Source: Candidatus Gastranaerophilales bacterium
GTDB taxonomy: Bacteria > Cyanobacteriota > Vampirovibrionia > Gastranaerophilales > Gastranaerophilaceae
NCBI GenBank assembly: GCA_944323725.1
Contig: CALUTP010000024.1
Coordinates: 1 to 60,993, forward strand
DNA length: 60,993 nucleotides
Direction: 5' to 3'
This document shows, piece after piece, positions 1-60,993 of the stretch. The notes below the pieces were generated by a model. That model saw nothing but the letters and a program-made list of their open reading frames with translations. It ran no database searches and was not told the origin of the DNA. Made by a program: the position numbers and the translations under genes. Within the stretch, counting starts at the first letter, position 1, and every line of letters begins with the position of its first letter.

Positions 1-156
1 ATAGGCATTAGTTAATATTGAATATGTCTGCTTAAATCTTGTTAACCAAACCCTTTCATTAAACTTTGCCATTAATGCAGGCATTGTCATTGCTGCTACT
101 ATGCCTATTATTCCTAATGTTATCAACACTTCTGCTAACGTGAATGCCTTTTTCAT
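1..156 (-). CDS. Prepilin-like protein A, N-terminal part (runs off the window)
   Basis: The 52 visible residues start MKKAFTLAEVLITLGIIG, the class III/type IV prepilin signature: a very short leader, cleavage expected before Phe5, Glu at mature position 5 and a hydrophobic helix that anchors the subunit in the inner membrane before assembly. The residue before the cut is Ala rather than the usual Gly. The start at 156 has the Shine-Dalgarno AGGAAGG about ten bases upstream. The C-terminal domain lies beyond base 1, so the substrate or role (pilus, pseudopilus or DNA-uptake fibre) cannot be told. It is a tandem paralogue of the gene at 452-1255 and sits behind the same leader. Confident as family, unknown as function. 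Confidence 0.85.
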   Translation of the reverse strand, partial: MKKAFTLAEVLITLGIIGIVAAMTMPALMAKFNERVWLTRFKQTYSILTNAY

Positions 157-208
157 TTGCGATTTTTCCTTCCTCTTTTTATTTCTAATTTTCCCTTTTT
201 TAAACACT

Positions 209-239
209 AAAAAATCAGCCACTACTAATTATCGGCTGA
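209..239 (-). terminator. Terminator-like hairpin (putative attenuator A) between leader and pilin A
   Basis: Read on the minus strand: TCAGCC, a 13-base loop, GGCTGA, then six T. The stem is 6 bp and perfect, and the T run is immediate, as in a rho-independent terminator, though the stem is short. It lies between the leader promoter and the pilin start, so it must be passed for pilin transcription. The TGA of the leader frame is the last three bases of the 3' arm. Confidence 0.6.
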
Positions 240-322
240 CTAAGTTTATGGATATTCGCAAATTTATTGCTTAAACTAGGTGCCCCCCCCCCCGAAATTA
301 TTGCTATTACTATATTTTGCAT
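215..322 (-). CDS. Leader peptide A with poly-G tract (35 aa)
   Basis: A 35-codon frame starting MQNIVIAIISGGG, with the ideal Shine-Dalgarno AAAGGAGG six bases before the ATG and a consensus promoter just upstream, so translation is very likely. The G11 tract encodes part of codon 10, Gly11 to Gly13 and the first base of codon 14. In this frame the ribosome reads both arms of the following hairpin and stops at TGA exactly at its end. With 10 or 12 G the frame would close within a few codons after the tract. The start resembles the N-terminus of the prepilin at 16892 (MQNAVISVIRGGG). No function is known to me; I infer a regulatory leader or a remnant of a fused prepilin leader. Confidence 0.6.
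   Translation of the reverse strand: MQNIVIAIISGGGAPSLSNKFANIHKLSQPIISSG
283..293 (-). repeat. Poly-G tract, 11 bases, in leader A
   Basis: Eleven consecutive C on the plus strand (G on the coding strand). In such AT-rich DNA this is far outside chance and is a classic substrate for slipped-strand mispairing. Its length sets the frame of the leader peptide. Confidence 0.95.
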
Positions 323-348
323 TAGTATCCTCCTTTGTAACTATTTTC

Positions 349-377
349 ATTATAAGCGATTTCTCTTCTTTTTTCAA
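349..377 (-). promoter_or_regulatory. Promoter of leader A / pilin A
   Basis: Minus-strand TTGAAA, 17-base spacer, TATAAT: near-perfect sigma-70-type promoter. Transcription would start near 342, about 20 bases before the leader ATG. The same pair of boxes with the same spacing precedes leader B. Confidence 0.8.
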
Positions 378-415
378 TACTGATTTAGTGGTTTCAATCT
401 TTTTACCTATTCATA

Positions 416-447
416 AAATAAAAAACCGCTCTTATTGCGGTTTTTTA
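416..447 (-). terminator. Rho-independent terminator after pilin B
   Basis: Hairpin with arms AAAAACCGC and GCGGTTTTT around a 7-base loop, directly after the stop of the gene at 452. It has T runs on both strands. It separates the pilin B transcript from the pilin A promoter, so the two tandem pilins are likely independent units. Confidence 0.8.
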
Positions 448-451
448 TCTT

Positions 452-1255
452 TTATTTATATAAAGTTTTTATCATCTCCTCAGTTAGCTTTCCACCCTTT
501 TCTGCTGTCATACAATCACCTGGTCCTACATTTAGCTGTGTTATAGATGATTGACCTGTTCGAGCATTGTTTCTAATTGAAAGAGCAAATAAGTCATATC
601 CCCATTTATTTGGACCTTTCTTGCCATTTATATCAAAGGCAAAACTGTAATTTCTGTCATTTGAATAAGACAAAAGTAAAATACCTCCATCTGCTAGGAC
701 ATAACTTGAGGCTACATTATGAACCTGATCCTTTGTCCACATTACACAACTAGCTATCATTTGTTCGCCATAATCTTCCATATAATTATCATCCCCAGGT
801 TTAGCTACCTGACTTTCTTGGGCTACTTCTTCTCTGCCCTTATATTTTGGAATACAGCCATTTGCTAATGAGTTATTTTTACATGTCTTCATTATTTTTA
901 AATTCTTTCTTATATATGACCAAAATTCTTCACAATCATCACGCACTCCATTCTGATCATATGGGATTGGGGAACCATCTACTTGCGTAACTGAGGTACA
1001 CACTCCTAAGGAATTGTAATTTGTACATACTTGTGGAACTAAATTATATGTCCTACGATAACAAGCTGGCATACTTCCATATTCTGACTGTGCTTTTATG
1101 ACAGCTTGAGACAAAACTGAATATGCTTTTTTAAACTGAACTTTTAGTACGTATTCCTCGTATTTCTTTGTTAATGTCGGCAACGTCAAAGCTGCAACTA
1201 CACCTATTATTCCTAATGTTATCAATACTTCTGCTAACGTGAATGCCTTTTTCAT
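452..1255 (-). CDS. Prepilin-like protein B (267 aa)
   Basis: Starts MKKAFTLAEVLITLGIIGVV, the type IV prepilin N-terminus with cleavage expected after Ala4, followed by a hydrophobic helix to about residue 25 and an exported Cys-containing globular domain. I chose the start at 1255 because AGGAAGG lies about ten bases upstream; a TTG 35 codons further up has no ribosome-binding site and lies in the leader. The C-terminal GWxxxxDYP motif found in the other prepilins of this window is absent, so the head domain belongs to another subtype. It sits behind leader B, whose G12 tract puts the leader in the early-stop frame. Likely a minor pilin or pseudopilin; exact role unknown. Confidence 0.88.
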   Translation of the reverse strand: MKKAFTLAEVLITLGIIGVVAALTLPTLTKKYEEYVLKVQFKKAYSVLSQAVIKAQSEYGSMPACYRRTYNLVPQVCTNYNSLGVCTSVTQVDGSPIPYDQNGVRDDCEEFWSYIRKNLKIMKTCKNNSLANGCIPKYKGREEVAQESQVAKPGDDNYMEDYGEQMIASCVMWTKDQVHNVASSYVLADGGILLLSYSNDRNYSFAFDINGKKGPNKWGYDLFALSIRNNARTGQSSITQLNVGPGDCMTAEKGGKLTEEMIKTLYK

Positions 1256-1307
1256 TTGCGATTTTTCCTTCCTCTTTTTATTTCTAATTTTCCCTTTTTT
1301 AAACACT

Positions 1308-1338
1308 AAAAAATCAGCCACTATCATACGCTGGCTGA
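1308..1338 (-). terminator. Terminator-like hairpin (putative attenuator B) between leader and pilin B
   Basis: Minus-strand TCAGCC ... GGCTGA followed by six T, with one further A-T pair possible inside the stem. The stem bases are identical to copy A although most loop bases differ, which suggests that the pairing is kept by selection. With the G12 tract present here, the leader ribosome would stop before reaching the hairpin. Confidence 0.6.
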
Positions 1339-1374
1339 CTACTTTTAAGGGTATTCGCAAATTTATTGCTTAAA

Positions 1375-1422
1375 CTAGGTGCCCCCCCCCCCCGAAATCA
1401 TTGCTATTACTATATTTTCCAT
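1375..1422 (-). CDS. Leader peptide B with poly-G tract, early-stop frame (15 aa)
   Basis: Starts MENIVIAMISGGG with Shine-Dalgarno AGGAG seven bases before the ATG. With 12 G the frame reads Gly-Gly-Gly-Gly-Thr and ends at TAG directly after the tract. With 11 G it would run 35 codons and end at the TGA in the hairpin, exactly as leader A does. So the two copies appear to be captured in different phases. This depends on the correctness of the homopolymer length in the assembly. Confidence 0.55.
   Translation of the reverse strand: MENIVIAMISGGGGT
1382..1393 (-). repeat. Poly-G tract, 12 bases, in leader B
   Basis: Twelve consecutive C on the plus strand. This is the only position where the duplicated leader blocks differ in length. 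Confidence 0.95.
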
Positions 1423-1458
1423 AACTTAACTCCTGTCTATTATTTTAATAACATGTTT

Positions 1459-1487
1459 ATTATAAACTATTTGTTTATGATTTTCAA
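1459..1487 (-). promoter_or_regulatory. Promoter of leader B / pilin B
   Basis: Minus-strand TTGAAA, 17 bases, TATAAT, the same boxes and spacing as for leader A although the spacer sequence differs. Transcription would start near 1452, about 30 bases before the leader ATG. Confidence 0.8.
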
Positions 1488-1572
1488 TAATATTCTCTTA
1501 TAAGGTAGTTACAAAATAAAATATATGTGATAGTATAATAAATGTAAATAAAATAGGAAGAGGTCTTTGAGG

Positions 1573-2091
1573 ATGAATAAATTTAAAACACTATCATTAG
1601 CTTTTTTAATAATATTAGGATTAGGAATCAACACATTAACCCAAGCATCACAGGAAGCTGTTTTATTAAAAAAACCAGCAATTCCTGATACAACAAAAAA
1701 TATTTCAAATAATATATTGAAAGAATATACAACAGTAAACCCTGTTGCAATGGTAGAGAATCCTAATATTTATTTAAATAAAAATGTTAAATTTAAGGCA
1801 AAATTTGATAAATTTTCCACACTTGGTCTAGATTATAAACCTGCATTTAGAAGTTCTGAAAAGTATATTTCTTTCTTGATTCAAAGAAGTAATATAACAA
1901 CTCATAATGTACCACTTTCAGAATTAAAAATATTTATCACAAGAACTGAAGCTGAAAAACATATTGATCTAAATTCAGGAGATGAAATAGAAGTGGCAGG
2001 TAAAGTATTTTCAAATGCATTAGGCGACGTATGGATGGATGCAGAAAGCTTTACTGTGCTAAGCACTAAGGCAAATAATCAAAATAAATAA
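1573..2091 (+). CDS. Exported hypothetical protein, possible OB-fold
   Basis: A 172-residue protein with an N-terminal signal peptide (Lys residues, then a hydrophobic stretch to about residue 20, likely cut near Gln-Ala-Ser). The mature part is mostly beta-prone, with a segment on retention of a strand pattern around NPNIYLNKNVKFKAKF and a C-terminal GDEIEVAGKVF that resembles nucleic-acid or sugar-binding OB-folds; this is only an impression. I took the ATG at 1573, which AGGAAGAGG precedes by about ten bases, rather than TTG at 1567. It is followed after 27 bases by the GH57 gene on the same strand. Periplasmic or cell-surface location expected; function not recognised. Confidence 0.7.
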   Translation: MNKFKTLSLAFLIILGLGINTLTQASQEAVLLKKPAIPDTTKNISNNILKEYTTVNPVAMVENPNIYLNKNVKFKAKFDKFSTLGLDYKPAFRSSEKYISFLIQRSNITTHNVPLSELKIFITRTEAEKHIDLNSGDEIEVAGKVFSNALGDVWMDAESFTVLSTKANNQNK

Positions 2092-2118
2092 CTAAACTAA
2101 TTATACGGGGTTAAGATT

Positions 2119-4641
2119 ATGGAAACTGAAAATATAGAAAACAAAAATAAGAATAAAAAAGAAGTATTCCTTACAATTCATGGACATTTCTACCAGCCGC
2201 CAAGAGAAAACCCTTGGCTAGAAGCGATTGAACTGCAAGACAGTGCTTTACCTTTTCATGATTGGAATGAACGAATTAACAAAGAATGCTATAATCCTAA
2301 TTCCATATCTAAAATAGTTGACAGCAGAAATAGAATTCTTGATGTTGTTAATAACTATGAACATATGAGTTTTAACTTTGGCCCTACACTTCTTTCTTGG
2401 ATGGAAAAATTTGCACCACATACCTATGAAAGAATAATTAAAGCTGATATAGAAAGCATGGCTGAACATAACGGACATGGCAATGCCATTGCACAGGTAT
2501 ATAACCATATGATTATGCCTCTAGCAAATGAGAACGATAAACAAACACAAGTAAAATGGGGAATAAAAGATTTTGAATACCGATTTGGTAGAAAACCTGA
2601 AGGTATGTGGCTTGCAGAAACCGCTGTTGATGATGATACATTAAGAGTTCTAGAAGAAAATGGCATAAAATTCACTATTTTATCCCCTTATCAAGCATTG
2701 AAAATAAGAAAAGAAGGGACTAAAGACTGGCAAGACGTAAGCTGGGGAAATATAGATCCTGCACGTTCTTACAGATATTATATTAAATCTGCGCCAGGTA
2801 AATATATTGACTTATTTTTCTATGATGGCGCCATATCTCGTTCTGTAGCCTTTGACGAATTATTAAAAGATGGAAATAAATTTGGAAAAAGATTGAAAGA
2901 AGGAGTGTCTGACTTAAGAGATTATCCACAACTTATTAATATTGCAACAGATGGTGAAAGTTATGGACATCATACAAAGTTTGGAGATATGGCTCTAGCA
3001 TATGTTCTTCAAATAAAAGCAAAAGATGAAGGATTTAAAATTACAAACTATGCAGAATATCTCGAAAAATATAGAAGCGATTACGAAGCTGATATAAAAC
3101 AAGCCTCAAGCTGGAGCTGTTTCCATGGTGTAGGCAGATGGAAAGAAGATTGCGGATGCTCAACTGGAGGACATCCAGGTTGGAACCAAAAATGGAGAAA
3201 ACCGCTTAGAGAAGCTCTTGATTATTTAAGAGATGAATTTGCTAAAATATTTGAAGCTGAAGGTCCAAAATATTATCAACTAAATCCTTGGGATGTTAGA
3301 AATAATTATATTTCAGTAATATTAGATAGAGGCTCCTTCAGTGTAGATAAATTCCAACACGAAAACTTTTTGCCAAATCTAAACGATGAAGCAAAAATCA
3401 AAGCAATGGAATTACTAGAAATGCAACGTCAAGCAATGTTAATGTACACAAGCTGCGGGTGGTTTTTCTCTGAAATTTCTGCGATAGAACCTGTTCAATT
3501 AATGAAATATGCAGCCAGAGCAATGCAATTAGCCTCAGTGTTTACCAAAAAAGACTTTACCAAAAAATTTCTAGATATTTTATCAGAAGCAAAAAGTAAT
3601 ATTCCAGAAATGGGTACAGGGAAAGATATTTTTGAAAGATTTGTCCAACCTTCAATTGTAACCCTAAAACAAATTGCTAGTTTATGGGCAATTTCTTCAT
3701 TATATCAAGATTTTGAAGACGAAGAAAATGTATATTGCTACACAATAAATAGACATGATTATCAAAAAGTCCCAAAAGGTAATTCTAATTTCATAATTGG
3801 ACATATTGAAATTCAATCAAAAATCACCCAACAAAAATCTAATCTAATATTTGCACTAATGCAATATGCTGGGGGAGATTTTCATTGTGCGCTTAAAGAA
3901 TTTTCAGAAGAAAATGAATATATCAAAATCAAAAATGAACTTACAAAAATATTCATGCAAAACCCTCTGACTGAAATTATTCGAGCTTTAGATGAGTATT
4001 TTGGAAAAGAATACTTTACACTAAAAGACATCTTTATAGAAGAACGAAGAAAAATTCTACAAATACTTCTTAAAGATAAAATGGCTAAATTTGCTAAAAC
4101 ATATGAAGAAATGTATGAAGATAGTAAAGGCTCAATTTATCACATGCAAAATCTAAGTATTACTGTACCTGATGAATTCAAGATTTCAGCAAGTTACGCT
4201 CTCAGTAGAAAATTTAATGATTTAATAATGCATTCTGGAGGATTTGTGGATCCTGCAATTGCTCAAGAGGCTATAGCTATTAACTATGAAGCAAAGCAAA
4301 TCGGAATAAAACTTGATAAAACTATCTCTAATAATATATTTTCAAAAAAAATTACACAAAATATAAATCGACTTGCTTATAGTTTAGAATTCCAGCAAGC
4401 TGATGTTATTTTAGAACTTTTTGATCATATTGAAAAATTAGAATTGGAAATTGATATTGCAGAAGCACAAAACACTTATTATTCTAGGATTTTTCATAGA
4501 ATCTCTGAAATTATAGATTTAAGCGTAAAATCAAAAAGAAAATCTGAAAAAAAACTTGCTCAAATGCTCTTAGATATTGGAGATAAATTAAATATAAACA
4601 CTGATTTTTATCGAAATAAACTGGACAAAATTTCAATGTAA
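2119..4641 (+). CDS. GH57 family glycoside hydrolase with DUF3536 region
   Basis: An 840-residue cytoplasmic enzyme of glycoside hydrolase family 57, probably acting on alpha-glucans such as glycogen. GH57 motif 1 is seen at residues 21-30 (HGHFYQPPRE); the nucleophile region GMWLAE places the catalytic Glu near residue 167; the acid/base region ATDGESYGHH places Asp near 278. The long C-terminal half is helical and matches the layout of DUF3536-type members rather than the shorter 4-alpha-glucanotransferases. Start ATG with GGGG eight bases upstream. It stands alone, without other glycogen genes next to it, and converges on the YkgJ-type gene with only ten bases between. The exact substrate cannot be assigned from sequence alone. 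Confidence 0.85.
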   Translation: METENIENKNKNKKEVFLTIHGHFYQPPRENPWLEAIELQDSALPFHDWNERINKECYNPNSISKIVDSRNRILDVVNNYEHMSFNFGPTLLSWMEKFAPHTYERIIKADIESMAEHNGHGNAIAQVYNHMIMPLANENDKQTQVKWGIKDFEYRFGRKPEGMWLAETAVDDDTLRVLEENGIKFTILSPYQALKIRKEGTKDWQDVSWGNIDPARSYRYYIKSAPGKYIDLFFYDGAISRSVAFDELLKDGNKFGKRLKEGVSDLRDYPQLINIATDGESYGHHTKFGDMALAYVLQIKAKDEGFKITNYAEYLEKYRSDYEADIKQASSWSCFHGVGRWKEDCGCSTGGHPGWNQKWRKPLREALDYLRDEFAKIFEAEGPKYYQLNPWDVRNNYISVILDRGSFSVDKFQHENFLPNLNDEAKIKAMELLEMQRQAMLMYTSCGWFFSEISAIEPVQLMKYAARAMQLASVFTKKDFTKKFLDILSEAKSNIPEMGTGKDIFERFVQPSIVTLKQIASLWAISSLYQDFEDEENVYCYTINRHDYQKVPKGNSNFIIGHIEIQSKITQQKSNLIFALMQYAGGDFHCALKEFSEENEYIKIKNELTKIFMQNPLTEIIRALDEYFGKEYFTLKDIFIEERRKILQILLKDKMAKFAKTYEEMYEDSKGSIYHMQNLSITVPDEFKISASYALSRKFNDLIMHSGGFVDPAIAQEAIAINYEAKQIGIKLDKTISNNIFSKKITQNINRLAYSLEFQQADVILELFDHIEKLELEIDIAEAQNTYYSRIFHRISEIIDLSVKSKRKSEKKLAQMLLDIGDKLNINTDFYRNKLDKISM

Positions 4642-4651
4642 AATAATATGT

Positions 4652-5233
4652 CTACCAGTTTTCAGAACCATATTTTTTATAACTTTCAATCATGCCGTAG
4701 ATTTTATTAACTACGGCATCAATTTTTATTAAATCTTCTGGCTTTTTCATCTTTGATCTTAACAACTTAAGTTCTAATAAGTCCTCTTTGGATTTTCTTA
4801 TTTTTTGTTTAGTTTCCTCTCTTTTTAAGAATAACCATGCCTCAAAACCACAGCCTGGAGGAACTACCGCCCAAGGAGTGCTCGGACAGTGACGACATAG
4901 TGCTGGACGTGCTTCATATATGGAACATTTGTTATCATCAAGCAAATATTTACACTTATAAAAAGTCAACTCAGACTTATCTAGATTTCCATCAATACAT
5001 GAGCGTTGAATAACATTATCTACCAATTCTTTATCAACAGCCCTAGCTTCTTCTAAAGAAACATATGGCTCAAAAATTTTTAAAAAATCATAAGCCCCCT
5101 CATCACCAGTTTCAGCCATTTTCACTAATTCTTCATAAGGTCTTGTGGTAGTTACAACCCTGCAACACCTTCCACACATATGACACAGATCTTGAGGCCT
5201 TTTATCCAGATAATTTTCTTCGTAACTTGTCAT
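4652..5233 (-). CDS. YkgJ-family cysteine cluster protein (1)
   Basis: 193 residues with the CxxCxxCC-type cluster (CHMCGRCC) near the N-terminus, a central CKYLLDDNKCSIYE segment and a C-terminal ARPALCRHCP, all hallmarks of the YkgJ (PF03692) family of putative zinc- or iron-binding proteins. Biochemical function of the family is not settled. I prefer the ATG at 5233 over the one at 5254: neither has a Shine-Dalgarno, but a TATAAT box ends exactly six bases before 5233, as in a leaderless mRNA. A second family member lies at 11640. Family call firm, start less so. Confidence 0.82.
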   Translation of the reverse strand: MTSYEENYLDKRPQDLCHMCGRCCRVVTTTRPYEELVKMAETGDEGAYDFLKIFEPYVSLEEARAVDKELVDNVIQRSCIDGNLDKSELTFYKCKYLLDDNKCSIYEARPALCRHCPSTPWAVVPPGCGFEAWLFLKREETKQKIRKSKEDLLELKLLRSKMKKPEDLIKIDAVVNKIYGMIESYKKYGSENW

Positions 5234-5239
5234 ATAAGT

Positions 5240-5245
5240 ATTATA
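5240..5245 (-). promoter_or_regulatory. -10 box giving a leaderless YkgJ-type mRNA
   Basis: Minus-strand TATAAT followed by six bases and ATG (5233). No good -35 box is visible. Transcription would start at or next to the start codon. Confidence 0.4.
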
Positions 5246-5361
5246 AATCGGCATGCTTATATAAAAAAAATTGTGTTACATTTCTTAAAAAAAACTAAAA
5301 AAAAGCAATAAATTTAGACTTTGATACTTTTATATAATAGGTAGTGAAAAGGTAGTATTAT

Positions 5362-6189
5362 ATGCAAAATTACGTGCAACAGGGAAATATCCAACAGCCA
5401 ATTCCGGCGCAAAGATATGCAACACAAACTCCAGTTCAAAACAATAGCGTTCAGACTCAACAGCCTCAAGTTATTGCAATGCCCCCGCAGTATTCTCAAC
5501 CGGTCATTGCACAGCCTCAGGTTACAACAACACCAAATCCGAGTTATGCTGGAGTAAATATCCAAATATTTAACCCATCAGTAGGAGTTCCTGGTGCTAC
5601 GACTAATTACAATGTTAATTCACCTAATTACCAAAGCGGTGGATTAGGACAATGCTATCCATCTAACTATTACACTCAGCCTCTTGGACAAAATGCTAAC
5701 AACGTAGTTAATAATACAACTAATAACAAAACTATTAACGAAACAGAGAATAAAGAAACAACCACAAACAAGAAAACCGAAAAAAGGAAAATTGTTCAAT
5801 TAACAGATGATTATATAAGAAATTTAGAAAATTATCTTAATAGTCAAGACAAAGAAGTAAGACTTATGGGAGCAAAAGAAGTTGTAGCAAGACTTCAAGA
5901 AGATGATTCCCGAAAAAATGATAAAGCTCTTACAGCATTAATCAATAAAATGCTTCAAGATCCATCAGAACAGATAAGAATAATGGCATTAAGCATGCTT
6001 GAATCTAGAACTGTTACAGGCGATGACTATACAATAGGGGTTTTGAAGAATATGCAAAACTCAAAAGATGCTTATGGACAAGATGCACTTCAAGCAACAA
6101 ATATCCTGTTAAAAATGTCAGGACAAACTGTAGAAAAAGAATTCGAAGTAAAAGATACCCAAAAGAAAGAAACAACACAGGCTAAATAA
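5362..6189 (+). CDS. Hypothetical protein: disordered Pro/Gln/Asn-rich N-terminus plus HEAT-like repeats
   Basis: 275 residues. Residues 1 to about 130 are rich in Gln, Pro, Asn, Thr and Tyr with no predicted fold; 130-150 are charged; from about 155 the sequence becomes amphipathic helical with repeats of the kind VRLMGAKEVVARL and IRIMALSMLESR, which look like HEAT repeats. No signal peptide, so cytoplasmic. Start ATG with AAAGG about ten bases upstream and an AT-rich -10-like box at 5333. The next gene starts two bases after its stop, so the two form a unit. The layout suggests a scaffold or adaptor protein; I do not recognise a function. Confidence 0.65.
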   Translation: MQNYVQQGNIQQPIPAQRYATQTPVQNNSVQTQQPQVIAMPPQYSQPVIAQPQVTTTPNPSYAGVNIQIFNPSVGVPGATTNYNVNSPNYQSGGLGQCYPSNYYTQPLGQNANNVVNNTTNNKTINETENKETTTNKKTEKRKIVQLTDDYIRNLENYLNSQDKEVRLMGAKEVVARLQEDDSRKNDKALTALINKMLQDPSEQIRIMALSMLESRTVTGDDYTIGVLKNMQNSKDAYGQDALQATNILLKMSGQTVEKEFEVKDTQKKETTQAK

Positions 6190-6191
6190 CA

Positions 6192-6674
6192 ATGAAAATT
6201 TTGACTGCAATAAAAAATAATTATGGTAAATATTTAGCAAAAGCTGCAGGAGCTGCAGCAGTAGGTCTTGTTGCTTATGATGCACATGTTATTGGGAAAC
6301 TAAAGGCTGATACTTATTCTCAATCAAAAATGGCAGACTATTGCACAAGTACATTTGATAATTCAATGTACTTATCTGAACCAAGTATTGTACAGTCAAA
6401 ATTAAAAGAAAAAATCCATAATATGAGGATGGAAAGTAACTTTGGCAATATGTTCAACTCAGCAGTAGGATATTTTGGCGGAGTAATTGAAAATATGATA
6501 TCCAATGTTATTCCTCTCGGACTTGGATTAACCGCATTATGTGCAAGCATAAAAAAACATCCTAATCTAGTAAAATGGAGTGGAATTGGACTAGCAGCAT
6601 ACGCTGGAATAAAAATAGTAAGAGATGTATTGGGCTTTGGGCAAAAACATTATTTAAATTCTAGATATAAGTAA
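6192..6674 (+). CDS. Hypothetical membrane protein
   Basis: 160 residues with a Gly/Ala-rich hydrophobic N-terminal segment (about 17-30), a hydrophobic stretch near 95-120 and a third near 130-147. No Shine-Dalgarno of its own; the ATG lies two bases after the stop of the HEAT-repeat gene, so translation is probably coupled and the two proteins may work together, for instance at the membrane. It converges on trmD with five bases between. No family recognised. Confidence 0.6.
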   Translation: MKILTAIKNNYGKYLAKAAGAAAVGLVAYDAHVIGKLKADTYSQSKMADYCTSTFDNSMYLSEPSIVQSKLKEKIHNMRMESNFGNMFNSAVGYFGGVIENMISNVIPLGLGLTALCASIKKHPNLVKWSGIGLAAYAGIKIVRDVLGFGQKHYLNSRYK

Positions 6675-6679
6675 GTAAG

Positions 6680-7369
6680 TTATTGATTTTTCATATATTT
6701 TTCATACAAATCAGGACGTTTTAACTTTGTACGCTGAATTGACTGCTCAAAACGAAATTTTTCAATTTCTTTATGATTACCATTAAGCAAGACTTCAGGG
6801 ACTTTTATCCCTCTGTATTCACGAGGTTTTGTATAATGCGGATATTCTATTAACCCATTTGAAAAACTATCTTCATCCGCTGATTCAATTTTACCTAAAG
6901 TTCCATCTAACTTACGACTAACTGCATCGATAAGGCATAATGCAGGTAATTCTCCTCCAGTCAGTACAAAATCACCTATAGAGATTTCTAAAGGTTTAAT
7001 AATATCTCTAATACGCTCATCAAACCCCTCATAATGCCCACACATCATTATTATTTGATCATATCCAGATAAATCATTAACCAATGAATCATTTAACGGT
7101 CTGCCTTGAGGTGAAAGCATAACTGTAACAGAATTATTTATACGTTCAATACTTTCATAAGCATCAACATACGGCTGAGCCATTAATACCATACCTGCAC
7201 CGCCTCCATAGGGCGTATCATCAACTTTTTTATGCTTATCAAGCGTATAATCTCTCGGATTAACTGTATTAATTGATACTACACCAGTTTCTACAGCTCT
7301 TTTCATTATACTAAAACTGCAATAATTTTGAATCATTTCAGGAAATAATGTTATAACCTCAAATCTCAT
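6680..7369 (-). CDS. trmD: tRNA (guanine-N1)-methyltransferase TrmD
   Basis: 229 residues, the usual length. Methylates G37 of tRNAs that read CNN/GNN codons with S-adenosylmethionine, preventing +1 frameshifting. The SPOUT knot is clear in ISIGDFVLTGGELPAL, and the N-terminal MRFEVITLFPEM and MMCGHYEGFDERI segments are signature TrmD sequences. It overlaps rimM by four bases (ATGA), the classic rimM-trmD arrangement of ribosome/tRNA maturation operons. The usual partner rpsP is not upstream here; instead the RG-rich protein at 7878-8948 precedes rimM. Confidence 0.97.
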   Translation of the reverse strand: MRFEVITLFPEMIQNYCSFSIMKRAVETGVVSINTVNPRDYTLDKHKKVDDTPYGGGAGMVLMAQPYVDAYESIERINNSVTVMLSPQGRPLNDSLVNDLSGYDQIIMMCGHYEGFDERIRDIIKPLEISIGDFVLTGGELPALCLIDAVSRKLDGTLGKIESADEDSFSNGLIEYPHYTKPREYRGIKVPEVLLNGNHKEIEKFRFEQSIQRTKLKRPDLYEKYMKNQ

Positions 7370-7878
7370 TCAAGCAGTCCCTCTAAATTATTTATAGTAA
7401 TCTTTTTTTCCTTAATGCTGACATTAGTCACAATAGCTTTTACAAAAGGAACGAGCGAAATTTTCTTTGAATTAGTCTTTACGGAAAGTAAATCTGTAGC
7501 TCCATTATTAGAAACTCCAACGACAAACCCGAGTTTTTTGCCACCCGTATCAAAAACATTTAATCCAACAAGTTCATCAATTAAAAACTCATCTTCTTCA
7601 AGTTTCTCCCTTATTGTCGTTTCTTCCACAAAAAGCAACGCACCTTTATAAGGGAGAAGCTCATCTATAGAATTTATACCTTCAAATTTCATAATAGCAA
7701 AATTCTTATGAATACGGCTTTTTGAAATTTTGAAAGGCAGATACTCTGAAACAGATTTAATATAAATTTTGTCTAATTCCAATAGAAAATTCTGTTGATT
7801 TTTAGAAAAACCAACTTTTGCTTCGCCTTGAATACCATGAAAATTTAAGATTTTTCCAACCGAAATGAATTTACTCAT
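7366..7878 (-). CDS. rimM: Ribosome maturation factor RimM
   Basis: 170 residues. Assists assembly of the 30S head through ribosomal protein S19. N-terminal ISVGKILNFHGIQGEAKV is the RimM barrel start, and the C-terminal PRC-barrel is seen at about 95-165 (DELVGLNVFDTGGKKLG, then SLVPFVKAIV). It overlaps trmD by four bases downstream and the upstream gene by a single base (TAATG), so all three are translationally coupled. Confidence 0.95.
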   Translation of the reverse strand: MSKFISVGKILNFHGIQGEAKVGFSKNQQNFLLELDKIYIKSVSEYLPFKISKSRIHKNFAIMKFEGINSIDELLPYKGALLFVEETTIREKLEEDEFLIDELVGLNVFDTGGKKLGFVVGVSNNGATDLLSVKTNSKKISLVPFVKAIVTNVSIKEKKITINNLEGLLE

Positions 7879-8948
7879 TACTCTGCAGGTTCTTCGACTT
7901 TCTTAGGTTTTCTGCCGCGTTTAGGTTTTTCAGGCACAATCTCTTCCTGCACAGGAGTCTCAGGAGTAGCACTCTCAGCTTTTACGTCTTCATCTTTTTT
8001 TTGATTTTTGAATTCTTCAGGACAATCTTCTCTATCCTGATTCCAACGCTGAAGTCCCATCTGAGACCGAATAAGTCCTATTCCAACATGCACCCGCCAT
8101 TCATCCATTTTTAATTGTGCTGCAATAATTTTATGACAGCCTATTGGAGGTACAGGTAGCAATGGTTCATATAAATTCTTAATTGCAAACAACTGATCTG
8201 GAGAAATAGCCAACTTACGTTTAGGGAAAGGCAACTTCGGAAGCATCATTTTTTGTCTGATTAAGTTAATGCCAAAAAATACCTTTCTTGGTTCTAGACT
8301 GATTTTTTCTCCTATAACTTCATGCGCATCAGGATTAGGAAGAGGCAACATTGGTTTATAAAGCAATTCAATTTGTTCTAACTGCTCCTTACTTACAAGA
8401 AGTTGCTTAGGTGCTTTATTCCTATTCATTTGAGGACGTTTTTGGAACCCTCTATTATCACGTCTAAATCCACCCTGTTGCGGACGATTTTGATTATATC
8501 CTCTATTATCACGTCTAAATCCGCCTTGTTGTGGGCGATTTTGACTATATCCTCGGTTATATCCGCCTTGATTATTTCTGTTATATCCACCCTGCTGAGG
8601 ACGGTTTTGATTATATCCTCTATTGTATCCGCCTTGATTATTTCTATTATAACCATCCTGCTGAGGTCGGCTATAACCTTGATTATAAGAACGCTGTGGT
8701 CGCTGTGGTCTGCCCTCACCAGCGCTATAACTACTATAAAATTGAGGTTGGTTTTCCGTACTATAACCATTTAAAGGTTCTGGTGATGGAGTTGATACTT
8801 GAGAGACCTCAGTGGACTCTGTTGGAGAATCTGATGGAGGGTTAATCATCATCTTTTTATCAGGATACAAACAATCCGGACAGATAACTCTCTTGGGGTT
8901 CTTTGTCTCAAACTCACGACCGCATTTGACGCACTTGTTTACATACAT
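7878..8948 (-). CDS. Zinc-ribbon, RG/Gln-rich protein with a duplicated C-terminal domain
   Basis: 356 residues. Residues 1-30 hold a CxxC...CxxC zinc ribbon (CVKCGREF, CPDC). Residues about 75-175 are tandem repeats of the type NRPQQGGYNRNNQGGYNRGY, a low-complexity Arg/Gly/Gln/Tyr/Asn region like those of RNA-binding proteins. Two homologous blocks of about 55 residues follow (about 185-240 and 245-300), sharing L..L..LYxPxLPxPxxxxH..I and GIxLIRxxM. The tail is acidic and ends with a KRGRKPKK AT-hook-like motif. Shine-Dalgarno AAGAGGC before the ATG. The stop overlaps the rimM start, placing it in the rimM-trmD operon where an RNA-binding KH protein often sits, so a role in RNA or ribosome biology is inferred. 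The duplicated domain is unfamiliar to me. Confidence 0.7.
   Translation of the reverse strand: MYVNKCVKCGREFETKNPKRVICPDCLYPDKKMMINPPSDSPTESTEVSQVSTPSPEPLNGYSTENQPQFYSSYSAGEGRPQRPQRSYNQGYSRPQQDGYNRNNQGGYNRGYNQNRPQQGGYNRNNQGGYNRGYSQNRPQQGGFRRDNRGYNQNRPQQGGFRRDNRGFQKRPQMNRNKAPKQLLVSKEQLEQIELLYKPMLPLPNPDAHEVIGEKISLEPRKVFFGINLIRQKMMLPKLPFPKRKLAISPDQLFAIKNLYEPLLPVPPIGCHKIIAAQLKMDEWRVHVGIGLIRSQMGLQRWNQDREDCPEEFKNQKKDEDVKAESATPETPVQEEIVPEKPKRGRKPKKVEEPAE
8440..8690 (-). repeat. In-gene tandem repeats encoding RG/Gln/Tyr-rich region
   Basis: Degenerate tandem units of roughly 40 to 66 bases within the gene at 7878-8948, encoding RPQQGGYNRNNQGGYNRGY-type units. Copy-number change would keep the frame when whole codons are gained or lost. 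Confidence 0.7.
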
Positions 8949-9113
8949 ATTTAAAGCCTCTTAATTAAAAAATAATTCATAAACATAAAATAACAACTAG
9001 TTTCTAAATTTTAAATTATTACTCCTCGGTAATATCAAACATTCAATATACTTAATATTAATACTATAACATAAAATATAAATATTCGCAAGTATATTTT
9101 AGAAAATATGTAT

Positions 9114-9551
9114 TTATTTTTCAATAATAAAAGTAACTGGGCCATCATTAATAAGTGAAACATCCATCATTGCACGAAACTTACCAGTTTCAACGTTTAA
9201 ATTCCAACTCTTAATATTTTGCACAAAATATTCATAAAGTCTATTTGCGTCTTCTGGAGGAGCAGCATTATCAAAAGATGGGCGTGTTCCTTTTTTGCAG
9301 TCACCGCATAGTGTAAACTGCGATACAACAAGAATTTCTCCATTTACATCTTTAACTGAAAGGTTCATTTTACCATTTTCATCTTCGAAAATTCTTAAAC
9401 CCATGACTTTTTGCGCAAGTTTTTCTGCGTTTTCTTGCGTATCAGATTTTTCAACCCCAAGAAATATAAGCATACCGCACCTTATTTCAGAATATAACTC
9501 GTTTTCTATTGTTACAGATGCTCGTTTTACTCGCTGAATAACCGCTTTCAT
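9114..9551 (-). CDS. dtd: D-aminoacyl-tRNA deacylase Dtd
   Basis: 145 residues, full length. Removes D-amino acids (and glycine from tRNA-Ala) from mischarged tRNAs. The two family motifs are present: SQFTLCGD and the Gly-Pro motif GPVTF near the C-terminus. The start is GAGGAG-preceded, and that Shine-Dalgarno lies inside the small upstream gene, whose stop is three bases before this ATG, so the two are coupled. Confidence 0.95.
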
Positions 9552-9554
9552 AGA

Positions 9555-9719
9555 TTATATCTCCTCAACCTTTTTATCAACTTTTTTAATTTTCAATACG
9601 TCATTTTCAATCTGCATTTCAATTGTATCATTTTCCGGATCAATTTTAAGTAGTTCTATTATAACTTTTGGAAGGAATAATGACCACCCATTACCAGCTC
9701 TAAATAATTTTCTTTCCAT
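9555..9719 (-). CDS. Small AbrB/SpoVT-like protein (54 aa)
   Basis: 54 residues starting MERKLFRAGNGWSLFLPKVI and ending in a Lys-rich tail. The pattern (short strand, Gly-Asn-Gly, LFLPK, ELLKI, then IEMQIENDVLKIKK) matches swapped-hairpin AbrB domains, which bind DNA as dimers, often as antitoxins or transition-state regulators. Shine-Dalgarno GAGG five bases before the ATG. Its stop lies three bases upstream of dtd, so it may regulate dtd or be its translational activator. No toxin gene is next to it. Confidence 0.7.
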   Translation of the reverse strand: MERKLFRAGNGWSLFLPKVIIELLKIDPENDTIEMQIENDVLKIKKVDKKVEEI

Positions 9720-9835
9720 ATTACCTCATAAAAATTTTTAACACGTTTCTAACATGTACTTTACAAAATAAAAAAGATGAGATATATTTTAATTAGTTTA
9801 TACTATGTTACTAATATGTTTATAATGAAGGGGAA

Positions 9836-10602
9836 ATGAATAAAATTGTAAAATTGAGAAAGAAAAGACGTTTTGGCAGACTAGGCTTCACATTAACAGA
9901 GACTTTGATAACACTAGGTATTATAGGAGTTGTTGCCGCAATGACCTTACCTGCACTCATACAAAACTATAGAAACCACGTAGTTGAAACACGACTTAAA
10001 AAAATTTACTCAGGAATAAATCAAGCAATATTACTTGCTGAAAAAGATTATGGAGATAGAAAATATTGGTTTACTGATTTCAATAATGTAGAATTGGATG
10101 ATGAAGGTAAACCGATAAATGGTTAAGCTGAAGTTGAAGCTTGGTGGAATAAATACATAGCTATAAATCTAAAAACTACAGCAATAAAATATGCTCAAAA
10201 AGGACTACCTTATTTTTACTTTCCAGATGGAAGCACATTAAAAATAAGATTTACTGATGCTATCAGAGAATCTTATTTTATCCTGGTAATCCCAAAAAAT
10301 GTATAAAAAAATACGGAGATGAAACTAATGGTTTTGCTAAATGTGCATTCACATTTATGTACATGCCAGGAGGAGATAATATAAAGTCAAACGCAACTCC
10401 AAACAGTCCTGACTGGAGATACCATGTAAATAAAGGTGTAGAACCCTATAAATTTAAATGGGATGGAACCAAAGAAGGCTTGTATAACGGGAGTTATAAT
10501 GGATGCAACACTACTCCAAATAAATTTTACTAATGCACAGCCCTTATCCAGTATAACGGCTGGAAAATTCCTGATGATTACCCATTCAAAGTAAGCTACT
10601 AA
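9836..10602 (+). pseudogene. Broken prepilin-like gene
   Basis: Begins MNKIVKLRKKRRFGRLG followed by FTLTETLITLG, a prepilin N-terminus with a 17-residue basic leader, and a good Shine-Dalgarno (GAAGGGG). Three lesions break it: TAA at 10124-10126 after Ile-Asn-Gly, a frameshift in the run TTTTAT near 10276 (reading continues as PGNPKKC in frame +1), and TAA at 10531-10533 just before CTALIQ. The end NGWKIPDDYPF matches the C-terminus of the prepilins at 16011 and 35803. A secreted truncated product of 96 residues is possible from the first part. Loss of function is the simplest reading; stop-codon recoding is unlikely given the additional frameshift. Confidence 0.85.
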
Positions 10603-10608
10603 AAATAA

Positions 10609-11628
10609 TCAACAAACTTTACCTTTCAACTGACCGCAAGCGGCATCAATATCAGCCCCGCGTTCAAGACGAACTGTTACTTTTTTGCCTGAATGTTCTA
10701 AAAGAAATTTAAATTTCATAATAGAATTATTAGATGGACGTTGATAGTCATTTTCGGCAGTTGGATTATATGGAATTAAATTCACATTACATTTTATATC
10801 TTTAAGATAATGTGCAAGCTCTTTTGCACTTTCTATTGTATCATTCAAATCTTTAATTAAAAGATATTCAATAGTAATCCTACGTCCTGTTTTTTCTACA
10901 TAATTTTTTAAAGCCTTATGCAAGTCACTCATATTATATTTATCTTCTATCTGCATTAATTTAAGCCTAATTTCATGATTTGGTGCATGCAAAGATACTG
11001 CAAGTGTAGACTGCATATCTAGCTCTGCTAGCTTATTTATCTGAGGGATAATTCCACTTGTAGAAACAGTAAGACGACGAGCACCTATTTGGAAATTTTC
11101 ATTAAATATTTCCATCGCCTTTAAAACATTATCAAGATTTAAAAGAGGCTCCCCCTGCCCCATGAATACAACATTAGTAACCTTTAGATCTGTATCTCTT
11201 TGTATCATCAATACCTGTTCAATAATTTCTTTGTAATTTAAGTTTCTAATAAAACCGCGTTTCCCAGTAGCACAGAATGAGCAATTCACAGCACAACCTA
11301 CTTGAGAACTAACACAGGCAGTAAGATTAGCGCGATTATCAAACCTCATAAGAACAGTCTCTACACATTCACCGTCTGGATATTCCAGAAGATATTTTAT
11401 AGTCCCGTCAGAACTTACCTGTTTTACTTTAATTTTAATATCCGTAACTTTAGCAACTTTTTTTAATTCTTCTCTGAACTTTACTGAAAGATCAGTCATT
11501 TCATCAATTTCTTTTACGGATTTTAAGTAAATCCAATTATGAATTTGACGAGCTCTAAATTTTGAAGCTTTTAATTCATCAGTTATTTCTTCTATTTCTT
11601 GGAGGCTTAAGCCTGATAAAATTTTCAT
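10609..11628 (-). CDS. rlmN: Dual-specificity RNA methyltransferase RlmN
   Basis: 339 residues. Radical SAM enzyme that methylates C2 of A2503 in 23S rRNA and A37 in some tRNAs. The cluster motif CxxxCxxC is at Cys112, Cys116 and Cys119 (GCAVNCSFCATGKRGF); the GQGEPLLN segment follows. The methyl-carrying Cys corresponds to Cys331 in DAACGQL near the C-terminus. It lies 11 bases after the YkgJ-type gene upstream on the same strand. Confidence 0.97.
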   Translation of the reverse strand: MKILSGLSLQEIEEITDELKASKFRARQIHNWIYLKSVKEIDEMTDLSVKFREELKKVAKVTDIKIKVKQVSSDGTIKYLLEYPDGECVETVLMRFDNRANLTACVSSQVGCAVNCSFCATGKRGFIRNLNYKEIIEQVLMIQRDTDLKVTNVVFMGQGEPLLNLDNVLKAMEIFNENFQIGARRLTVSTSGIIPQINKLAELDMQSTLAVSLHAPNHEIRLKLMQIEDKYNMSDLHKALKNYVEKTGRRITIEYLLIKDLNDTIESAKELAHYLKDIKCNVNLIPYNPTAENDYQRPSNNSIMKFKFLLEHSGKKVTVRLERGADIDAACGQLKGKVC

Positions 11629-11639
11629 AGAAAACCCTT

Positions 11640-12320
11640 TTATTTTATATTCAACTTAATTTTATCTATATAATATTCAACAATTTCAATCATAGAATGA
11701 AGCATGAGCGTAACCGGTTCTACTTCATCTTTCCATTTTTTATACCCGCAAGATTCGGGTAAAATACTCAATGGATTATCCGGAAAATCTCTACAAATTT
11801 GAGGTCGATTTTCATAATCAGAACACCGATTATCCTCAGTCAATTTTGGACAATGGTAAAAATAGACCTTATCTTCTTTTGTTTCATCCAGCATTGCAAT
11901 ATATTCAGGATAGACTTTTCTCGCTTCTTCTTTTGAGTTGTAAGGAACAAATATACTCAAAAACTGAGACGCAAAATTATCACCATTTTTTGCCTTTTCT
12001 TGTAATTCTTCTGGAGAGAATTCACTGCAAGCAAGATTACAACAAGTTGCACAACCTACACATTTAAAATTTTTTCTATAGGCAAGAATCTCTCTAAACT
12101 TACGATAAATTTCCTTTGAAATATCTTTTTCAAGCATATCAATGGCATTTTCCTGCCATTGTCTGCCTTTACTGGTTTTATCATAACAGTCAAAGATATC
12201 ACCGGTAAAATTTTCCGGCTTAATTTCATCTACACGGGTTTGGATTTCTTCTACAGATTTTTCAAAAATTTCACGGTATTTTTTTCGTAAATCATCAACA
12301 GATGAACTTAAATTATTCAT
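11640..12320 (-). CDS. YkgJ-family cysteine cluster protein (2)
   Basis: 226 residues with a helical, charged N-terminus and the family cluster FKCVGCATCCNLACS near residue 85, then CPKLTEDNRCSDYE and NRPQICRDFPDNP, as in the protein at 4652. Metal binding is likely, function of the family unproven. No Shine-Dalgarno precedes the ATG; instead TTGAAT, 16 bases, TATTAT, six bases and ATG are found, so the mRNA is probably leaderless. It likely forms a unit with rlmN. Confidence 0.85.
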   Translation of the reverse strand: MNNLSSSVDDLRKKYREIFEKSVEEIQTRVDEIKPENFTGDIFDCYDKTSKGRQWQENAIDMLEKDISKEIYRKFREILAYRKNFKCVGCATCCNLACSEFSPEELQEKAKNGDNFASQFLSIFVPYNSKEEARKVYPEYIAMLDETKEDKVYFYHCPKLTEDNRCSDYENRPQICRDFPDNPLSILPESCGYKKWKDEVEPVTLMLHSMIEIVEYYIDKIKLNIK

Positions 12321-12326
12321 ATCAAA

Positions 12327-12354
12327 ATAATATCACAAAACAAGCTCTATTCAA
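12327..12354 (-). promoter_or_regulatory. Promoter giving a leaderless ykgJ-like/rlmN mRNA
   Basis: Minus-strand TTGAAT (12354-12349), 16-base spacer, TATTAT (12332-12327). The ATG at 12320 follows after six bases. Confidence 0.6.
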
Positions 12355-13405
12355 CAGGCTTTTTATCAAATAGAGCCTTATAGGTATAAGCAAGTTTTTG
12401 ATCAAGCATACTTTTCTCAGCTTTACCTAAAGCAAGAGAATTAACCATAAAATCATAAGCACTAATTTTCCCGTTTAAACCATTAGATTTTCCTTCTTCT
12501 GTACCAAAATCAATCGCATGAAAATAAGCTGACATCTCTTCATTATCAATTTGCTTGTCTTTATTCAAATCTAAATGTTGGAAAGCATTTTTAGATAACT
12601 GCTCTGCTTCAGAATCCCCTTTCAAATCATCTGGCATATCTGCAGATTCAAAAGCTGAATATTCAGCTTGACTTAAGACTCCATCACCATTGCCAAAAGT
12701 TTTATCAATAAATGTAATATAGGCTTTTCCTAAATTTTTGATATTTGTTTTATATTGACTATCTAACAGGTATTTTTCTGCATTTGTTTTATCTTTTTTC
12801 CCAGCTAAAGTCCTCCAGTCATCATCTGTAATCTGCAATTCGACATCTTCATTTATCAAATCGACATCTTCTGGATTTGACATTGCTTTAAATATTTTAT
12901 TTATTTCTTCACCTTGCTTTACAAGTAGAACTTCTTCTGATTGCTCAAGGTTGGACGTAGATTGTGTATTCTTGGGAGATTCAGACTTTGTCATTACAAT
13001 AACAGGTTTAGCTTTTTCTGGAGCTTTTAACAAAATAGAGTCATCAGCCTTTGGAGTAGTTAAATCTTGCTCATGTACAATTTGCTGTTTTTCGACCTTT
13101 CCTCCTGTTAAAAGGGCTTTTATTTTACTCCATATCTCCTCATTAAAAATCATCTTTTGATTTGGTTGAACCTTAAAATCTGTTTTCCAAGAATCTTTAT
13201 TACTTATATTATTAATATTATTTCCACCGGTAAAAATATTCTCTTGACCATTAATTTTATTTAGTTCATTATTCTTATTAACAAGCCCTGCTACCTGAGT
13301 CCAAGTTGATAATTTAATTTTCTTGCAATCTAAATTACTCAATCCGAGATTTGAAGCTATTGCTTGAGTTATACCTTGACCTTGAGCTATGACTATATTT
13401 ACCAT
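12347..13405 (-). CDS. EF-hand domain protein
   Basis: 352 residues from the ATG at 13405 (start MVNIVIAQGQGITQAIASNL), which has GGGG about nine bases upstream; a longer start at 13447 adds a hydrophobic MFYIIIRIFLGILL but lacks a ribosome-binding site, and would make the protein exported. The middle is Ser/Lys/Glu-rich and probably unstructured. A C-terminal EF-hand loop is canonical (DLNKDKQIDNEE) and a preceding one is degenerate (GNGDGVLSQAE), so calcium binding is likely. The end overlaps the promoter of the gene at 12320. Function unknown; related proteins appear to be lineage-specific (inference). Confidence 0.65.
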   Translation of the reverse strand: MVNIVIAQGQGITQAIASNLGLSNLDCKKIKLSTWTQVAGLVNKNNELNKINGQENIFTGGNNINNISNKDSWKTDFKVQPNQKMIFNEEIWSKIKALLTGGKVEKQQIVHEQDLTTPKADDSILLKAPEKAKPVIVMTKSESPKNTQSTSNLEQSEEVLLVKQGEEINKIFKAMSNPEDVDLINEDVELQITDDDWRTLAGKKDKTNAEKYLLDSQYKTNIKNLGKAYITFIDKTFGNGDGVLSQAEYSAFESADMPDDLKGDSEAEQLSKNAFQHLDLNKDKQIDNEEMSAYFHAIDFGTEEGKSNGLNGKISAYDFMVNSLALGKAEKSMLDQKLAYTYKALFDKKPVE

Positions 13406-13483
13406 TAATAATATCCCCAAAAAAATCCTTATAATAATATAAAACAATTTAAGAATAGTAAATTAACTTTTTAATAAAAAATA

Positions 13484-14971
13484 TTAATTAATATTAACAT
13501 ACATCAAAATAGCATCACCAAACTGCCAATTTTGAATTACTTTTTTATTATTTTGAAGATATAATGAAAGTTCTTTAGAAACAGCTCTGTGTGGGATATC
13601 ATAAGGCATATATACCCAAAGATTCCCTTTTACATTATTTATAATCTTAATTGAATCTTCAACTCTGGTGTTTTTAAGATTATTAGCAGGGTTTTCCTTA
13701 TAAACAGTATTATTCAGAGGATATTTATGTTTATAAAATTCAAACTCAGGATTTGATGCAATGTTTACAAATATACTATCCTCATTTGATATATTCTCAT
13801 ACAAATATTTACTAAATTCCCTAGCCGGATCCCGTTTGTTTGAATTTTTGGCTTTTAAATATCTTCCTGTAATAAGAATTTGAGGTACAAAGGTTAACAA
13901 AAACATTAATCCAATAATAATCGTAATGGTCTTTTTATTTACCGAAATTAATTCAAAAGGTTTAAAAATTATTAACAAGTAAATAGGTAAAATAAATAAT
14001 ATTACTCTTTCTGCGAAAGGATAAATTTTAAGCCAAGAAAGAACTAATAATGTAAAAATACTGAAATATAAAATTAAAGAATTAACTTCCTTATATTTAA
14101 CAAAAAGTACACTGCCCCAAATGAAAAATATACACAAGAAAAGTATATTTTTTATAGGCGCAAAGAAATACTGCAAAGAATTAATGAATAAAATGAGTAG
14201 GTTAGAAAAATTTCGATTAACAAACTCCCCATCCCATAAGTTTGTCATAGACGTACCAGTATAGCTCTGAACAAGAAATAGTCTAACATATATAATCCCT
14301 AAAATTAACAATGGCAAACAAAATATAAAACATTTCTTATAATTTTTAGAAATTATTACCTGATAAACAATTCCTGCAAAAGTAATAATTCCACTCACAA
14401 AAGACAACCACATTAGGATAGCACAAAATATACCACTTAATAAAATTTTTTTGAAATCAAATTTTTCAAAATTAAGCCTATTAAAGAGATAAATCACAAC
14501 TAAAGTGCAAAAAACATCAACTTCATATTGCTTAAATTCATTGGAATAATAAATTAGCAAGGGGCTTATACTAAAAAAGATTAAAGCAATAAGTCTTGAG
14601 AATTTAGTTTTTAAATAATAACCAGATACAAAATAAAATAAGATAATAGCTCCAAACCCTGCAATTAGGGGAATAAATCTAAAAACTCTTTCACTTAGTC
14701 CGAAAAATAAAGTTAAAATTTTAGTAAAAAACATTAATAATGGAGGAGCGATTTGATTATATTCTAATTTTTTATGAAAAAAATCAAATAAATTGTAATC
14801 AATAATACTTAATCCTAAATTACATTCATCATGCCAAAAAGAAGGATTCGTAATAAATCCCTTGAGCCTTAACAACACCCCTAAAAGTACAACAAAAACT
14901 GCACAAAGAATATAAATCAAATACGCTTTATTTGTATTAAATTTCTTTAAAAAGTTTATGAAATATCCCAT
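13484..14971 (-). CDS. GT-C type membrane glycosyltransferase (ArnT/PMT-like)
   Basis: About 495 residues with eleven or so membrane segments. The first outer loop carries an Asp-Glu pair in FWHDECN, the catalytic acidic motif of GT-C enzymes that use polyprenyl-phosphate sugars as donors on the outer face of the inner membrane. A C-terminal periplasmic domain of about 120 residues follows. Acceptor could be lipid A, a glycan or a protein such as a pilin; it cannot be told. The chosen ATG at 14971 lies inside the end of the activase gene (overlap of 16 bases); 14992 is an alternative. The two are coupled in one transcript although their functions look unrelated. Confidence 0.75.
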   Translation of the reverse strand: MGYFINFLKKFNTNKAYLIYILCAVFVVLLGVLLRLKGFITNPSFWHDECNLGLSIIDYNLFDFFHKKLEYNQIAPPLLMFFTKILTLFFGLSERVFRFIPLIAGFGAIILFYFVSGYYLKTKFSRLIALIFFSISPLLIYYSNEFKQYEVDVFCTLVVIYLFNRLNFEKFDFKKILLSGIFCAILMWLSFVSGIITFAGIVYQVIISKNYKKCFIFCLPLLILGIIYVRLFLVQSYTGTSMTNLWDGEFVNRNFSNLLILFINSLQYFFAPIKNILFLCIFFIWGSVLFVKYKEVNSLILYFSIFTLLVLSWLKIYPFAERVILFILPIYLLIIFKPFELISVNKKTITIIIGLMFLLTFVPQILITGRYLKAKNSNKRDPAREFSKYLYENISNEDSIFVNIASNPEFEFYKHKYPLNNTVYKENPANNLKNTRVEDSIKIINNVKGNLWVYMPYDIPHRAVSKELSLYLQNNKKVIQNWQFGDAILMYVNIN

Positions 14972-15960
14972 CTTCCGCAAGTACCACCCCAACGAGCAAT
15001 AATATTCCCTTTAATATCCTTAATATTAGTATAATGAGGGACTTCATCCACACCCTCTAGAATTGTAATAACTTCACAATTATTAGAGCACCCATTACAA
15101 TCACAGGTAATCGAATGGAAATGCATATCACCAACCTGCCAGCCTTTAAATTTAGTTTCAGCTTCAGTGTACTGATGATTTTCCATAGCAAGAAGCGCTG
15201 CTCCGATTGCCCCCATTGTCTGATGATTTTCAGGAACGACTATTTTATGTCCTAAAGCCTCTTCAAAAGCCTTAACCATTCCTGAGTTAGTAGCAACACC
15301 GCCTTGAAAAGTAATAATTGGAAGAAGCTCTTTACCTAAAGCCAAATTAGAAAGGTAATTTCTAACAAGAGCCTGACAAAGCCCATATAACAAATCTTCT
15401 ACAGGATACCCCAGCTGCTGTTTATGAATCAAATCACTTTCAGCAAACACACCGCATCTTCCAGCGATACGAGCCGGATTGGTTGATTTTAAAGCAGTTT
15501 CACCAAAAATTTCGATAGGAACATTTAATCTGTTTGCCTGTTGATCCAAGAAACTTCCTGTACCGGCTGCACATACAGTATTCATTGCAAAATCTGTCAC
15601 AATACCGTCACGAAGAATAATGATTTTGCTATCCTGACCGCCTATCTCAAGAATAGTCTGTACTCCCGGAACGTTAATACTTGCGGCAACGGCATGGGCA
15701 GTAATTTCATTTTTTATAATATCAGCACCAACCAGAGCTCCGGCAAGGTTACGTCCTGAGCCGGTTGTTCCAACACCCATTACATTATAATCAGTCAGCT
15801 TCTTTTTATATAATTCCTTAAGTCCGTTTTGAACGGCAAGAACAGGTTTACCTGCGGTTCTGAGCATGTAACTGTCTACATACTTGCCGTTTTCATCAAC
15901 GAGTGCAAGCTTTGTCGTAACAGAACCAACGTCTATCCCTAAATATACTGTTAAACTCAT
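14956..15960 (-). CDS. Acyl-CoA dehydratase activase-like ATPase (BadF/HgdC family)
   Basis: 334 residues of the ASKHA fold. N-terminal LGIDVGSVTTKLALV is the phosphate-binding loop, EIGGQDSK the second, and NTVCAAGTGSFLDQQA holds the Cys that ligates the dimer-bridging 4Fe-4S cluster; GRCGVFAESDLIH has the second conserved Cys. Such proteins drive ATP-dependent electron transfer to 2-hydroxyacyl-CoA dehydratases or benzoyl-CoA reductases. The C-terminus adds CDCNGCSNNC and GGTCGRW, possibly a further metal site. No dehydratase subunit lies near, so the partner is elsewhere or different. Shine-Dalgarno AGAGG before the ATG. Confidence 0.88.
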   Translation of the reverse strand: MSLTVYLGIDVGSVTTKLALVDENGKYVDSYMLRTAGKPVLAVQNGLKELYKKKLTDYNVMGVGTTGSGRNLAGALVGADIIKNEITAHAVAASINVPGVQTILEIGGQDSKIIILRDGIVTDFAMNTVCAAGTGSFLDQQANRLNVPIEIFGETALKSTNPARIAGRCGVFAESDLIHKQQLGYPVEDLLYGLCQALVRNYLSNLALGKELLPIITFQGGVATNSGMVKAFEEALGHKIVVPENHQTMGAIGAALLAMENHQYTEAETKFKGWQVGDMHFHSITCDCNGCSNNCEVITILEGVDEVPHYTNIKDIKGNIIARWGGTCGRWDIS

Positions 15961-16010
15961 ACATTTTCCTCTATTTCAAAATTCTATATTATAAGTTTAA
16001 CATAAACAAA

Positions 16011-16892
16011 CTACCATGGATAATCATCTTTTATTTGCCAGCCGTCTTCAACAATTTTACATGTACAATCAAATCCAAATTTTCTGCAATCTTCCCCCGA
16101 ACCGCAATTATGAGGTAAATAAGTGCAATGACCTTTCCCGTCACAACTCTGGTTTCCAAGTTTGTACGGCCAAATCTTGCTTTGGCAATATTCGCCGCCT
16201 ATCTTAAACATAAATACGTCTTTTCCTGCAACGTTAGGTTTTTGGGGACCATTAATATCTACTAAAAATTCCATCTCCCTTCGTCCTGTTAATTGGGATT
16301 GATGCCATCCCCATCCATAAACAAACCCATCAGTTGTAAGAAAGTATATATCCATATAGTTGTAACCACTAAAAACATCGCCATTTATTGTTTTAAAAGG
16401 CGCTAGGTAACCTCCGCTTTTTGAAAGAAACATTTCATAACCAATTGAAGACATAAATGAGAAAGGGGAACTATAGCCTTTCTTAGAGTTATAAGTTTCA
16501 GAATCATTCAAAACATTGAAATAAGGTTTTATAAATTTATTAACTGCATCTAAACCCTTATTACGGTAGTCAGAAGTACCCCAGCTCCAATATGCAAGGC
16601 AACCGTTATCCGCCTCTGCTTTTTGCAGAAAGCTGCCAATTACAGAATTTGCCTTCTTTAATTTGCTTATTGTTTCAATCTTTTGATATTTACCGACTAT
16701 AGCAGGAAGAGTTAGAGCAGCGACAACACCAATAATACCCAGAGTAATTAATACTTCGGCAAGGGTAAAGCCTGCTTTAATAGTTCTTCTCCTGGCAGCG
16801 CGAATTGGTTCATTACCTGCGCCAATACCTCCTATAGAGCTTAAATTATTCTGCCCCCCCCCCCGAATTACTGATATTACTGCGTTTTGCAT
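16011..16892 (-). CDS. Prepilin-like protein C with in-frame poly-G tract in its leader
   Basis: 293 residues. Starts MQNAVISVIRGGGQNNLSS and continues with a basic stretch (RAARRR) to Lys-Ala-Gly, after which FTLAEVLITLGIIG begins, so the prepilin leader is 41 residues, far longer than the 4-5 residues of its neighbours. The ATG at 16892 has a perfect AAAGGAGG seven bases upstream, and no other in-frame ATG lies before the cleavage site, so expression must pass the G11 tract at codons 10-13. Gain or loss of one G abolishes the pilin: a phase-variation locus, currently on. Four or more Cys and the C-terminal DGWQIKDDYPW follow the family pattern. Likely minor pilin; role unknown. Confidence 0.88.
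   Translation of the reverse strand: MQNAVISVIRGGGQNNLSSIGGIGAGNEPIRAARRRTIKAGFTLAEVLITLGIIGVVAALTLPAIVGKYQKIETISKLKKANSVIGSFLQKAEADNGCLAYWSWGTSDYRNKGLDAVNKFIKPYFNVLNDSETYNSKKGYSSPFSFMSSIGYEMFLSKSGGYLAPFKTINGDVFSGYNYMDIYFLTTDGFVYGWGWHQSQLTGRREMEFLVDINGPQKPNVAGKDVFMFKIGGEYCQSKIWPYKLGNQSCDGKGHCTYLPHNCGSGEDCRKFGFDCTCKIVEDGWQIKDDYPW
16854..16864 (-). repeat. Poly-G tract, 11 bases, inside prepilin C
   Basis: Eleven G on the coding strand, in frame as the last two bases of codon 10 (CGG) and three GGG codons. Candidate contingency tract. Confidence 0.95.
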
Positions 16893-16996
16893 ACTTTCGC
16901 CTCCTTTTTCTAGCTTTACTTTTAGTTCTTTCTTTATTTATCTAAGGAAATATATTTATGTTTGAAACAATAACGAGAGCGAATCTGAGAAAATAA

Positions 16997-17025
16997 TAGA
17001 TCTGCTCTATAGACTGTCCAATGCT
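16997..17025 (-). promoter_or_regulatory. Possible promoter of prepilin C
   Basis: Minus-strand TTGGAC, 17 bases, TATTAT in the 200-base gap upstream of 16892, leaving an mRNA leader of roughly 100 bases. Weaker than the promoters of leaders A and B. Confidence 0.45.
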
Positions 17026-17056
17026 CTCTTTTTATTATAACATATATTGTATAAAT

Positions 17057-17086
17057 AAAAACCCCTTCTTGCTTTAAGGGGTTTTT
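17057..17086 (-). terminator. Rho-independent terminator after the 74-aa gene
   Basis: Stem of 11 bp (AAAAACCCCTT with AAGGGGTTTTT), loop of eight bases, T runs on both strands. It ends the transcript of 17092-17316; the prepilin C promoter lies downstream of it. Confidence 0.85.
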
Positions 17087-17091
17087 ATTTA

Positions 17092-17316
17092 TTATGTCCT
17101 TAAGTTATCAAAGAAACCAAAATCACGGCCACCACCATCTGGTTTTAGATTTTTGTTAAACTGAGTATTTGTAAACAAACTCATTTTATTATCAATATCA
17201 CCAAATGTATCTTTGCCAAACAAAGAATTTGCAACTTTTTGACCACCCTCAGTTTTTGCTGCCTGAGGCTGTTTACCTTTATGGAAATCTCCATTAAATC
17301 CATCAATTTTTGTCAT
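17092..17316 (-). CDS. Small hypothetical protein (74 aa)
   Basis: Lys, Gly, Asn and Phe-rich 74-residue protein starting MTKIDGFNGDFHKGKQPQ, with no membrane segment and little predicted structure. Shine-Dalgarno AAGAGGAG seven bases before the ATG and a strong terminator behind make it a real, independent gene. It recalls the 73-residue protein at 29505 in size and composition. No family recognised. Confidence 0.65.
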   Translation of the reverse strand: MTKIDGFNGDFHKGKQPQAAKTEGGQKVANSLFGKDTFGDIDNKMSLFTNTQFNKNLKPDGGGRDFGFFDNLRT

Positions 17317-17409
17317 ATTAAATCTCCTCTTATAAGTTACATACCAATAAAAAGTATTTTCATAACGTCTGATTTCAGAAGGGAGAAAAATTTTTACAAA
17401 GCTTAATAA

Positions 17410-17441
17410 AAGCGTTCCGCTATTTCTAACGGAACGCTTTC
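17410..17441 (-). terminator. Rho-independent terminator after hppA
   Basis: Stem of nine base pairs (AGCGTTCCG and CGGAACGCT) with a ten-base loop, T-rich on both sides; it follows the hppA stop by about 25 bases. Confidence 0.85.
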
Positions 17442-17466
17442 TTTTTATGAGATAGTACTCATTTCC

Positions 17467-19890
17467 CTATTTATTTGAAGGTATTCTCATTGCATAGAAT
17501 GAACGAATTACAAAAATCAATGCAACGATAAACAATACTGCACCTACAATAGGAGCAATATCTCTGAAAGATTCACTCAAAGCAATCTCCATTGCGAGAA
17601 GCCCAAATAATGTTGTGAACTTGATAATCGGGTTCATAGCAACTGATGAAGTATCTTTGAACGGATCACCCACAGTATCACCAACAACGGTTGCATCGTG
17701 AAGCGGAGTGCCTTTTTCCTTCATATCAACTTCAACAATTTTCTTTGCGTTATCCCAGCATCCGCCAGCATTTGCCATAAATACAGCCTGGAAGAGTCCA
17801 AATACTGCAATTGCAATCAAATAGCTTACAAAGAACGCTACAGGAGCATTAGCTTCATGAGCCGGAGCTGAAAGACAAGCTAAGGAAAGTGCAAATGCAA
17901 ATAATGCAACAAATATATTAATCATACCTTTTTGTGCATATTGAGTACAAATTTTTACAACTTCCTTAGAATTTGCAACATTAGCACTCTTTGAATCAGA
18001 TTCACCTAACTTGATGTTTTCTTTAATATATTCAACAGCTCTATATGCACCAGTTGTAACTGCCTGCATAGAAGCTCCGCTGAACCAGTATATTACAGCT
18101 CCTCCAGTTAATAATCCTAACAATGTATATGGATTTAACATATTTAGAATATCTTCAGGTCTTATGCCTAAAGTGTTTTGGATAACTAAAATCAATGAGA
18201 AAATCATTGTAGTAGCCCCAACTACAGCTGTACCAATTAATACTGGTTTTGATGTTGCCTTGAATGTATTTCCAGCACCATCATTTTCTTCTAAGAACTG
18301 CTTAGCATTCTCAAAATCAGGCTTAAATCCATATTCTTTTTCGATTTCTTCAGATACATTCGGGATTTCTTCAATTAAAGATAATTCATATACAGATTGA
18401 GCATTATCTGTAACTGGTCCATAAGAATCCACTGCAATAGTTACAGGCCCCATTCCTAAGAAACCGAACGCTACAAGTCCAAATGCAAATACAGATGGAT
18501 AAATCATAACACTAGCTGGAATATGGATACTTGCGACATACGCAAGTGCCATTAGTAATACTATTACCATTCCAATCCAGAATGCACTAAAATTACCAGC
18601 AACAATACCTGAAAGAATAGTAAGTGACGCACCGCCTTCTTTTGAAGCTGTAACAACTTCAGCAGTGTGTTTTGCTTTAGGTGAAGTAAATATTTTTGTA
18701 AATTCAGGAATTAATGCTGCGCCCAAAGTACCGCAAGAAATAATTACAGAAAGTACTAACCATAAATTTCCACCTAAAGATGCTAATAACCAATGACTTA
18801 CTCCAAAAGTCATAGCAATTGATAGTATAGAAGTCAACCATACTAAATTTGTCAATGGCTGTTCAAAATCAAATTTTTCAACTTTTTTAGCATAAATTCT
18901 ATCTGCAATACTGTTAATCCAATATGCAACAACAGAAGTTACAATCATTAAAAATCTCATTACAAAAATCCAAGTCAATAACTGAACTTGATTATCTTGA
19001 CCTAAAACAGCTAAAAGGATGAAAGAAACAAGAGCAACACCAGTTACCCCATAAGTTTCAAACCCATCAGCAGTAGGGCCGACTGAATCACCAGCATTAT
19101 CTCCAGTACAATCAGCAATAACACCAGGATTACGAGGATCATCTTCTTTGATACCGAATTGAATTTTCATCAAATCAGAACCAATGTCAGCAATTTTTGT
19201 AAAAATACCACCAGCTACACGAAGAGCAGAAGCGCCTAAAGATTCACCTATTGCAAATCCGATAAAACAAGCTCCTGCTAGATGTCCTGGTACAAATAAT
19301 AGAATTGTAAGCATAAGAATTAATTCTACAGAAACGAGTAAAACTCCTATGCTCATACCAGCTTTTAATGGAATATTTAAAATATTTAACGGATTACCCT
19401 TTAAAGAAACAAATGCAGTCCTGGCATTAGCAAGGGTATTCATTCTAATACCAAACCAAGCAACAGCATAAGAACCTAGAATACCAATTACAGACCAAGC
19501 AAGTATAGTAAGTACACCATTGAGTCCCATATGCTGCAGATATCCAAAATAAAAAGCTATACATAATGCAATAAGCACTTCTAAAACTAATAAGAACTTA
19601 CCTTGTTGAATAAGATAAGTCTTACATGTTTCAAAAATTGTATTTCCTACCTCAGCCATAGCTTTGTGAACATCTAATTTTTTAATTCGCAAAAATTCAA
19701 TAAAACCAAATATCAAACCTATAAAAGAAATAACCATACCAATCAAAAGCAGGTTATAACTATGAGGACTGATTGATTTGATACTTGGAACAATCAAATC
19801 TGCTTCACCTGCAATTGCAGGACATACACCAATAAAAAGAGCTGTAAGCGCTGCTAACAGCGTCTTTGGTGCAGATAACTTGTTAATCAT
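17467..19890 (-). CDS. hppA: Membrane-bound ion-pumping pyrophosphatase
   Basis: About 807 residues and 16 membrane segments. Hydrolyses cytoplasmic pyrophosphate and pumps H+ and/or Na+ outward. The substrate segment reads EDDPRNPGVIADCTGDNAGD, close to but not the same as the classical form, and the motif GNTFKA has Lys where K+-dependent enzymes have Ala, so K+ independence is expected. The N-terminal hydrophobic stretch may be a signal peptide. I chose the start at 19890, where AAGGGAGAG precedes ATG; a start 13 codons upstream has no such site. Promoter TTGTTT-17-TATAAT at 19928-19956. Ion specificity is not certain. Confidence 0.93.
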   Translation of the reverse strand: MINKLSAPKTLLAALTALFIGVCPAIAGEADLIVPSIKSISPHSYNLLLIGMVISFIGLIFGFIEFLRIKKLDVHKAMAEVGNTIFETCKTYLIQQGKFLLVLEVLIALCIAFYFGYLQHMGLNGVLTILAWSVIGILGSYAVAWFGIRMNTLANARTAFVSLKGNPLNILNIPLKAGMSIGVLLVSVELILMLTILLFVPGHLAGACFIGFAIGESLGASALRVAGGIFTKIADIGSDLMKIQFGIKEDDPRNPGVIADCTGDNAGDSVGPTADGFETYGVTGVALVSFILLAVLGQDNQVQLLTWIFVMRFLMIVTSVVAYWINSIADRIYAKKVEKFDFEQPLTNLVWLTSILSIAMTFGVSHWLLASLGGNLWLVLSVIISCGTLGAALIPEFTKIFTSPKAKHTAEVVTASKEGGASLTILSGIVAGNFSAFWIGMVIVLLMALAYVASIHIPASVMIYPSVFAFGLVAFGFLGMGPVTIAVDSYGPVTDNAQSVYELSLIEEIPNVSEEIEKEYGFKPDFENAKQFLEENDGAGNTFKATSKPVLIGTAVVGATTMIFSLILVIQNTLGIRPEDILNMLNPYTLLGLLTGGAVIYWFSGASMQAVTTGAYRAVEYIKENIKLGESDSKSANVANSKEVVKICTQYAQKGMINIFVALFAFALSLACLSAPAHEANAPVAFFVSYLIAIAVFGLFQAVFMANAGGCWDNAKKIVEVDMKEKGTPLHDATVVGDTVGDPFKDTSSVAMNPIIKFTTLFGLLAMEIALSESFRDIAPIVGAVLFIVALIFVIRSFYAMRIPSNK

Positions 19891-19927
19891 AGTCTCTCCC
19901 TTCATAAAGTAAATTTTTCCGTATAAC

Positions 19928-19956
19928 ATTATAATCTAATTCCTTATTTTAAACAA
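19928..19956 (-). promoter_or_regulatory. hppA promoter
   Basis: Minus-strand TTGTTT, 17 bases, TATAAT, 38 bases before the chosen start codon. Confidence 0.65.
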
Positions 19957-20003
19957 TAATTTAACAATAAATCATACGATTATATTAAAGGATAATTTAT
20001 AAA

Positions 20004-20032
20004 TAGAAAATTACAAAAAAATATGCTATAAT
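20004..20032 (+). promoter_or_regulatory. Promoter of the 62-aa membrane peptide gene
   Basis: TAGAAA, 17 bases, TATAAT; the start codon follows 33 bases after the -10 box. Confidence 0.5.
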
Positions 20033-20065
20033 GAATATAAAGTTAATTTAATTTGGAGATTTTAC

Positions 20066-20254
20066 ATGGTAAGATTGATTTTTTTAGTAATATTTGTATT
20101 CATATTTTCATTAACCTACCAATTCTTTAGTGAACATACAATTACAAAAGAATCAGTCACACAAGAAATACAAAAAGAAAAAACAATCAATGCTGTACAA
20201 CAAGCTCGTAAAAAACGATATGACGCAGCAGAACGTGCTATGCAAGGATTTTAG
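20066..20254 (+). CDS. Small single-span membrane protein (62 aa)
   Basis: One N-terminal membrane helix (residues 3-20, MVRLIFLVIFVFIFSL) and a charged helical tail with QQARKKRYDAAERAMQGF. ATG preceded by GGAG at seven bases and a plausible promoter at 20004, so it is very probably expressed. It converges on the exported protein at 20256 with one base between the stops. Function unknown; size and topology fit a regulatory or assembly-factor micro-protein. Confidence 0.65.
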   Translation: MVRLIFLVIFVFIFSLTYQFFSEHTITKESVTQEIQKEKTINAVQQARKKRYDAAERAMQGF

Positions 20255-20255
20255 T

Positions 20256-21158
20256 TTAATATATGTAAACATCATCAAGGAGTTTAATTTCATATTGAGT
20301 ACCGACAGGAATTGTAATACTCTCTCCTTTTGAAAACATTGCAAATATTGGTGAACCAATTATATTTACGCCATATACTACAACCCCAGCAACAGCTGTA
20401 AATGGAGTAAAAATTAATGTCCACTTATTCTGAGCTAATTTAGATGTACTTTGCATTGCTTTTTTATAAAAACGGCTTCCTGGTTGAGTTGAATTTATAA
20501 TACCTTTTAGGTAGCCTCTTTTCCCTTTTATATTATTAAAAAATATATTTTTCTCACCAGCTTTTGTAATTTTTGCATTTATATAATAAGCAGAACCCTT
20601 ATATAGCATCTGATCAGCCTTGATTACAATTAATCCTCCATTTCCAACGCCTTGAGGCGGATGGGCATCTATAACGACAGCTTTAAAAACTGTTCCCTGA
20701 GGAATTGTAATATATCGCTGATAAACAGGGGCAACCGAGACAAAACTCATCCTTGCACCTTCATTTGCCCAACTAGAAATTTTTGTCTTAGATACAACTT
20801 TAAATTTTGTACCTTTTTTAATTTTTATTGAAGTAAAATTTTCAGAAACCAAATTATTCTTTGGCAAAGTCTTTTGAACACGCCCTACTTTTGAGGAAGT
20901 TTCTCCCACAGGTAAAGTTACTGGGGGGGTTGTATTATCAGGCATAGCCTTAGTATTAGATTGTATTTGAGGATTAGAATTTATTTTTTGAGGTATAGAT
21001 GCTGGAACACCTGGAAGCGGAGGTAAAACATCTAATTCTAATTGAGATGGATTATAATTCTTTCGGATTTCTTCATCTACAGACAAGTCAAGCTCAAGTG
21101 CAAAAACACTTGAAGTAAGCAATATTAAAACAGTAAAAAATATACTAAATTTTTTCAT
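20256..21158 (-). CDS. Exported hypothetical protein
   Basis: 300 residues with a signal peptide (MKKFSIFFTVLILLTSSVFA). Residues 40-100 are Pro/Ser/Asn-rich; then a beta-rich domain carries repeated phrases of the kind IKKGTKFKVVSK and IPQGTVFKAVVI and GTQYEIKLLD, which look like repeats of one strand-turn-strand unit. A hydrophobic segment near 255-275 (VAGVVVYGVNIIGSPIF) may enter a membrane. Seven consecutive C at 20923-20929 (coding strand) are a possible slippage site. Periplasmic or envelope protein; no family recognised. Confidence 0.65.
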   Translation of the reverse strand: MKKFSIFFTVLILLTSSVFALELDLSVDEEIRKNYNPSQLELDVLPPLPGVPASIPQKINSNPQIQSNTKAMPDNTTPPVTLPVGETSSKVGRVQKTLPKNNLVSENFTSIKIKKGTKFKVVSKTKISSWANEGARMSFVSVAPVYQRYITIPQGTVFKAVVIDAHPPQGVGNGGLIVIKADQMLYKGSAYYINAKITKAGEKNIFFNNIKGKRGYLKGIINSTQPGSRFYKKAMQSTSKLAQNKWTLIFTPFTAVAGVVVYGVNIIGSPIFAMFSKGESITIPVGTQYEIKLLDDVYIY

Positions 21159-21357
21159 ATGTTATTCCGAAAAAAAGCAATTAAAATAAAACTACAAAAA
21201 GTACAATTATTTAACTTGTAAAACTTTAACGATACACATATTAACAATTCCTAAAATAGAACTTTGGAAAAATCCTCAATAACCTATGATAATATTCTTA
21301 AACATACCCTCATTGTTATTACAAGATTTTTCCACAATTCACGCTATAATTTTGCAA

Positions 21358-22731
21358 TTATTTACAAAGAAGCTCATTTATTGCTTTTGCGGCTTTTTTA
21401 CCTGCCCCCATTGCATTTATTGCATTAGATTCCCCAACAGGAGCGACATCTCCGCCAGCATATACAGTTGGAATATTTGTACAACGAGTTTCTCCATCAA
21501 CTGTAATATATCCGCGTTTATCTGTTATTATTTCTAACCCTTCAGCTTCTGCTGAACGCTGTATAATAGGATTCGGACCAGTACCAAGTGCAACAATTAC
21601 TGTATCTAATTCCATTCGCTCTATTTTACCAGTAGCAACAGGCTTACGTCTTCCGCTTTCATCAGGTTCTCCTAGTTCCATTACTTCAAGATCCACCGCT
21701 TTTACATATCCGTCTTCACCAATAATTTCTTTTGGAGCATATAAGAACTTGAATACTACACCTTCTTCTTTTGCATGACGAATTTCTTCCAATCTTGCAG
21801 GAAGTTCTTTTTCAGTACGTCTATAAATAATATAGACTTCTTCAAATCCAACTCTTACTGCAGTTCTTGCAGCATCCATCGCAACATTTCCCCCGCCAAA
21901 AATAGCAGCTTTTTTCCCAACTCTTAATGGGGTAGGACTATCTGGCTGTCCTGCCTGCATCAAATTTACACGAGTTAAAAATTCATTCGCAGAAAACACC
22001 CCATTGAGGTTTTCACCAGCAACATGAAGCATCTTTGGTAATCCTGCACCTGAACAGATAAATATAGCATCAAAACCGTCTTCTTTTAGTTGTTTTAATG
22101 TAATAGATTTACCAACAATAACATTTGTATGGAATTTTACCCCCATAGCTTTTAAATTTTCAATTTCTCTATCAAGGACAGTTCTAGGAAGTCTAAATGG
22201 CGGAATACCATATCTTAAAACGCCGCCAAGTTTATGGAGAGCTTCAAAAACTACTACTTCATGACCTTCTTTTCTTAGATCAGCTGCTGCAGTAATTCCA
22301 GCACAACCAGAGCCTACAACGGCAACTTTCTTACCAGAAGGCTTAATTTCAGGCATATCAGCTCTAGTATTATCACCGACATATCTTTCTAGAGCACCAA
22401 TTGCAACAGGAAGACCTTTAATACCCAATACACAATTACCTTCACATTGTCTTTCTTGAGGACACACTCTGCCGCATACTGATGGCAGCATGCTTGTTTG
22501 TCTTATTATTTCTCCAGCTTTTTCCAGGTTATTTTCCTTTATTGCCTGAATAAACTGAGGAATTTGAATATTTACAGGACAACCTTGAACACATCTTGGA
22601 TTTTTACAATTTAAGCATCTTGAAGCTTCCAATTTAACTTGTTCTTCTGTCAAATTACTTTCTACAGGATCAAAATTACGTCTTCTTTGCATTTTATCCT
22701 GTTCTATAACTCTTTGTCTTTCTATAGCCAT
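21358..22731 (-). CDS. gltA: Glutamate synthase small subunit-like NAD(P)H oxidoreductase (GltA/NfnB type)
   Basis: 457 residues, the length of the homotetrameric GltA group. N-terminal cluster-binding region with CLNCKNPRCVQGCPVNIQIP and CGRVCPQERQCEGNCV ligates two 4Fe-4S centres; then an FAD-binding GSGCAGI segment and an NAD(P)-binding FGGGNVAMDAAR segment. Either transfers electrons from NADPH to a glutamate synthase or, as NfnB/SudA-like protein, couples ferredoxin and NADPH; no NfnA/SudB partner gene lies beside it. Shine-Dalgarno AAGGGG seven bases before the ATG, promoter TTGCGT-17-TAAAAT about 40 bases upstream. Electron-transfer role confident; exact partner not. Confidence 0.85.
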   Translation of the reverse strand: MAIERQRVIEQDKMQRRRNFDPVESNLTEEQVKLEASRCLNCKNPRCVQGCPVNIQIPQFIQAIKENNLEKAGEIIRQTSMLPSVCGRVCPQERQCEGNCVLGIKGLPVAIGALERYVGDNTRADMPEIKPSGKKVAVVGSGCAGITAAADLRKEGHEVVVFEALHKLGGVLRYGIPPFRLPRTVLDREIENLKAMGVKFHTNVIVGKSITLKQLKEDGFDAIFICSGAGLPKMLHVAGENLNGVFSANEFLTRVNLMQAGQPDSPTPLRVGKKAAIFGGGNVAMDAARTAVRVGFEEVYIIYRRTEKELPARLEEIRHAKEEGVVFKFLYAPKEIIGEDGYVKAVDLEVMELGEPDESGRRKPVATGKIERMELDTVIVALGTGPNPIIQRSAEAEGLEIITDKRGYITVDGETRCTNIPTVYAGGDVAPVGESNAINAMGAGKKAAKAINELLCK

Positions 22732-22832
22732 ATTAATATCCCCTTCTTATAGTTATCGATATTAATATTTTACTTTAAACATAATATCTACGCAAGATTT
22801 TTAAAATTTTACATAATACATGAGTATATATT

Positions 22833-22864
22833 CTTTCTCTTTTATTGCGCGCAAAAAGAGAAAG
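22833..22864. repeat. Inverted repeat between gltA and the M16 peptidase gene
   Basis: Arms CTTTCTCTTTT and AAAAGAGAAAG around a GC-rich loop centred on TTGCGCGCAA. No U-run follows on the minus strand, so it is not a typical terminator. It resembles in composition the long hairpin at 60877. Confidence 0.6.
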
Positions 22865-22895
22865 GGGAATATTGGTTTCAATATAATATATTTTG

Positions 22896-25475
22896 TTATT
22901 TTTTCACAATTGATAGCACATAATTGGAATTAAAATATTTATTTGCAACATTAATAATGTCAGACTCAGTTACAGAATTAATTAAACTTTCATAATCATT
23001 AACAAAGTTATAGCCATATTCTGCTGTCTCAAACCAGCCTAAGGTTGTTGCTTTATCAAGATTTGTTTCTTGAGAAAGCGTAAATTGTCCGATTAATTTA
23101 TCTTTGGCTTCTTGTAATTCTTTTGAGCTTACAAATTCTGTTTTTAATTTGTTTATTTCTCTGAAAAGCCCTAATTTAGCTTGATCTAGTGTTTTCGGAT
23201 TCGTACCAATGTATACAACAAAAGCTCCTTTGAGTTTATTTGCTGAATAACCCGATCCTAATTGATAGGCAAGGCCTTCTTGGTCTCGTAAATTCTTAAA
23301 CAATCTTGAACTCATGCCAGTCCCTAGAAGTGAATCAATTACCTGCAGTGCGGCATAATCTTTTTTATTATTAAGTCCAGCAGTCTGCCAAGCTAGGAAT
23401 ATCCAATCAGTATTAGTATCAGGTTTAGTGATTGTTCTTGTTCTTGGTGCATCAATCGAGGTTATATCATTTGAATGCTTTGAGTACTCAAATTTTTCAT
23501 TATTTTCAGAATTAAATATAGTAGAGAAAGTCTGAATTGTTTTATTTTTATCAACATTACCATTAATTGATACAATTACATTTTCCGGTACAAAAATATT
23601 ATTATAATATTTAATTAGATCTTCTCTTTCGATTAATGGAATATTTTTTTCAAGAAGATGTGTGGAATTAGTGTATGGTGTTCCCTCAAAAATCATATCT
23701 TTGTATTCTTCTATTGCAACTTCTAATGGAATATCTCTTGATTTTTTTATTGTATTTAATTTCTCTGTTTTAATTTTTTCTATTTCGTAATTATCAAACG
23801 TCGCATTATTAATTATTTCATTTAGTAATTCAAGAGTTTTTTCATATTGATTTTTTGTCGTTAGAACATTTATAGAAAATGCATCTGAACGGATTCCAGG
23901 TTGAAGTTTTATCCCATTATCTTCAAGTTCTAAAGCAAGTTCTGAAGGTGAATATTTTTTTGTACCTTTTACCATTGCAGAAGCAGTCAAAATACCTGTT
24001 CCGTATTTTTCTTGAGTAAAGTTTCCGCCTTTTGCGAATATACTTATTGCAACAATTTCATTTGAAGTGTTCGGTGTAATTAAAAGCGTTGCTCCATTTG
24101 ATAATTCATATTTTTGAGTTGTTTTGTTTTCACTTACAAATTTAGCTTCACCTGCTTTAGGTGTTAAATTTGATATTTGAACTTCTTTAGAGCTTTCTGG
24201 TAAAACGATTGATACTGCGGATTTGTTTTTTGATAAATATTTATTTGCTACTCGTTTCACATCTTCTGGAGTAACTTTTTTAATATTATCTACATAATTA
24301 TCATAAATACTGATATTATTTGTAAGTGTCATTACATAGCCTATTTCTTGAGCTATATTTGAAATAGATTCTCTTTGATAGTAGGTATCTCTTTCAATTA
24401 TATTTTTAGCTAGTTGTACTTGTTCTTTTGTTACACCATTTTTTTGAATATTTTCTATTTCTTCAAAAATACTAGATTCTAATTTATTTAATTTATCCGG
24501 TGTAAAGTTTGCTGATATATAAAAAATGCCGTCATCTCTAAATCCAGCATTTGATGCTGAAATAGAAAAGGCAAGCTGTTTTTTATCTTTAATATTCTGG
24601 TAAAAGACAGATGAACGGCCATCACCTAGAATTGTCGCAAGCACATCCAATGCATAACTATCTTTGTCAGACAGGTTTACGCCTCTAAATCCAATCAGCA
24701 TATATCCTGATTGAGCTGGAAGATATGCTATTTTCTTTGCTTGAGATGTAAGTTGCTTTTCTTTTGGATAATTAATTTTTTGTGCTTTCACCGGTTCTCT
24801 ATTAAAATTCTTGTTAATTTTTGCAAGAATTTCTTCTATATTTACATCCCCTACGATTACTGTCACCATATTTGAAGGATAGTACCATTTATTATAGAAA
24901 TCTAAAATTTCATCTCTTGGAATTGTTTCTATTATATTTTTTGTTCCAATAACTTTTCTTTTATAAGGATGATGAGTATATAGCATACTAACGAGATTAT
25001 CATATACAACGCTATTTGGTGAATTCTCATCTTTAGAAATTTCTTCAAGTACGACTTTTCGTTCTTTTTCAAGTTCTTTTCTAGGAATAAGAGGATTTAA
25101 AAGCATATCAGCATGAAGGGATAGTGCTTCATCAAAATATTTGGATGGAATTGTTATGTAATAATGTGTAAAATCCTTGCTTGTTGCAGCATTTGTAATT
25201 GCCCCTCTTGTCTCAAGGAGTTTATCAAATTCTCCAGGTGCATGATTTTTAGAGCCTTTAAAAAATAAATGTTCTAAAAAATGTGCAACCCCATTATTTT
25301 TATCAGTTTCATTTATAGAGCCAGTCCTAATCCATGTGTCAACAGTTACTATAGGATTAGTTTTTACCTCTTTTATAATAACTGTTTGACCATTATCAAG
25401 ATTATAGATACTTTCACCGGCAAATGACGGTAAACTAAGTAAAAATACACATAATACGATAATAATTTTCTTCAT
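22896..25475 (-). CDS. Exported M16 family zinc peptidase
   Basis: 859 residues: signal peptide to about residue 19, then two M16 domain pairs, as in full-length single-chain insulinase/PqqL-type enzymes. The first half has the inverted zinc motif HxxEH at His65-His69 (HFLEHLFF) and the downstream Glu in ERKVVLEEIS; the second half lacks it, as expected for the inactive partner domain. Predicted periplasmic. Likely cleaves peptides; the substrate is unknown. Start ATG with GGGG upstream (AAGGGGATAAA). Confidence 0.9.
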   Translation of the reverse strand: MKKIIIVLCVFLLSLPSFAGESIYNLDNGQTVIIKEVKTNPIVTVDTWIRTGSINETDKNNGVAHFLEHLFFKGSKNHAPGEFDKLLETRGAITNAATSKDFTHYYITIPSKYFDEALSLHADMLLNPLIPRKELEKERKVVLEEISKDENSPNSVVYDNLVSMLYTHHPYKRKVIGTKNIIETIPRDEILDFYNKWYYPSNMVTVIVGDVNIEEILAKINKNFNREPVKAQKINYPKEKQLTSQAKKIAYLPAQSGYMLIGFRGVNLSDKDSYALDVLATILGDGRSSVFYQNIKDKKQLAFSISASNAGFRDDGIFYISANFTPDKLNKLESSIFEEIENIQKNGVTKEQVQLAKNIIERDTYYQRESISNIAQEIGYVMTLTNNISIYDNYVDNIKKVTPEDVKRVANKYLSKNKSAVSIVLPESSKEVQISNLTPKAGEAKFVSENKTTQKYELSNGATLLITPNTSNEIVAISIFAKGGNFTQEKYGTGILTASAMVKGTKKYSPSELALELEDNGIKLQPGIRSDAFSINVLTTKNQYEKTLELLNEIINNATFDNYEIEKIKTEKLNTIKKSRDIPLEVAIEEYKDMIFEGTPYTNSTHLLEKNIPLIEREDLIKYYNNIFVPENVIVSINGNVDKNKTIQTFSTIFNSENNEKFEYSKHSNDITSIDAPRTRTITKPDTNTDWIFLAWQTAGLNNKKDYAALQVIDSLLGTGMSSRLFKNLRDQEGLAYQLGSGYSANKLKGAFVVYIGTNPKTLDQAKLGLFREINKLKTEFVSSKELQEAKDKLIGQFTLSQETNLDKATTLGWFETAEYGYNFVNDYESLINSVTESDIINVANKYFNSNYVLSIVKK

Positions 25476-25644
25476 TTTATCCCCTTATACAAAATATTAC
25501 TCTTCTTTTCAGATATTATACTACAATTTGTAATAGGATAATTACCTCTATAGATAATATATTGTAAATTTTTATAAACATATATCAAAAATTGTTTTTA
25601 GCGGTTTTTATATAGAAAATAAAAATTTTGAAAGGGAAATAATC

Positions 25645-26499
25645 ATGTCTATAAATTCAATTAATTCAGATAATAGACTTAGAAATAATATCTATGCAGG
25701 GGTTGGTGCAGCTGTTGCTGGAGCTGGAGGAGCTATAGGGGGTGTTCATATGGCTCCTAGGTCGGCTAAAACGCTCGATGATTTAGTTTCCGGTAGTGTT
25801 GATGTATTTGATAAAACTATGAGTAACATAAGAAAAAAGAATCTACAGATGTTTAATGTTGCTATGCAAACAATTTTCCCTGCTCGTACTATTAATAATT
25901 CTTTGAATGCAATTGTTGATAAATCTTTTGAGGGTGAAAAAATACCAGTAGAAAAAGTTCATGAATTTATAAAAAATAAAGAAGATTCTCTAAAAGAAGT
26001 TTTAACTGGATATGATAAAGTCATAGAATCATATAAAAATCTTGACGGAAAACCATTTACACTAAATGATATCTATTCTGATATGATTGATAATAAAGTA
26101 ATAAAAAAAGAAGATTTAACTGGAATTAAAAAAGTTTTGGTAGCAGCTTTTGGTGAAGATGTTCTTACCATACCAGTAACCCTAGATGATGATCTCATGA
26201 AAAGTTTGGATAATACAAAAGCTCAAGTAATAGAATCAGGGACTTCTGAACTTAATCTTTATAAAAAATTTGCTACTCTTGAAAAAGACGGGGTTATTTT
26301 AAAAAGTGACATGCTCGATACTGTAAAAACTGAAGTAAAAAATGTAGTTAAACCTGTTTTAGAAAACACTTCTTTTGAAAATTTTAAAAAATATATACCG
26401 AGAAAAGGCGCAGCTCTTTATGCTATGGCTGCTGGATTTTTATCTGCACTAGCTGTAGGTGGAGCTATAAAGCTTTTTTCAGATAAAAAATCTTCATAG
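25645..26499 (+). CDS. Hypothetical protein with Gly/Ala-rich N-terminus and C-terminal membrane segment
   Basis: 284 residues. Residues 15-35 are Ala/Gly-rich (VGAAVAGAGGAIGGVH), the middle is helical and charged, and a hydrophobic segment near 258-275 (AMAAGFLSALAVGGAIKLF) is likely a C-terminal membrane anchor with a short KKSS tail. Shine-Dalgarno GAAAGGGA before the ATG and a hairpin after the stop. No family recognised; the pattern recalls the small proteins at 6192 and 32860. Confidence 0.65.
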   Translation: MSINSINSDNRLRNNIYAGVGAAVAGAGGAIGGVHMAPRSAKTLDDLVSGSVDVFDKTMSNIRKKNLQMFNVAMQTIFPARTINNSLNAIVDKSFEGEKIPVEKVHEFIKNKEDSLKEVLTGYDKVIESYKNLDGKPFTLNDIYSDMIDNKVIKKEDLTGIKKVLVAAFGEDVLTIPVTLDDDLMKSLDNTKAQVIESGTSELNLYKKFATLEKDGVILKSDMLDTVKTEVKNVVKPVLENTSFENFKKYIPRKGAALYAMAAGFLSALAVGGAIKLFSDKKSS

Positions 26500-26527
26500 T
26501 ACTAATTAGATATTATTCATCATTATG

Positions 26528-26554
26528 AGAACCGCATAAAATATTATGCGGTTC
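26528..26554 (+). terminator. Hairpin after the gene at 25645
   Basis: Perfect 12-bp stem (AGAACCGCATAA with TTATGCGGTTCT). Only a poor T run follows, so it may also act in mRNA stability. Confidence 0.6.
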
Positions 26555-26557
26555 TTG

Positions 26558-26586
26558 TTGTAATAAGATTATGTCAGTGGTATGTT
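26558..26586 (+). promoter_or_regulatory. Possible thrS promoter
   Basis: TTGTAA, 17 bases, TATGTT with TG one base before it (extended -10). Transcription would start near 26593, giving a leader of about 105 bases. Confidence 0.55.
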
Positions 26587-26603
26587 TTTGTTGTAGATAG
26601 TTA

Positions 26604-26664
26604 GGGGGGTCCACCCCGGGGGCAAATGTTTATTTAAGTGTTGTTAATTGAACGGATATTTGCC
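26604..26664 (+). promoter_or_regulatory. GC-rich structured 5' leader of thrS
   Basis: In AT-rich surroundings this stretch holds six G, then CC A CCCC, then GGGGG. GGGG can pair with CCCC around a four-base loop. Next, GGCAAAT (26621-26627) can pair with ATTTGCC (26658-26664). This ends 34 bases before the thrS start. The arrangement suggests control of thrS by RNA structure; I do not see the T-box sequence AGGGTGG. Confidence 0.4.
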
Positions 26665-26698
26665 AAGACAACCCAAAGGACATGAAAGGTTTTACAAA

Positions 26699-28504
26699 AT
26701 GGAAAAAAACAAAGAAACTTTGAGTGTTTTGAGACACTCTGCATCTCACATCATGGCACAGGCTGTTCAGAAGCTCTTTCCTTCAGCAAAGTTAGCTATT
26801 GGACCTTCTACAGACACCGGATTTTATTATGATTTCGATTTAACTGACGGGCATGCTTTCACTGAAGATGACCTGCAAAAAATCGAAGATGAGATGAAAA
26901 ATATTATTAAGCAAAATCTAACCTTTGAAAGATATGAGGTTAAAGATGTAGATGCTAAAATTGCTGAATTTAAAAAAGAAGGTGAAATCTATAAAGCTGA
27001 ATTACTTGAAGAACATAGAAATGATAATCCTACATTATATTTAACAAAAGATAAAGACGGGAATGTATTATTTAATGATCTTTGTGCGGGGCCTCATATC
27101 CCTAATACTTCATACATCAAAGGTAATGCAATTAAGTTATTAAAAGTTGCAGGAGCTTACTGGAGAGGTAATGAAAAAAATAAAATGCTTCAAAGAATTT
27201 ACGCAACTGCATTTTGGACAAAAGAAGACTTGGCTGATTATTTAAATTTCCTAGAAGAAGCTGAAAAACGCGACCATAGAAAATTAGGTGCAAAACTTGA
27301 TTTATTCTCAACAAGAGAAGAATTAGGCGGTGGACTTGTATTATGGCATCCAAACCTTGCGGTTGTTCGTGAAGAAATAGAAAATTACTGGAGAACTGAA
27401 CATAGAAAACGCGGTTATGTAATTGTTAATACTCCTCATATTGCTAAATCAAAATTGTGGGAAATTTCAGGTCACGCAGACCATTACCGTGAAAATATGT
27501 TCTTTATACAAAAAGATGAAGATAGTGATGATCAATTTATTTTAAAACCAATGAACTGTCCATTCCACATTTTAATTTACCAATCAAACAGATATTCATA
27601 TCGTTCACTTCCATTAAGAATGGCTGAGCTTGGAACTGTATATAGAAAAGAAAAATCAGGCGCACTATCAGGCTTGACTCGTGTACAGGGATTCACTCAA
27701 GATGATGCACATATTTTCTGTACGCCTGAGCAGTTAGTTGATGAAATTAACGAAATCATTGATTTTGTAGCTGATACTATGGAAATGTTCAATATGAAAT
27801 TTGAAGTTGAGCTTTCTACTCGTCCTGAAAGCTACGTGGGCGAAATTGAAAACTGGAATAGAGCTGAAGCTGGTTTGAAAGAAGCAATGGATAGACGTGG
27901 TATGAAATATGATATCAATGAAGGCGATGGAGCTTTCTATGGTCCTAAAATTGATTTCAAAGTTAAAGATGCCATTGGTAGAACTTGGCAATGTGCAACT
28001 ATTCAGTTAGATTTTAACTTACCAGAAAGATTTGACATAAAATATCAAGATAGAGATGGTCAAATGAAAACTCCTGTTATGTTACACCGTGTAATCTTTG
28101 GTTCTATGGAAAGATTTCATGGAATATTAATTGAACACTACGCAGGAGCATTCCCGACCTGGCTTGCTCCTACTCAGGTTGCCATCGTTCCTATTAGCAA
28201 TGAAAAACACGCAGACTTTGCTTCTGAAGTCTATAAAAAAATGCGTAAAGCTGGTATAAGAGCCAAACTTGATGATCGTTCAGAATCTATGAACTACAAA
28301 ATAAGAGAAAGCTTGCAAGATAAGAAAATTCCTTATGTTGTAGTTATTGGTGATAAAGAAATCGAAACTAATTCTGTTGCCGTTCGAGCAAGAGGAATTG
28401 GACAAGTTGGGACTATGAGTATTGATGAATTTATAACTAAAGTAGAAGATGAAATTCATTCAAGACGTGCTGACTCTTTTGCAAAAGCTCTTGTAAAATC
28501 ATAG
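26699..28504 (+). CDS. thrS: Threonyl-tRNA synthetase
   Basis: About 601 residues. Charges tRNA-Thr. An editing domain is present (HSASHIMAQAV and the later CAGPHIPNT zinc-site-like segment), followed by the class II core with motif 2 (YRKEKSGALSGLTRVQGF), zinc ligands as in MNCPFH and VMLHRVIFGSMER as motif 3, and the anticodon-binding domain. The usual N-terminal TGS domain is missing: the editing domain begins at about residue 8. I chose ATG 26699, preceded by GAAAGG; a TTG 17 codons upstream falls in the structured leader. Confidence 0.96.
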   Translation: MEKNKETLSVLRHSASHIMAQAVQKLFPSAKLAIGPSTDTGFYYDFDLTDGHAFTEDDLQKIEDEMKNIIKQNLTFERYEVKDVDAKIAEFKKEGEIYKAELLEEHRNDNPTLYLTKDKDGNVLFNDLCAGPHIPNTSYIKGNAIKLLKVAGAYWRGNEKNKMLQRIYATAFWTKEDLADYLNFLEEAEKRDHRKLGAKLDLFSTREELGGGLVLWHPNLAVVREEIENYWRTEHRKRGYVIVNTPHIAKSKLWEISGHADHYRENMFFIQKDEDSDDQFILKPMNCPFHILIYQSNRYSYRSLPLRMAELGTVYRKEKSGALSGLTRVQGFTQDDAHIFCTPEQLVDEINEIIDFVADTMEMFNMKFEVELSTRPESYVGEIENWNRAEAGLKEAMDRRGMKYDINEGDGAFYGPKIDFKVKDAIGRTWQCATIQLDFNLPERFDIKYQDRDGQMKTPVMLHRVIFGSMERFHGILIEHYAGAFPTWLAPTQVAIVPISNEKHADFASEVYKKMRKAGIRAKLDDRSESMNYKIRESLQDKKIPYVVVIGDKEIETNSVAVRARGIGQVGTMSIDEFITKVEDEIHSRRADSFAKALVKS

Positions 28505-28528
28505 TTTAATAAAATATATAACTCATAT

Positions 28529-28564
28529 AAGCTTCCTTTTTAACAATAAAGAGGAAGCTTTTTA
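28529..28564 (+). terminator. Rho-independent terminator after thrS
   Basis: Arms AAGCTTCC and GGAAGCTT with a 16-base loop and a T run. It overlaps the end of the converging gene at 28562 and can serve both. Confidence 0.75.
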
Positions 28565-29371
28565 TAAAATATTTTCAATAAAATAATTAATTATATTGTC
28601 TGTTATTTCAATAATTTTTATTTTTGCATTTTCATTAGAGTATGTATTTAAGTTTTTCATATATTTTTTATCATCATACAATAATTTAAGAGTTTCTAAT
28701 TTATATGAATTTGCATTATTAGTATTCATTTTATGAAGATCATTATGAGCATATACTACAGTTCTAAATATATCATATATAGAATCTACAGTTTCAGATT
28801 GTGCTTCTGAATTTTTATATAAAGCTGTTTCGTTTGTATTATTTATTTTTTTTAATATTTTAATTAATTTTGTTTGATTATTTTCAGGGATTTGTGAAAA
28901 TTCAAATAAAGGGTGCGTTGCTTTATTTAATTCTTGTTGAGCAAATTCAAGTATTGCAAACCTATCATCTTCAGGTTTTCCCGCAATAAGATTTATTACT
29001 TTTTTTACAAAACTTTTTGGAGGGTTTTCCCCTGTACTTTCATCTTTTAAAATAAGAGCTTCTTGAATAATATGGGGTTTTTCTTCTGGCGTTGGAACTT
29101 TTTTTAAACTTGTAATAATTTCTCTAATATCATTTTCATCAAATTTCCTAAAACGATGTTCTCTAACTTTTCTAAGCATGTGTATACATGTTTCTTCAAT
29201 AAAATCTTGTCCTTTAGCAAGTCCGCAAAACGGAATATATACTCCTTTTTGAGTATATAATGACTTTTGAATACTATTATTTGGGATATTTGTTCCTTGA
29301 TTTTTATGACCATCTAAAATTATATTTGTATTTAAGTCTGTTTTTTTTAAATTAGTTTTTTGTATTAACAT
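28562..29371 (-). CDS. Hypothetical protein (269 aa)
   Basis: Start at 29371 chosen because AAGGGA lies five bases upstream; the ATG 8 codons earlier (29395) has none. A short N-terminal peptide YTQKGVYIPFCG precedes a long helical, Asn/Lys/Glu-rich region without membrane segments. Nothing links it to a known family. It converges on thrS and shares the terminator region. Lysine- and asparagine-rich composition is typical of the neighbourhood, so no sign of transfer. Confidence 0.55.
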   Translation of the reverse strand: MLIQKTNLKKTDLNTNIILDGHKNQGTNIPNNSIQKSLYTQKGVYIPFCGLAKGQDFIEETCIHMLRKVREHRFRKFDENDIREIITSLKKVPTPEEKPHIIQEALILKDESTGENPPKSFVKKVINLIAGKPEDDRFAILEFAQQELNKATHPLFEFSQIPENNQTKLIKILKKINNTNETALYKNSEAQSETVDSIYDIFRTVVYAHNDLHKMNTNNANSYKLETLKLLYDDKKYMKNLNTYSNENAKIKIIEITDNIINYFIENIL

Positions 29372-29455
29372 ATTTTCCCTTAAGAATTTTTCCATTTATA
29401 TAAAGCTAATAAATATAAAAAATTGCCTTCATTTTTCAAAATATTTAAATTACGC

Positions 29456-29490
29456 AAAAAAGCTTTCCTGAAATTCAGGAAAGCTTTTTT
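29456..29490. terminator. Bidirectional terminator
   Basis: Inverted repeat with arms AAAAAAGCTTTCCTG and CAGGAAAGCTTTTTT and T runs on both strands, after the stop of 29505-29726. Confidence 0.8.
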
Positions 29491-29504
29491 ATTAGTTTTT
29501 TAGT

Positions 29505-29726
29505 TTATTTGTTTCGGGTTGACTTCTCAAATTTATCCCCATTATTTAAGGTAATATCTTCAGATTTTTTATTTGATGTAAATGTATCTTGTTCTAATGT
29601 TTTAACCCCTGAGGCTGTCTGGTTATTCTGCTGTGTCTTTTTTACTCTTGCAGCTTCTCCTACAACTTTTTTTGAACTGCTGAATTGTGTTTGAATTCCC
29701 AAATTTTTCATTAGACCACTAATCAT
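29505..29726 (-). CDS. Small hypothetical protein (73 aa)
   Basis: Lys/Ser/Thr/Asn-rich 73-residue protein starting MISGLMKNLGIQTQF, no membrane helix, probably unfolded on its own. The strong Shine-Dalgarno AAAGGGGG before the ATG and the terminator behind support it as a gene. It lies 20 bases after the flavodiiron gene on the same strand and may be co-transcribed with it. Similar in character to the gene at 17092. No family recognised. Confidence 0.6.
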   Translation of the reverse strand: MISGLMKNLGIQTQFSSSKKVVGEAARVKKTQQNNQTASGVKTLEQDTFTSNKKSEDITLNNGDKFEKSTRNK

Positions 29727-29745
29727 TTTTCCCCCTTTTTTTATA

Positions 29746-30930
29746 TTACACTAAATTGACTGATTTATGTTTTTCATAAATAGTTTCAGCCATTATATCA
29801 AGCTTTTTAAAATCTTCTTCTTTTGGTTTACCTTTAATTAGAAGCGGCTCAATCATTTCTAATTTTAGACCAGAAAGCATTTCGCCCAATTTTCCGACCA
29901 AATTTCCACCCCAGCCATATGAACCAATAATTGACGCAAATTTTGTTTTTGGACGTAATAAATTAGCTAAATAAGCTACATTTGCAGCCATAGGATGAGG
30001 TCCTGCTAGCACCATAGAACAGCCCATTACAAGTGTAGTGGCATCAACTAATCCCATTGCGAGGTCGCCTAAATCGCCTGTTACAATATCGAACACCTGT
30101 GTATCAATTCCTTTTGTTGCAAGTTTCTTTGCAAGATATTCAATCATTTCCTCTGTACTTTTATACATCGATACATAGGGAAGCAATACTAGATTTTTAC
30201 CTTCATCAGCACTCCAATCTGCATATAAATCTAATATAAAGTCAGGATTTTTATAAATAGGGCCATGACTAGGTAAAATCATTTCAGGATTAAGGTCTTT
30301 AATCATTTTTGTATATTTTTTACACATCGTACGGAAAGGCATCATTATTTCAGCATAATATCTTTTTGCACTATGTTCAATTGCACAGTTGTCAGGTGAA
30401 TATAAATTGTCAAAAGTATAATGTGCACCTAAAAAATCACAAGTACAGATAAGATTATCTTCTACAAGATATGTAAACATTGTATCTGGCCAGTGCACAC
30501 CTGGAGCAATCATAAATTTTAATGTTTTATCACCAAGAGATAACTCTTCACCTTCACTTACTGTTTTAATTTTTTCATCATCAACATGAAGCATTTCTAT
30601 GATATTTTCTTTACATTTTGCATTAGTTACAACAATAGCTTCAGGATATTTTTCTAATAACTTAGGAATAGAGCCAGAATGATCCTGTTCTCCATGATTT
30701 GCAATAATATAATCAATATGGGTAATATCATTCTCATCTAAATTTTTGAGATATTCATCAGATTTTGGAGGGTACATTGTATCTATAATCGCAATTTTTT
30801 CACTGCCTTTTACAAGATAAGAATTATAGCTTGTACCATGCTCTAATGGAATAAGTTCATCAAAAATTCTTCTTTCTCTATCGTTTAATCCACAATAAAA
30901 TATATTATTTTTAATTTCCTGAAATTTCAT
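29746..30930 (-). CDS. Flavodiiron protein (FprA-type oxygen/NO reductase)
   Basis: 394 residues. Reduces O2 to water or NO to N2O in anaerobes, taking electrons from rubredoxin. N-terminal metallo-beta-lactamase domain with diiron ligands in HGEQDH (79-84) and further His/Asp in GVHWPDTM and CDFLGAHY; C-terminal flavodoxin domain from about residue 250 (VSMYKSTEEMIEYLAKKL, SIIGSYGWGG). No extra rubredoxin domain, so the separate rubredoxin at 32188 is the likely donor. Last gene of the oxidative-stress cluster, with AAGGAG before the ATG. Confidence 0.95.
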   Translation of the reverse strand: MKFQEIKNNIFYCGLNDRERRIFDELIPLEHGTSYNSYLVKGSEKIAIIDTMYPPKSDEYLKNLDENDITHIDYIIANHGEQDHSGSIPKLLEKYPEAIVVTNAKCKENIIEMLHVDDEKIKTVSEGEELSLGDKTLKFMIAPGVHWPDTMFTYLVEDNLICTCDFLGAHYTFDNLYSPDNCAIEHSAKRYYAEIMMPFRTMCKKYTKMIKDLNPEMILPSHGPIYKNPDFILDLYADWSADEGKNLVLLPYVSMYKSTEEMIEYLAKKLATKGIDTQVFDIVTGDLGDLAMGLVDATTLVMGCSMVLAGPHPMAANVAYLANLLRPKTKFASIIGSYGWGGNLVGKLGEMLSGLKLEMIEPLLIKGKPKEEDFKKLDIMAETIYEKHKSVNLV

Positions 30931-30960
30931 TTATCATAATCTCCTTGTATATTTATAAAA

Positions 30961-31503
30961 TTATTGGGGCTCTTTTTTAAAAAAGAAAGTTTCGTCATGC
31001 TTGCATAACGGGCAAAAATCAGGTCTATCTGGTTGTTCTACTGTTGCACCACAGGCGAAGCATTCCCATATATAATTACCATCACTATTTGGTTTTAAGT
31101 TTTCATTTTTTAATGCTTTAAGGTGTTTTTGGAATCTTGCTTTATGTTCAAGTTCTATTTCTGCAATTTTATCAAACAGACCAGCAAGATGTTCAAACCC
31201 TTCTTCTCTAGCTTTAGCCGCAAATTCAGGGTAATATGATTCACCAACTTCTTCTTCCGATTCTACAGCCTCTACGAGATTATTAATACTTTTAGGATAT
31301 TTTCCATCATTAATCCATTTATACCAAATTTTTGCATGTTCTTTTTCATTTTTAGCAATATCTTCAAAACATTTTTGAACTTGTTCCTGTCCTTCAAATT
31401 CTGCTAAAGATGCAAAAAGTGCATACTTATAATAATCTACGGCTTCTTCTATAAAAGCTTTTTGTAGATTTTGTTCAGTTTCGCTTCCTTTAAATTCTTT
31501 CAC
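30961..31503 (-). CDS. Rubrerythrin (copy 2)
   Basis: 180 residues. Peroxidase of anaerobes: a four-helix ferritin-like diiron domain (residues 1-135; [31 protein letters not shown] hold the Glu/His ligands) and a C-terminal rubredoxin-like domain with WECFACGAT and CPLCKH. Starts with GTG, preceded by AAAGGGAG at six bases. It follows another rubrerythrin, from which a terminator-like hairpin separates it, and precedes the flavodiiron gene. Confidence 0.93.
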   Translation of the reverse strand: MKEFKGSETEQNLQKAFIEEAVDYYKYALFASLAEFEGQEQVQKCFEDIAKNEKEHAKIWYKWINDGKYPKSINNLVEAVESEEEVGESYYPEFAAKAREEGFEHLAGLFDKIAEIELEHKARFQKHLKALKNENLKPNSDGNYIWECFACGATVEQPDRPDFCPLCKHDETFFFKKEPQ

Positions 31504-31534
31504 AAATAACTCCCTTTATACTAAAATTTTATCA

Positions 31535-31570
31535 CAAAAAAGAGGCTTGGCAAATTTTGTAAAGCCTCTT
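31535..31570 (-). terminator. Terminator between the two rubrerythrin genes
   Basis: Minus-strand AAGAGGCTT, 13-base loop, AAGCCTCTT, then a run of six T. It would lower or stop read-through from the upstream rubrerythrin into the second one and the flavodiiron gene. Confidence 0.75.
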
Positions 31571-31579
31571 AAAAGAATA

Positions 31580-32125
31580 TTAAAAATTATTGGCTTTCAT
31601 AAAGAAATAAGCTTTAGGATGTTTGCAAACCGGACATAATTCAGGTGCAGTTTCACTTTCCAAAGTGTGTCCGCAATTTGAGCATTCCCATATTGTTTTT
31701 GATGGTTTTTCAAAAACTGTATTATTTTTTATATTTTCTAAAAGCTTTCTATAGCGCATTTCATGTTCTTTTTCAATTTTACCTACCAACTCAAACAATA
31801 TGGATAATTGCTCAAATCCTTCTTCTTTCGCTTCTTTTGCGAACTGAGCATACATTTCTGTCCATTCATAATTTTCACCATTTGCAGCATCTTCAAGGTT
31901 TTTTATTGTTTCTGGAATTTTATTATCTTCGTTTAAGAATTTAAACCAAATTTTAGCATGCTCTTTTTCATTGTTTGCAGTCTCCTCAAATATTTTGCTA
32001 ATTTGAACAAATCCATCTTTTTTTGCCTGTGAAGCATAGTAGGTATATTTGTTTCTGGCTTGAGATTCACCTGCAAAAGCAGCTTGTAAATTTTTCTCAG
32101 TTTTTGTTCCTTTTAATTCTGGCAT
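31580..32125 (-). CDS. Rubrerythrin (copy 1)
   Basis: 181 residues, about half identical in pattern to the protein at 30961: diiron four-helix domain with [27 protein letters not shown] and [10 protein letters not shown], then rubredoxin-like WECSNCGHT and [11 protein letters not shown] with AAGGAGAG upstream. Follows rubredoxin and perR on the same strand; reduces hydrogen peroxide with electrons from rubredoxin. Confidence 0.95.
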
Positions 32126-32151
32126 ATACTTCTCTCCTTATTCTTAATTTG

Positions 32152-32170
32152 GCCGCAGATAAACTGCGGC
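32152..32170. repeat. Intercistronic hairpin between rubredoxin and rubrerythrin
   Basis: Perfect 7-bp stem GCCGCAG/CTGCGGC with a five-base loop. No U-run on the minus strand, so it is more likely an mRNA processing or stability element than a terminator. Confidence 0.55.
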
Positions 32171-32187
32171 TTTATAATTTCTAATAC

Positions 32188-32325
32188 TTATTCTTCTTCA
32201 AATTGATCTTTACCTACACCGCATAATGGGCAGGTGTAATCATCTGGTAAATCTGCAAATGCTACATTGTCATGTTCTGCTGGATCATATTCATAACCGC
32301 ATACTGTGCATACAAATTTCTTCAT
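32188..32325 (-). CDS. Rubredoxin (45 aa)
   Basis: Short rubredoxin with both knuckles, [10 protein letters not shown] and CPLCGVGKD, binding one iron by four Cys. Starts ATG with AAAGGAG six bases upstream and follows the perR-like gene by 11 bases. Small electron carrier in the cytoplasm, expected to serve the rubrerythrins and flavodiiron protein of the same cluster. A few residues shorter than the typical 52-54. Confidence 0.93.
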
Positions 32326-32336
32326 AATTTTCTCCT

Positions 32337-32738
32337 TTACTTTTTTCTATTTTCTATATTGTTTTGGGTTTGACAATCTTTACAAATGCCATGAAAAACT
32401 ATGTCGTGCCCGATAATTTTAAAATTTGTCTCAGTTTCAGCTCTTTTGACTAATTCTGGCGCAATTTTAGAGCTTATATCATATACTTTTTTGCAATTAT
32501 CACATATAAAATGATAATGCGCATGGGTATTATGGTCATAATGAGAGGATGGTTCAAGTCCATCAATTTTTTTGATTATCCCGTGTTCCGCAAGTTGATT
32601 TAAATTCCTATACAATGTCGCAAGGCTAATTTTTGGATTTTCTTTTTTCAATATTGAGTAGATATATTCAGCCGTAGGGTGAACTACATTTGATTTTAAT
32701 ATGTCAAGAATTATTTCTCTTTGTCTTGAATAGTTCAT
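32337..32738 (-). CDS. perR: Fur-family regulator, PerR-like
   Basis: 133 residues. Winged-helix N-terminus with [15 protein letters not shown] as the recognition helix, then [16 protein letters not shown] and [10 protein letters not shown], the His/Cys metal-binding sites of Fur-family proteins (structural zinc by two CxxC). Gene context (rubredoxin, two rubrerythrins, flavodiiron) points to peroxide sensing rather than iron uptake control. A 7-1-7 inverted repeat lies in its own promoter, indicating autoregulation. Start ATG with AGAGG upstream. PerR versus Fur is inferred from context. Confidence 0.88.
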
Positions 32739-32753
32739 TTTACACCTCTAAGT

Positions 32754-32768
32754 TGATAATTATTCTCA
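32754..32768. promoter_or_regulatory. Fur/PerR-type operator
   Basis: TGATAAT-T-ATTCTCA, a 7-1-7 inverted repeat with six of seven paired positions matching, of the Fur/PerR box type. It abuts the -10 box of the perR promoter, so binding would block transcription of the cluster. Confidence 0.65.
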
Positions 32769-32796
32769 TTTTATACTATAAATTCAGATATGTCAA
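32768..32796 (-). promoter_or_regulatory. Promoter of the perR-rubredoxin-rubrerythrin cluster
   Basis: Minus-strand TTGACA, 17 bases, TAAAAT, 30 bases before the ATG of perR. Confidence 0.8.
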
Positions 32797-32859
32797 CATT
32801 TTTGTAAAGTAAAATTAATAAGGCAATTTTATAGTAGTTTTGGTTTTATAATAAATAAG

Positions 32860-33138
32860 ATGAATGTTAAAAACAGCAGTGTGAATGTAGTAAATATGAA
32901 AAATCCGGATTTGCACGTTGGCGTAATTACCCCGCCTGACAAGCATTATAAGCCTGTCTTATATTCTGATAGAGAAGCTTCTGCAAAATTTAACGAAATG
33001 AACGCAGATATATATGCCAAGCAAAAAAGGCTTGATTTTGAAGATACAAAGAAAACCCCTAAATCTGTAAAGTACATAGGTATAGCAAGCGGACTTGCTA
33101 TGCTTGGGTATGGAATAAAATGCTTTTTTAAGAAGTAA
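32860..33138 (+). CDS. Small hypothetical protein with C-terminal membrane segment (92 aa)
   Basis: Hydrophilic N-terminal two-thirds followed by YIGIASGLAMLGYGIKCFFKK, a likely single membrane segment with a basic tail. No Shine-Dalgarno; TATAAT at 32847-32852 ends seven bases before the ATG, which suggests a leaderless mRNA. No family recognised. Topology recalls the small proteins at 6192 and 25645. Confidence 0.55.
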   Translation: MNVKNSSVNVVNMKNPDLHVGVITPPDKHYKPVLYSDREASAKFNEMNADIYAKQKRLDFEDTKKTPKSVKYIGIASGLAMLGYGIKCFFKK

Positions 33139-33247
33139 GATTACTATATACTATATTTAACATTTCTTTAGAAAAATGTATTTTTCAAACCATGTTTTAT
33201 TTTTAGTGTAAAATGTTATAAGAATTTATTAAATGAAAGAGGTATTG

Positions 33248-33583
33248 ATGAATACAGTTATATTAGTAGGCCGGGTAGGCAGGGATGCTGAAATCAAATA
33301 CTTTGAATCCGGTAAAGTTAAAGCTAATTTTTCACTAGCAGTAAACAGATGGGACTCCAAAACAAAATCAGAAGTTACAGACTGGTTTAATGTTGATGTG
33401 TGGGATAAACAAGCAGAATTTGCTGGTGAATATGTTAAAAAAGGTATTCAAGTAGCAGTCGATGGCCGAATTGCTCAAAACCGCTGGACGGATAAGGCTA
33501 CGGGTAACGAGAGAGAAAATTTCTTAGTAGTTGCTACAAGTATTAGATTGCTTGGTTCAAAAAGAGATGCTGAAGTATTATGA
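33248..33583 (+). CDS. ssb: Single-stranded DNA-binding protein (short form)
   Basis: 111 residues from the ATG at 33248, which has AGAGG five bases upstream. OB-fold with NTVILVGRVGRDAEI, FSLAVNRWDSK, DWFNVDVWDKQAE and VDGRIAQNRW typical of SSB. It ends shortly after the fold (GSKRDAEVL) and lacks the disordered tail and the acidic DIPF-type tip through which SSB recruits other proteins. Its stop overlaps the next gene start by four bases (ATGA). It may be the main SSB of the organism or a second copy. Confidence 0.9.
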   Translation: MNTVILVGRVGRDAEIKYFESGKVKANFSLAVNRWDSKTKSEVTDWFNVDVWDKQAEFAGEYVKKGIQVAVDGRIAQNRWTDKATGNERENFLVVATSIRLLGSKRDAEVL

Positions 33584-34884
33584 TAATTAATCCTACGACT
33601 GTTGCTATTATTGCGGATGACTTAACCGGTGCTAATGATACTGCTTTGCAGTTTCACTTAAAAGGTGCTAATACTCAAATATTGTTGAGTGATGAAATTG
33701 ACCCTATTAATATTCAAAATACTCAAACTTGGGCGCTATCTACAGAATCGCGTAATGTTTGTGCACATGATGCTTTTGAAAAAGCACAAAGGGCCGCTCA
33801 ATTTTTTGTAGAAAAAATTAATCCGGATTATTTTTATAAAAAGATTGATTCTACGATAAGAGGTAATATTGCAGTTGAAGTATTGGCAATTTTGGATACA
33901 CTAGGCTGGGATGCTTCTATTATTATTCCTGCATTTCCTGCAGAATCAAGAGTTACAGTAGGCGGCTATCATCTTTTGAAAGGAGTTCCAATAGAACGTA
34001 CAGAAATGGCAAGAGATCCGCATTCACCTATTTTTGAATCTCATCTTCCAACACTTTTAAAATCTCAATTAGAATGTGATAATGATTTAGTCGGCAGTAT
34101 TGAATTGACAACTGTTATGAAAGGTGCAGGGCCTATTTTAAGAGATTTAAATAATCTCATTAAAACCGGGAAAAAACTTATTATTGCAGACGCTGTTTCT
34201 ACTACGGATATTGAACAGCTTGTCCTTGCTATAGACAAGTCTGAATATAAAATTTTACCAACAGGTACTGCAGCTGCCGCTCAAGCCTTAAGTGAACTAT
34301 GGTTTTCAGATTTTAACTCTGAGCATATTATGAAAACACTGCCGGAATTACCAAAATTTGTTGTTTCAGGCAGTGCTACTAGTATTACTGCTAATCAGAT
34401 TGAAAAACTTGAAGAGTCCGATGAATTTGAAAATTTGCTTGTTATAAACCTAGATATGAAAACAGTTTTAGATGGTGTCGATGATAAGCTTGTAAGTCGT
34501 GTTGTTAATAATCTTGGACAAAATAACATTGTAGTTGTTCATACTTCAAATTTAGTAAGGGATTTTGATGGATTTTCCGAAGACTCATTGAATGCAGAAC
34601 TGACAAAAGCAAATCTTGCAAGTGTTATTACTGATTTTTTGGCAGAACTTACCAGAAAAGTCGTTGAACGTAAAGAGCTAATACTGATTACTTTAGGTGG
34701 AGAAACTTCTTATAAATGCTGTACAGCTATTGGTGCAAACCAACTTCAGCTAATTGATGAAGTCGCTCCTGCAATTGCACTTAGCCTTGACCACAATGCT
34801 CAATGGATAGTTACAAAATCTGGCAACCTTGGTGGTGTTAATACTTTAATTGATATTTTAAAATATTTTGAACAACATGAATAG
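33580..34884 (+). CDS. dtnK: Four-carbon acid sugar kinase family protein (D-threonate kinase-like)
   Basis: 434 residues, the length of the former DUF1537 kinases. N-terminal IIADDLTGANDTALQ is the substrate-domain signature; KKIDSTIRGN follows; the C-terminal nucleotide domain has TLGGETS and TKSGNLGG. These kinases phosphorylate four-carbon sugar acids such as threonate or erythronate at C4. The next gene encodes a PdxA-like dehydrogenase, the known partner that oxidises and decarboxylates the product to dihydroxyacetone phosphate. Which acid is used is not determined by the sequence. ATGA overlap with ssb. Confidence 0.85.
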   Translation: MIINPTTVAIIADDLTGANDTALQFHLKGANTQILLSDEIDPINIQNTQTWALSTESRNVCAHDAFEKAQRAAQFFVEKINPDYFYKKIDSTIRGNIAVEVLAILDTLGWDASIIIPAFPAESRVTVGGYHLLKGVPIERTEMARDPHSPIFESHLPTLLKSQLECDNDLVGSIELTTVMKGAGPILRDLNNLIKTGKKLIIADAVSTTDIEQLVLAIDKSEYKILPTGTAAAAQALSELWFSDFNSEHIMKTLPELPKFVVSGSATSITANQIEKLEESDEFENLLVINLDMKTVLDGVDDKLVSRVVNNLGQNNIVVVHTSNLVRDFDGFSEDSLNAELTKANLASVITDFLAELTRKVVERKELILITLGGETSYKCCTAIGANQLQLIDEVAPAIALSLDHNAQWIVTKSGNLGGVNTLIDILKYFEQHE

Positions 34885-35806
34885 TTATTTTGATAAAATT
34901 GCAATTACAACTGGTGATCCAAACGGTATTGGAGCTGAAATTACGATTAAAGCTCTAAATAATTTAGATTTACCAGATAGTAAAATTGTTTTAGTTTCAA
35001 ATAAAAGAATATTAAATTTTTATGGGAATTTAAAACGGGATTATGAAATTATAGAAGTGCCTTTTGAATGTGAAATTACACCAGGAAAAGTTACATCTGA
35101 GGGTGGAGAATTCTCTTTTTTATCATTAAAAAAAGTCTGCGAGATTAAACCTAAAGCTATTGTAACAGCACCGGTAGCTAAAAGTGCACTTCATTTAGCT
35201 GGTCACCTTTATAATGGACAAACAGAAGTGCTTCAAAATTTTTTATCTCATAATGGACAACTCGCTGAAATGCTTTTTGTTGCAAGGGATTTCAGGGTTT
35301 TGCTCCTCACAAGACATTGTGCTTTAAAGGATATTAATTTAACCAAAAACATAGTTATAGAAAAAATATTAAATTTAAAAAAATTTTTCAATAAGCATTT
35401 TGGAATTACTTCTCCAAATTTTGCTCTTTGCGGATTTAATCCGCATTCAGGTGAGGATGGAATTTTAGGATGCGAAGAAATCGAAATATTAAATCCTGCA
35501 ATAAAAGATTTACGTAGGTTAGGAGTAAATATAACTAATCCGCTTCCTGCAGATACTTTATTTGTAAATGCGGGAAAGGCTTTTTATCAAAATAAAAACT
35601 GTCCTTATGATTGTTATATTGCAAACTACCACGATCAAGGATTAATCCCTATTAAAACCATAGCAGGCGATGAGACTGTTAATATGACTATTGGTCTTGA
35701 TATTATAAGAACCTCTCCAGGTCATGGCACGGCTTTTGATATTGCCGGTAAGAATATTGCTTCTGAAGCTGGGATGATTTCAGCAATCAAGGCTGCTCTT
35801 AATTAG
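34877..35806 (+). CDS. pdxA2: 4-phospho-D-threonate/erythronate 3-dehydrogenase (PdxA2-like)
   Basis: 309 residues of the PdxA family. TTGDPNGIGAEI at the N-terminus and TAPVAKSAL are family motifs; metal ligands include His in LLTRHCALKD and NYHDQGLIPIK; C-terminal RTSPGHGTAFDIAG is highly conserved. PdxA proper makes pyridoxine precursor from 4-phosphohydroxy-L-threonine, but adjacency to the sugar-acid kinase favours PdxA2. ATG at 34877 (overlap of eight bases with the kinase) fits the family start better than TTG at 34868. Its stop overlaps that of the converging prepilin gene. Confidence 0.83.
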   Translation: MNSYFDKIAITTGDPNGIGAEITIKALNNLDLPDSKIVLVSNKRILNFYGNLKRDYEIIEVPFECEITPGKVTSEGGEFSFLSLKKVCEIKPKAIVTAPVAKSALHLAGHLYNGQTEVLQNFLSHNGQLAEMLFVARDFRVLLLTRHCALKDINLTKNIVIEKILNLKKFFNKHFGITSPNFALCGFNPHSGEDGILGCEEIEILNPAIKDLRRLGVNITNPLPADTLFVNAGKAFYQNKNCPYDCYIANYHDQGLIPIKTIAGDETVNMTIGLDIIRTSPGHGTAFDIAGKNIASEAGMISAIKAALN

Positions 35807-36483
35807 AATTTATACGGATAGTCCTGAGGAAGTTTCCAGCCATTTGCCTGTATAAGCCTTGTACAATATGCACCTCCATTAATCGCCTCCTTGTTATAGC
35901 ATCCATATCCTGAATTGAATTTTAATTCTTGTTCATCATTTTTGTTGCATGCATAAGTATCAAATCTCGTTAAACATTTATCTAAGTTTGATAGGTTTGC
36001 GGCAAATCCAAATAAAAAAGAGTCTTTTCCTTTAATGGCACTTTCATTCATAAAGGTTTTATAATTTGTGTATAAAGATACATGTAGATAATTCCCTGAA
36101 AATCCAGCCATATTAGCTACGCTTCCATCTCCTAGAATGAATGTTATTCCTCCATCTATGAGGTCATTATCTTTTAATACTTTTCTATCTATAATTCTGA
36201 TATTGTTAAGATAAGGAGCCCAATATTTATTAAACCACGATAATAATATTTCGTTCGTGCTTTCACCACCTTGAGCTACCCAATCCCAGGAATCAACCTC
36301 TCCATTGTCAGCAATAGAACGTAAATGTGCCTGTTGCATTGTAGAATAGAATTTTTTCAGTTTACTCATAGTTACCTGTTCTCGATATTTGCTCATAATA
36401 GTTGGTAAGGTCAGAGCTGCTATAATCCCGATGATTCCAAGTGTAATTAAAACTTCTGCTAATGTAAATCCATATATCTTCAT
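35803..36483 (-). CDS. Prepilin-like protein D
   Basis: 226 residues, starts MKIYG then FTLAEVLITLGIIGIIAAL: a five-residue leader and a class III/type IV pilin helix. The head domain ends with YCTRLIQANGWKLPQDYPYKF-like sequence (Cys near the end, then GWKLPQDYP), shared with the pilin at 16011 and the pseudogene at 9836. Shine-Dalgarno GAAAGG six bases before ATG and a perfect consensus promoter at 36557. Unlike A, B and C it has no poly-G leader and so should be expressed constantly. Likely a minor pilin. Confidence 0.88.
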   Translation of the reverse strand: MKIYGFTLAEVLITLGIIGIIAALTLPTIMSKYREQVTMSKLKKFYSTMQQAHLRSIADNGEVDSWDWVAQGGESTNEILLSWFNKYWAPYLNNIRIIDRKVLKDNDLIDGGITFILGDGSVANMAGFSGNYLHVSLYTNYKTFMNESAIKGKDSFLFGFAANLSNLDKCLTRFDTYACNKNDEQELKFNSGYGCYNKEAINGGAYCTRLIQANGWKLPQDYPYKF

Positions 36484-36556
36484 AAATAACCTTTCGAATA
36501 AAATAATTTAACAAGTAATTTATAAATAATTATAAATTTTTATGATATATAGTATA

Positions 36557-36585
36557 ATTATATAATATTTTATAAAATTTGTCAA
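36557..36585 (-). promoter_or_regulatory. Consensus promoter of prepilin D
   Basis: Minus-strand TTGACA, 17 bases, TATAAT: exact consensus, about 75 bases before the start codon. Confidence 0.8.
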
Positions 36586-36603
36586 TACAACAGAAATAAA
36601 GAA

Positions 36604-36609
36604 TATAAT
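36604..36609 (+). promoter_or_regulatory. -10 box giving a leaderless Xre mRNA
   Basis: TATAAT ends six bases before the ATG at 36616. A TTGTCA lies 19 bases upstream of it, overlapping the -35 box of the divergent prepilin D promoter. Confidence 0.5.
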
Positions 36610-36615
36610 GTTGTA

Positions 36616-36825
36616 ATGATAAAAATAAAACTTAGACAACTTATATGGGATAATGAGACCACAGCAACCGATATTCATAAGGCGACAGGAATAAGTCAAT
36701 CAATATTGTCTGATATTGTTCGAGGTAAACGTACAAATGTTGGATTAGATATCATAAATAAATTGTGTATTTATTTTGATTGTGATATTAATGATAATTT
36801 AGAATTTTTACCGGAAAGAAAATAA
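36616..36825 (+). CDS. Small Xre-family DNA-binding protein (1)
   Basis: 69 residues, all of it one helix-turn-helix domain: IKLRQLIWDNETTATDIHKA, then GISQSILSDIVRGKRTNVGLD as helices 2-3. Proteins of this compact type act as repressors. Closely related to the gene at 47019. No Shine-Dalgarno, -10 box six bases before ATG. It is divergent from prepilin D with promoters that overlap, so it is a candidate regulator of that pilin. Target unknown. Confidence 0.85.
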   Translation: MIKIKLRQLIWDNETTATDIHKATGISQSILSDIVRGKRTNVGLDIINKLCIYFDCDINDNLEFLPERK

Positions 36826-36826
36826 T

Positions 36827-36860
36827 AAAAAGCATAGGTTAATTTATACCTATGCTTTTT
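36827..36860. terminator. Bidirectional terminator between xre and secF
   Basis: Arms AAAAAGCATAGGT and ACCTATGCTTTTT with an eight-base loop and T runs on both strands, between converging genes. Confidence 0.85.
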
Positions 36861-36879
36861 AGATTATATTTTATTTATT

Positions 36880-37878
36880 TTACACAAGTGCAGCAGGTTT
36901 TGAAGCTGATGTCTTATTATTTTTCTTATCTTCCCAGAAGTCAACGAGCACTGAACAGAAGAAAATACTTGAATATGTTCCGATTGCGATACCTAAAATC
37001 ATTGCAAGTACAAAATCTTTTGTTGTAACTCCCCCAAAGAAATACAATGCCAGCAAAGTAATTAAGGTTGTTAATGATGTATTAATACTCCTTGCAAGAG
37101 TTTGGTTAACTGAAGCATCAACAATTTCACCAAATGACATTTTTTTAGAATAGTATCTTAAATTTTCTCTTATTCTGTCAAATACAACGATGGTATCGTG
37201 AACTGAAAATCCTACAACAGTTAATATTGCAGTGATAAATAATCCATCAATCTGCACATTATAGAATATTCCAAGTAATGAAAATGCTCCAACTACAAAT
37301 AATACATCATGTGCAATACCTAGTATAGCAGCCATTGCATAGTCAAATTTAAATCTTATAGAAAGATAAATTACAATTCCTAAAAATGCAAGCCCTAGAG
37401 CAAGTAAAGAATTTTTAAATAATTCTTTACCCAAAGTAGGCCCAACGGAACTTACAGAAATAAGTTCCGGATTATTATAATCTTTAGATAGGACTTCTGT
37501 AATTTTGCTTACCCCATCAGAGTTTTCACCTATGAATTTCGTTCTGATAGAAATTATATTTTGTAAATTATTTTTTTCAGATTTTTCAACATTTGTATTT
37601 GCATGGACTACTTGAAGCAAAGGAGTTTCAATCCCAGCTTTCTCAAGGTCAGTGCGGGTTTTGGCAATATCATTATTGTCAATTTTTTGATTTACTCCAT
37701 ATTGCAAAATGGTTCCGCCTGTATAATCAATACCAACTTTTAATGGAACATGGTGCTCATTATTAATTGCTGAATAAATAAGAGCTACAGTACCAGGTAA
37801 AAGCAAAATTGCTGAGATACAAAGCCATACTACTCTGTATTTTACAATATCTATTACGTGTTTTGCTATATCTGTCAT
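36880..37878 (-). CDS. secF: Protein translocase subunit SecF
   Basis: 332 residues with six membrane segments. Part of SecDF, which uses the proton gradient to pull proteins out of the SecYEG channel. GIDYTGGTILQY is the P1-region signature and GFSVHDTIVVFDRIREN and SVNQTLARSINTSLTT the conserved C-terminal motifs. Lies 19 bases after secD; AAGAGG precedes the ATG. Confidence 0.96.
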   Translation of the reverse strand: MTDIAKHVIDIVKYRVVWLCISAILLLPGTVALIYSAINNEHHVPLKVGIDYTGGTILQYGVNQKIDNNDIAKTRTDLEKAGIETPLLQVVHANTNVEKSEKNNLQNIISIRTKFIGENSDGVSKITEVLSKDYNNPELISVSSVGPTLGKELFKNSLLALGLAFLGIVIYLSIRFKFDYAMAAILGIAHDVLFVVGAFSLLGIFYNVQIDGLFITAILTVVGFSVHDTIVVFDRIRENLRYYSKKMSFGEIVDASVNQTLARSINTSLTTLITLLALYFFGGVTTKDFVLAMILGIAIGTYSSIFFCSVLVDFWEDKKNNKTSASKPAALV

Positions 37879-37897
37879 TTTTAATTACCTCTTTTTT

Positions 37898-39205
37898 CTA
37901 ATCTAAAATTCCGAAACGGGCATTTTCACGTTTTGTTTCTGTAGCTTCAAAACTTTTGCCGATTTCTTCTTTATGCAATCCGAATAATTGTGGATATTTA
38001 AGTTCTCCTGTACCGAAAATTAAATGCATAAAGTTTTTAGTAATTGTAATTGCACTAAACATTGAAACAATTACACCTAGAGCAAGTGTTAAGGCGAAAC
38101 CTTTGACAATACTAGTACCTAAAAGGTAAAGAATTACGCAAGTTATAATTGTTGTCATGTTTGAATCAAAAATACTTGTAAATGCTCTATCAAAACCTGA
38201 ATTAATTGCTGTAAACAAATTTCTGCCAGCCCTTAATTCTTCTTTGGTTCTTTCAAAAATAAGAATATTAGCATCAACAGCCATACCAATACTTAATATG
38301 AAACCTGCAATACCGGCAAGTGTTAATGTAACTGGAATTGCTTTAAATAAAGCAAATAATATCAAACTATAAATAAGTAAAGCTATATCAGCAATTAACC
38401 CTGGAAGTCTATAGTATGCTATCATAAACAGCATTACAATAGACAAGCCTATGATTCCTGCTACTTTTGACTTTGCAATACTATCAGCTCCTAGAGTCGG
38501 CCCTACAGTGTTTTCTTCAACAATTTTTGCTGGCACTGGAAGCGCCCCTGCATTTAAGAGGTTAACCATCCTTTCAGCTTCTGAATATTCAAATCCGCTA
38601 TCACCACCTGATATTTGAGCTTTACCACCATAAATAGGTTCTCTGATAACAGGTGCAGATTGAAGTTCTCCATCAAAGAAAATAGCCATTTGCTGACCAA
38701 CTAAATCACGAGTTAAGTCTGCGAACTTTTTAGACCCAGCTCCGTTAAATTCCAGTGAAACAACCCACTGCCCTGTAGAATCAGTACTAAGTGTAGATTT
38801 TGCTAAATCTTGACCAGTAAGTCCGGTCTCAATCCAGATTTGCTCGCCATTAGGGCCTTTACCTTCTTTTTTGAATTCCAATTGTGCAGTTTCACCTAAG
38901 AAAGCCTTCGCTTCTTTTAAGTCTGTAACGTTTGGAATCTCAATAAGTAATCTTTTTTCACCAATTTGTTGAACTACTGTTTCTGCAACACCTAGTTTAT
39001 TTACACGGTTTTCTATTGCAAACTGCAACCGATTCATAACATCCTGTGTAATTTGAGGGATTGCTTTTGTAGTTTCGGCTTCAATTACCAGCCTTGATCC
39101 GCCGACGAGGTCAAGTCCTAATTTTGTTGGTTTTACGAAAATTGTAGCTATTGATGCGATTACAATAATTACAATTGCCCAAAACATGATAATTTTGTTT
39201 TTCAC
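37898..39205 (-). CDS. secD: Protein translocase subunit SecD
   Basis: 435 residues, six membrane segments, GTG start with AGAGGA upstream. LGLDLVGGSRLVIEAE is the start signature, the periplasmic P1 domain follows, and SIGMAVDANILIFERTKEEL holds the conserved Asp of the proton path. At 435 residues it is shorter than the 615 of E. coli and similar to many Gram-positive and cyanobacterial forms. Confidence 0.96.
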   Translation of the reverse strand: MKNKIIMFWAIVIIVIASIATIFVKPTKLGLDLVGGSRLVIEAETTKAIPQITQDVMNRLQFAIENRVNKLGVAETVVQQIGEKRLLIEIPNVTDLKEAKAFLGETAQLEFKKEGKGPNGEQIWIETGLTGQDLAKSTLSTDSTGQWVVSLEFNGAGSKKFADLTRDLVGQQMAIFFDGELQSAPVIREPIYGGKAQISGGDSGFEYSEAERMVNLLNAGALPVPAKIVEENTVGPTLGADSIAKSKVAGIIGLSIVMLFMIAYYRLPGLIADIALLIYSLILFALFKAIPVTLTLAGIAGFILSIGMAVDANILIFERTKEELRAGRNLFTAINSGFDRAFTSIFDSNMTTIITCVILYLLGTSIVKGFALTLALGVIVSMFSAITITKNFMHLIFGTGELKYPQLFGLHKEEIGKSFEATETKRENARFGILD

Positions 39206-39279
39206 TTTTTTATCCTCTTTTAATTGTGCTTGTTTTAATTTTATTAAAAACTTTTATAAAATCAGATAGCCTTAACGGG

Positions 39280-40173
39280 CTAATCATTTGCTACATTATC
39301 TAGAACATTATACAAATCAGACTTTTCCTCATCGTTAAGTTCAACCAGTGGACGTCTTACATATTCTTCTATTAGTCCTTTGTGCGCTAATGCAGCTTTT
39401 ACCGGTACTGGATTTGGAGCCATAAATAACTTTCTAAATGCGGGATATAGCTTTTTGTGCATATTTAATGCAGCCAAAAACTCTCCGGTTTTATAGTTTC
39501 TAATCATTGATTTAAGTTCTGCCCCAAAAATATGAGAGGCAACAGAAATAACTCCTCTTGCTCCTAAAGCCATCATAGGAAGAGTCAGACTATCATCTCC
39601 TGAGTATACTGAAAAATCTTCAGGACAAATTAATTTCATTTCAGTAATAGCGTCCATATCAGCACAGCTTTGTTTTATACCAACAATGTTGTCATATTCT
39701 TTTGCTAATTTTGCGACAGTTTCTGGTAACATATTCACACCAGTCCTTGATGGAATGTTATATATAATTACTGGCAAATCTGTACTTTTTGCTATTGCTG
39801 AAAAGTGTTCAACCATCCCTTTTTGATTTGGTTTATTGTAATAAGGTACAACTGAAAGGATAGCATCAACATCTTCTTTTTGAGCAAGTTTTGCGGTTCT
39901 GCAAGCAGTCATTGTACAATTTGAGCCTGCATTCATAATAACTTTTGCTTTATTTGCATTGGCTCTTTTTACGGTACTGAGAAGTTCTATTTCCTCCTCA
40001 TGGGTAAGAGTAGGCCCTTCTCCAGTAGTTCCAGCAACAAGAACTGTATCACTTCCATGATTTATCAAATATTTTGTTAGTTCTTCTGCTTTATTGTAAT
40101 CAATTTCTCTATTCTTATCAAACGGTGTTACCATTGCCGTTATGACTTCCCCTGCGTCATATCTGATAGCCAT
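39280..40173 (-). CDS. dapA: 4-hydroxy-tetrahydrodipicolinate synthase
   Basis: 297 residues. Condenses pyruvate and aspartate semialdehyde, the first step of lysine/diaminopimelate synthesis. TTGEGPTLTHEEE is the class signature, with GTTGE at the active site, Tyr in VVPYYNKPNQKG and Schiff-base Lys in NIVGIKQSC. ATG with AAAGAGG upstream. Stands alone downstream of a 210-base divergent gap. Confidence 0.96.
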   Translation of the reverse strand: MAIRYDAGEVITAMVTPFDKNREIDYNKAEELTKYLINHGSDTVLVAGTTGEGPTLTHEEEIELLSTVKRANANKAKVIMNAGSNCTMTACRTAKLAQKEDVDAILSVVPYYNKPNQKGMVEHFSAIAKSTDLPVIIYNIPSRTGVNMLPETVAKLAKEYDNIVGIKQSCADMDAITEMKLICPEDFSVYSGDDSLTLPMMALGARGVISVASHIFGAELKSMIRNYKTGEFLAALNMHKKLYPAFRKLFMAPNPVPVKAALAHKGLIEEYVRRPLVELNDEEKSDLYNVLDNVAND

Positions 40174-40383
40174 TATATACCTCTTTTCTCCAAAACTAAG
40201 ACTACGTCTTTAATTATATCGCAAACATGTCTAGAAGACTATTTTTATTAAGATTACTTAAAATTTTAAAAATCTAATAAAAATTTTTTGTAAGTTAAAA
40301 TAACATCTACTATTGTGATAGTCAATTAATAATTCATAACAAAATAACACAGTCAAAATTATTTGTGTTACGATTTATATTAT

Positions 40384-40974
40384 ATGAAATGGAATAATCT
40401 GAGTAAAAAGAAGAAGGCTTATATAGTAGCATTTTCAGGAATTGTCGGGATATTACTCTGGGCATTTGTTTCGGCTGGAATTATTACTCATAATTTTAAT
40501 AGAAATCAGCTTCAGACGAATCAAGACAGGCAAGAAGCGCTTATTAACGGGATTATACTCACAGAAACTAAAGATGAAAAAAAATATTGGGAAATTTATG
40601 GCGAAACCGGTACATATGATAGTACAAATGGTGTTGCTCTTCTTGATAATTGCATAGGTAATTTTTATGATGAAAATAATGAGGTCTCTATGAGTTTTGA
40701 ATCAAGTAAGGGTACATACAATTCAAAGAAAACTCAGATTATAATGTATAATGATACTCGTGTCGTTATAAAGGATGGGACTTCTTTAGAAGCAGATAGG
40801 ATTACTTGGACAGGCTCAAATAACCCTATTATAGCTAAGGGTAATATAAGAATTACTAGAAACGGACAATTTCTAGCTACTGCCGATAGAGTTGAAATAA
40901 GCCCTAGTTATGATAATTTTAAAATTATAGGTCATGCTCAATCTAAAATGTATGATGTTAAGGAGAAAAAATGA
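40384..40974 (+). CDS. lptC: LptC-like LPS export protein
   Basis: About 196 residues. N-terminal membrane segment (YIVAFSGIVGILLWAFVSAG) followed by a periplasmic beta-jellyroll domain; YWEIYGETGTYD and LEADRITWT fit LptC/YrbK. LptC receives lipopolysaccharide from the LptBFG extractor and passes it to LptA. I start at ATG 40384; a TTG seven codons upstream is possible. No clear Shine-Dalgarno. The stop overlaps the lptA-like start (ATGA). Confidence 0.75.
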   Translation: MKWNNLSKKKKAYIVAFSGIVGILLWAFVSAGIITHNFNRNQLQTNQDRQEALINGIILTETKDEKKYWEIYGETGTYDSTNGVALLDNCIGNFYDENNEVSMSFESSKGTYNSKKTQIIMYNDTRVVIKDGTSLEADRITWTGSNNPIIAKGNIRITRNGQFLATADRVEISPSYDNFKIIGHAQSKMYDVKEKK

Positions 40975-41951
40975 AGAAATTCTTAATTGGAATAGCTGTT
41001 ATAATGTTTTCGTTAGGTATAATTGCTCAGGCTTCTGATCTTGTGATTGAATCTAAAACGCAGACTTTCTCAGAAGAAGATAACAAAATTAAATTCAAAG
41101 GAGATGTAAAAGTTTCTGTTGATGATATGAAAGTTGTTGGGGATTCTGCAGATATTAATATGAATGAAGACCAAAAACTTGATACAGCAACATTTTATGA
41201 CAAGCCTTACGCTTATGAAGTTAAGAAAAATAAAAAGCGTGAGGTAAAAGCTAATATTTTAAAAGTTTCTTTAATAACAAAAGTAGTAAGAGCTGAGGGA
41301 GATACCCAATCAGTAGTTTTTGACGGGAAAGTGCCTATTGTAGTTATTAATTCAGATGTTCAGGAATATGATACTAAAACAGGTATTATGACAGCAACAG
41401 GAGCTGTTACTATTAAGTACAAAGAAATTGAGACTTTTTCTAACAAAGCTATTATTAAAACAAATAAAAATGGTGATTTGAAAGATTTGGAGCTAATAGG
41501 TAATGCTAGAGTAAAAGATAAAACTAACGAATCTTTTGCAGATAAATTTTATTATAATGATGCAACCAAAATGCTTACAGCAACTGGTAATACTACATCA
41601 AACGCCATGATGGAGGATGGTCAAAAACTCATTTTGAAATCAAATGTTCAAGAATATAGTCAGGACAAAAATATATACAGCGCAAGCGGTAATGTGCGTG
41701 TATGGTACCAAGATTACTATGCTGTAGGTCCAAAAATTACAGTCTATCCTGATAAGACAACGAATAAACCAAATGACATCTATTTCACTGGGCGTTCAAG
41801 TATTACTCAAGGAGTAAGGACTATTTATGCTGATAAAATTAAAATGATGCTGAAACCTAAAGATTTCCATGCAGAAGGCAATACTAGAACTGTAATTAGA
41901 AATATAGGATCTGGCGATAATAGCGATAGTGAAATGACTCTTGGTTTGTAA
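40971..41951 (+). CDS. lptA: LptA/OstA-like periplasmic protein
   Basis: 326 residues with a signal peptide (MKKFLIGIAVIMFSLGIIAQA). Repeated OstA-type strands: SKTQTFSEEDNKIKFKGDVKV, DADINMNEDQ-like turns, ASGNVRVWYQDYYAVGPK. Two or more OstA units, about twice the length of E. coli LptA. It should bridge LptC to an outer-membrane LptD, which is not in the window. AAGGAG before the ATG. Confidence 0.82.
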   Translation: MKKFLIGIAVIMFSLGIIAQASDLVIESKTQTFSEEDNKIKFKGDVKVSVDDMKVVGDSADINMNEDQKLDTATFYDKPYAYEVKKNKKREVKANILKVSLITKVVRAEGDTQSVVFDGKVPIVVINSDVQEYDTKTGIMTATGAVTIKYKEIETFSNKAIIKTNKNGDLKDLELIGNARVKDKTNESFADKFYYNDATKMLTATGNTTSNAMMEDGQKLILKSNVQEYSQDKNIYSASGNVRVWYQDYYAVGPKITVYPDKTTNKPNDIYFTGRSSITQGVRTIYADKIKMMLKPKDFHAEGNTRTVIRNIGSGDNSDSEMTLGL

Positions 41952-41961
41952 GGAAATAATA

Positions 41962-42741
41962 ATGAGTGAAAAAATTGATAAAGCTATAGAATTATATAAT
42001 AAAGGTGAGTATGACAAAGCAATAGATATTTTTAGCTCTGTTTTAGAAATAGAAACTCCTAGTGCAGAATTATATAATAATATCGGCTTATGCTATTCAA
42101 AAAAAGGAAATTTAGAAAAAGCTGAAGATAATTTTTTAAAGTCAATTGAATTAAATCCAAAATTACCACAAGTCTACCTTAATCTTGCGGATATTTATTA
42201 TAGGCAAAAAGATTTTGGAAATGGATTACAGTTATTATCTCAGGGGGTGTATGAACTTCCTGAAGATATGGCATTAAGACACTTATTAGCAAGATTTTAT
42301 ATGGAAGATGCCCGACTTGATATGGCTATTGATGAGCTTGAAAAAATTCTTGAAAAACAACCTGAAAACTATGATGCGTATTATGATTTAGGGAAAGTTC
42401 ATTTTGAACTTGGTAATTATGACGTAGCTATAGAAAACTTTGAAAATGTTCTAGAATATAAAGAAGATAATATATGGATTTATTATTATCTTGGACAAGC
42501 CTATGAGGCGAACGATGAAATAGATAAAGCTATTTCAAATTATTTGAAAGCTATAGCAAGAGATGACGGATTTTATCAAGCCTATAAAAAAGTAGCAATT
42601 TTATTTTTAGCAAGAGGTGACTATGATGATGCCATAGAGTATTTTGAAGATTATATTACTCTAGGAGTTCCTCAAGAAGAAATTGATAGTGTAAATAAAC
42701 TCATAGAAAGAATTAAGAAGAAACAAAATAATGAAAGATAA
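41962..42741 (+). CDS. Tetratricopeptide repeat protein
   Basis: About 259 residues built of seven or so TPR units (e.g. AELYNNIGLCYSKKGNLEKA, YDAYYDLGKVHFELGNYD). No signal peptide, so cytoplasmic protein-protein scaffold. ATG at 41962 with AAGGA eight bases upstream. Follows lptA by ten bases and overlaps dprA by 11, so it is part of the operon; partner unknown. Confidence 0.85.
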   Translation: MSEKIDKAIELYNKGEYDKAIDIFSSVLEIETPSAELYNNIGLCYSKKGNLEKAEDNFLKSIELNPKLPQVYLNLADIYYRQKDFGNGLQLLSQGVYELPEDMALRHLLARFYMEDARLDMAIDELEKILEKQPENYDAYYDLGKVHFELGNYDVAIENFENVLEYKEDNIWIYYYLGQAYEANDEIDKAISNYLKAIARDDGFYQAYKKVAILFLARGDYDDAIEYFEDYITLGVPQEEIDSVNKLIERIKKKQNNER

Positions 42742-43816
42742 ATACTGGATTGCCTTTTCTGCAATTGAACAAATTGATAGTCCTTTTATTCAAAGGCTTT
42801 ATAATTATTTCGGAGATATTGAAAAAGCATATAATGCAGAATTAAGTGAATTATCTCAAATAGATGGTCTTAGTGTTAAAAAAGTAGAGACATTTTTAAA
42901 AGAACGAAAGAAAATTGCTCCTGATAAGGTATTGGAAGAAGTTAACAAGCGTAATATTAAATTTTATACACTGGAAAATGATAAGTATCCGAAATTGTTA
43001 AAGCAAATTACTAATCCTCCAGCTGTATTGTATTATAAAGGAGATATAGAAAGTTGTAATTTAGAAAGGACACTTGCTGTAGTAGGATCTCGAAAAGCTA
43101 GTTATCATGCAAAAGATGCTGTAAGTACAATATTTTCAGAACTTAAAGATACCGATATCTGCATAGTATCTGGTCTCGCGGCAGGTATAGATACAGCTGC
43201 TCATAATTATGCTATTGAAAACAATATAAAAACAATAGGAGTAATAGCAAGCGGTTTTGATTATATTTATCCATCATCGAATAAACAACTTTATCAAAAA
43301 ATAGAAAAAAATGGAGGATGTATTATTACAGAATACTATCCTACATTCCAGCCATTAAAATTTAGATTCCCACAAAGAAATAGAATAGTATCAGGTATAT
43401 CATACGGTACACTGGTCGCAGAAGCCTCTTTAAAAAGCGGAGCGCTGATTACTGCGAACTTGACATTAGAACAAGGTCGAGAATTAATGTGTATTCCAGG
43501 ACTTATTTCCAACCCAAATACTGAAGGCATATATAAACTTCTTAAAAATGGGGCTACTCTTGTGACAAAAGCTGAAGATATTCTAGAAGCCTTAGGCTGG
43601 GAAATAAAACAATCCGAACAGTTAAAAATGGATTTAAGTAATTTGACTGAGAATGAACAAAAGATATTGGATACTTTAGAGGTCGAAGAAAAAGGTTTCG
43701 ATGAAATTTCAGCAATTACAAAAATTAATACAGAAGATTTGCTGATAAACTTGACAACAATGGAGCTTAAAGGCATAATAAAACAAGTAACCGGTGACAG
43801 GTATAAGAGGGTTTAA
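42731..43816 (+). CDS. dprA: DNA processing protein DprA
   Basis: 361 residues. Binds incoming single-stranded DNA during natural transformation and loads RecA. N-terminal helical/SAM-like part (1-65), Rossmann-like core with VVGSRKASYHAKDA and VSGLAAGIDTAAH, PQRNRIVSGIS, and a C-terminal winged helix (from about 290). Competence is consistent with the many prepilin genes, since type IV pili take up DNA in other bacteria. Start overlaps the TPR gene. Confidence 0.94.
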   Translation: MKDKYWIAFSAIEQIDSPFIQRLYNYFGDIEKAYNAELSELSQIDGLSVKKVETFLKERKKIAPDKVLEEVNKRNIKFYTLENDKYPKLLKQITNPPAVLYYKGDIESCNLERTLAVVGSRKASYHAKDAVSTIFSELKDTDICIVSGLAAGIDTAAHNYAIENNIKTIGVIASGFDYIYPSSNKQLYQKIEKNGGCIITEYYPTFQPLKFRFPQRNRIVSGISYGTLVAEASLKSGALITANLTLEQGRELMCIPGLISNPNTEGIYKLLKNGATLVTKAEDILEALGWEIKQSEQLKMDLSNLTENEQKILDTLEVEEKGFDEISAITKINTEDLLINLTTMELKGIIKQVTGDRYKRV

Positions 43817-43823
43817 AATATAA

Positions 43824-46166
43824 ATGGCAAAAGCAGCTGAAGCAGAGGAAAAAGACAGCAAAAAAGAGACTGTTAAATCCAAATCAAAAAAAGAAAAAGC
43901 TCTTGTAATAGTTGAGTCTCCTGCAAAATCAAAAACTATAAGAAAAATCCTTGGAGATAGCTATACAATAGAAGCTAGTTACGGGCATATAAGAAATTTG
44001 CCAGCAAAGGATTCCGCTACAGAAAATTTAGGTTTTGATGTTAATCATAACTTTGAACCTAAATTTGAAATTATTCCAGGAAAACAAAAGGTTGTTACTA
44101 AATTAAATGATTTAGCTAAAAAAGCTGATAAAATATATCTTGCATCCGACCCTGACCGTGAAGGAGAAGCTATTGCCTGGCATGTAAGACAAGTTCTGAA
44201 AGTACCAGATGATAGGATTTACAGAATAGTTTTTAATGAAATTACACCCAAAGCAGTAAAATATTCTGTTGAAAATCCTCGTGCTATAGATATGGATATG
44301 GTGCAGGCTCAGCAAACAAGACAAATTCTGGATAAATTAGTAGGTTTTAAATTAAGTCCGGTTTTATGGAAACAAATAGGGAATAGAAATCTTTCAGCAG
44401 GCCGAGTCCAGTCAGTAGCTTTAAGAATGATTTGCGAAAGAGAAGATGAAATAGAAGCTTTTGTTCCTCAAGAATATTGGTCAATTCATGCAAATCTTGA
44501 CAAAAATGGTAAGGTTTTTGAAGCTGAATTATCTAAAATCAAAGGAAAATCAATAGAAAAAAATATTAAGAATCAAGAAGAAGCTCAAAAAATTGTGGAT
44601 TTTTTAACCTCATATCCAGAGGATTTTGATGTTACAAAAGTAACTAAAAAAACTACAAAAAGAAAACCTACAGCACCATTTATTACATCAACTCTCCAAC
44701 GTGCAGCTAGTTCAAAGCTCGGATTTGGAGTACAAAAAACAATGCAGGTTGCACAAAAATTATATGAAGGTATTGAAATTGATGGTACTCCAGTCGGTTT
44801 GATTACATATATGAGAACTGATAGTGTAAGAATTTCTGATGATGCCCATGCTATGGCTAAAGATTTTATCACCGCCAATTATGGTGCTGAGTATTATCCT
44901 GAAAAAACAAATATATATGTAAAAGGTAAACAGAATGTACAAGATGCCCATGAAGCGATTAGACCATCATATCCAGAAAGAACTCCTGATAGTATAAAAA
45001 AATATTTAGATAATGACCAATATAAATTGTATAAATTAATATGGGAAAAGTTTATTTCATCTCAAATGATTGCTGCAGAAGTGGCAAATAAAACTATCGA
45101 AATTACAGCAGGAGATTATACACTTAAAGCAGGGACCAGCAAAGTTACTTTTGATGGCTTTTTGAAAGTGTATAATGATGCAGAGGACGAAGAACAAGAA
45201 GATGAGGCTAAAATTCCTGATTTAGAACAGGGTGACAAAGTTAAATGTAAAAAAGTTGAGCCAAAACAGCACTTTACCCAGCCTCCTCCAAGGTATAATG
45301 AAGCTTCACTTGTAAAAGCCTTGGAAGAATATGGGATTGGGAGACCATCTACTTATGCAACAATTATTACTGTTATTCAAACTAGAAAATATGTTGAGAA
45401 AAAAAACAAAGTTCTGTTTCCAACTCTCTTAGGCAGGACAGTTTCAAAACAATTATGTGCTCAATTCAAAGATATCATGGATTATAAATTTACTGCAGGA
45501 ATGGAAAGTAAATTAGATGAAATTGCTGATAAAAAAGCTGTTTGGAATAAAGTTTTGCAGGATTTTTATACTCCGTTTATAGAAAATGTAAATTCAGTGA
45601 TGAAAACAGCAGAGAAAGTAAAAATTGAAACTAAAATAATGTGTCCGAATTGCGGTAAGCCAATGTTGGTGCGAACTAGCCGTCAGGGAAACCAATTTTT
45701 AGGCTGTTCAGGTTATCCAGAGTGTAAAACGGTGATGTCACTTAATGCTATGTCAGAAGAAGAACAAAGTGAGGACAATCAACAAGATATTGATAAATGT
45801 GAAGAAAAATGCGAAAAATGCGGTGCTGATATGGTGTTTAAGACCGGTCCTTACGGTAAATATATGGAGTGTACAAATGAAGATTGCAAGTTCCGTAAGC
45901 CATACCGACGTTCTACTGGGGTAAAGTGCCCTAAATGCGGGGATGGTGTCATTGTAGAACGGAAATCAAAACGTGGTACTGTATTTTTCGGGTGTGATAA
46001 GTATCCTGATTGTGATTTTGTTTTGTGGAATGAACCAACTGGAGAAATTTGTCCTGACTGCGGAGCTTTACTTGTAAAAAAAGCTTTGAAAAAAGGAACA
46101 AGTGTTGAATGTTCAAACCGTTCTTGCGGTTATAAAAAAGTGGTTCAAGAAAATTCAGAGGAGTAA
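43824..46166 (+). CDS. topA: DNA topoisomerase I
   Basis: 780 residues, type IA enzyme relaxing negative supercoils. Lys-rich N-terminal extension of about 25 residues, Toprim domain (VIVESPAKSKT, DPDREGE at 109-115), active-site Tyr329 in YMRTDS, and four C-terminal zinc ribbons (CPNCGKP, CEKCGAD, CPKCGDG, CPDCGAL). AGAGGG about 12 bases before the ATG. Seven bases after dprA. Confidence 0.97.
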   Translation: MAKAAEAEEKDSKKETVKSKSKKEKALVIVESPAKSKTIRKILGDSYTIEASYGHIRNLPAKDSATENLGFDVNHNFEPKFEIIPGKQKVVTKLNDLAKKADKIYLASDPDREGEAIAWHVRQVLKVPDDRIYRIVFNEITPKAVKYSVENPRAIDMDMVQAQQTRQILDKLVGFKLSPVLWKQIGNRNLSAGRVQSVALRMICEREDEIEAFVPQEYWSIHANLDKNGKVFEAELSKIKGKSIEKNIKNQEEAQKIVDFLTSYPEDFDVTKVTKKTTKRKPTAPFITSTLQRAASSKLGFGVQKTMQVAQKLYEGIEIDGTPVGLITYMRTDSVRISDDAHAMAKDFITANYGAEYYPEKTNIYVKGKQNVQDAHEAIRPSYPERTPDSIKKYLDNDQYKLYKLIWEKFISSQMIAAEVANKTIEITAGDYTLKAGTSKVTFDGFLKVYNDAEDEEQEDEAKIPDLEQGDKVKCKKVEPKQHFTQPPPRYNEASLVKALEEYGIGRPSTYATIITVIQTRKYVEKKNKVLFPTLLGRTVSKQLCAQFKDIMDYKFTAGMESKLDEIADKKAVWNKVLQDFYTPFIENVNSVMKTAEKVKIETKIMCPNCGKPMLVRTSRQGNQFLGCSGYPECKTVMSLNAMSEEEQSEDNQQDIDKCEEKCEKCGADMVFKTGPYGKYMECTNEDCKFRKPYRRSTGVKCPKCGDGVIVERKSKRGTVFFGCDKYPDCDFVLWNEPTGEICPDCGALLVKKALKKGTSVECSNRSCGYKKVVQENSEE

Positions 46167-46170
46167 GCTT

Positions 46171-47010
46171 ATGGATAAATTCGGTTTAATTGGATACCCT
46201 TTAGGGCATTCTATTTCAGCTATAATTCATAAAGCTGGATTTGAAAGCTTAGGAATTAATGCTGTATATGATATTTTAGAAACTGATCCTGAGGATTTAG
46301 TCGATAGAGTTAAATATCTTAAACATAATAATTACTGCGGATTTAATGTAACTATTCCTTTAAAACTGCCTATTTCATTATTTGTGCAAGAAGTAGATAA
46401 GTATGCGGATATAGCAGGCGCTGTAAATACTGTAAAGATAAATCCTGACAAAACATTTAAAGGTTATAATACAGATGCTATGGGCTTTAAAAAAGCTATT
46501 CCCACATCAATTAATTTAAAAGGAGCATCTGTTGCTCTACTTGGTACTGGAGGCGCAAGCAGAGCTGCTGTACTCGGGTTATCAGAACTTGGTGTTGCAG
46601 AAATCGGTGTATATACAAGAAATATTCCTAATGCACTTGATTACATGGCATATATGCGAAGAAAGTTTCCTGCAATCACTTTTACTGCATTTCAAATAGA
46701 TGCAGTGAGAGATTTGTCAAAATATAATATGCTTGTAAATACAACCCCTATTGGAATGCTAGGAAGATCCGCCGATATGACTCCTATTGAAAAAAATGTT
46801 CTTGAGACTTTACCTGATGATGCTGTTGTATATGATGTTATTTATAATCCCAAAAAAACATTATTATTATCAAACGCGGAAAAGCTTGGTCTAAAAATTA
46901 TAAATGGATTGGATATGCTTATATATCAAGCAATTTCAGCACAAGAAATCTGGTTTGGAAGGACTCCCGATTTTAATGCTATGAAAATTGCCGCACTTGA
47001 AAATCTTTAA
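46171..47010 (+). CDS. aroE: Shikimate dehydrogenase
   Basis: 279 residues. Reduces 3-dehydroshikimate with NADPH in the chorismate pathway. FGLIGYPLGHSISAIIH is the substrate-binding start, NVTIPLK contains the catalytic Lys, and LGTGGASRA is the NADPH loop. ATG at 46171 with GAGGAG seven bases upstream; a longer frame would extend into topA. Last gene of the lptC-aroE cluster. Confidence 0.96.
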   Translation: MDKFGLIGYPLGHSISAIIHKAGFESLGINAVYDILETDPEDLVDRVKYLKHNNYCGFNVTIPLKLPISLFVQEVDKYADIAGAVNTVKINPDKTFKGYNTDAMGFKKAIPTSINLKGASVALLGTGGASRAAVLGLSELGVAEIGVYTRNIPNALDYMAYMRRKFPAITFTAFQIDAVRDLSKYNMLVNTTPIGMLGRSADMTPIEKNVLETLPDDAVVYDVIYNPKKTLLLSNAEKLGLKIINGLDMLIYQAISAQEIWFGRTPDFNAMKIAALENL

Positions 47011-47018
47011 AACACTTT

Positions 47019-47228
47019 TTATTTATTAATCCTTATAAATTCAATCAAGTCTTGAACACGACAATCTAATACATCACAGAGTCTGTCTAATGTATCAAGT
47101 CCAAAATTTTTATGTTTACCATTAATTATTCTAGAAATTGTAGTAGCATTTATACCAGTAGCTTCTTGTATTTTGACTGCTGATATATTTTTCTCCCACA
47201 TTAATTCTCTAAGTTTTATTTTTATCAT
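47019..47228 (-). CDS. Small Xre-family DNA-binding protein (2)
   Basis: 69 residues, paralogue of the gene at 36616 (both begin MIKIKLR, same length). Helix-turn-helix GINATTISRIINGKHKNFGL. Again no Shine-Dalgarno and TATAAT exactly six bases before the ATG. It diverges from a small gene at 47339 and converges on aroE. Likely repressor; target unknown. Confidence 0.85.
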   Translation of the reverse strand: MIKIKLRELMWEKNISAVKIQEATGINATTISRIINGKHKNFGLDTLDRLCDVLDCRVQDLIEFIRINK

Positions 47229-47234
47229 ACTTAG

Positions 47235-47240
47235 ATTATA
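47235..47240 (-). promoter_or_regulatory. -10 box giving a leaderless Xre mRNA
   Basis: Minus-strand TATAAT, then six bases and ATG at 47228. No good -35 box. Confidence 0.45.
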
Positions 47241-47268
47241 TTTATTTAACTAAAGCAATTTATATATC

Positions 47269-47298
47269 TTGACTTATACGCTAATATAATAGTATATA
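47269..47298 (+). promoter_or_regulatory. Possible promoter of the 63-aa gene
   Basis: TTGACT, 18 bases, TATATA, 40 bases before the ATG at 47339. Confidence 0.5.
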
Positions 47299-47338
47299 AG
47301 ATAAGAACTTTTCATATTAGTTAATAGTTGAGGTAAAG

Positions 47339-47530
47339 ATGATATTTTACTTGGAAGTATTTTTAAAAAAAATTTTTGAATATATAGACAAAATTCATCA
47401 TCTGCTAGCTATATATTTTGTTATTAATCTAAGCGTAAAAATTACAACAAAAAATCTTGCGGTAATTCATAATTTAAATAATTATCAATCTGATTTAGAA
47501 GATATAATTAGTTTTTTTGAATCATTTTAG
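47339..47530 (+). CDS. Small hypothetical protein (63 aa)
   Basis: 63 residues, hydrophobic and aromatic N-terminal half (MIFYLEVFLKKIFEYIDK, LLAIYFVINLSVKI), ending in a Leu/Ser/Phe-rich stretch. GAGG five bases before the ATG and a promoter-like pair upstream support it. It converges on the ABC permease gene with two bases between stops. Could be a peripheral membrane peptide; no family recognised. Confidence 0.45.
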   Translation: MIFYLEVFLKKIFEYIDKIHHLLAIYFVINLSVKITTKNLAVIHNLNNYQSDLEDIISFFESF

Positions 47531-47532
47531 AT

Positions 47533-48762
47533 TTATTCATATCTAAGTGCATCAATCGGATTTAAAAGAGAAGCCTTATATGCAGGGTAATACCCAAATA
47601 AGACACCTATTGCACCTGAAAACCCTAATGACAGTGCAATTGAAAATCCGGATATGGATATATTCATTTCCGAGAATATTTGTATTGCTTTTGCACCTAT
47701 TACTCCAATTAGTACTCCTATAATCCCACCGATTACAGAAAGTAAGAATGATTCAATTAAAAATTGTATTCTTATATCGCTTGCTTTTGCACCGATAGCC
47801 ATACGAATACCTATTTCTTTTGTTCTTTCTGTTACGGATACTAACATAATATTCATAATACCTATACCGCCTACAATCAGCGATACTGATGCTATTGCGC
47901 CTAATAAAATTGACATTGTTTTTGCTGACGATTTAATTGTTTCCTGCATTTCAGCAAGATTTCTGATCTCAAAATCTTTTTCTTGCGTTTTTCCTATATT
48001 ATGGCGTTTTGTAAGTATTTCATCAATATCTTCTTCTGTAGTTTTCATAACTTCATCGCTTTGAGATTTTACATTAATCATTTTAATAGAGCCAGGAAAA
48101 TCAGTACCAAAAACTTTTTTTTGTGCTGTTGTAATTGGAATAAAAACTAAATCATCTTGATCCATTCCCATTCCACTTTGCCCTTTTGTTTTTAAAAGAG
48201 CGATGATTTTGAATGGAACATTACCTATTCTCATTGTTTTATTTATGGGATCAACATCTCCAAAAAGTTCGTTAGCAACTGTATTACCTATAATTGCCAC
48301 TTTTGTATTATTTTTTATATCTTCAGGAATAAAATTCCTGCCAGTAAGTATTTCGTAATTTCTAATAAAAAGATAAGATGCGGTTGTTCCCCCTATAGTG
48401 GTTGACCAGTTTTGGTTTCCATATGTTAATTGCGCTGTACCTGATGAATATGGAGCTACAGCAAGGACACCTCTTGCAGTTTTTTCAATTGCTTCTGCAT
48501 CTTTCAATGTAAGTGAGGGCTTTGTTCCAAATCCCATCCTTACCCCACCAGATGTTGCTGATGCTGAACGGATCATCAAAAGATTACTGCCCATAGATTC
48601 CATATCTTTCGCTATTTTTTTACTTGCGCCGGTACCTACGGCAAGCATTATTATTACTGCACTTACACCTATTATTATCCCTAAGCTTGTCAGTATTGAG
48701 CGCATTTTATTTATTTTTAATGAGCGAATAGCCATTACAAGTGTTGATTTAAAATCTATCAT
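47533..48762 (-). CDS. MacB-type ABC transporter permease
   Basis: 409 residues: N-terminal membrane segment, large periplasmic MacB_PCD domain (about 45-250), then three membrane segments with the FtsX domain (ERTKEIGIRMAIGA). Works as a dimer with the ATPase encoded upstream to drive efflux or lipoprotein-like extraction through adaptor and TolC. The ATPase gene overlaps it by four bases. Confidence 0.92.
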   Translation of the reverse strand: MIDFKSTLVMAIRSLKINKMRSILTSLGIIIGVSAVIIMLAVGTGASKKIAKDMESMGSNLLMIRSASATSGGVRMGFGTKPSLTLKDAEAIEKTARGVLAVAPYSSGTAQLTYGNQNWSTTIGGTTASYLFIRNYEILTGRNFIPEDIKNNTKVAIIGNTVANELFGDVDPINKTMRIGNVPFKIIALLKTKGQSGMGMDQDDLVFIPITTAQKKVFGTDFPGSIKMINVKSQSDEVMKTTEEDIDEILTKRHNIGKTQEKDFEIRNLAEMQETIKSSAKTMSILLGAIASVSLIVGGIGIMNIMLVSVTERTKEIGIRMAIGAKASDIRIQFLIESFLLSVIGGIIGVLIGVIGAKAIQIFSEMNISISGFSIALSLGFSGAIGVLFGYYPAYKASLLNPIDALRYE

Positions 48763-49487
48763 AATACGTAATCTTCCATTTTTGTATTTACTGGATGAGG
48801 ATTTTTATTTATTTCATCTGAAATTATATTCCCATCCTTAAATCTTACAATTCTTCCGCAATATTCTGCTATATCAGGTTCATGAGTTACCAAAACTATT
48901 GTTTTACCCATTTGTCTATTAAGGTTTACGAAAAACTCCATGACCTCAATACTTGTTTTGGTATCCAAATTCCCTGTAGGTTCATCTGCAAGGATTAAGG
49001 GCGGATCGTTTACAATTGCTCTTGCTATTGCGACTCTTTGTTGTTGACCGCCAGACATTTGGTTTGGCATATGGTCTTCTCTTTTTTCAAGACCTACAAT
49101 TTTTAGAGCATTTTTCGCCCTTATAATTCGTTCAGCTTCAGAAATTCCTTTATATATCATTGGTAGTTGAACATTTTCAAGGGCGCTTGTTCTTGAAATT
49201 AAATTAAATCCCTGGAATACGAACCCCATTTTTATATTTCTGACATCAGCCAGCTCATTACTATCAAGAGAAAGCATATCAATTCCATCGAGAAAATAAC
49301 TGCCTGAATTTGGTTTATCTAGTGTGCCAAGCATATTCATAAATGTCGATTTTCCAGAACCAGAAGCTCCCATAATTGCCACGAATTCGCCACGCTCAAT
49401 AGAAAGAGATACACAGTTTAGAGCATTAAAACTATCTTCTCCGGTTTGGTATGTTTTTATGGCGTCTTTTACTTCTATTAGACTCAC
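48759..49487 (-). CDS. MacB/LolD-type ABC transporter ATPase
   Basis: 242 residues. Walker A GASGSGKST, Q-loop FQGFNLI, signature MSGGQQQRVAIARA, Walker B LILADEPTGNLD and the H-loop VTHEP. Typical of the MacB/LolD/FtsE group. Four-base overlap with the permease and ten-base gap to the adaptor. Confidence 0.95.
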   Translation of the reverse strand: MSLIEVKDAIKTYQTGEDSFNALNCVSLSIERGEFVAIMGASGSGKSTFMNMLGTLDKPNSGSYFLDGIDMLSLDSNELADVRNIKMGFVFQGFNLISRTSALENVQLPMIYKGISEAERIIRAKNALKIVGLEKREDHMPNQMSGGQQQRVAIARAIVNDPPLILADEPTGNLDTKTSIEVMEFFVNLNRQMGKTIVLVTHEPDIAEYCGRIVRFKDGNIISDEINKNPHPVNTKMEDYVL

Positions 49488-49496
49488 ATTTTCCTC

Positions 49497-50657
49497 CTAG
49501 AACATCCTAGGACCCCGTCTTTGAGTCCCTTTATCTTTACTTTTTGAAAGTGATGAATCTACAATTACTCTATCACCTTCTTTTAGTTGTTGTGAGATAA
49601 TTTCAGTATTTGTATCATCGCTTGCGCCTGTTTCTATATTAATACGTTTTGGGCGTTTCTTTTCCATAATCCAGATACCTTGGGTTTTATATCTTGTACC
49701 ATCTGTATTAGGATTAAATTTTAGCGCAATACTTGGAGCACACATAACATTTTCACTTTTATCAGTTATTATTGAAACATTTGCAGTCATACCTGGTATA
49801 AGTTTGAGGTCGTCATTTTTAACGTCAACAATAACTGTATAGGTGACAACATTTGAAACTGTTGTAGGTGAAATCCTTACTTGGGTAACTTTACCTTTAA
49901 ATACACTATCTGGGTAGCCGTCAAGGGTATAAGTTACATCCTGTCCATCTTGGACTTTTCCTATATCAGCTTCAGATACACTTACTTCTATTTGCATTTT
50001 TGTCAAGTCTTGAGCAATTGTGAATAATTGGGGCGCTTGAAAGCTCGCTGCTACTGGTTGTCCTACGTCTATTTCTCTGGAGACAATTGTACCATCTACT
50101 GGTGCTATAATTTGAGTATAGCCAAGGTTTGTCTGTGCTGTTTTAAGATTTGCTCTATATTGATTTACCTGAGCTTGTGCAGCATTCATTTGAGCTACAT
50201 CTGCATAGTATGTACTTTTATATTGATCCAATTCACTTTTTGCAACAAAATTCTTTGCATAAAGATTTTTATAGCGCTCGTACATCATTTTATCATAATC
50301 AACAACTGCCTTAAGTCGGGCTACATTTGCTTGTGCATTTGCTATTTGGGCTTCGTTTTGCTGAACTGTTGCTTCAAAATTTCTAGGGTCTATTTGCGCT
50401 AATATTTGTCCTTTTTTTACTTGAGAATTAAAGTCAACATAGATATCTTGTATTAGACCTGATACGGTTGAACCAACTGATACTGTATTTACCGGGTTAA
50501 TTGTCCCTGAAGCCTCAACTACTTGGGTAATTGTACATTTCTGTATCGGCTTAGTAATATATCTTACTTTACTTTTGAGTGCTTTATATGATACTCCGCC
50601 TATTATAAGTGCAAGTAGGACTGCTCCTGTAATTATGTATCTTTTTTTAGCTTTCAT
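49497..50657 (-). CDS. MacA-type periplasmic adaptor
   Basis: 386 residues. N-terminal membrane anchor (YIITGAVLLALIIGGVSYKAL), lipoyl-like half motifs (GTINPVNTVSVGSTVSGLI and IIAPVDGTIVSREIDVGQPV), a helical hairpin of about 90 residues between them, then beta-barrel. Connects the ABC permease to the outer-membrane channel. Starts at the last base of the TolC gene stop; GAGGA upstream. Confidence 0.92.
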   Translation of the reverse strand: MKAKKRYIITGAVLLALIIGGVSYKALKSKVRYITKPIQKCTITQVVEASGTINPVNTVSVGSTVSGLIQDIYVDFNSQVKKGQILAQIDPRNFEATVQQNEAQIANAQANVARLKAVVDYDKMMYERYKNLYAKNFVAKSELDQYKSTYYADVAQMNAAQAQVNQYRANLKTAQTNLGYTQIIAPVDGTIVSREIDVGQPVAASFQAPQLFTIAQDLTKMQIEVSVSEADIGKVQDGQDVTYTLDGYPDSVFKGKVTQVRISPTTVSNVVTYTVIVDVKNDDLKLIPGMTANVSIITDKSENVMCAPSIALKFNPNTDGTRYKTQGIWIMEKKRPKRINIETGASDDTNTEIISQQLKEGDRVIVDSSLSKSKDKGTQRRGPRMF

Positions 50658-52120
50658 TATCTTTCATCCTCGACATTTATTGTAATTTCTTGTTTCATTG
50701 CAATTAGTTTTTCAAGATTTGCTCTTGCTACATTATAGTTATATACTGTTTGCACATAGGATTGTTGTGCGTTATTATAGTTTACTCTTGCATCTTGAAG
50801 CTGTATGTAATCCCCTATTCCTACGGCATATCGTCCATCTGCAAGCTCGAAATTTTCATAAGTTTGTTTTACTTTCACTGCTAAAAGTGGAATTTGTTTT
50901 TCTAATTGCACCATGTTGATATATGCATTTTGGACTTCGAAATATATATTTTGCTCTAGTAAGTCTATTTCATTTTGGGCAAGCGCTACTTGTAATTTCC
51001 CGTTATCGATTTCATATTTTTGACTCAGAATATTTACTGAACTTGATAAGTTTACACCAACATTAAATGAATTTGTATTGTACTGGTTTCTGTAATTATA
51101 TCCTGCTGTTGCTGAAATTTCTGGATAGTATTCTCTTTTTATATAAAGTAGAGCCTGTTTCATTGCTTCTAGTGTTGCATTATATGCTTTTAAATCAGGT
51201 CTGTTTTGTTTTGCTTGTTCTACACATTCCTCAAATGTATATGGAAAAGGTTTGAATTTAAATGTTTCAATAACATCCATTTTTTCAACTTTTGATGTTA
51301 ATGTTGCATCTGACACTGGAGTAGGGGTTTTGCTTAAATCTCTTTTTTCTGAAATCTTTTCAAGATTTACAGGAATCTCTTTTTGTTTAAAATTGAAAGT
51401 TTCTGTAGAAGATATTTCATAATTTGGAGTATATGCAACATACATAGAATTGTTTAATTGCACTATGGCATTTTGGTATGCTTTTATTGATTCTACAAGG
51501 GTTACTTTTGAATCACTCAAGTTAACTTCTGCATTAACTAAATCTATTTTTGATTTTATACCTTCATCAAAATATGCTTTTGTTCTTTGGTAATTTCGTT
51601 CGTTGATTTGGACGTATGCTCTGTTAATATCAACTGTTGCTTTAGCCGCTAGTACGTTATAATAATTTGTTTTTACTCCAAAAATCGTATCAAGTACTAT
51701 ATCATCAAAACTATACAATGCAGAAATTTTATTAAATTTTTGCATTTTTATTTGAGCATTAGTTTTACCGAAATTCCATATTAACTGACTTAGTGAAGCT
51801 TGAGCATTATACGTATCATTACTTGTACTTGTTCTACTATTTGAATTAGAATTTAACGTATATCCTGTTCCTATTCCAATTGTTGGAAAGTATGATGCTT
51901 TAGCTATTTTTTCATCATTTTGAGATACTTTGTAATTAAAGTAAGCCTTATTTATAAGAGGACTATTTTTTAATGCAATTTGGATACAATCATCTATTGT
52001 TAATTTAGAGCCTTTTTGTATAACTGCATACTTTTCTGCTGAATATACAGGACTCATATTAAAACTTAATAAGAAAGTCAAAACTAGTGCAAATAATTTT
52101 AATTTATCGATAGTTTTCAA
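50657..52120 (-). CDS. TolC-type outer-membrane channel protein
   Basis: 487 residues with a signal peptide and the two OEP repeats (LTIDDCIQIALKNSPLINKA and FTFEECVEQAKQNRPDLKA), rich in coiled-coil helices. The central linker at about 225-275 is longer and less conserved. TTG start, with AGAGG eight bases upstream. First gene of the efflux operon (channel, adaptor, ATPase, permease). Its presence supports an outer membrane. Confidence 0.9.
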   Translation of the reverse strand: MKTIDKLKLFALVLTFLLSFNMSPVYSAEKYAVIQKGSKLTIDDCIQIALKNSPLINKAYFNYKVSQNDEKIAKASYFPTIGIGTGYTLNSNSNSRTSTSNDTYNAQASLSQLIWNFGKTNAQIKMQKFNKISALYSFDDIVLDTIFGVKTNYYNVLAAKATVDINRAYVQINERNYQRTKAYFDEGIKSKIDLVNAEVNLSDSKVTLVESIKAYQNAIVQLNNSMYVAYTPNYEISSTETFNFKQKEIPVNLEKISEKRDLSKTPTPVSDATLTSKVEKMDVIETFKFKPFPYTFEECVEQAKQNRPDLKAYNATLEAMKQALLYIKREYYPEISATAGYNYRNQYNTNSFNVGVNLSSSVNILSQKYEIDNGKLQVALAQNEIDLLEQNIYFEVQNAYINMVQLEKQIPLLAVKVKQTYENFELADGRYAVGIGDYIQLQDARVNYNNAQQSYVQTVYNYNVARANLEKLIAMKQEITINVEDER

Positions 52121-52234
52121 ATTTATTGTCCTCTAATATTATACTAACGATTAAATCATATTATTTGCTCATTTTAATCATTCCAATAATGGAAATTAAC
52201 TTTTATATATACCCAACTATCTTAGTATAATGGA

Positions 52235-53704
52235 TTAATCTTTTTGGAAATTCCAAAAATCCTTTTGAAGCATTACTAAAAATGGCATTAATTCAAGACG
52301 TCCGACAAGCATCCCTGTTATCATAAGACATTTACTAATTGGATGTATAGACTCAAAAGATCCCATTGGACCAACAATAGGACCAAAACCTGGCCCTATA
52401 TTACCTATAGCCGTAATTGAACCTGTTATACCTATTGTTTCATTTTGCTCAAACAAAGTAATTAGTGCAGCTATTATTCCAAATAACAGAAAATAGAAAA
52501 ATACGAAAACAACTATTTGTCTTACAACTTCCGGTTGAACAGTGGTATTATCAACTTTTATATTAAAAACTGCATTAGGATGCAATATTCGCATTAGCTC
52601 AGCTTTCATTGATTTGAATACTAAAAGCCATCTAGTCATTTTTATACCACCACCGGCTGAACTTGAACAGGAACCCATAAACATTACTATAAATAAAAAT
52701 ATTTTAGCAGTAAAATTCCATTGCTCAAAATCAACACTTGCACTTCCTGTGGATGTAGCAATACTAATTACCTGATAAAGTGAGTGGGTTATCCCGTCAA
52801 ATACCGAATAATTATTTTGAGTAATAAGTACGACAGCTATCAATGACGAAAATATCAAAGTCATTGTAAGATAAACTCTAAATTCTTCATTTTTGAGAAA
52901 TAAAAGCGGATTTTTTTTCATTATAGCTTTATATTGTAAATTAAAACTTGAACCTGCAAAAAACATAAAAATTAGTATAATCCAAGTTATATAATTTGAA
53001 TGATAACCCATTGTGCTTTGTGGATTTGGTGAAAATCCTCCTGCAGCTAAGGTAGAAAAAGAATTGCATACTGCATCAAATAATGGCATTCCTGCGATTT
53101 TAAGCAAAATTATTTCAAATATTGTAAGCCCTGCATACACTTTCCATAAAGCTGATGCAGTATTCCTTATTCTCGGAGTAAATTTATCTTCAGTTGGGCC
53201 AGGAGCCTCTGCAAAAAACATCTGTCGTCCAGCAACTGCAAATTGAGGCAGAATGGCTATAAACAATACTATAATCCCCAAACCGCCCAGCCATTGAGTG
53301 AGTGAACGCCAAAAGAAAAAAGCTTTTGGATAATCAAAGTTTGTTAATATTGTTGCCCCTGTAGTTGTAATTCCTGAAATAGATTCAAATAAACTATCTA
53401 ATGGACTTAAGTTATAAAATAAATATGGTATTGCACACATAATACCAAAGATTACCCAAGAAATCGCTACAATAAATAATGCTTCACCTTTTTTTATATC
53501 ATTAAGATTTTCAAGTTCAGATACTTTTGGAAACAATTTTTTAATTATAAATCCAGCAGTTGTAGAAATAATACTTGCACTTAAAAAGGGTATAATCGAA
53601 TAATAGTCCTTGTATATAAATGCAATAATAATGGGCGAAAGTATAACCATACCTATATATGTCATTATTATGCTTATAGCTTTTGCCAGATAATTTAATC
53701 GCAT
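52235..53704 (-). CDS. trkH: Potassium uptake protein TrkH
   Basis: 489 residues, four repeats of membrane-pore-membrane. Filter loops with conserved Gly are seen in GITTTGATILT, STLAAGGFSP, STGSASV and NIGPGFGP. Transports K+ together with the TrkA subunit encoded ten bases upstream with overlap. Start ATG with AGGAG-like site. Confidence 0.95.
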   Translation of the reverse strand: MRLNYLAKAISIIMTYIGMVILSPIIIAFIYKDYYSIIPFLSASIISTTAGFIIKKLFPKVSELENLNDIKKGEALFIVAISWVIFGIMCAIPYLFYNLSPLDSLFESISGITTTGATILTNFDYPKAFFFWRSLTQWLGGLGIIVLFIAILPQFAVAGRQMFFAEAPGPTEDKFTPRIRNTASALWKVYAGLTIFEIILLKIAGMPLFDAVCNSFSTLAAGGFSPNPQSTMGYHSNYITWIILIFMFFAGSSFNLQYKAIMKKNPLLFLKNEEFRVYLTMTLIFSSLIAVVLITQNNYSVFDGITHSLYQVISIATSTGSASVDFEQWNFTAKIFLFIVMFMGSCSSSAGGGIKMTRWLLVFKSMKAELMRILHPNAVFNIKVDNTTVQPEVVRQIVVFVFFYFLLFGIIAALITLFEQNETIGITGSITAIGNIGPGFGPIVGPMGSFESIHPISKCLMITGMLVGRLELMPFLVMLQKDFWNFQKD

Positions 53705-55047
53705 TTTTCTCCTACCTTAAAGAAGGATTTTATAGCAGAACCATCTTCAGCTCTTGTAAATATTATTAAAATATCATCATATTTTAGTTCTGTATCACCT
53801 TTTGGAATTATTACCTTACCTCTTCTTTGGATTACTCCGATAATTGCTGAAATCGGAAAATGTAAATCCATAACTTTTTTACCTTCAAATTCCGGTTTTA
53901 CTCGAATTTCTAAAACTTCGCCTTGACCTTGTTCTACTGTAGCTAGAATATCTACATTATTTTCAGCAAGATCATTTTTTACTTCATTTATAGCAGAATT
54001 CTTTGGTGAAACAGCTACATCTATGCCAACCTTTTCAAATAGCGGTATATTTACAACTTTTGCGACTCTTGCAATAACTTTTTTTACACCGAGCTGTTTA
54101 GCTAATAGTGAACATAACAAATTTTTTTCATCATTATTTGTAACACTTATAATGACATCAGATTGTCCAATTTGTTCTTCATCAAGTAATTTTAAATTTG
54201 TTCCATCACCATTTATCACTAGGGTATGTCTTAATTCTTCTGATATAGTCTGACAACGCTCGTAATCTTTTTCAATGATTTTAGTTTTTATTTTCATGTC
54301 TTCAAGGTATTTTGCAAGCATGGCACCTACTGTTCCGCCACCTATTATAGCTGCACTTTTAACAATTTCTTTTTCATGAAAAAATGTTCCTGCTAAAATA
54401 TCAAGAGAATGCGATGTCCCCATAAAAATAAGTTTGTCATCCTGCAATAAAACAGTCTCACCATTTGGCACAAACAAGTCTCCATTTCTTGTTATACCTA
54501 CAATCAATGTATCATTAGTAAATCCGCAGTCTTTTACTTTTTTATTTACAATACTCAAATTAGGTGTAACTTTGTATTCTAAAAGTCTTGCTCTTCCATC
54601 AGCAAAATTTTCTACATCTAGTGCTTGTGCTACAGTTACAATTCTAAAAATATCTTGAGTTAAAAGTTCCTCTGGCCAAATAATGTAATCTATGAAAAAA
54701 TCCCCGCAATTAAGGGAAGTTTTTTCAAAACAAAGCGTATTTTTGTATTCTTCTTTACTTACAAAACATATAGTTCGAATTCCACTAATTTTCTTCGCTG
54801 TAAGACATGCTACAATATTTGCCTCATCTATTGCTGTGCAAGCGATAAATATATCAGCATTTCTTATATCCGCATTTTTTAGTACTGATATATCACATAC
54901 ATTACCTTTTACAAAGCTAATATCCAATTTATTAAATTCATCAGTGCGGTTCTCTTCTTTATCAATAATTGTTATATCGTGATCTTCAAAAAATTCCGTT
55001 GCAAGAAGACACCCTACTTCTGTTGCTCCAAATATAATTATTTTCAT
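53695..55047 (-). CDS. trkA: Trk system regulatory subunit TrkA
   Basis: 450 residues, two tandem RCK units: an N-terminal nucleotide-binding fold (IIFGATEVGCLLA), RCK_C, then IIGGGTVGAMLAKYLE and a second RCK_C. Binds NAD(H)/ATP and gates TrkH. The first glycine motif is less canonical (GATEVG) than the second. Overlaps trkH by ten bases. Start has little Shine-Dalgarno. Confidence 0.94.
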   Translation of the reverse strand: MKIIIFGATEVGCLLATEFFEDHDITIIDKEENRTDEFNKLDISFVKGNVCDISVLKNADIRNADIFIACTAIDEANIVACLTAKKISGIRTICFVSKEEYKNTLCFEKTSLNCGDFFIDYIIWPEELLTQDIFRIVTVAQALDVENFADGRARLLEYKVTPNLSIVNKKVKDCGFTNDTLIVGITRNGDLFVPNGETVLLQDDKLIFMGTSHSLDILAGTFFHEKEIVKSAAIIGGGTVGAMLAKYLEDMKIKTKIIEKDYERCQTISEELRHTLVINGDGTNLKLLDEEQIGQSDVIISVTNNDEKNLLCSLLAKQLGVKKVIARVAKVVNIPLFEKVGIDVAVSPKNSAINEVKNDLAENNVDILATVEQGQGEVLEIRVKPEFEGKKVMDLHFPISAIIGVIQRRGKVIIPKGDTELKYDDILIIFTRAEDGSAIKSFFKVGEKCD

Positions 55048-55079
55048 AACAGTTAAACTCTACATTAAATAAGTTTTAT

Positions 55080-55358
55080 TTACAAGCCTTGTCCTATTAT
55101 TAAAAGTACTGTAACTGTAAGATATTGTATAATCTGAAGTACTATTATTGCTATGATAGGTGAAGCATCTAGCCCGCTAATTGGTGGAATAAATCTTCTG
55201 AATATATTTAAATAAGCATCTGCGACTTGTCTTATTGTAAACCAAGGTTGTTTTGTCCAATCTAAACTAGGTACCCAGCTCAATAAGCATCTTACTAGAA
55301 TTATAATCAAAAATAGTAAAAATATGTTATTTACTGCATCTATTAATGGTTTTATCAT
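55080..55358 (-). CDS. YggT family membrane protein
   Basis: 92 residues, two membrane segments with RCLLSWVP and FRRFIPPISGLDASPIIA, the family signature. In plants, cyanobacteria and bacteria YggT proteins are linked to heme attachment, cell division or osmotic response; the role here is open. AAGGA before the ATG. Between mtnP and trkA on the same strand. Confidence 0.9.
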   Translation of the reverse strand: MIKPLIDAVNNIFLLFLIIILVRCLLSWVPSLDWTKQPWFTIRQVADAYLNIFRRFIPPISGLDASPIIAIIVLQIIQYLTVTVLLIIGQGL

Positions 55359-55370
55359 TAGTAGCCATCC

Positions 55371-56174
55371 TTATAATTGTGACTTTGATTTTGTTAATGC
55401 ACATTCGCAATGTTTTCTTTCTGCTGGAATATTTTCAATCATCTTAAATAGCAAATTCTTTAGGTTTGCAAGATTTGAATTAAATACTTCAATAACTTCA
55501 TGATGTGAAACTGGAGGGACATCTCCTACTAATCCAGCATCATAATCTGTTATTAAAGAAATATTCAACGGACACATGTCTAATTCTTTTACTAAATATG
55601 CTTCAGGGAATGCAGTCATATTAATTACTTCCCATCCTTGATTTGTAAAAAATTTGGATTCTGCCTTTGTAGAGAACCTAGGCCCGTTGATTACAACTAC
55701 AGTTCCTGTTTCATGAACATTTATCCCTAAATCTTTACCAGTCTTAATTGCTAATTCTCTTAATTCAGGGCAATAAGGATCAGCAGCAGATGGATGTGTT
55801 ACAATTGGACCTTCATAGAAAGTTGATTTTCTTCCATCTGTCCAGTCTACAAATTGATCACAAATTACAAAGTCACCAGGTTTTACATGTTTTTGTAAAC
55901 TTCCTGCCGCACAAGGTGAAATTACTCTTTCTACACCTACAGATTTCATTGCCCATACGTTTGCCCTGTAATTTAATAAGTGAGGAAGTATTGTATGATT
56001 TCTACCATGTCTTGGCATAAATGCAACTTTATGATTACCAATCTGACCGATAAATAAGTTATCACTAGGCATTCCATAAGGAGTCTCCACCCTTACTTCT
56101 TCAATATTATCAAGAAATTTATAAAAACCTGAACCCCCAAATACACCTATTGTCGCTAATTTTTTATCAGTCAT
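55371..56174 (-). CDS. mtnP: S-methyl-5'-thioadenosine phosphorylase
   Basis: About 267 residues of the purine nucleoside phosphorylase type I family. IGVFGGSGFYKFLDN and FMPRHGRNHTILPH (phosphate and base binding), CAAGSL, and NMTAFPEAYLVKEL with DYDAGL. Cleaves methylthioadenosine formed by polyamine synthesis and salvages adenine. The ATG at 56174 has AAAGGGG upstream; a longer start at 56201 does not. Confidence 0.93.
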   Translation of the reverse strand: MTDKKLATIGVFGGSGFYKFLDNIEEVRVETPYGMPSDNLFIGQIGNHKVAFMPRHGRNHTILPHLLNYRANVWAMKSVGVERVISPCAAGSLQKHVKPGDFVICDQFVDWTDGRKSTFYEGPIVTHPSAADPYCPELRELAIKTGKDLGINVHETGTVVVINGPRFSTKAESKFFTNQGWEVINMTAFPEAYLVKELDMCPLNISLITDYDAGLVGDVPPVSHHEVIEVFNSNLANLKNLLFKMIENIPAERKHCECALTKSKSQL

Positions 56175-56500
56175 ATTATATCCCCTTTCACTTTTTATCA
56201 ATTTTTTTTTATTTTACCAAAAACAAAATATGTAATCAACAAAGTCTAAATTGTTACTACACGTATAATAAAATTGTATAAAATACACTCAATTTTAAAA
56301 ATTTACAATTACTCAAATAGCTCTTGTAATAAGTATTTTAACCAGTTGAAAGTTTGTTGGTTTTTACTAAAGGGTTGAAATTTTAAAATGTTTGTACTAG
56401 AATGTTGGCATAAATTTCATTCTTAAAAGTTAAAACTTGACATTAAAGAGATAGCGCACTTGCTTTTAAGGATTTCAATTTACAACCAGAGGATTACATT
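56175..56500. other. 326-base gap between mtnP and the lytic transglycosylase gene
   Basis: Very AT-rich. On the plus strand it contains the transglycosylase promoter near 56375-56403 and the Shine-Dalgarno AGAGG. No coding frame with a ribosome-binding site, tRNA or recognised riboswitch was seen. The motif GTTGAAA occurs twice (56345 and 56374). Confidence 0.6.
56375..56403 (+). promoter_or_regulatory. Promoter of the lytic transglycosylase gene
   Basis: TTGAAA, 17 bases, TAGAAT. Leader of about 90 bases. Uses the same -35 box as the pilin leader promoters. Confidence 0.6.
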
Positions 56501-57139
56501 TTGAGAAAATTATTACTATTCACTATTACGCTAGTGTTAATGTTGACTGCGCAAGTTCAAGCTGCTGACGTAAACACCGTAAAAGCGACAATAGTAAAAC
56601 ATGCTATTGAAATGGGGGTAGACCCTGCTATCGCTTTGAGTATTGCTAGAACAGAATCAGGTTATAGACATGAAGCACGAAGCAATCATGGTGCAGTAGG
56701 AGTATTTCAATTAATGCCTTCCACTGCTAGAAGAATGGGGTTAAATCCTTATTCTTTGAACGACAACATCAAAGGTGGTATTATGTACTACAAAATGATG
56801 TATAAAATGTTTGGTTCAATGGAACTTGCTTTAGCGGCTTATAATGCAGGACCGGGAAATGTAAAAAGATATAAAGCCGTTCCTCCATACGCAGAAACAA
56901 AGCGTTTTGTAAGCAAAATCATGACAGATTATCATCGACTTAAAGCAAATCCAGATCCAGCAATGGTAAAAGCTGCTGCTAAAAAGGTACCAACAGCACC
57001 TAAAGTTACCTCAGCACCAAAACCTGTTGCACCTGTACCAAAGGTGGTGAATGTAAAAGAGGTTAACGCAGCAACAGTTGAGATTATTGATGAAACTCCT
57101 ATAGAACTCGAAATTGAAGCTACATCTTTAGCAATTTAA
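56501..57139 (+). CDS. Exported lytic transglycosylase (SLT domain)
   Basis: 212 residues, TTG start with AGAGG seven bases upstream. Signal peptide (RKLLLFTITLVLMLTAQVQA), then the SLT fold: catalytic Glu in IARTESGYRHEA, GAVGVFQLMPSTARRMG and ALAAYNAGPGNVKRY. A Pro/Ala/Lys/Val-rich tail of about 60 residues follows without a LysM domain. Cleaves peptidoglycan in the periplasm, for wall turnover or for insertion of machines such as pili. Confidence 0.93.
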   Translation: MRKLLLFTITLVLMLTAQVQAADVNTVKATIVKHAIEMGVDPAIALSIARTESGYRHEARSNHGAVGVFQLMPSTARRMGLNPYSLNDNIKGGIMYYKMMYKMFGSMELALAAYNAGPGNVKRYKAVPPYAETKRFVSKIMTDYHRLKANPDPAMVKAAAKKVPTAPKVTSAPKPVAPVPKVVNVKEVNAATVEIIDETPIELEIEATSLAI

Positions 57140-57164
57140 TATTTTGGGTTTTAAAACAGAACTT

Positions 57165-57200
57165 AAAATGCAGTGTTTAAAATTATAAACACTGCATTTT
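57165..57200. terminator. Bidirectional terminator
   Basis: 15-bp stem (AAAATGCAGTGTTTA with TAAACACTGCATTTT), six-base loop, T runs both ways, between converging genes. Confidence 0.9.
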
Positions 57201-57238
57201 TAATAATAAATATTATTTTTTAAACTATCACATAACGG

Positions 57239-58399
57239 TTATGAATTATATGCCTTAAAAAATTCTTTAAGCAGTTCTTGTCCTTTTATTATAGACTTGT
57301 AGTTTACATTTTCTTCAATAGAGTGCATACTGCAAACATCAGCAAGACCTACTAGATAAGGAGAGAAATTTTCTCCTTTTGAATTTTTATTGTTTGCATA
57401 TATATGAGTCTCTGCTCCAGCATGGAATGAAGAAATTTCCGGCTCAATACTGACTTTTCTAGCTGCAGCTTCAAATAAAATTGGAATATAGTCATCATCA
57501 TTTTTTTCAAATGGCGGCAGATGTTCTTCAAATTTTATACTAGCTTGGGCAACTCCAGCATAATCTTTATTAAAATCATTAACTTCAAAAATCATTCTAT
57601 CTTTTAATTCTTCTTCATACTTTCTGCTTGAGCTTCTAATAGAATATGTAACTTTACCATATGTATTAATTACATTTGTCACATCAGGATTTCCTGCGGT
57701 AATTCCTCCAATATTGCAAGAAGTAACTACTTTTTTGTTTTCAGAATAATAAACACCCTGAGGCAAATTGGATACAATATCTGCAATTAATTTAGCCGAA
57801 TTTTCTCGAGTTCTATCAGCAATGTCAATTCCAGAATGACCTCCTTTAAATGAATTTACCTCAATTGTAGCAAGCGTATAGCTAGCCCCTGATGTCATAA
57901 GTTGACCTAAACTGTCACTATCAAGAACTAGTACATATTTAGAATTGAGTTTTGAGAAATCAACATGTTTAATCCCTGACATTCCAGATTCTTCATCTCT
58001 GGTAAACATAATTTCCAATCCGCCATGTTTTATATCAGAATTTGTTAGTGTTTTTGCAAAATATAGTGCATTTGCAACACCAGCCTTATCATCAGCACCG
58101 AGTGTTCGACCTTTAGCTCTGATTAAATCTCCATCAAGATATATTTCTACAGGGCTGTCATCTCCAATCACATCCATATGTGAAGATAACATAATAGGTT
58201 GTTTTGAACTATCAGTTGCAGGAATATTAATATAAACATTATTATAGTTATCAAAACTGCATTGAATATTGCTATTTTCACAGTATTTTTTTATATATTC
58301 AGCTACTTTTTCCTCATGTAATGATGGGGAAGGAATTTCTGCAAGATTGCAGAATAAATCTATTAATTCGCTTTCTTTTCTTATTTCCATTAAATCCAT
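57239..58399 (-). CDS. M20 family peptidase, PepT-like tripeptidase
   Basis: About 386 residues. Zinc ligands in MLSSHMDVIG, ADDKAGVANA, DEESGMSG, LVLDSDS and a C-terminal CSMHSIEENV; the dimer domain has GGHSGIDI. Removes N-terminal residues from short peptides in the cytoplasm. Start at 58399, where AGGAG lies six bases upstream, rather than at 58405. Close in layout to PepT; other M20 amidohydrolases cannot be fully excluded. Confidence 0.85.
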   Translation of the reverse strand: MDLMEIRKESELIDLFCNLAEIPSPSLHEEKVAEYIKKYCENSNIQCSFDNYNNVYINIPATDSSKQPIMLSSHMDVIGDDSPVEIYLDGDLIRAKGRTLGADDKAGVANALYFAKTLTNSDIKHGGLEIMFTRDEESGMSGIKHVDFSKLNSKYVLVLDSDSLGQLMTSGASYTLATIEVNSFKGGHSGIDIADRTRENSAKLIADIVSNLPQGVYYSENKKVVTSCNIGGITAGNPDVTNVINTYGKVTYSIRSSSRKYEEELKDRMIFEVNDFNKDYAGVAQASIKFEEHLPPFEKNDDDYIPILFEAAARKVSIEPEISSFHAGAETHIYANNKNSKGENFSPYLVGLADVCSMHSIEENVNYKSIIKGQELLKEFFKAYNS

Positions 58400-58470
58400 T
58401 TTCATCTCCTGATTAATAATTATATATTAACACATATTCCAAAATCTACAACTTTTTTATATATGTTATT

Positions 58471-60831
58471 TTAATTTATATCGACAATACTAACACCATC
58501 ACCGCCTTCACCATCTTCACCGGGTCTGAATTTTGCAACATATGGTGAGGTCGATAAAAAGTCTCTTATTGCACTTTTTAATGCTCCAGTACCATGTCCG
58601 TGAATGATTGTTACAGGAGAAAGATTCGCAAGGCTCGCTTTATCTAAGTAATTCTCAAGATCGTCTAGAGCATCTTCTACTTTATATCCCCTTAAGTCTA
58701 GTCTATTTGATAAGTTAATCTTTTTGTATTCAAATTTTTCAAAACTTGAAGGTTTGTATCCTGAAGACTTTGTATCAAAAGTCTTGTCATATGGTGCTAG
58801 TTTATCTTTTTTAATTTTTGTTTTCAAATTACCCATTTGAACAAATACATTGTCATTTTTATCGGGTAATGAAAGTATAATTACAGCTTGATGAATTTCT
58901 TTTAGTATAAGTTTATCATTTATTTGAATAGCATTCCAATTAATTTCAGCGTAACGATTTTTATCTTCGTATTCAGATATTTTATCTCGAAAGCCTTTTT
59001 CTATTTTTGCAAGTCGTGCATAGGAACGTCTTGCAATTTTTTCTGATTTTTCTCGTCTTAACTCGTCAAGAATATCTTTAATTTCTGCTTTTACAGAAAG
59101 TAATTCATAATCAAATTTATCTTTTATTCTTTTTATTGTTTTATTTTTATCTTTTTTTACAGCAGAAAGGTTTTCCTCATATTCTTTTTTTATTAATTCT
59201 GAATTCTCTTTTAATTCTTTAGCTTCTTTAAGATTTTTTGATAATTTTTGTTGTGTTTCTTGCAATTTTTCTACTGCTATTATAGATTGATCCTTTTCAG
59301 AATTAAGTAATTCATTAGCTTTGTTTACAATGGAATTATCAAGCCCTAAATTCGCCGAAATAGAAATAGCATTACTTAAACCAGGAATACCAATGAGTAA
59401 CCTATAAGTAGGCTTAAGGGATTGAGTATCAAATTCTACAGAAGCATTTTTAAAATAAGAATTTGAATATTCAAGAGTTTTTAATTCTCCATAGTGAGTT
59501 GTAACAATAGAATACACACCTTTGTGTGCAAAATATTCAAGAATAGATTTTGCAAGTATTGCGCCTTCCTGAGGATCAGTACCAGCACAAATTTCATCAA
59601 GTAATACCAATGTATCATTGTCACTATGATTTACAATTTCAATAATATTTGTCATGTGAGATGAAAAAGTTGATAGACTTTGCAATATATTTTGAGAATC
59701 TCCAATATCAGAAAAAACTTTTTTAAATGGATAAACTTTAGCCATTGAGCAAGGAAGAAACAATCCAGCTTTAGCCATGAGAATAAAAAGGCCTATAGTT
59801 TTTAACGTAACAGTTTTTCCACCAGTATTAGAGCCTGTAATTATTACAGATTTATAATCTTTCCCAATTTCAAAATTATTAGTTACAATATTATCTACAG
59901 TTCCGATAAGAAGGGGATGTTTCATATTTTCAAACTTAATTAATTTTTCCTGTAAAATTTCAGGTTCTACTGCTTGAATTTTAACTGCATACCTAGCTTT
60001 AGCAAAGTGAAAATCAATTTTAGCAAGGATTTCTTCACTTTTTTTTATATCTTTCATCTCAAATTTAACAAGTCCTGTAAGCTCTGATAGAATTTTAATA
60101 TATTCAGAATTTATTTCTGATTGTAATTCTCTCATTTTATTATTCAATGGGATTATACTATCAGGTTCTATATAAAATGTTTTATTAGTCGCAGAAACAT
60201 CATGCACAATACCCTTAACTTTACTTTTGCTGGTTGCTTTAACTTGAAATACTACTCTCTCATCTCTTGTTGTATAAATTGTCTCTTGCAGGTGCTTTGT
60301 AAAATCAGTTGAAGTTAATAATTCTGCAATTTTATTTTTGAGATTTTTTTCGGTATCTTTTAGCATTGTAAAAAGTCTTTTTAATTCTGGAGTTGCGTCC
60401 TTTTTAATTTTGAAATCATCATCAAAAGTTGAAAATATTTTATCTTCCAGTTCTTTATTTGAGATAAGACAATTAGCAAGTCCTTTTAGAAGGATTTCTC
60501 CATTTTCATTAAGAAAATTTTTTACAAGTCTTGATGAGCGGATTGTCTTTGCTACATCAATCAAATCTTCTTCACAAAGATAACTCACCGACGCATTATT
60601 TTGGATTTTAGAAATATCTGCGACAAATTCTATTGGAATGTCTGAAGGCATATCCAGAAAATTTTTTGCTTCTTTTGTGAATTGTATTTCTTGTAAAATT
60701 GTCCTGTATTCATTATGCGGAAACAATTCTAAACAAAGTTTATAGCTTTGTGTTGTTTTTGTATATCCGGCTAATGTTTCTAATACTTTATCAAATTCTA
60801 ATGATTTAAGACTTTTTGATACTATATCCAT
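58471..60831 (-). CDS. mutS2: MutS2 endonuclease / ribosome-rescue ATPase
   Basis: 786 residues. MutS-type core and ATPase with Walker A ITGSNTGGKTVTLKTIG, DEICAGTDPQEGA as Walker B and TTHYGELK; a long coiled coil near 505-600; C-terminal Smr domain with LDLRGYKVEDA and HGHGTGALK. MutS2 suppresses recombination in some bacteria and splits collided ribosomes in Bacillus. ATG without Shine-Dalgarno; TAAAAT ends six bases before it, so possibly leaderless. Confidence 0.95.
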   Translation of the reverse strand: MDIVSKSLKSLEFDKVLETLAGYTKTTQSYKLCLELFPHNEYRTILQEIQFTKEAKNFLDMPSDIPIEFVADISKIQNNASVSYLCEEDLIDVAKTIRSSRLVKNFLNENGEILLKGLANCLISNKELEDKIFSTFDDDFKIKKDATPELKRLFTMLKDTEKNLKNKIAELLTSTDFTKHLQETIYTTRDERVVFQVKATSKSKVKGIVHDVSATNKTFYIEPDSIIPLNNKMRELQSEINSEYIKILSELTGLVKFEMKDIKKSEEILAKIDFHFAKARYAVKIQAVEPEILQEKLIKFENMKHPLLIGTVDNIVTNNFEIGKDYKSVIITGSNTGGKTVTLKTIGLFILMAKAGLFLPCSMAKVYPFKKVFSDIGDSQNILQSLSTFSSHMTNIIEIVNHSDNDTLVLLDEICAGTDPQEGAILAKSILEYFAHKGVYSIVTTHYGELKTLEYSNSYFKNASVEFDTQSLKPTYRLLIGIPGLSNAISISANLGLDNSIVNKANELLNSEKDQSIIAVEKLQETQQKLSKNLKEAKELKENSELIKKEYEENLSAVKKDKNKTIKRIKDKFDYELLSVKAEIKDILDELRREKSEKIARRSYARLAKIEKGFRDKISEYEDKNRYAEINWNAIQINDKLILKEIHQAVIILSLPDKNDNVFVQMGNLKTKIKKDKLAPYDKTFDTKSSGYKPSSFEKFEYKKINLSNRLDLRGYKVEDALDDLENYLDKASLANLSPVTIIHGHGTGALKSAIRDFLSTSPYVAKFRPGEDGEGGDGVSIVDIN

Positions 60832-60837
60832 ATTTTA

Positions 60838-60843
60838 ATTTTA
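60838..60843 (-). promoter_or_regulatory. Possible -10 box of mutS2 (leaderless)
   Basis: Minus-strand TAAAAT, six bases, ATG at 60831. No convincing -35 box, so weaker than the other cases. Confidence 0.3.
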
Positions 60844-60876
60844 CAATAAACATAATATATGTTATAGAAACTATTA

Positions 60877-60918
60877 TTCACTTTTTCTTTTTGAAGTGAA
60901 GCAAAAAGAAAAAGTGAA
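60877..60918. repeat. Long perfect inverted repeat
   Basis: 17-bp arms (TTCACTTTTTCTTTTTG and its exact complement) around an eight-base loop AAGTGAAG. No T run of terminator type after it on either strand beyond the arms. Confidence 0.85.
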
Positions 60919-60947
60919 CCGAAAAAGAAAAACACACTGATATCACA

Positions 60948-60968
60948 GCAATGCCAAAATGGCATTGC
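60948..60968. repeat. Second inverted repeat near the window end
   Basis: GCAATGCCA, loop AAA, TGGCATTGC: perfect 9-bp stem, 30 bases after the previous one. Confidence 0.8.
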
Positions 60969-60993
60969 AAGTTCAAATTGAAATAGTGAAAAG

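Follow-up and report, generated by a model that had tools for sequence, protein, structure and literature searches.

We found that gene C, which encodes a 293-amino-acid prepilin in a Candidatus Gastranaerophilales bacterium, probably (we put this at about 85%) belongs to a large set of pilin genes that are poly-G contingency (phase-variable) loci. The genome appears to carry a large repertoire of such genes, for which OFF would be the default state. Gene C was identified from its open reading frame and profile matches at 16011..16892 on the minus strand of the window (the whole stretch of 60,993 nucleotides that was analyzed). It has a leader fused to the pilin and is predicted to be ON with its tract of 11 Gs.

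The fused leader of gene C

The 293-residue open reading frame of C opens with MQNAVISVIRGGG; the prepilin motif, GFTLAEVLITL, follows at residue 41. Its N-terminus reads MQNAVISVIRGGGQNNLSSIGGIGAGNEPIRAARRRTIKAG up to the predicted cleavage point and FTLAEVLITL beyond it. The 41-residue leader (16770..16892, minus strand) ends at this predicted prepilin-peptidase cleavage point, between G and F, and is preceded by a Shine-Dalgarno sequence, AGGAGG (16900..16905, minus strand). Residues 39-62 match Pfam N_methyl PF07963 (23.0 bits) and NCBIfam TIGR02532 (23.8 bits), both above the curated cut-offs, and the motif G/FxxxE with a hydrophobic helix is that of a class III signal peptide. Gene C is like the type IV pilin/pseudopilin family (PF07963, TIGR02532) in its GFTLAEV cleavage-methylation motif. 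It differs from that family in its long pre-motif leader, which holds the putative switch, and in matching no equivalog: none of the full-length or equivalog pilin models (GspG, ComGC, PilA) reached its cut-off. There was also no close orthologue of C. The best identity outside its own gene was 42-44%, and a search of contigs with C found one distant relative, in a Candidatus Gastranaerophilales genome. A search of the whole window against Rfam gave no match.

The tract is a run of exactly eleven Gs (16854..16864, minus strand) that makes up three glycine codons and the final two bases of the arginine codon before them. The frame is open into the pilin with 8, 11 or 14 Gs, one of the three length classes. 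When the tract was changed in silico to G9, G10, G12 or G13, the predicted peptides had 14, 16, 15 and 17 residues, respectively. Translation of the G12 (or G9) form would end at a TAA 5 nt past the tract (16846..16848), and that of the G10 (or G13) form at a TAA 10 nt past it (16841..16843; both on the minus strand). From the tract to the motif, the pilin frame has ATA and ATT as its only codons of this kind and lacks ATG, GTG and TTG. Tracts of this kind are not due to chance, as the window has three runs of at least 11 Gs and shuffled sequences predict 0.05 nine-G matches.

These results bear out several claims of an earlier note on this DNA: that there is an in-frame G11 inside the 41-residue leader of prepilin C, that no other start codon could bypass it, and that one base gained or lost would abolish the pilin. 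The note had also described the start of the C leader as homologous to two other leaders in the window, A and B (see below), and the DNA before the tract is indeed 79% identical to that of A and 72% identical to that of B.

A promoter-like pair, TGGACA-16-TATTAT, is present upstream of C (16993..17020, minus strand); it is a consensus match only, and shuffled sequences gave more such matches than the region itself. The possibility that the tract sets promoter spacing was rejected because the tract follows the start codon. No terminator-like site was found in positions 15900-17200 around C. C is a direct fusion, and so is not an attenuator of the type described next.

Two leader architectures in a large pilin family

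Runs of nine or more Gs occur 41 times in the genome (1.91 Mb in 48 contigs), and we read each of them individually. At least 36 of the 41 are in pilin-type leaders. Thirty-two of these were classified automatically, three (L045, L054 and L069) are leaders at contig ends, and one (L046) is a leader with a longer N-terminus. The tract is at a nearly fixed position, mostly 29-34 nt past a start codon that has a Shine-Dalgarno sequence. With 82 matches to N_methyl, the N-terminal motif of pilins, in the genome, close to half of its pilins would bear a switch. Pilins without a tract have an ordinary short leader (e.g., MKIYGFTLAEV at 35803-36483).

The other runs fall outside this set. L038 is probably L037 re-read at an overlapping contig end. 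The remaining four, L036 (G11, 1090-amino-acid frame), L043 (G13, 485-amino-acid membrane-type frame), L041 (G13) and L035 (G12), are in or near non-pilin genes, so the candidate phase-variable set extends beyond pilins. The window also contains a pilin-type gene (RLGFTLTETLITLG) without a G tract at 9836-10600 on the plus strand. It looks like a decaying pilin, because pilin-like coding sequence continues past an in-frame TAA at 10124-10126.

The leaders are of two architectures, with 23 fused loci and 9 classified terminator loci in the genome. The earlier note had recognized both architectures but understated the scale, which is tens of loci and not three. It had also called the leader of C unusual, which is incorrect, because the fused form outnumbers the terminator form. 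At fused loci, including C, one length class joins the leader with the pilin. Across the 11 genomes compared below, there is no ATG, GTG or TTG between the tract and the pilin at 97 of 141 fused loci.

Loci A and B, both on the minus strand, have the second architecture. Leader A (215..322; 35 amino acids) has a tract of 11 Gs (283..293) and is in the ON frame, ending at a TGA within the 3' arm of a hairpin. This terminator-like hairpin and its T run (209..240; -10.7 kcal/mol for 208-244, z -3.1) lie between the leader and pilin A (1..156), which has its own start, MKKAFTLAEV, and continues beyond the edge of the window. Leader B (1375..1422; 15 amino acids) has a tract of 12 Gs (1382..1393) and is OFF, with a stop 4 nt past the tract. 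It is separated by a second terminator-like hairpin and T run (1308..1339; -12.6 kcal/mol for 1307-1343, z -3.8) from pilin B (452..1255), which has its own Shine-Dalgarno sequence and the start MKKAFTLAEV. The promoter-like sequence TTGAAA-17-TATAAT (11/12) is present 5' of leader A (349..377) and of leader B (1459..1487). Both hairpins were found by folding; a consensus terminator scan missed them, probably because their loops are above its limit. In both A and B, the ON-length stop is at +65, within the hairpin (+42..+68), and the OFF-length stops are well before it, at +4 and +9.

Terminator loci in general have a hairpin and then Ts between the leader and a pilin with its own Shine-Dalgarno sequence and ATG. 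This layout recurs with other hairpins at L048, L061, L068 and approximately 40 loci of genomes G003 and G012. In the CTACC group of leaders, a stretch of 58 nt contains stops in none of 32 leaders in the ON frame, versus 29/32 and 32/32 in the other two frames. The ON stop at terminator loci is inside the hairpin, past it, or, mostly by no more than 10 nt, before it. The T run is weak behind many of the CTACC-type hairpins, and some ON leaders stop 10 nt 5' of the hairpin. Codon positions in the ON stretch of these leaders have no signature of peptide conservation, and therefore the act of translation seems to be what matters.

The Pil1 switch of Streptococcus gallolyticus, which was shown experimentally, combines GCAGA repeats in a leader peptide with a terminator (PMC3894217). 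As would be the case for A and B, repeat length in the leader open reading frame sets where translation stops (PMC3894217), and long leaders enter a premature terminator hairpin and switch on the pilus locus. A and B have the same order of a repeat-bearing leader open reading frame, a terminator hairpin and a separately started gene. Pil1 differs in that its repeat unit is a pentanucleotide, found at a single locus, and in that the pilus operon is from a Gram-positive bacterium. In contrast, the family of A, B and C has a G tract, type IV-like pilins and many loci, and its leader is also found directly fused to the pilin, as in C.

Most known poly-G contingency loci come from pathogens and commensals among the proteobacteria and campylobacteria. 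Those of Campylobacter, Helicobacter and Neisseria affect, for the most part, a variety of genes for surface glycans, adhesins and modification. The poly-G loci of these three genera [PhasomeIt, PMC6321876; Neisseria phasome, PMC5953494; H. canadensis, PMC2823697] are like the fused loci, including C, in having in-frame G tracts that are expected to give ON/OFF translation by slippage. The family of C differs in that one N-terminal module recurs in dozens of pilin paralogues, and in that its host belongs to a gut lineage of non-photosynthetic cyanobacteria.

Related genomes have from 0 to approximately 116 G runs in the same family (mostly at least 10) and from 0 to 6 in other families of the order. 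In the sampled relatives, many of the runs are again in pilin leaders. Genome G021, from another genus of the family, has longer tracts (L242-L261), mostly G13, and a variant pilin motif, FTMAEILLSLTI; nearly all of its tracts are also one G above the ON length. Similar G runs, flanked by GGCAAGCAATTCAC or GACAAGCAATTCAC, precede non-pilin sequence in two species (L102 of G011 and L236 of G012), and those in G011 form a close tandem pair. In genome G009, L092 (2096 to the end) is a 49-G run at the edge of a stretch and is probably a sequencing artefact.

Tract length and reading frame

We found that tract lengths avoid the ON class. Among 192 classified leaders from 11 genomes (one genome per species), 17 were ON, 109 were one G too long and 66 were one G too short (modulo 3). 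One third, or 64, would be expected to be ON (P = 1.8e-15, assuming independence, although the loci are related). The depletion was found in both architectures, with 14/141 fused loci (P = 1.4e-10) and 3/51 terminator loci (P = 4e-6) in the ON class, the loci again being treated as independent. These P values are optimistic because the loci share ancestry. When one locus was kept per post-tract sequence and genome, 13/153 were ON. Shuffling the lengths among fused loci within genomes gave a mean of 31.6 ON loci, compared to the 14 observed.

G11 is the commonest length. It was present at only 4/37 of the loci where it would be ON, versus 103/155 of those where it would be OFF (P = 4e-10), indicating that length tracks the predicted state of the gene. 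The avoidance of ON lengths suggests that the start codon of the leader drives the pilin, since otherwise no link between length and state would be expected. Our reading of this avoidance is that selection holds the majority of switchable pilins OFF in most cells.

The OFF lengths are also unevenly distributed. In the genome that contains C, the 25 OFF loci comprise 23 that exceed the ON length by one G (ON+1), with 10, 11, 12 or 13 Gs depending on the frame, and 2 that fall short of it by one (ON-1; P = 2e-5). This skew counts against plain symmetric slippage, which predicts none. Deletion bias of long G runs has been reported for G10-G11 tracts of C. jejuni (as cited in PMC4085013). Such a bias would gather alleles at the shorter of the two OFF lengths between successive ON lengths, and it is a possible source of the skew. 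Two simple rules were considered and rejected. A universal default of one G above ON fails because ON-1 is dominant in genome G018 and, among the CTACC leaders, in those of G003 and G012; only the avoidance of ON is family-wide. Most genomes agree with a default set by whichever frame has its stop closest, but the five loci of the C genome at which the two rules differ are all ON+1. Loss of mismatch repair was likewise rejected as a source of instability. MutS was found in 23 of the 25 genomes searched, including that of C, so the tracts in the C genome are not destabilized through its loss. Of the 63 alignments of 350 nt or more that pair homologous tracts from different species, 43 retained G11. 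This is about the chance level for so sharply peaked a length distribution, and so fast slippage is not demonstrated by retention.

The main rival explanation is programmed recoding, in which the tract would be a stable slippery site and a frameshift by the ribosome or RNA polymerase would let OFF alleles make a set, low level of pilin; C would need no shift. The ON+1 loci of the C genome look as though they called for a single, constant correction, conservation of G11 is widespread, and the pilin frames behind OFF tracts are intact. However, the offset is not constant across the family, which weakens this explanation. In addition to the groups in which ON-1 predominates, the ratio of ON-1 to ON+1 among OFF loci is 42:30, 8:64 and 16:15 in the three frame classes. 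Recoding sites need shorter runs than the 9-14 Gs found here, and near-identical paralogues differ by one or two Gs (below). We consider recoding unlikely.

The tract might instead encode a poly-glycine sensor in an ordinary glycine or peptide attenuator, its length being incidental. The terminator loci do have a leader peptide, a hairpin and a T run. Such an attenuator would have no terminator to control at the fused loci, which are the majority, and it leaves the tie between tract length and frame and the lack of a codon-position signature in the ON stretch without explanation; we regard it as very improbable. Still less probable, in our estimation, is that the tracts are assembly or sequencing artefacts or the decaying starts of pseudogenes. 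Homopolymers are error-prone and several of the tracts are at contig ends. Nevertheless, tracts were found with unique flanks in 32 of 39 related genomes, including assemblies of approximately 10 contigs, and the pilin frames downstream are intact. Furthermore, lengths correlate with reading frame, which is not expected of a sequencing artefact because an assembler is blind to reading frames.

Shared modules and proposed switching

Comparisons of paralogues argue for contingency loci. Near-identical copies within one genome differ in tract length: L057 and L069 have G11 and G12, and the two members of the L067 tandem pair (1613-1624 and 2484-2493) have G12 and G10. The L067 pair has identical leader and post-tract sequences and unrelated bodies, and is apparently a clean, recent case of a change in tract length. 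Together with the deficit of ON lengths, these differences support the proposal in the earlier note that C is a contingency gene.

The similarity is confined to the 5' part of the genes. The leader, the post-tract segment and 75 nt at the start of the pilin are, respectively, 100, 100 and 95% identical in the L067 pair, 93, 93 and 87% in L051 A/B, and 83, 83 and 92% in L047 and L057. In module-sharing pairs, the pilin body and the far upstream DNA are at the background levels of 53% and 49%, respectively. L056 and L058 have nearly all of their post-tract sequence in common but differ in their leaders, which would fit an exchange at the tract or close to it; this case is tentative because both are at contig ends. 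The earlier note had suggested that one module moves or spreads between pilin genes. An N-terminal module common to divergent bodies (83-100% versus 53%) agrees with this, but does not separate gene conversion from duplication with divergence. The comparisons support spread of the leader module between pilin genes, either through recombination or through duplication and fast divergence of the body.

Based on these results, we suggest the following mechanism. From what is established for such tracts, replication slippage just past the start codon would add or remove one G. At fused loci, one length class modulo 3 (8, 11 or 14 Gs for C) would take ribosomes from the leader ATG into the pilin frame. 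In the other two classes, they would meet a stop no farther than approximately 5-10 nt from the tract, and the pilin would not be made. At terminator loci such as A and B, the leader would act as an attenuator. With an ON length, ribosomes would advance into the hairpin as far as its 3' arm and melt the terminator, so that transcription would reach the separately started pilin; with OFF lengths, ribosomes would stop beside the tract and the terminator would form. Ribosome-dependent antitermination is an established process and would operate here. With most loci OFF in any genome, few switchable pilins would be ON at once. Genes for a PilB-type ATPase and a prepilin peptidase are present in the genome, and the pilins would presumably be cleaved by the peptidase and used by type IV pilus machinery. 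The benefit would come through surface variation.

A broader model is a combinatorial 'pilin lottery', with independent poly-G switches on dozens of pilins whose default is one slip from ON. It would be combined with a 5' module that is mobile or recombines, comprising the leader, the tract, the post-tract sequence and codons 1-25. Exchangeable at or near the tract, this module would spread the two interchangeable switch designs, a translational fusion and a translation-controlled terminator, to new bodies. We hold this model tentatively, at somewhat below even odds.

In a literature search, we found no paper linking phase variation with Gastranaerophilales; the sole paper that mentions both Melainabacteria and phase variation concerns flagellins. 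Because the assembled allele is OFF at most loci, automated annotation will miss the start of the pilin or put it in the wrong place. The tens of loci per genome are natural replicates with which selection on ON and OFF states could be measured from assemblies alone. In this gut lineage, a non-photosynthetic relative of cyanobacteria that has hardly been cultivated, the proposed G-tract mechanism would cover close to half of the large pilin family, with two switch designs built on one leader. Chance slippage during DNA replication could switch many surface proteins of these bacteria on and off, and it becomes possible to test how they vary their surface in the gut.
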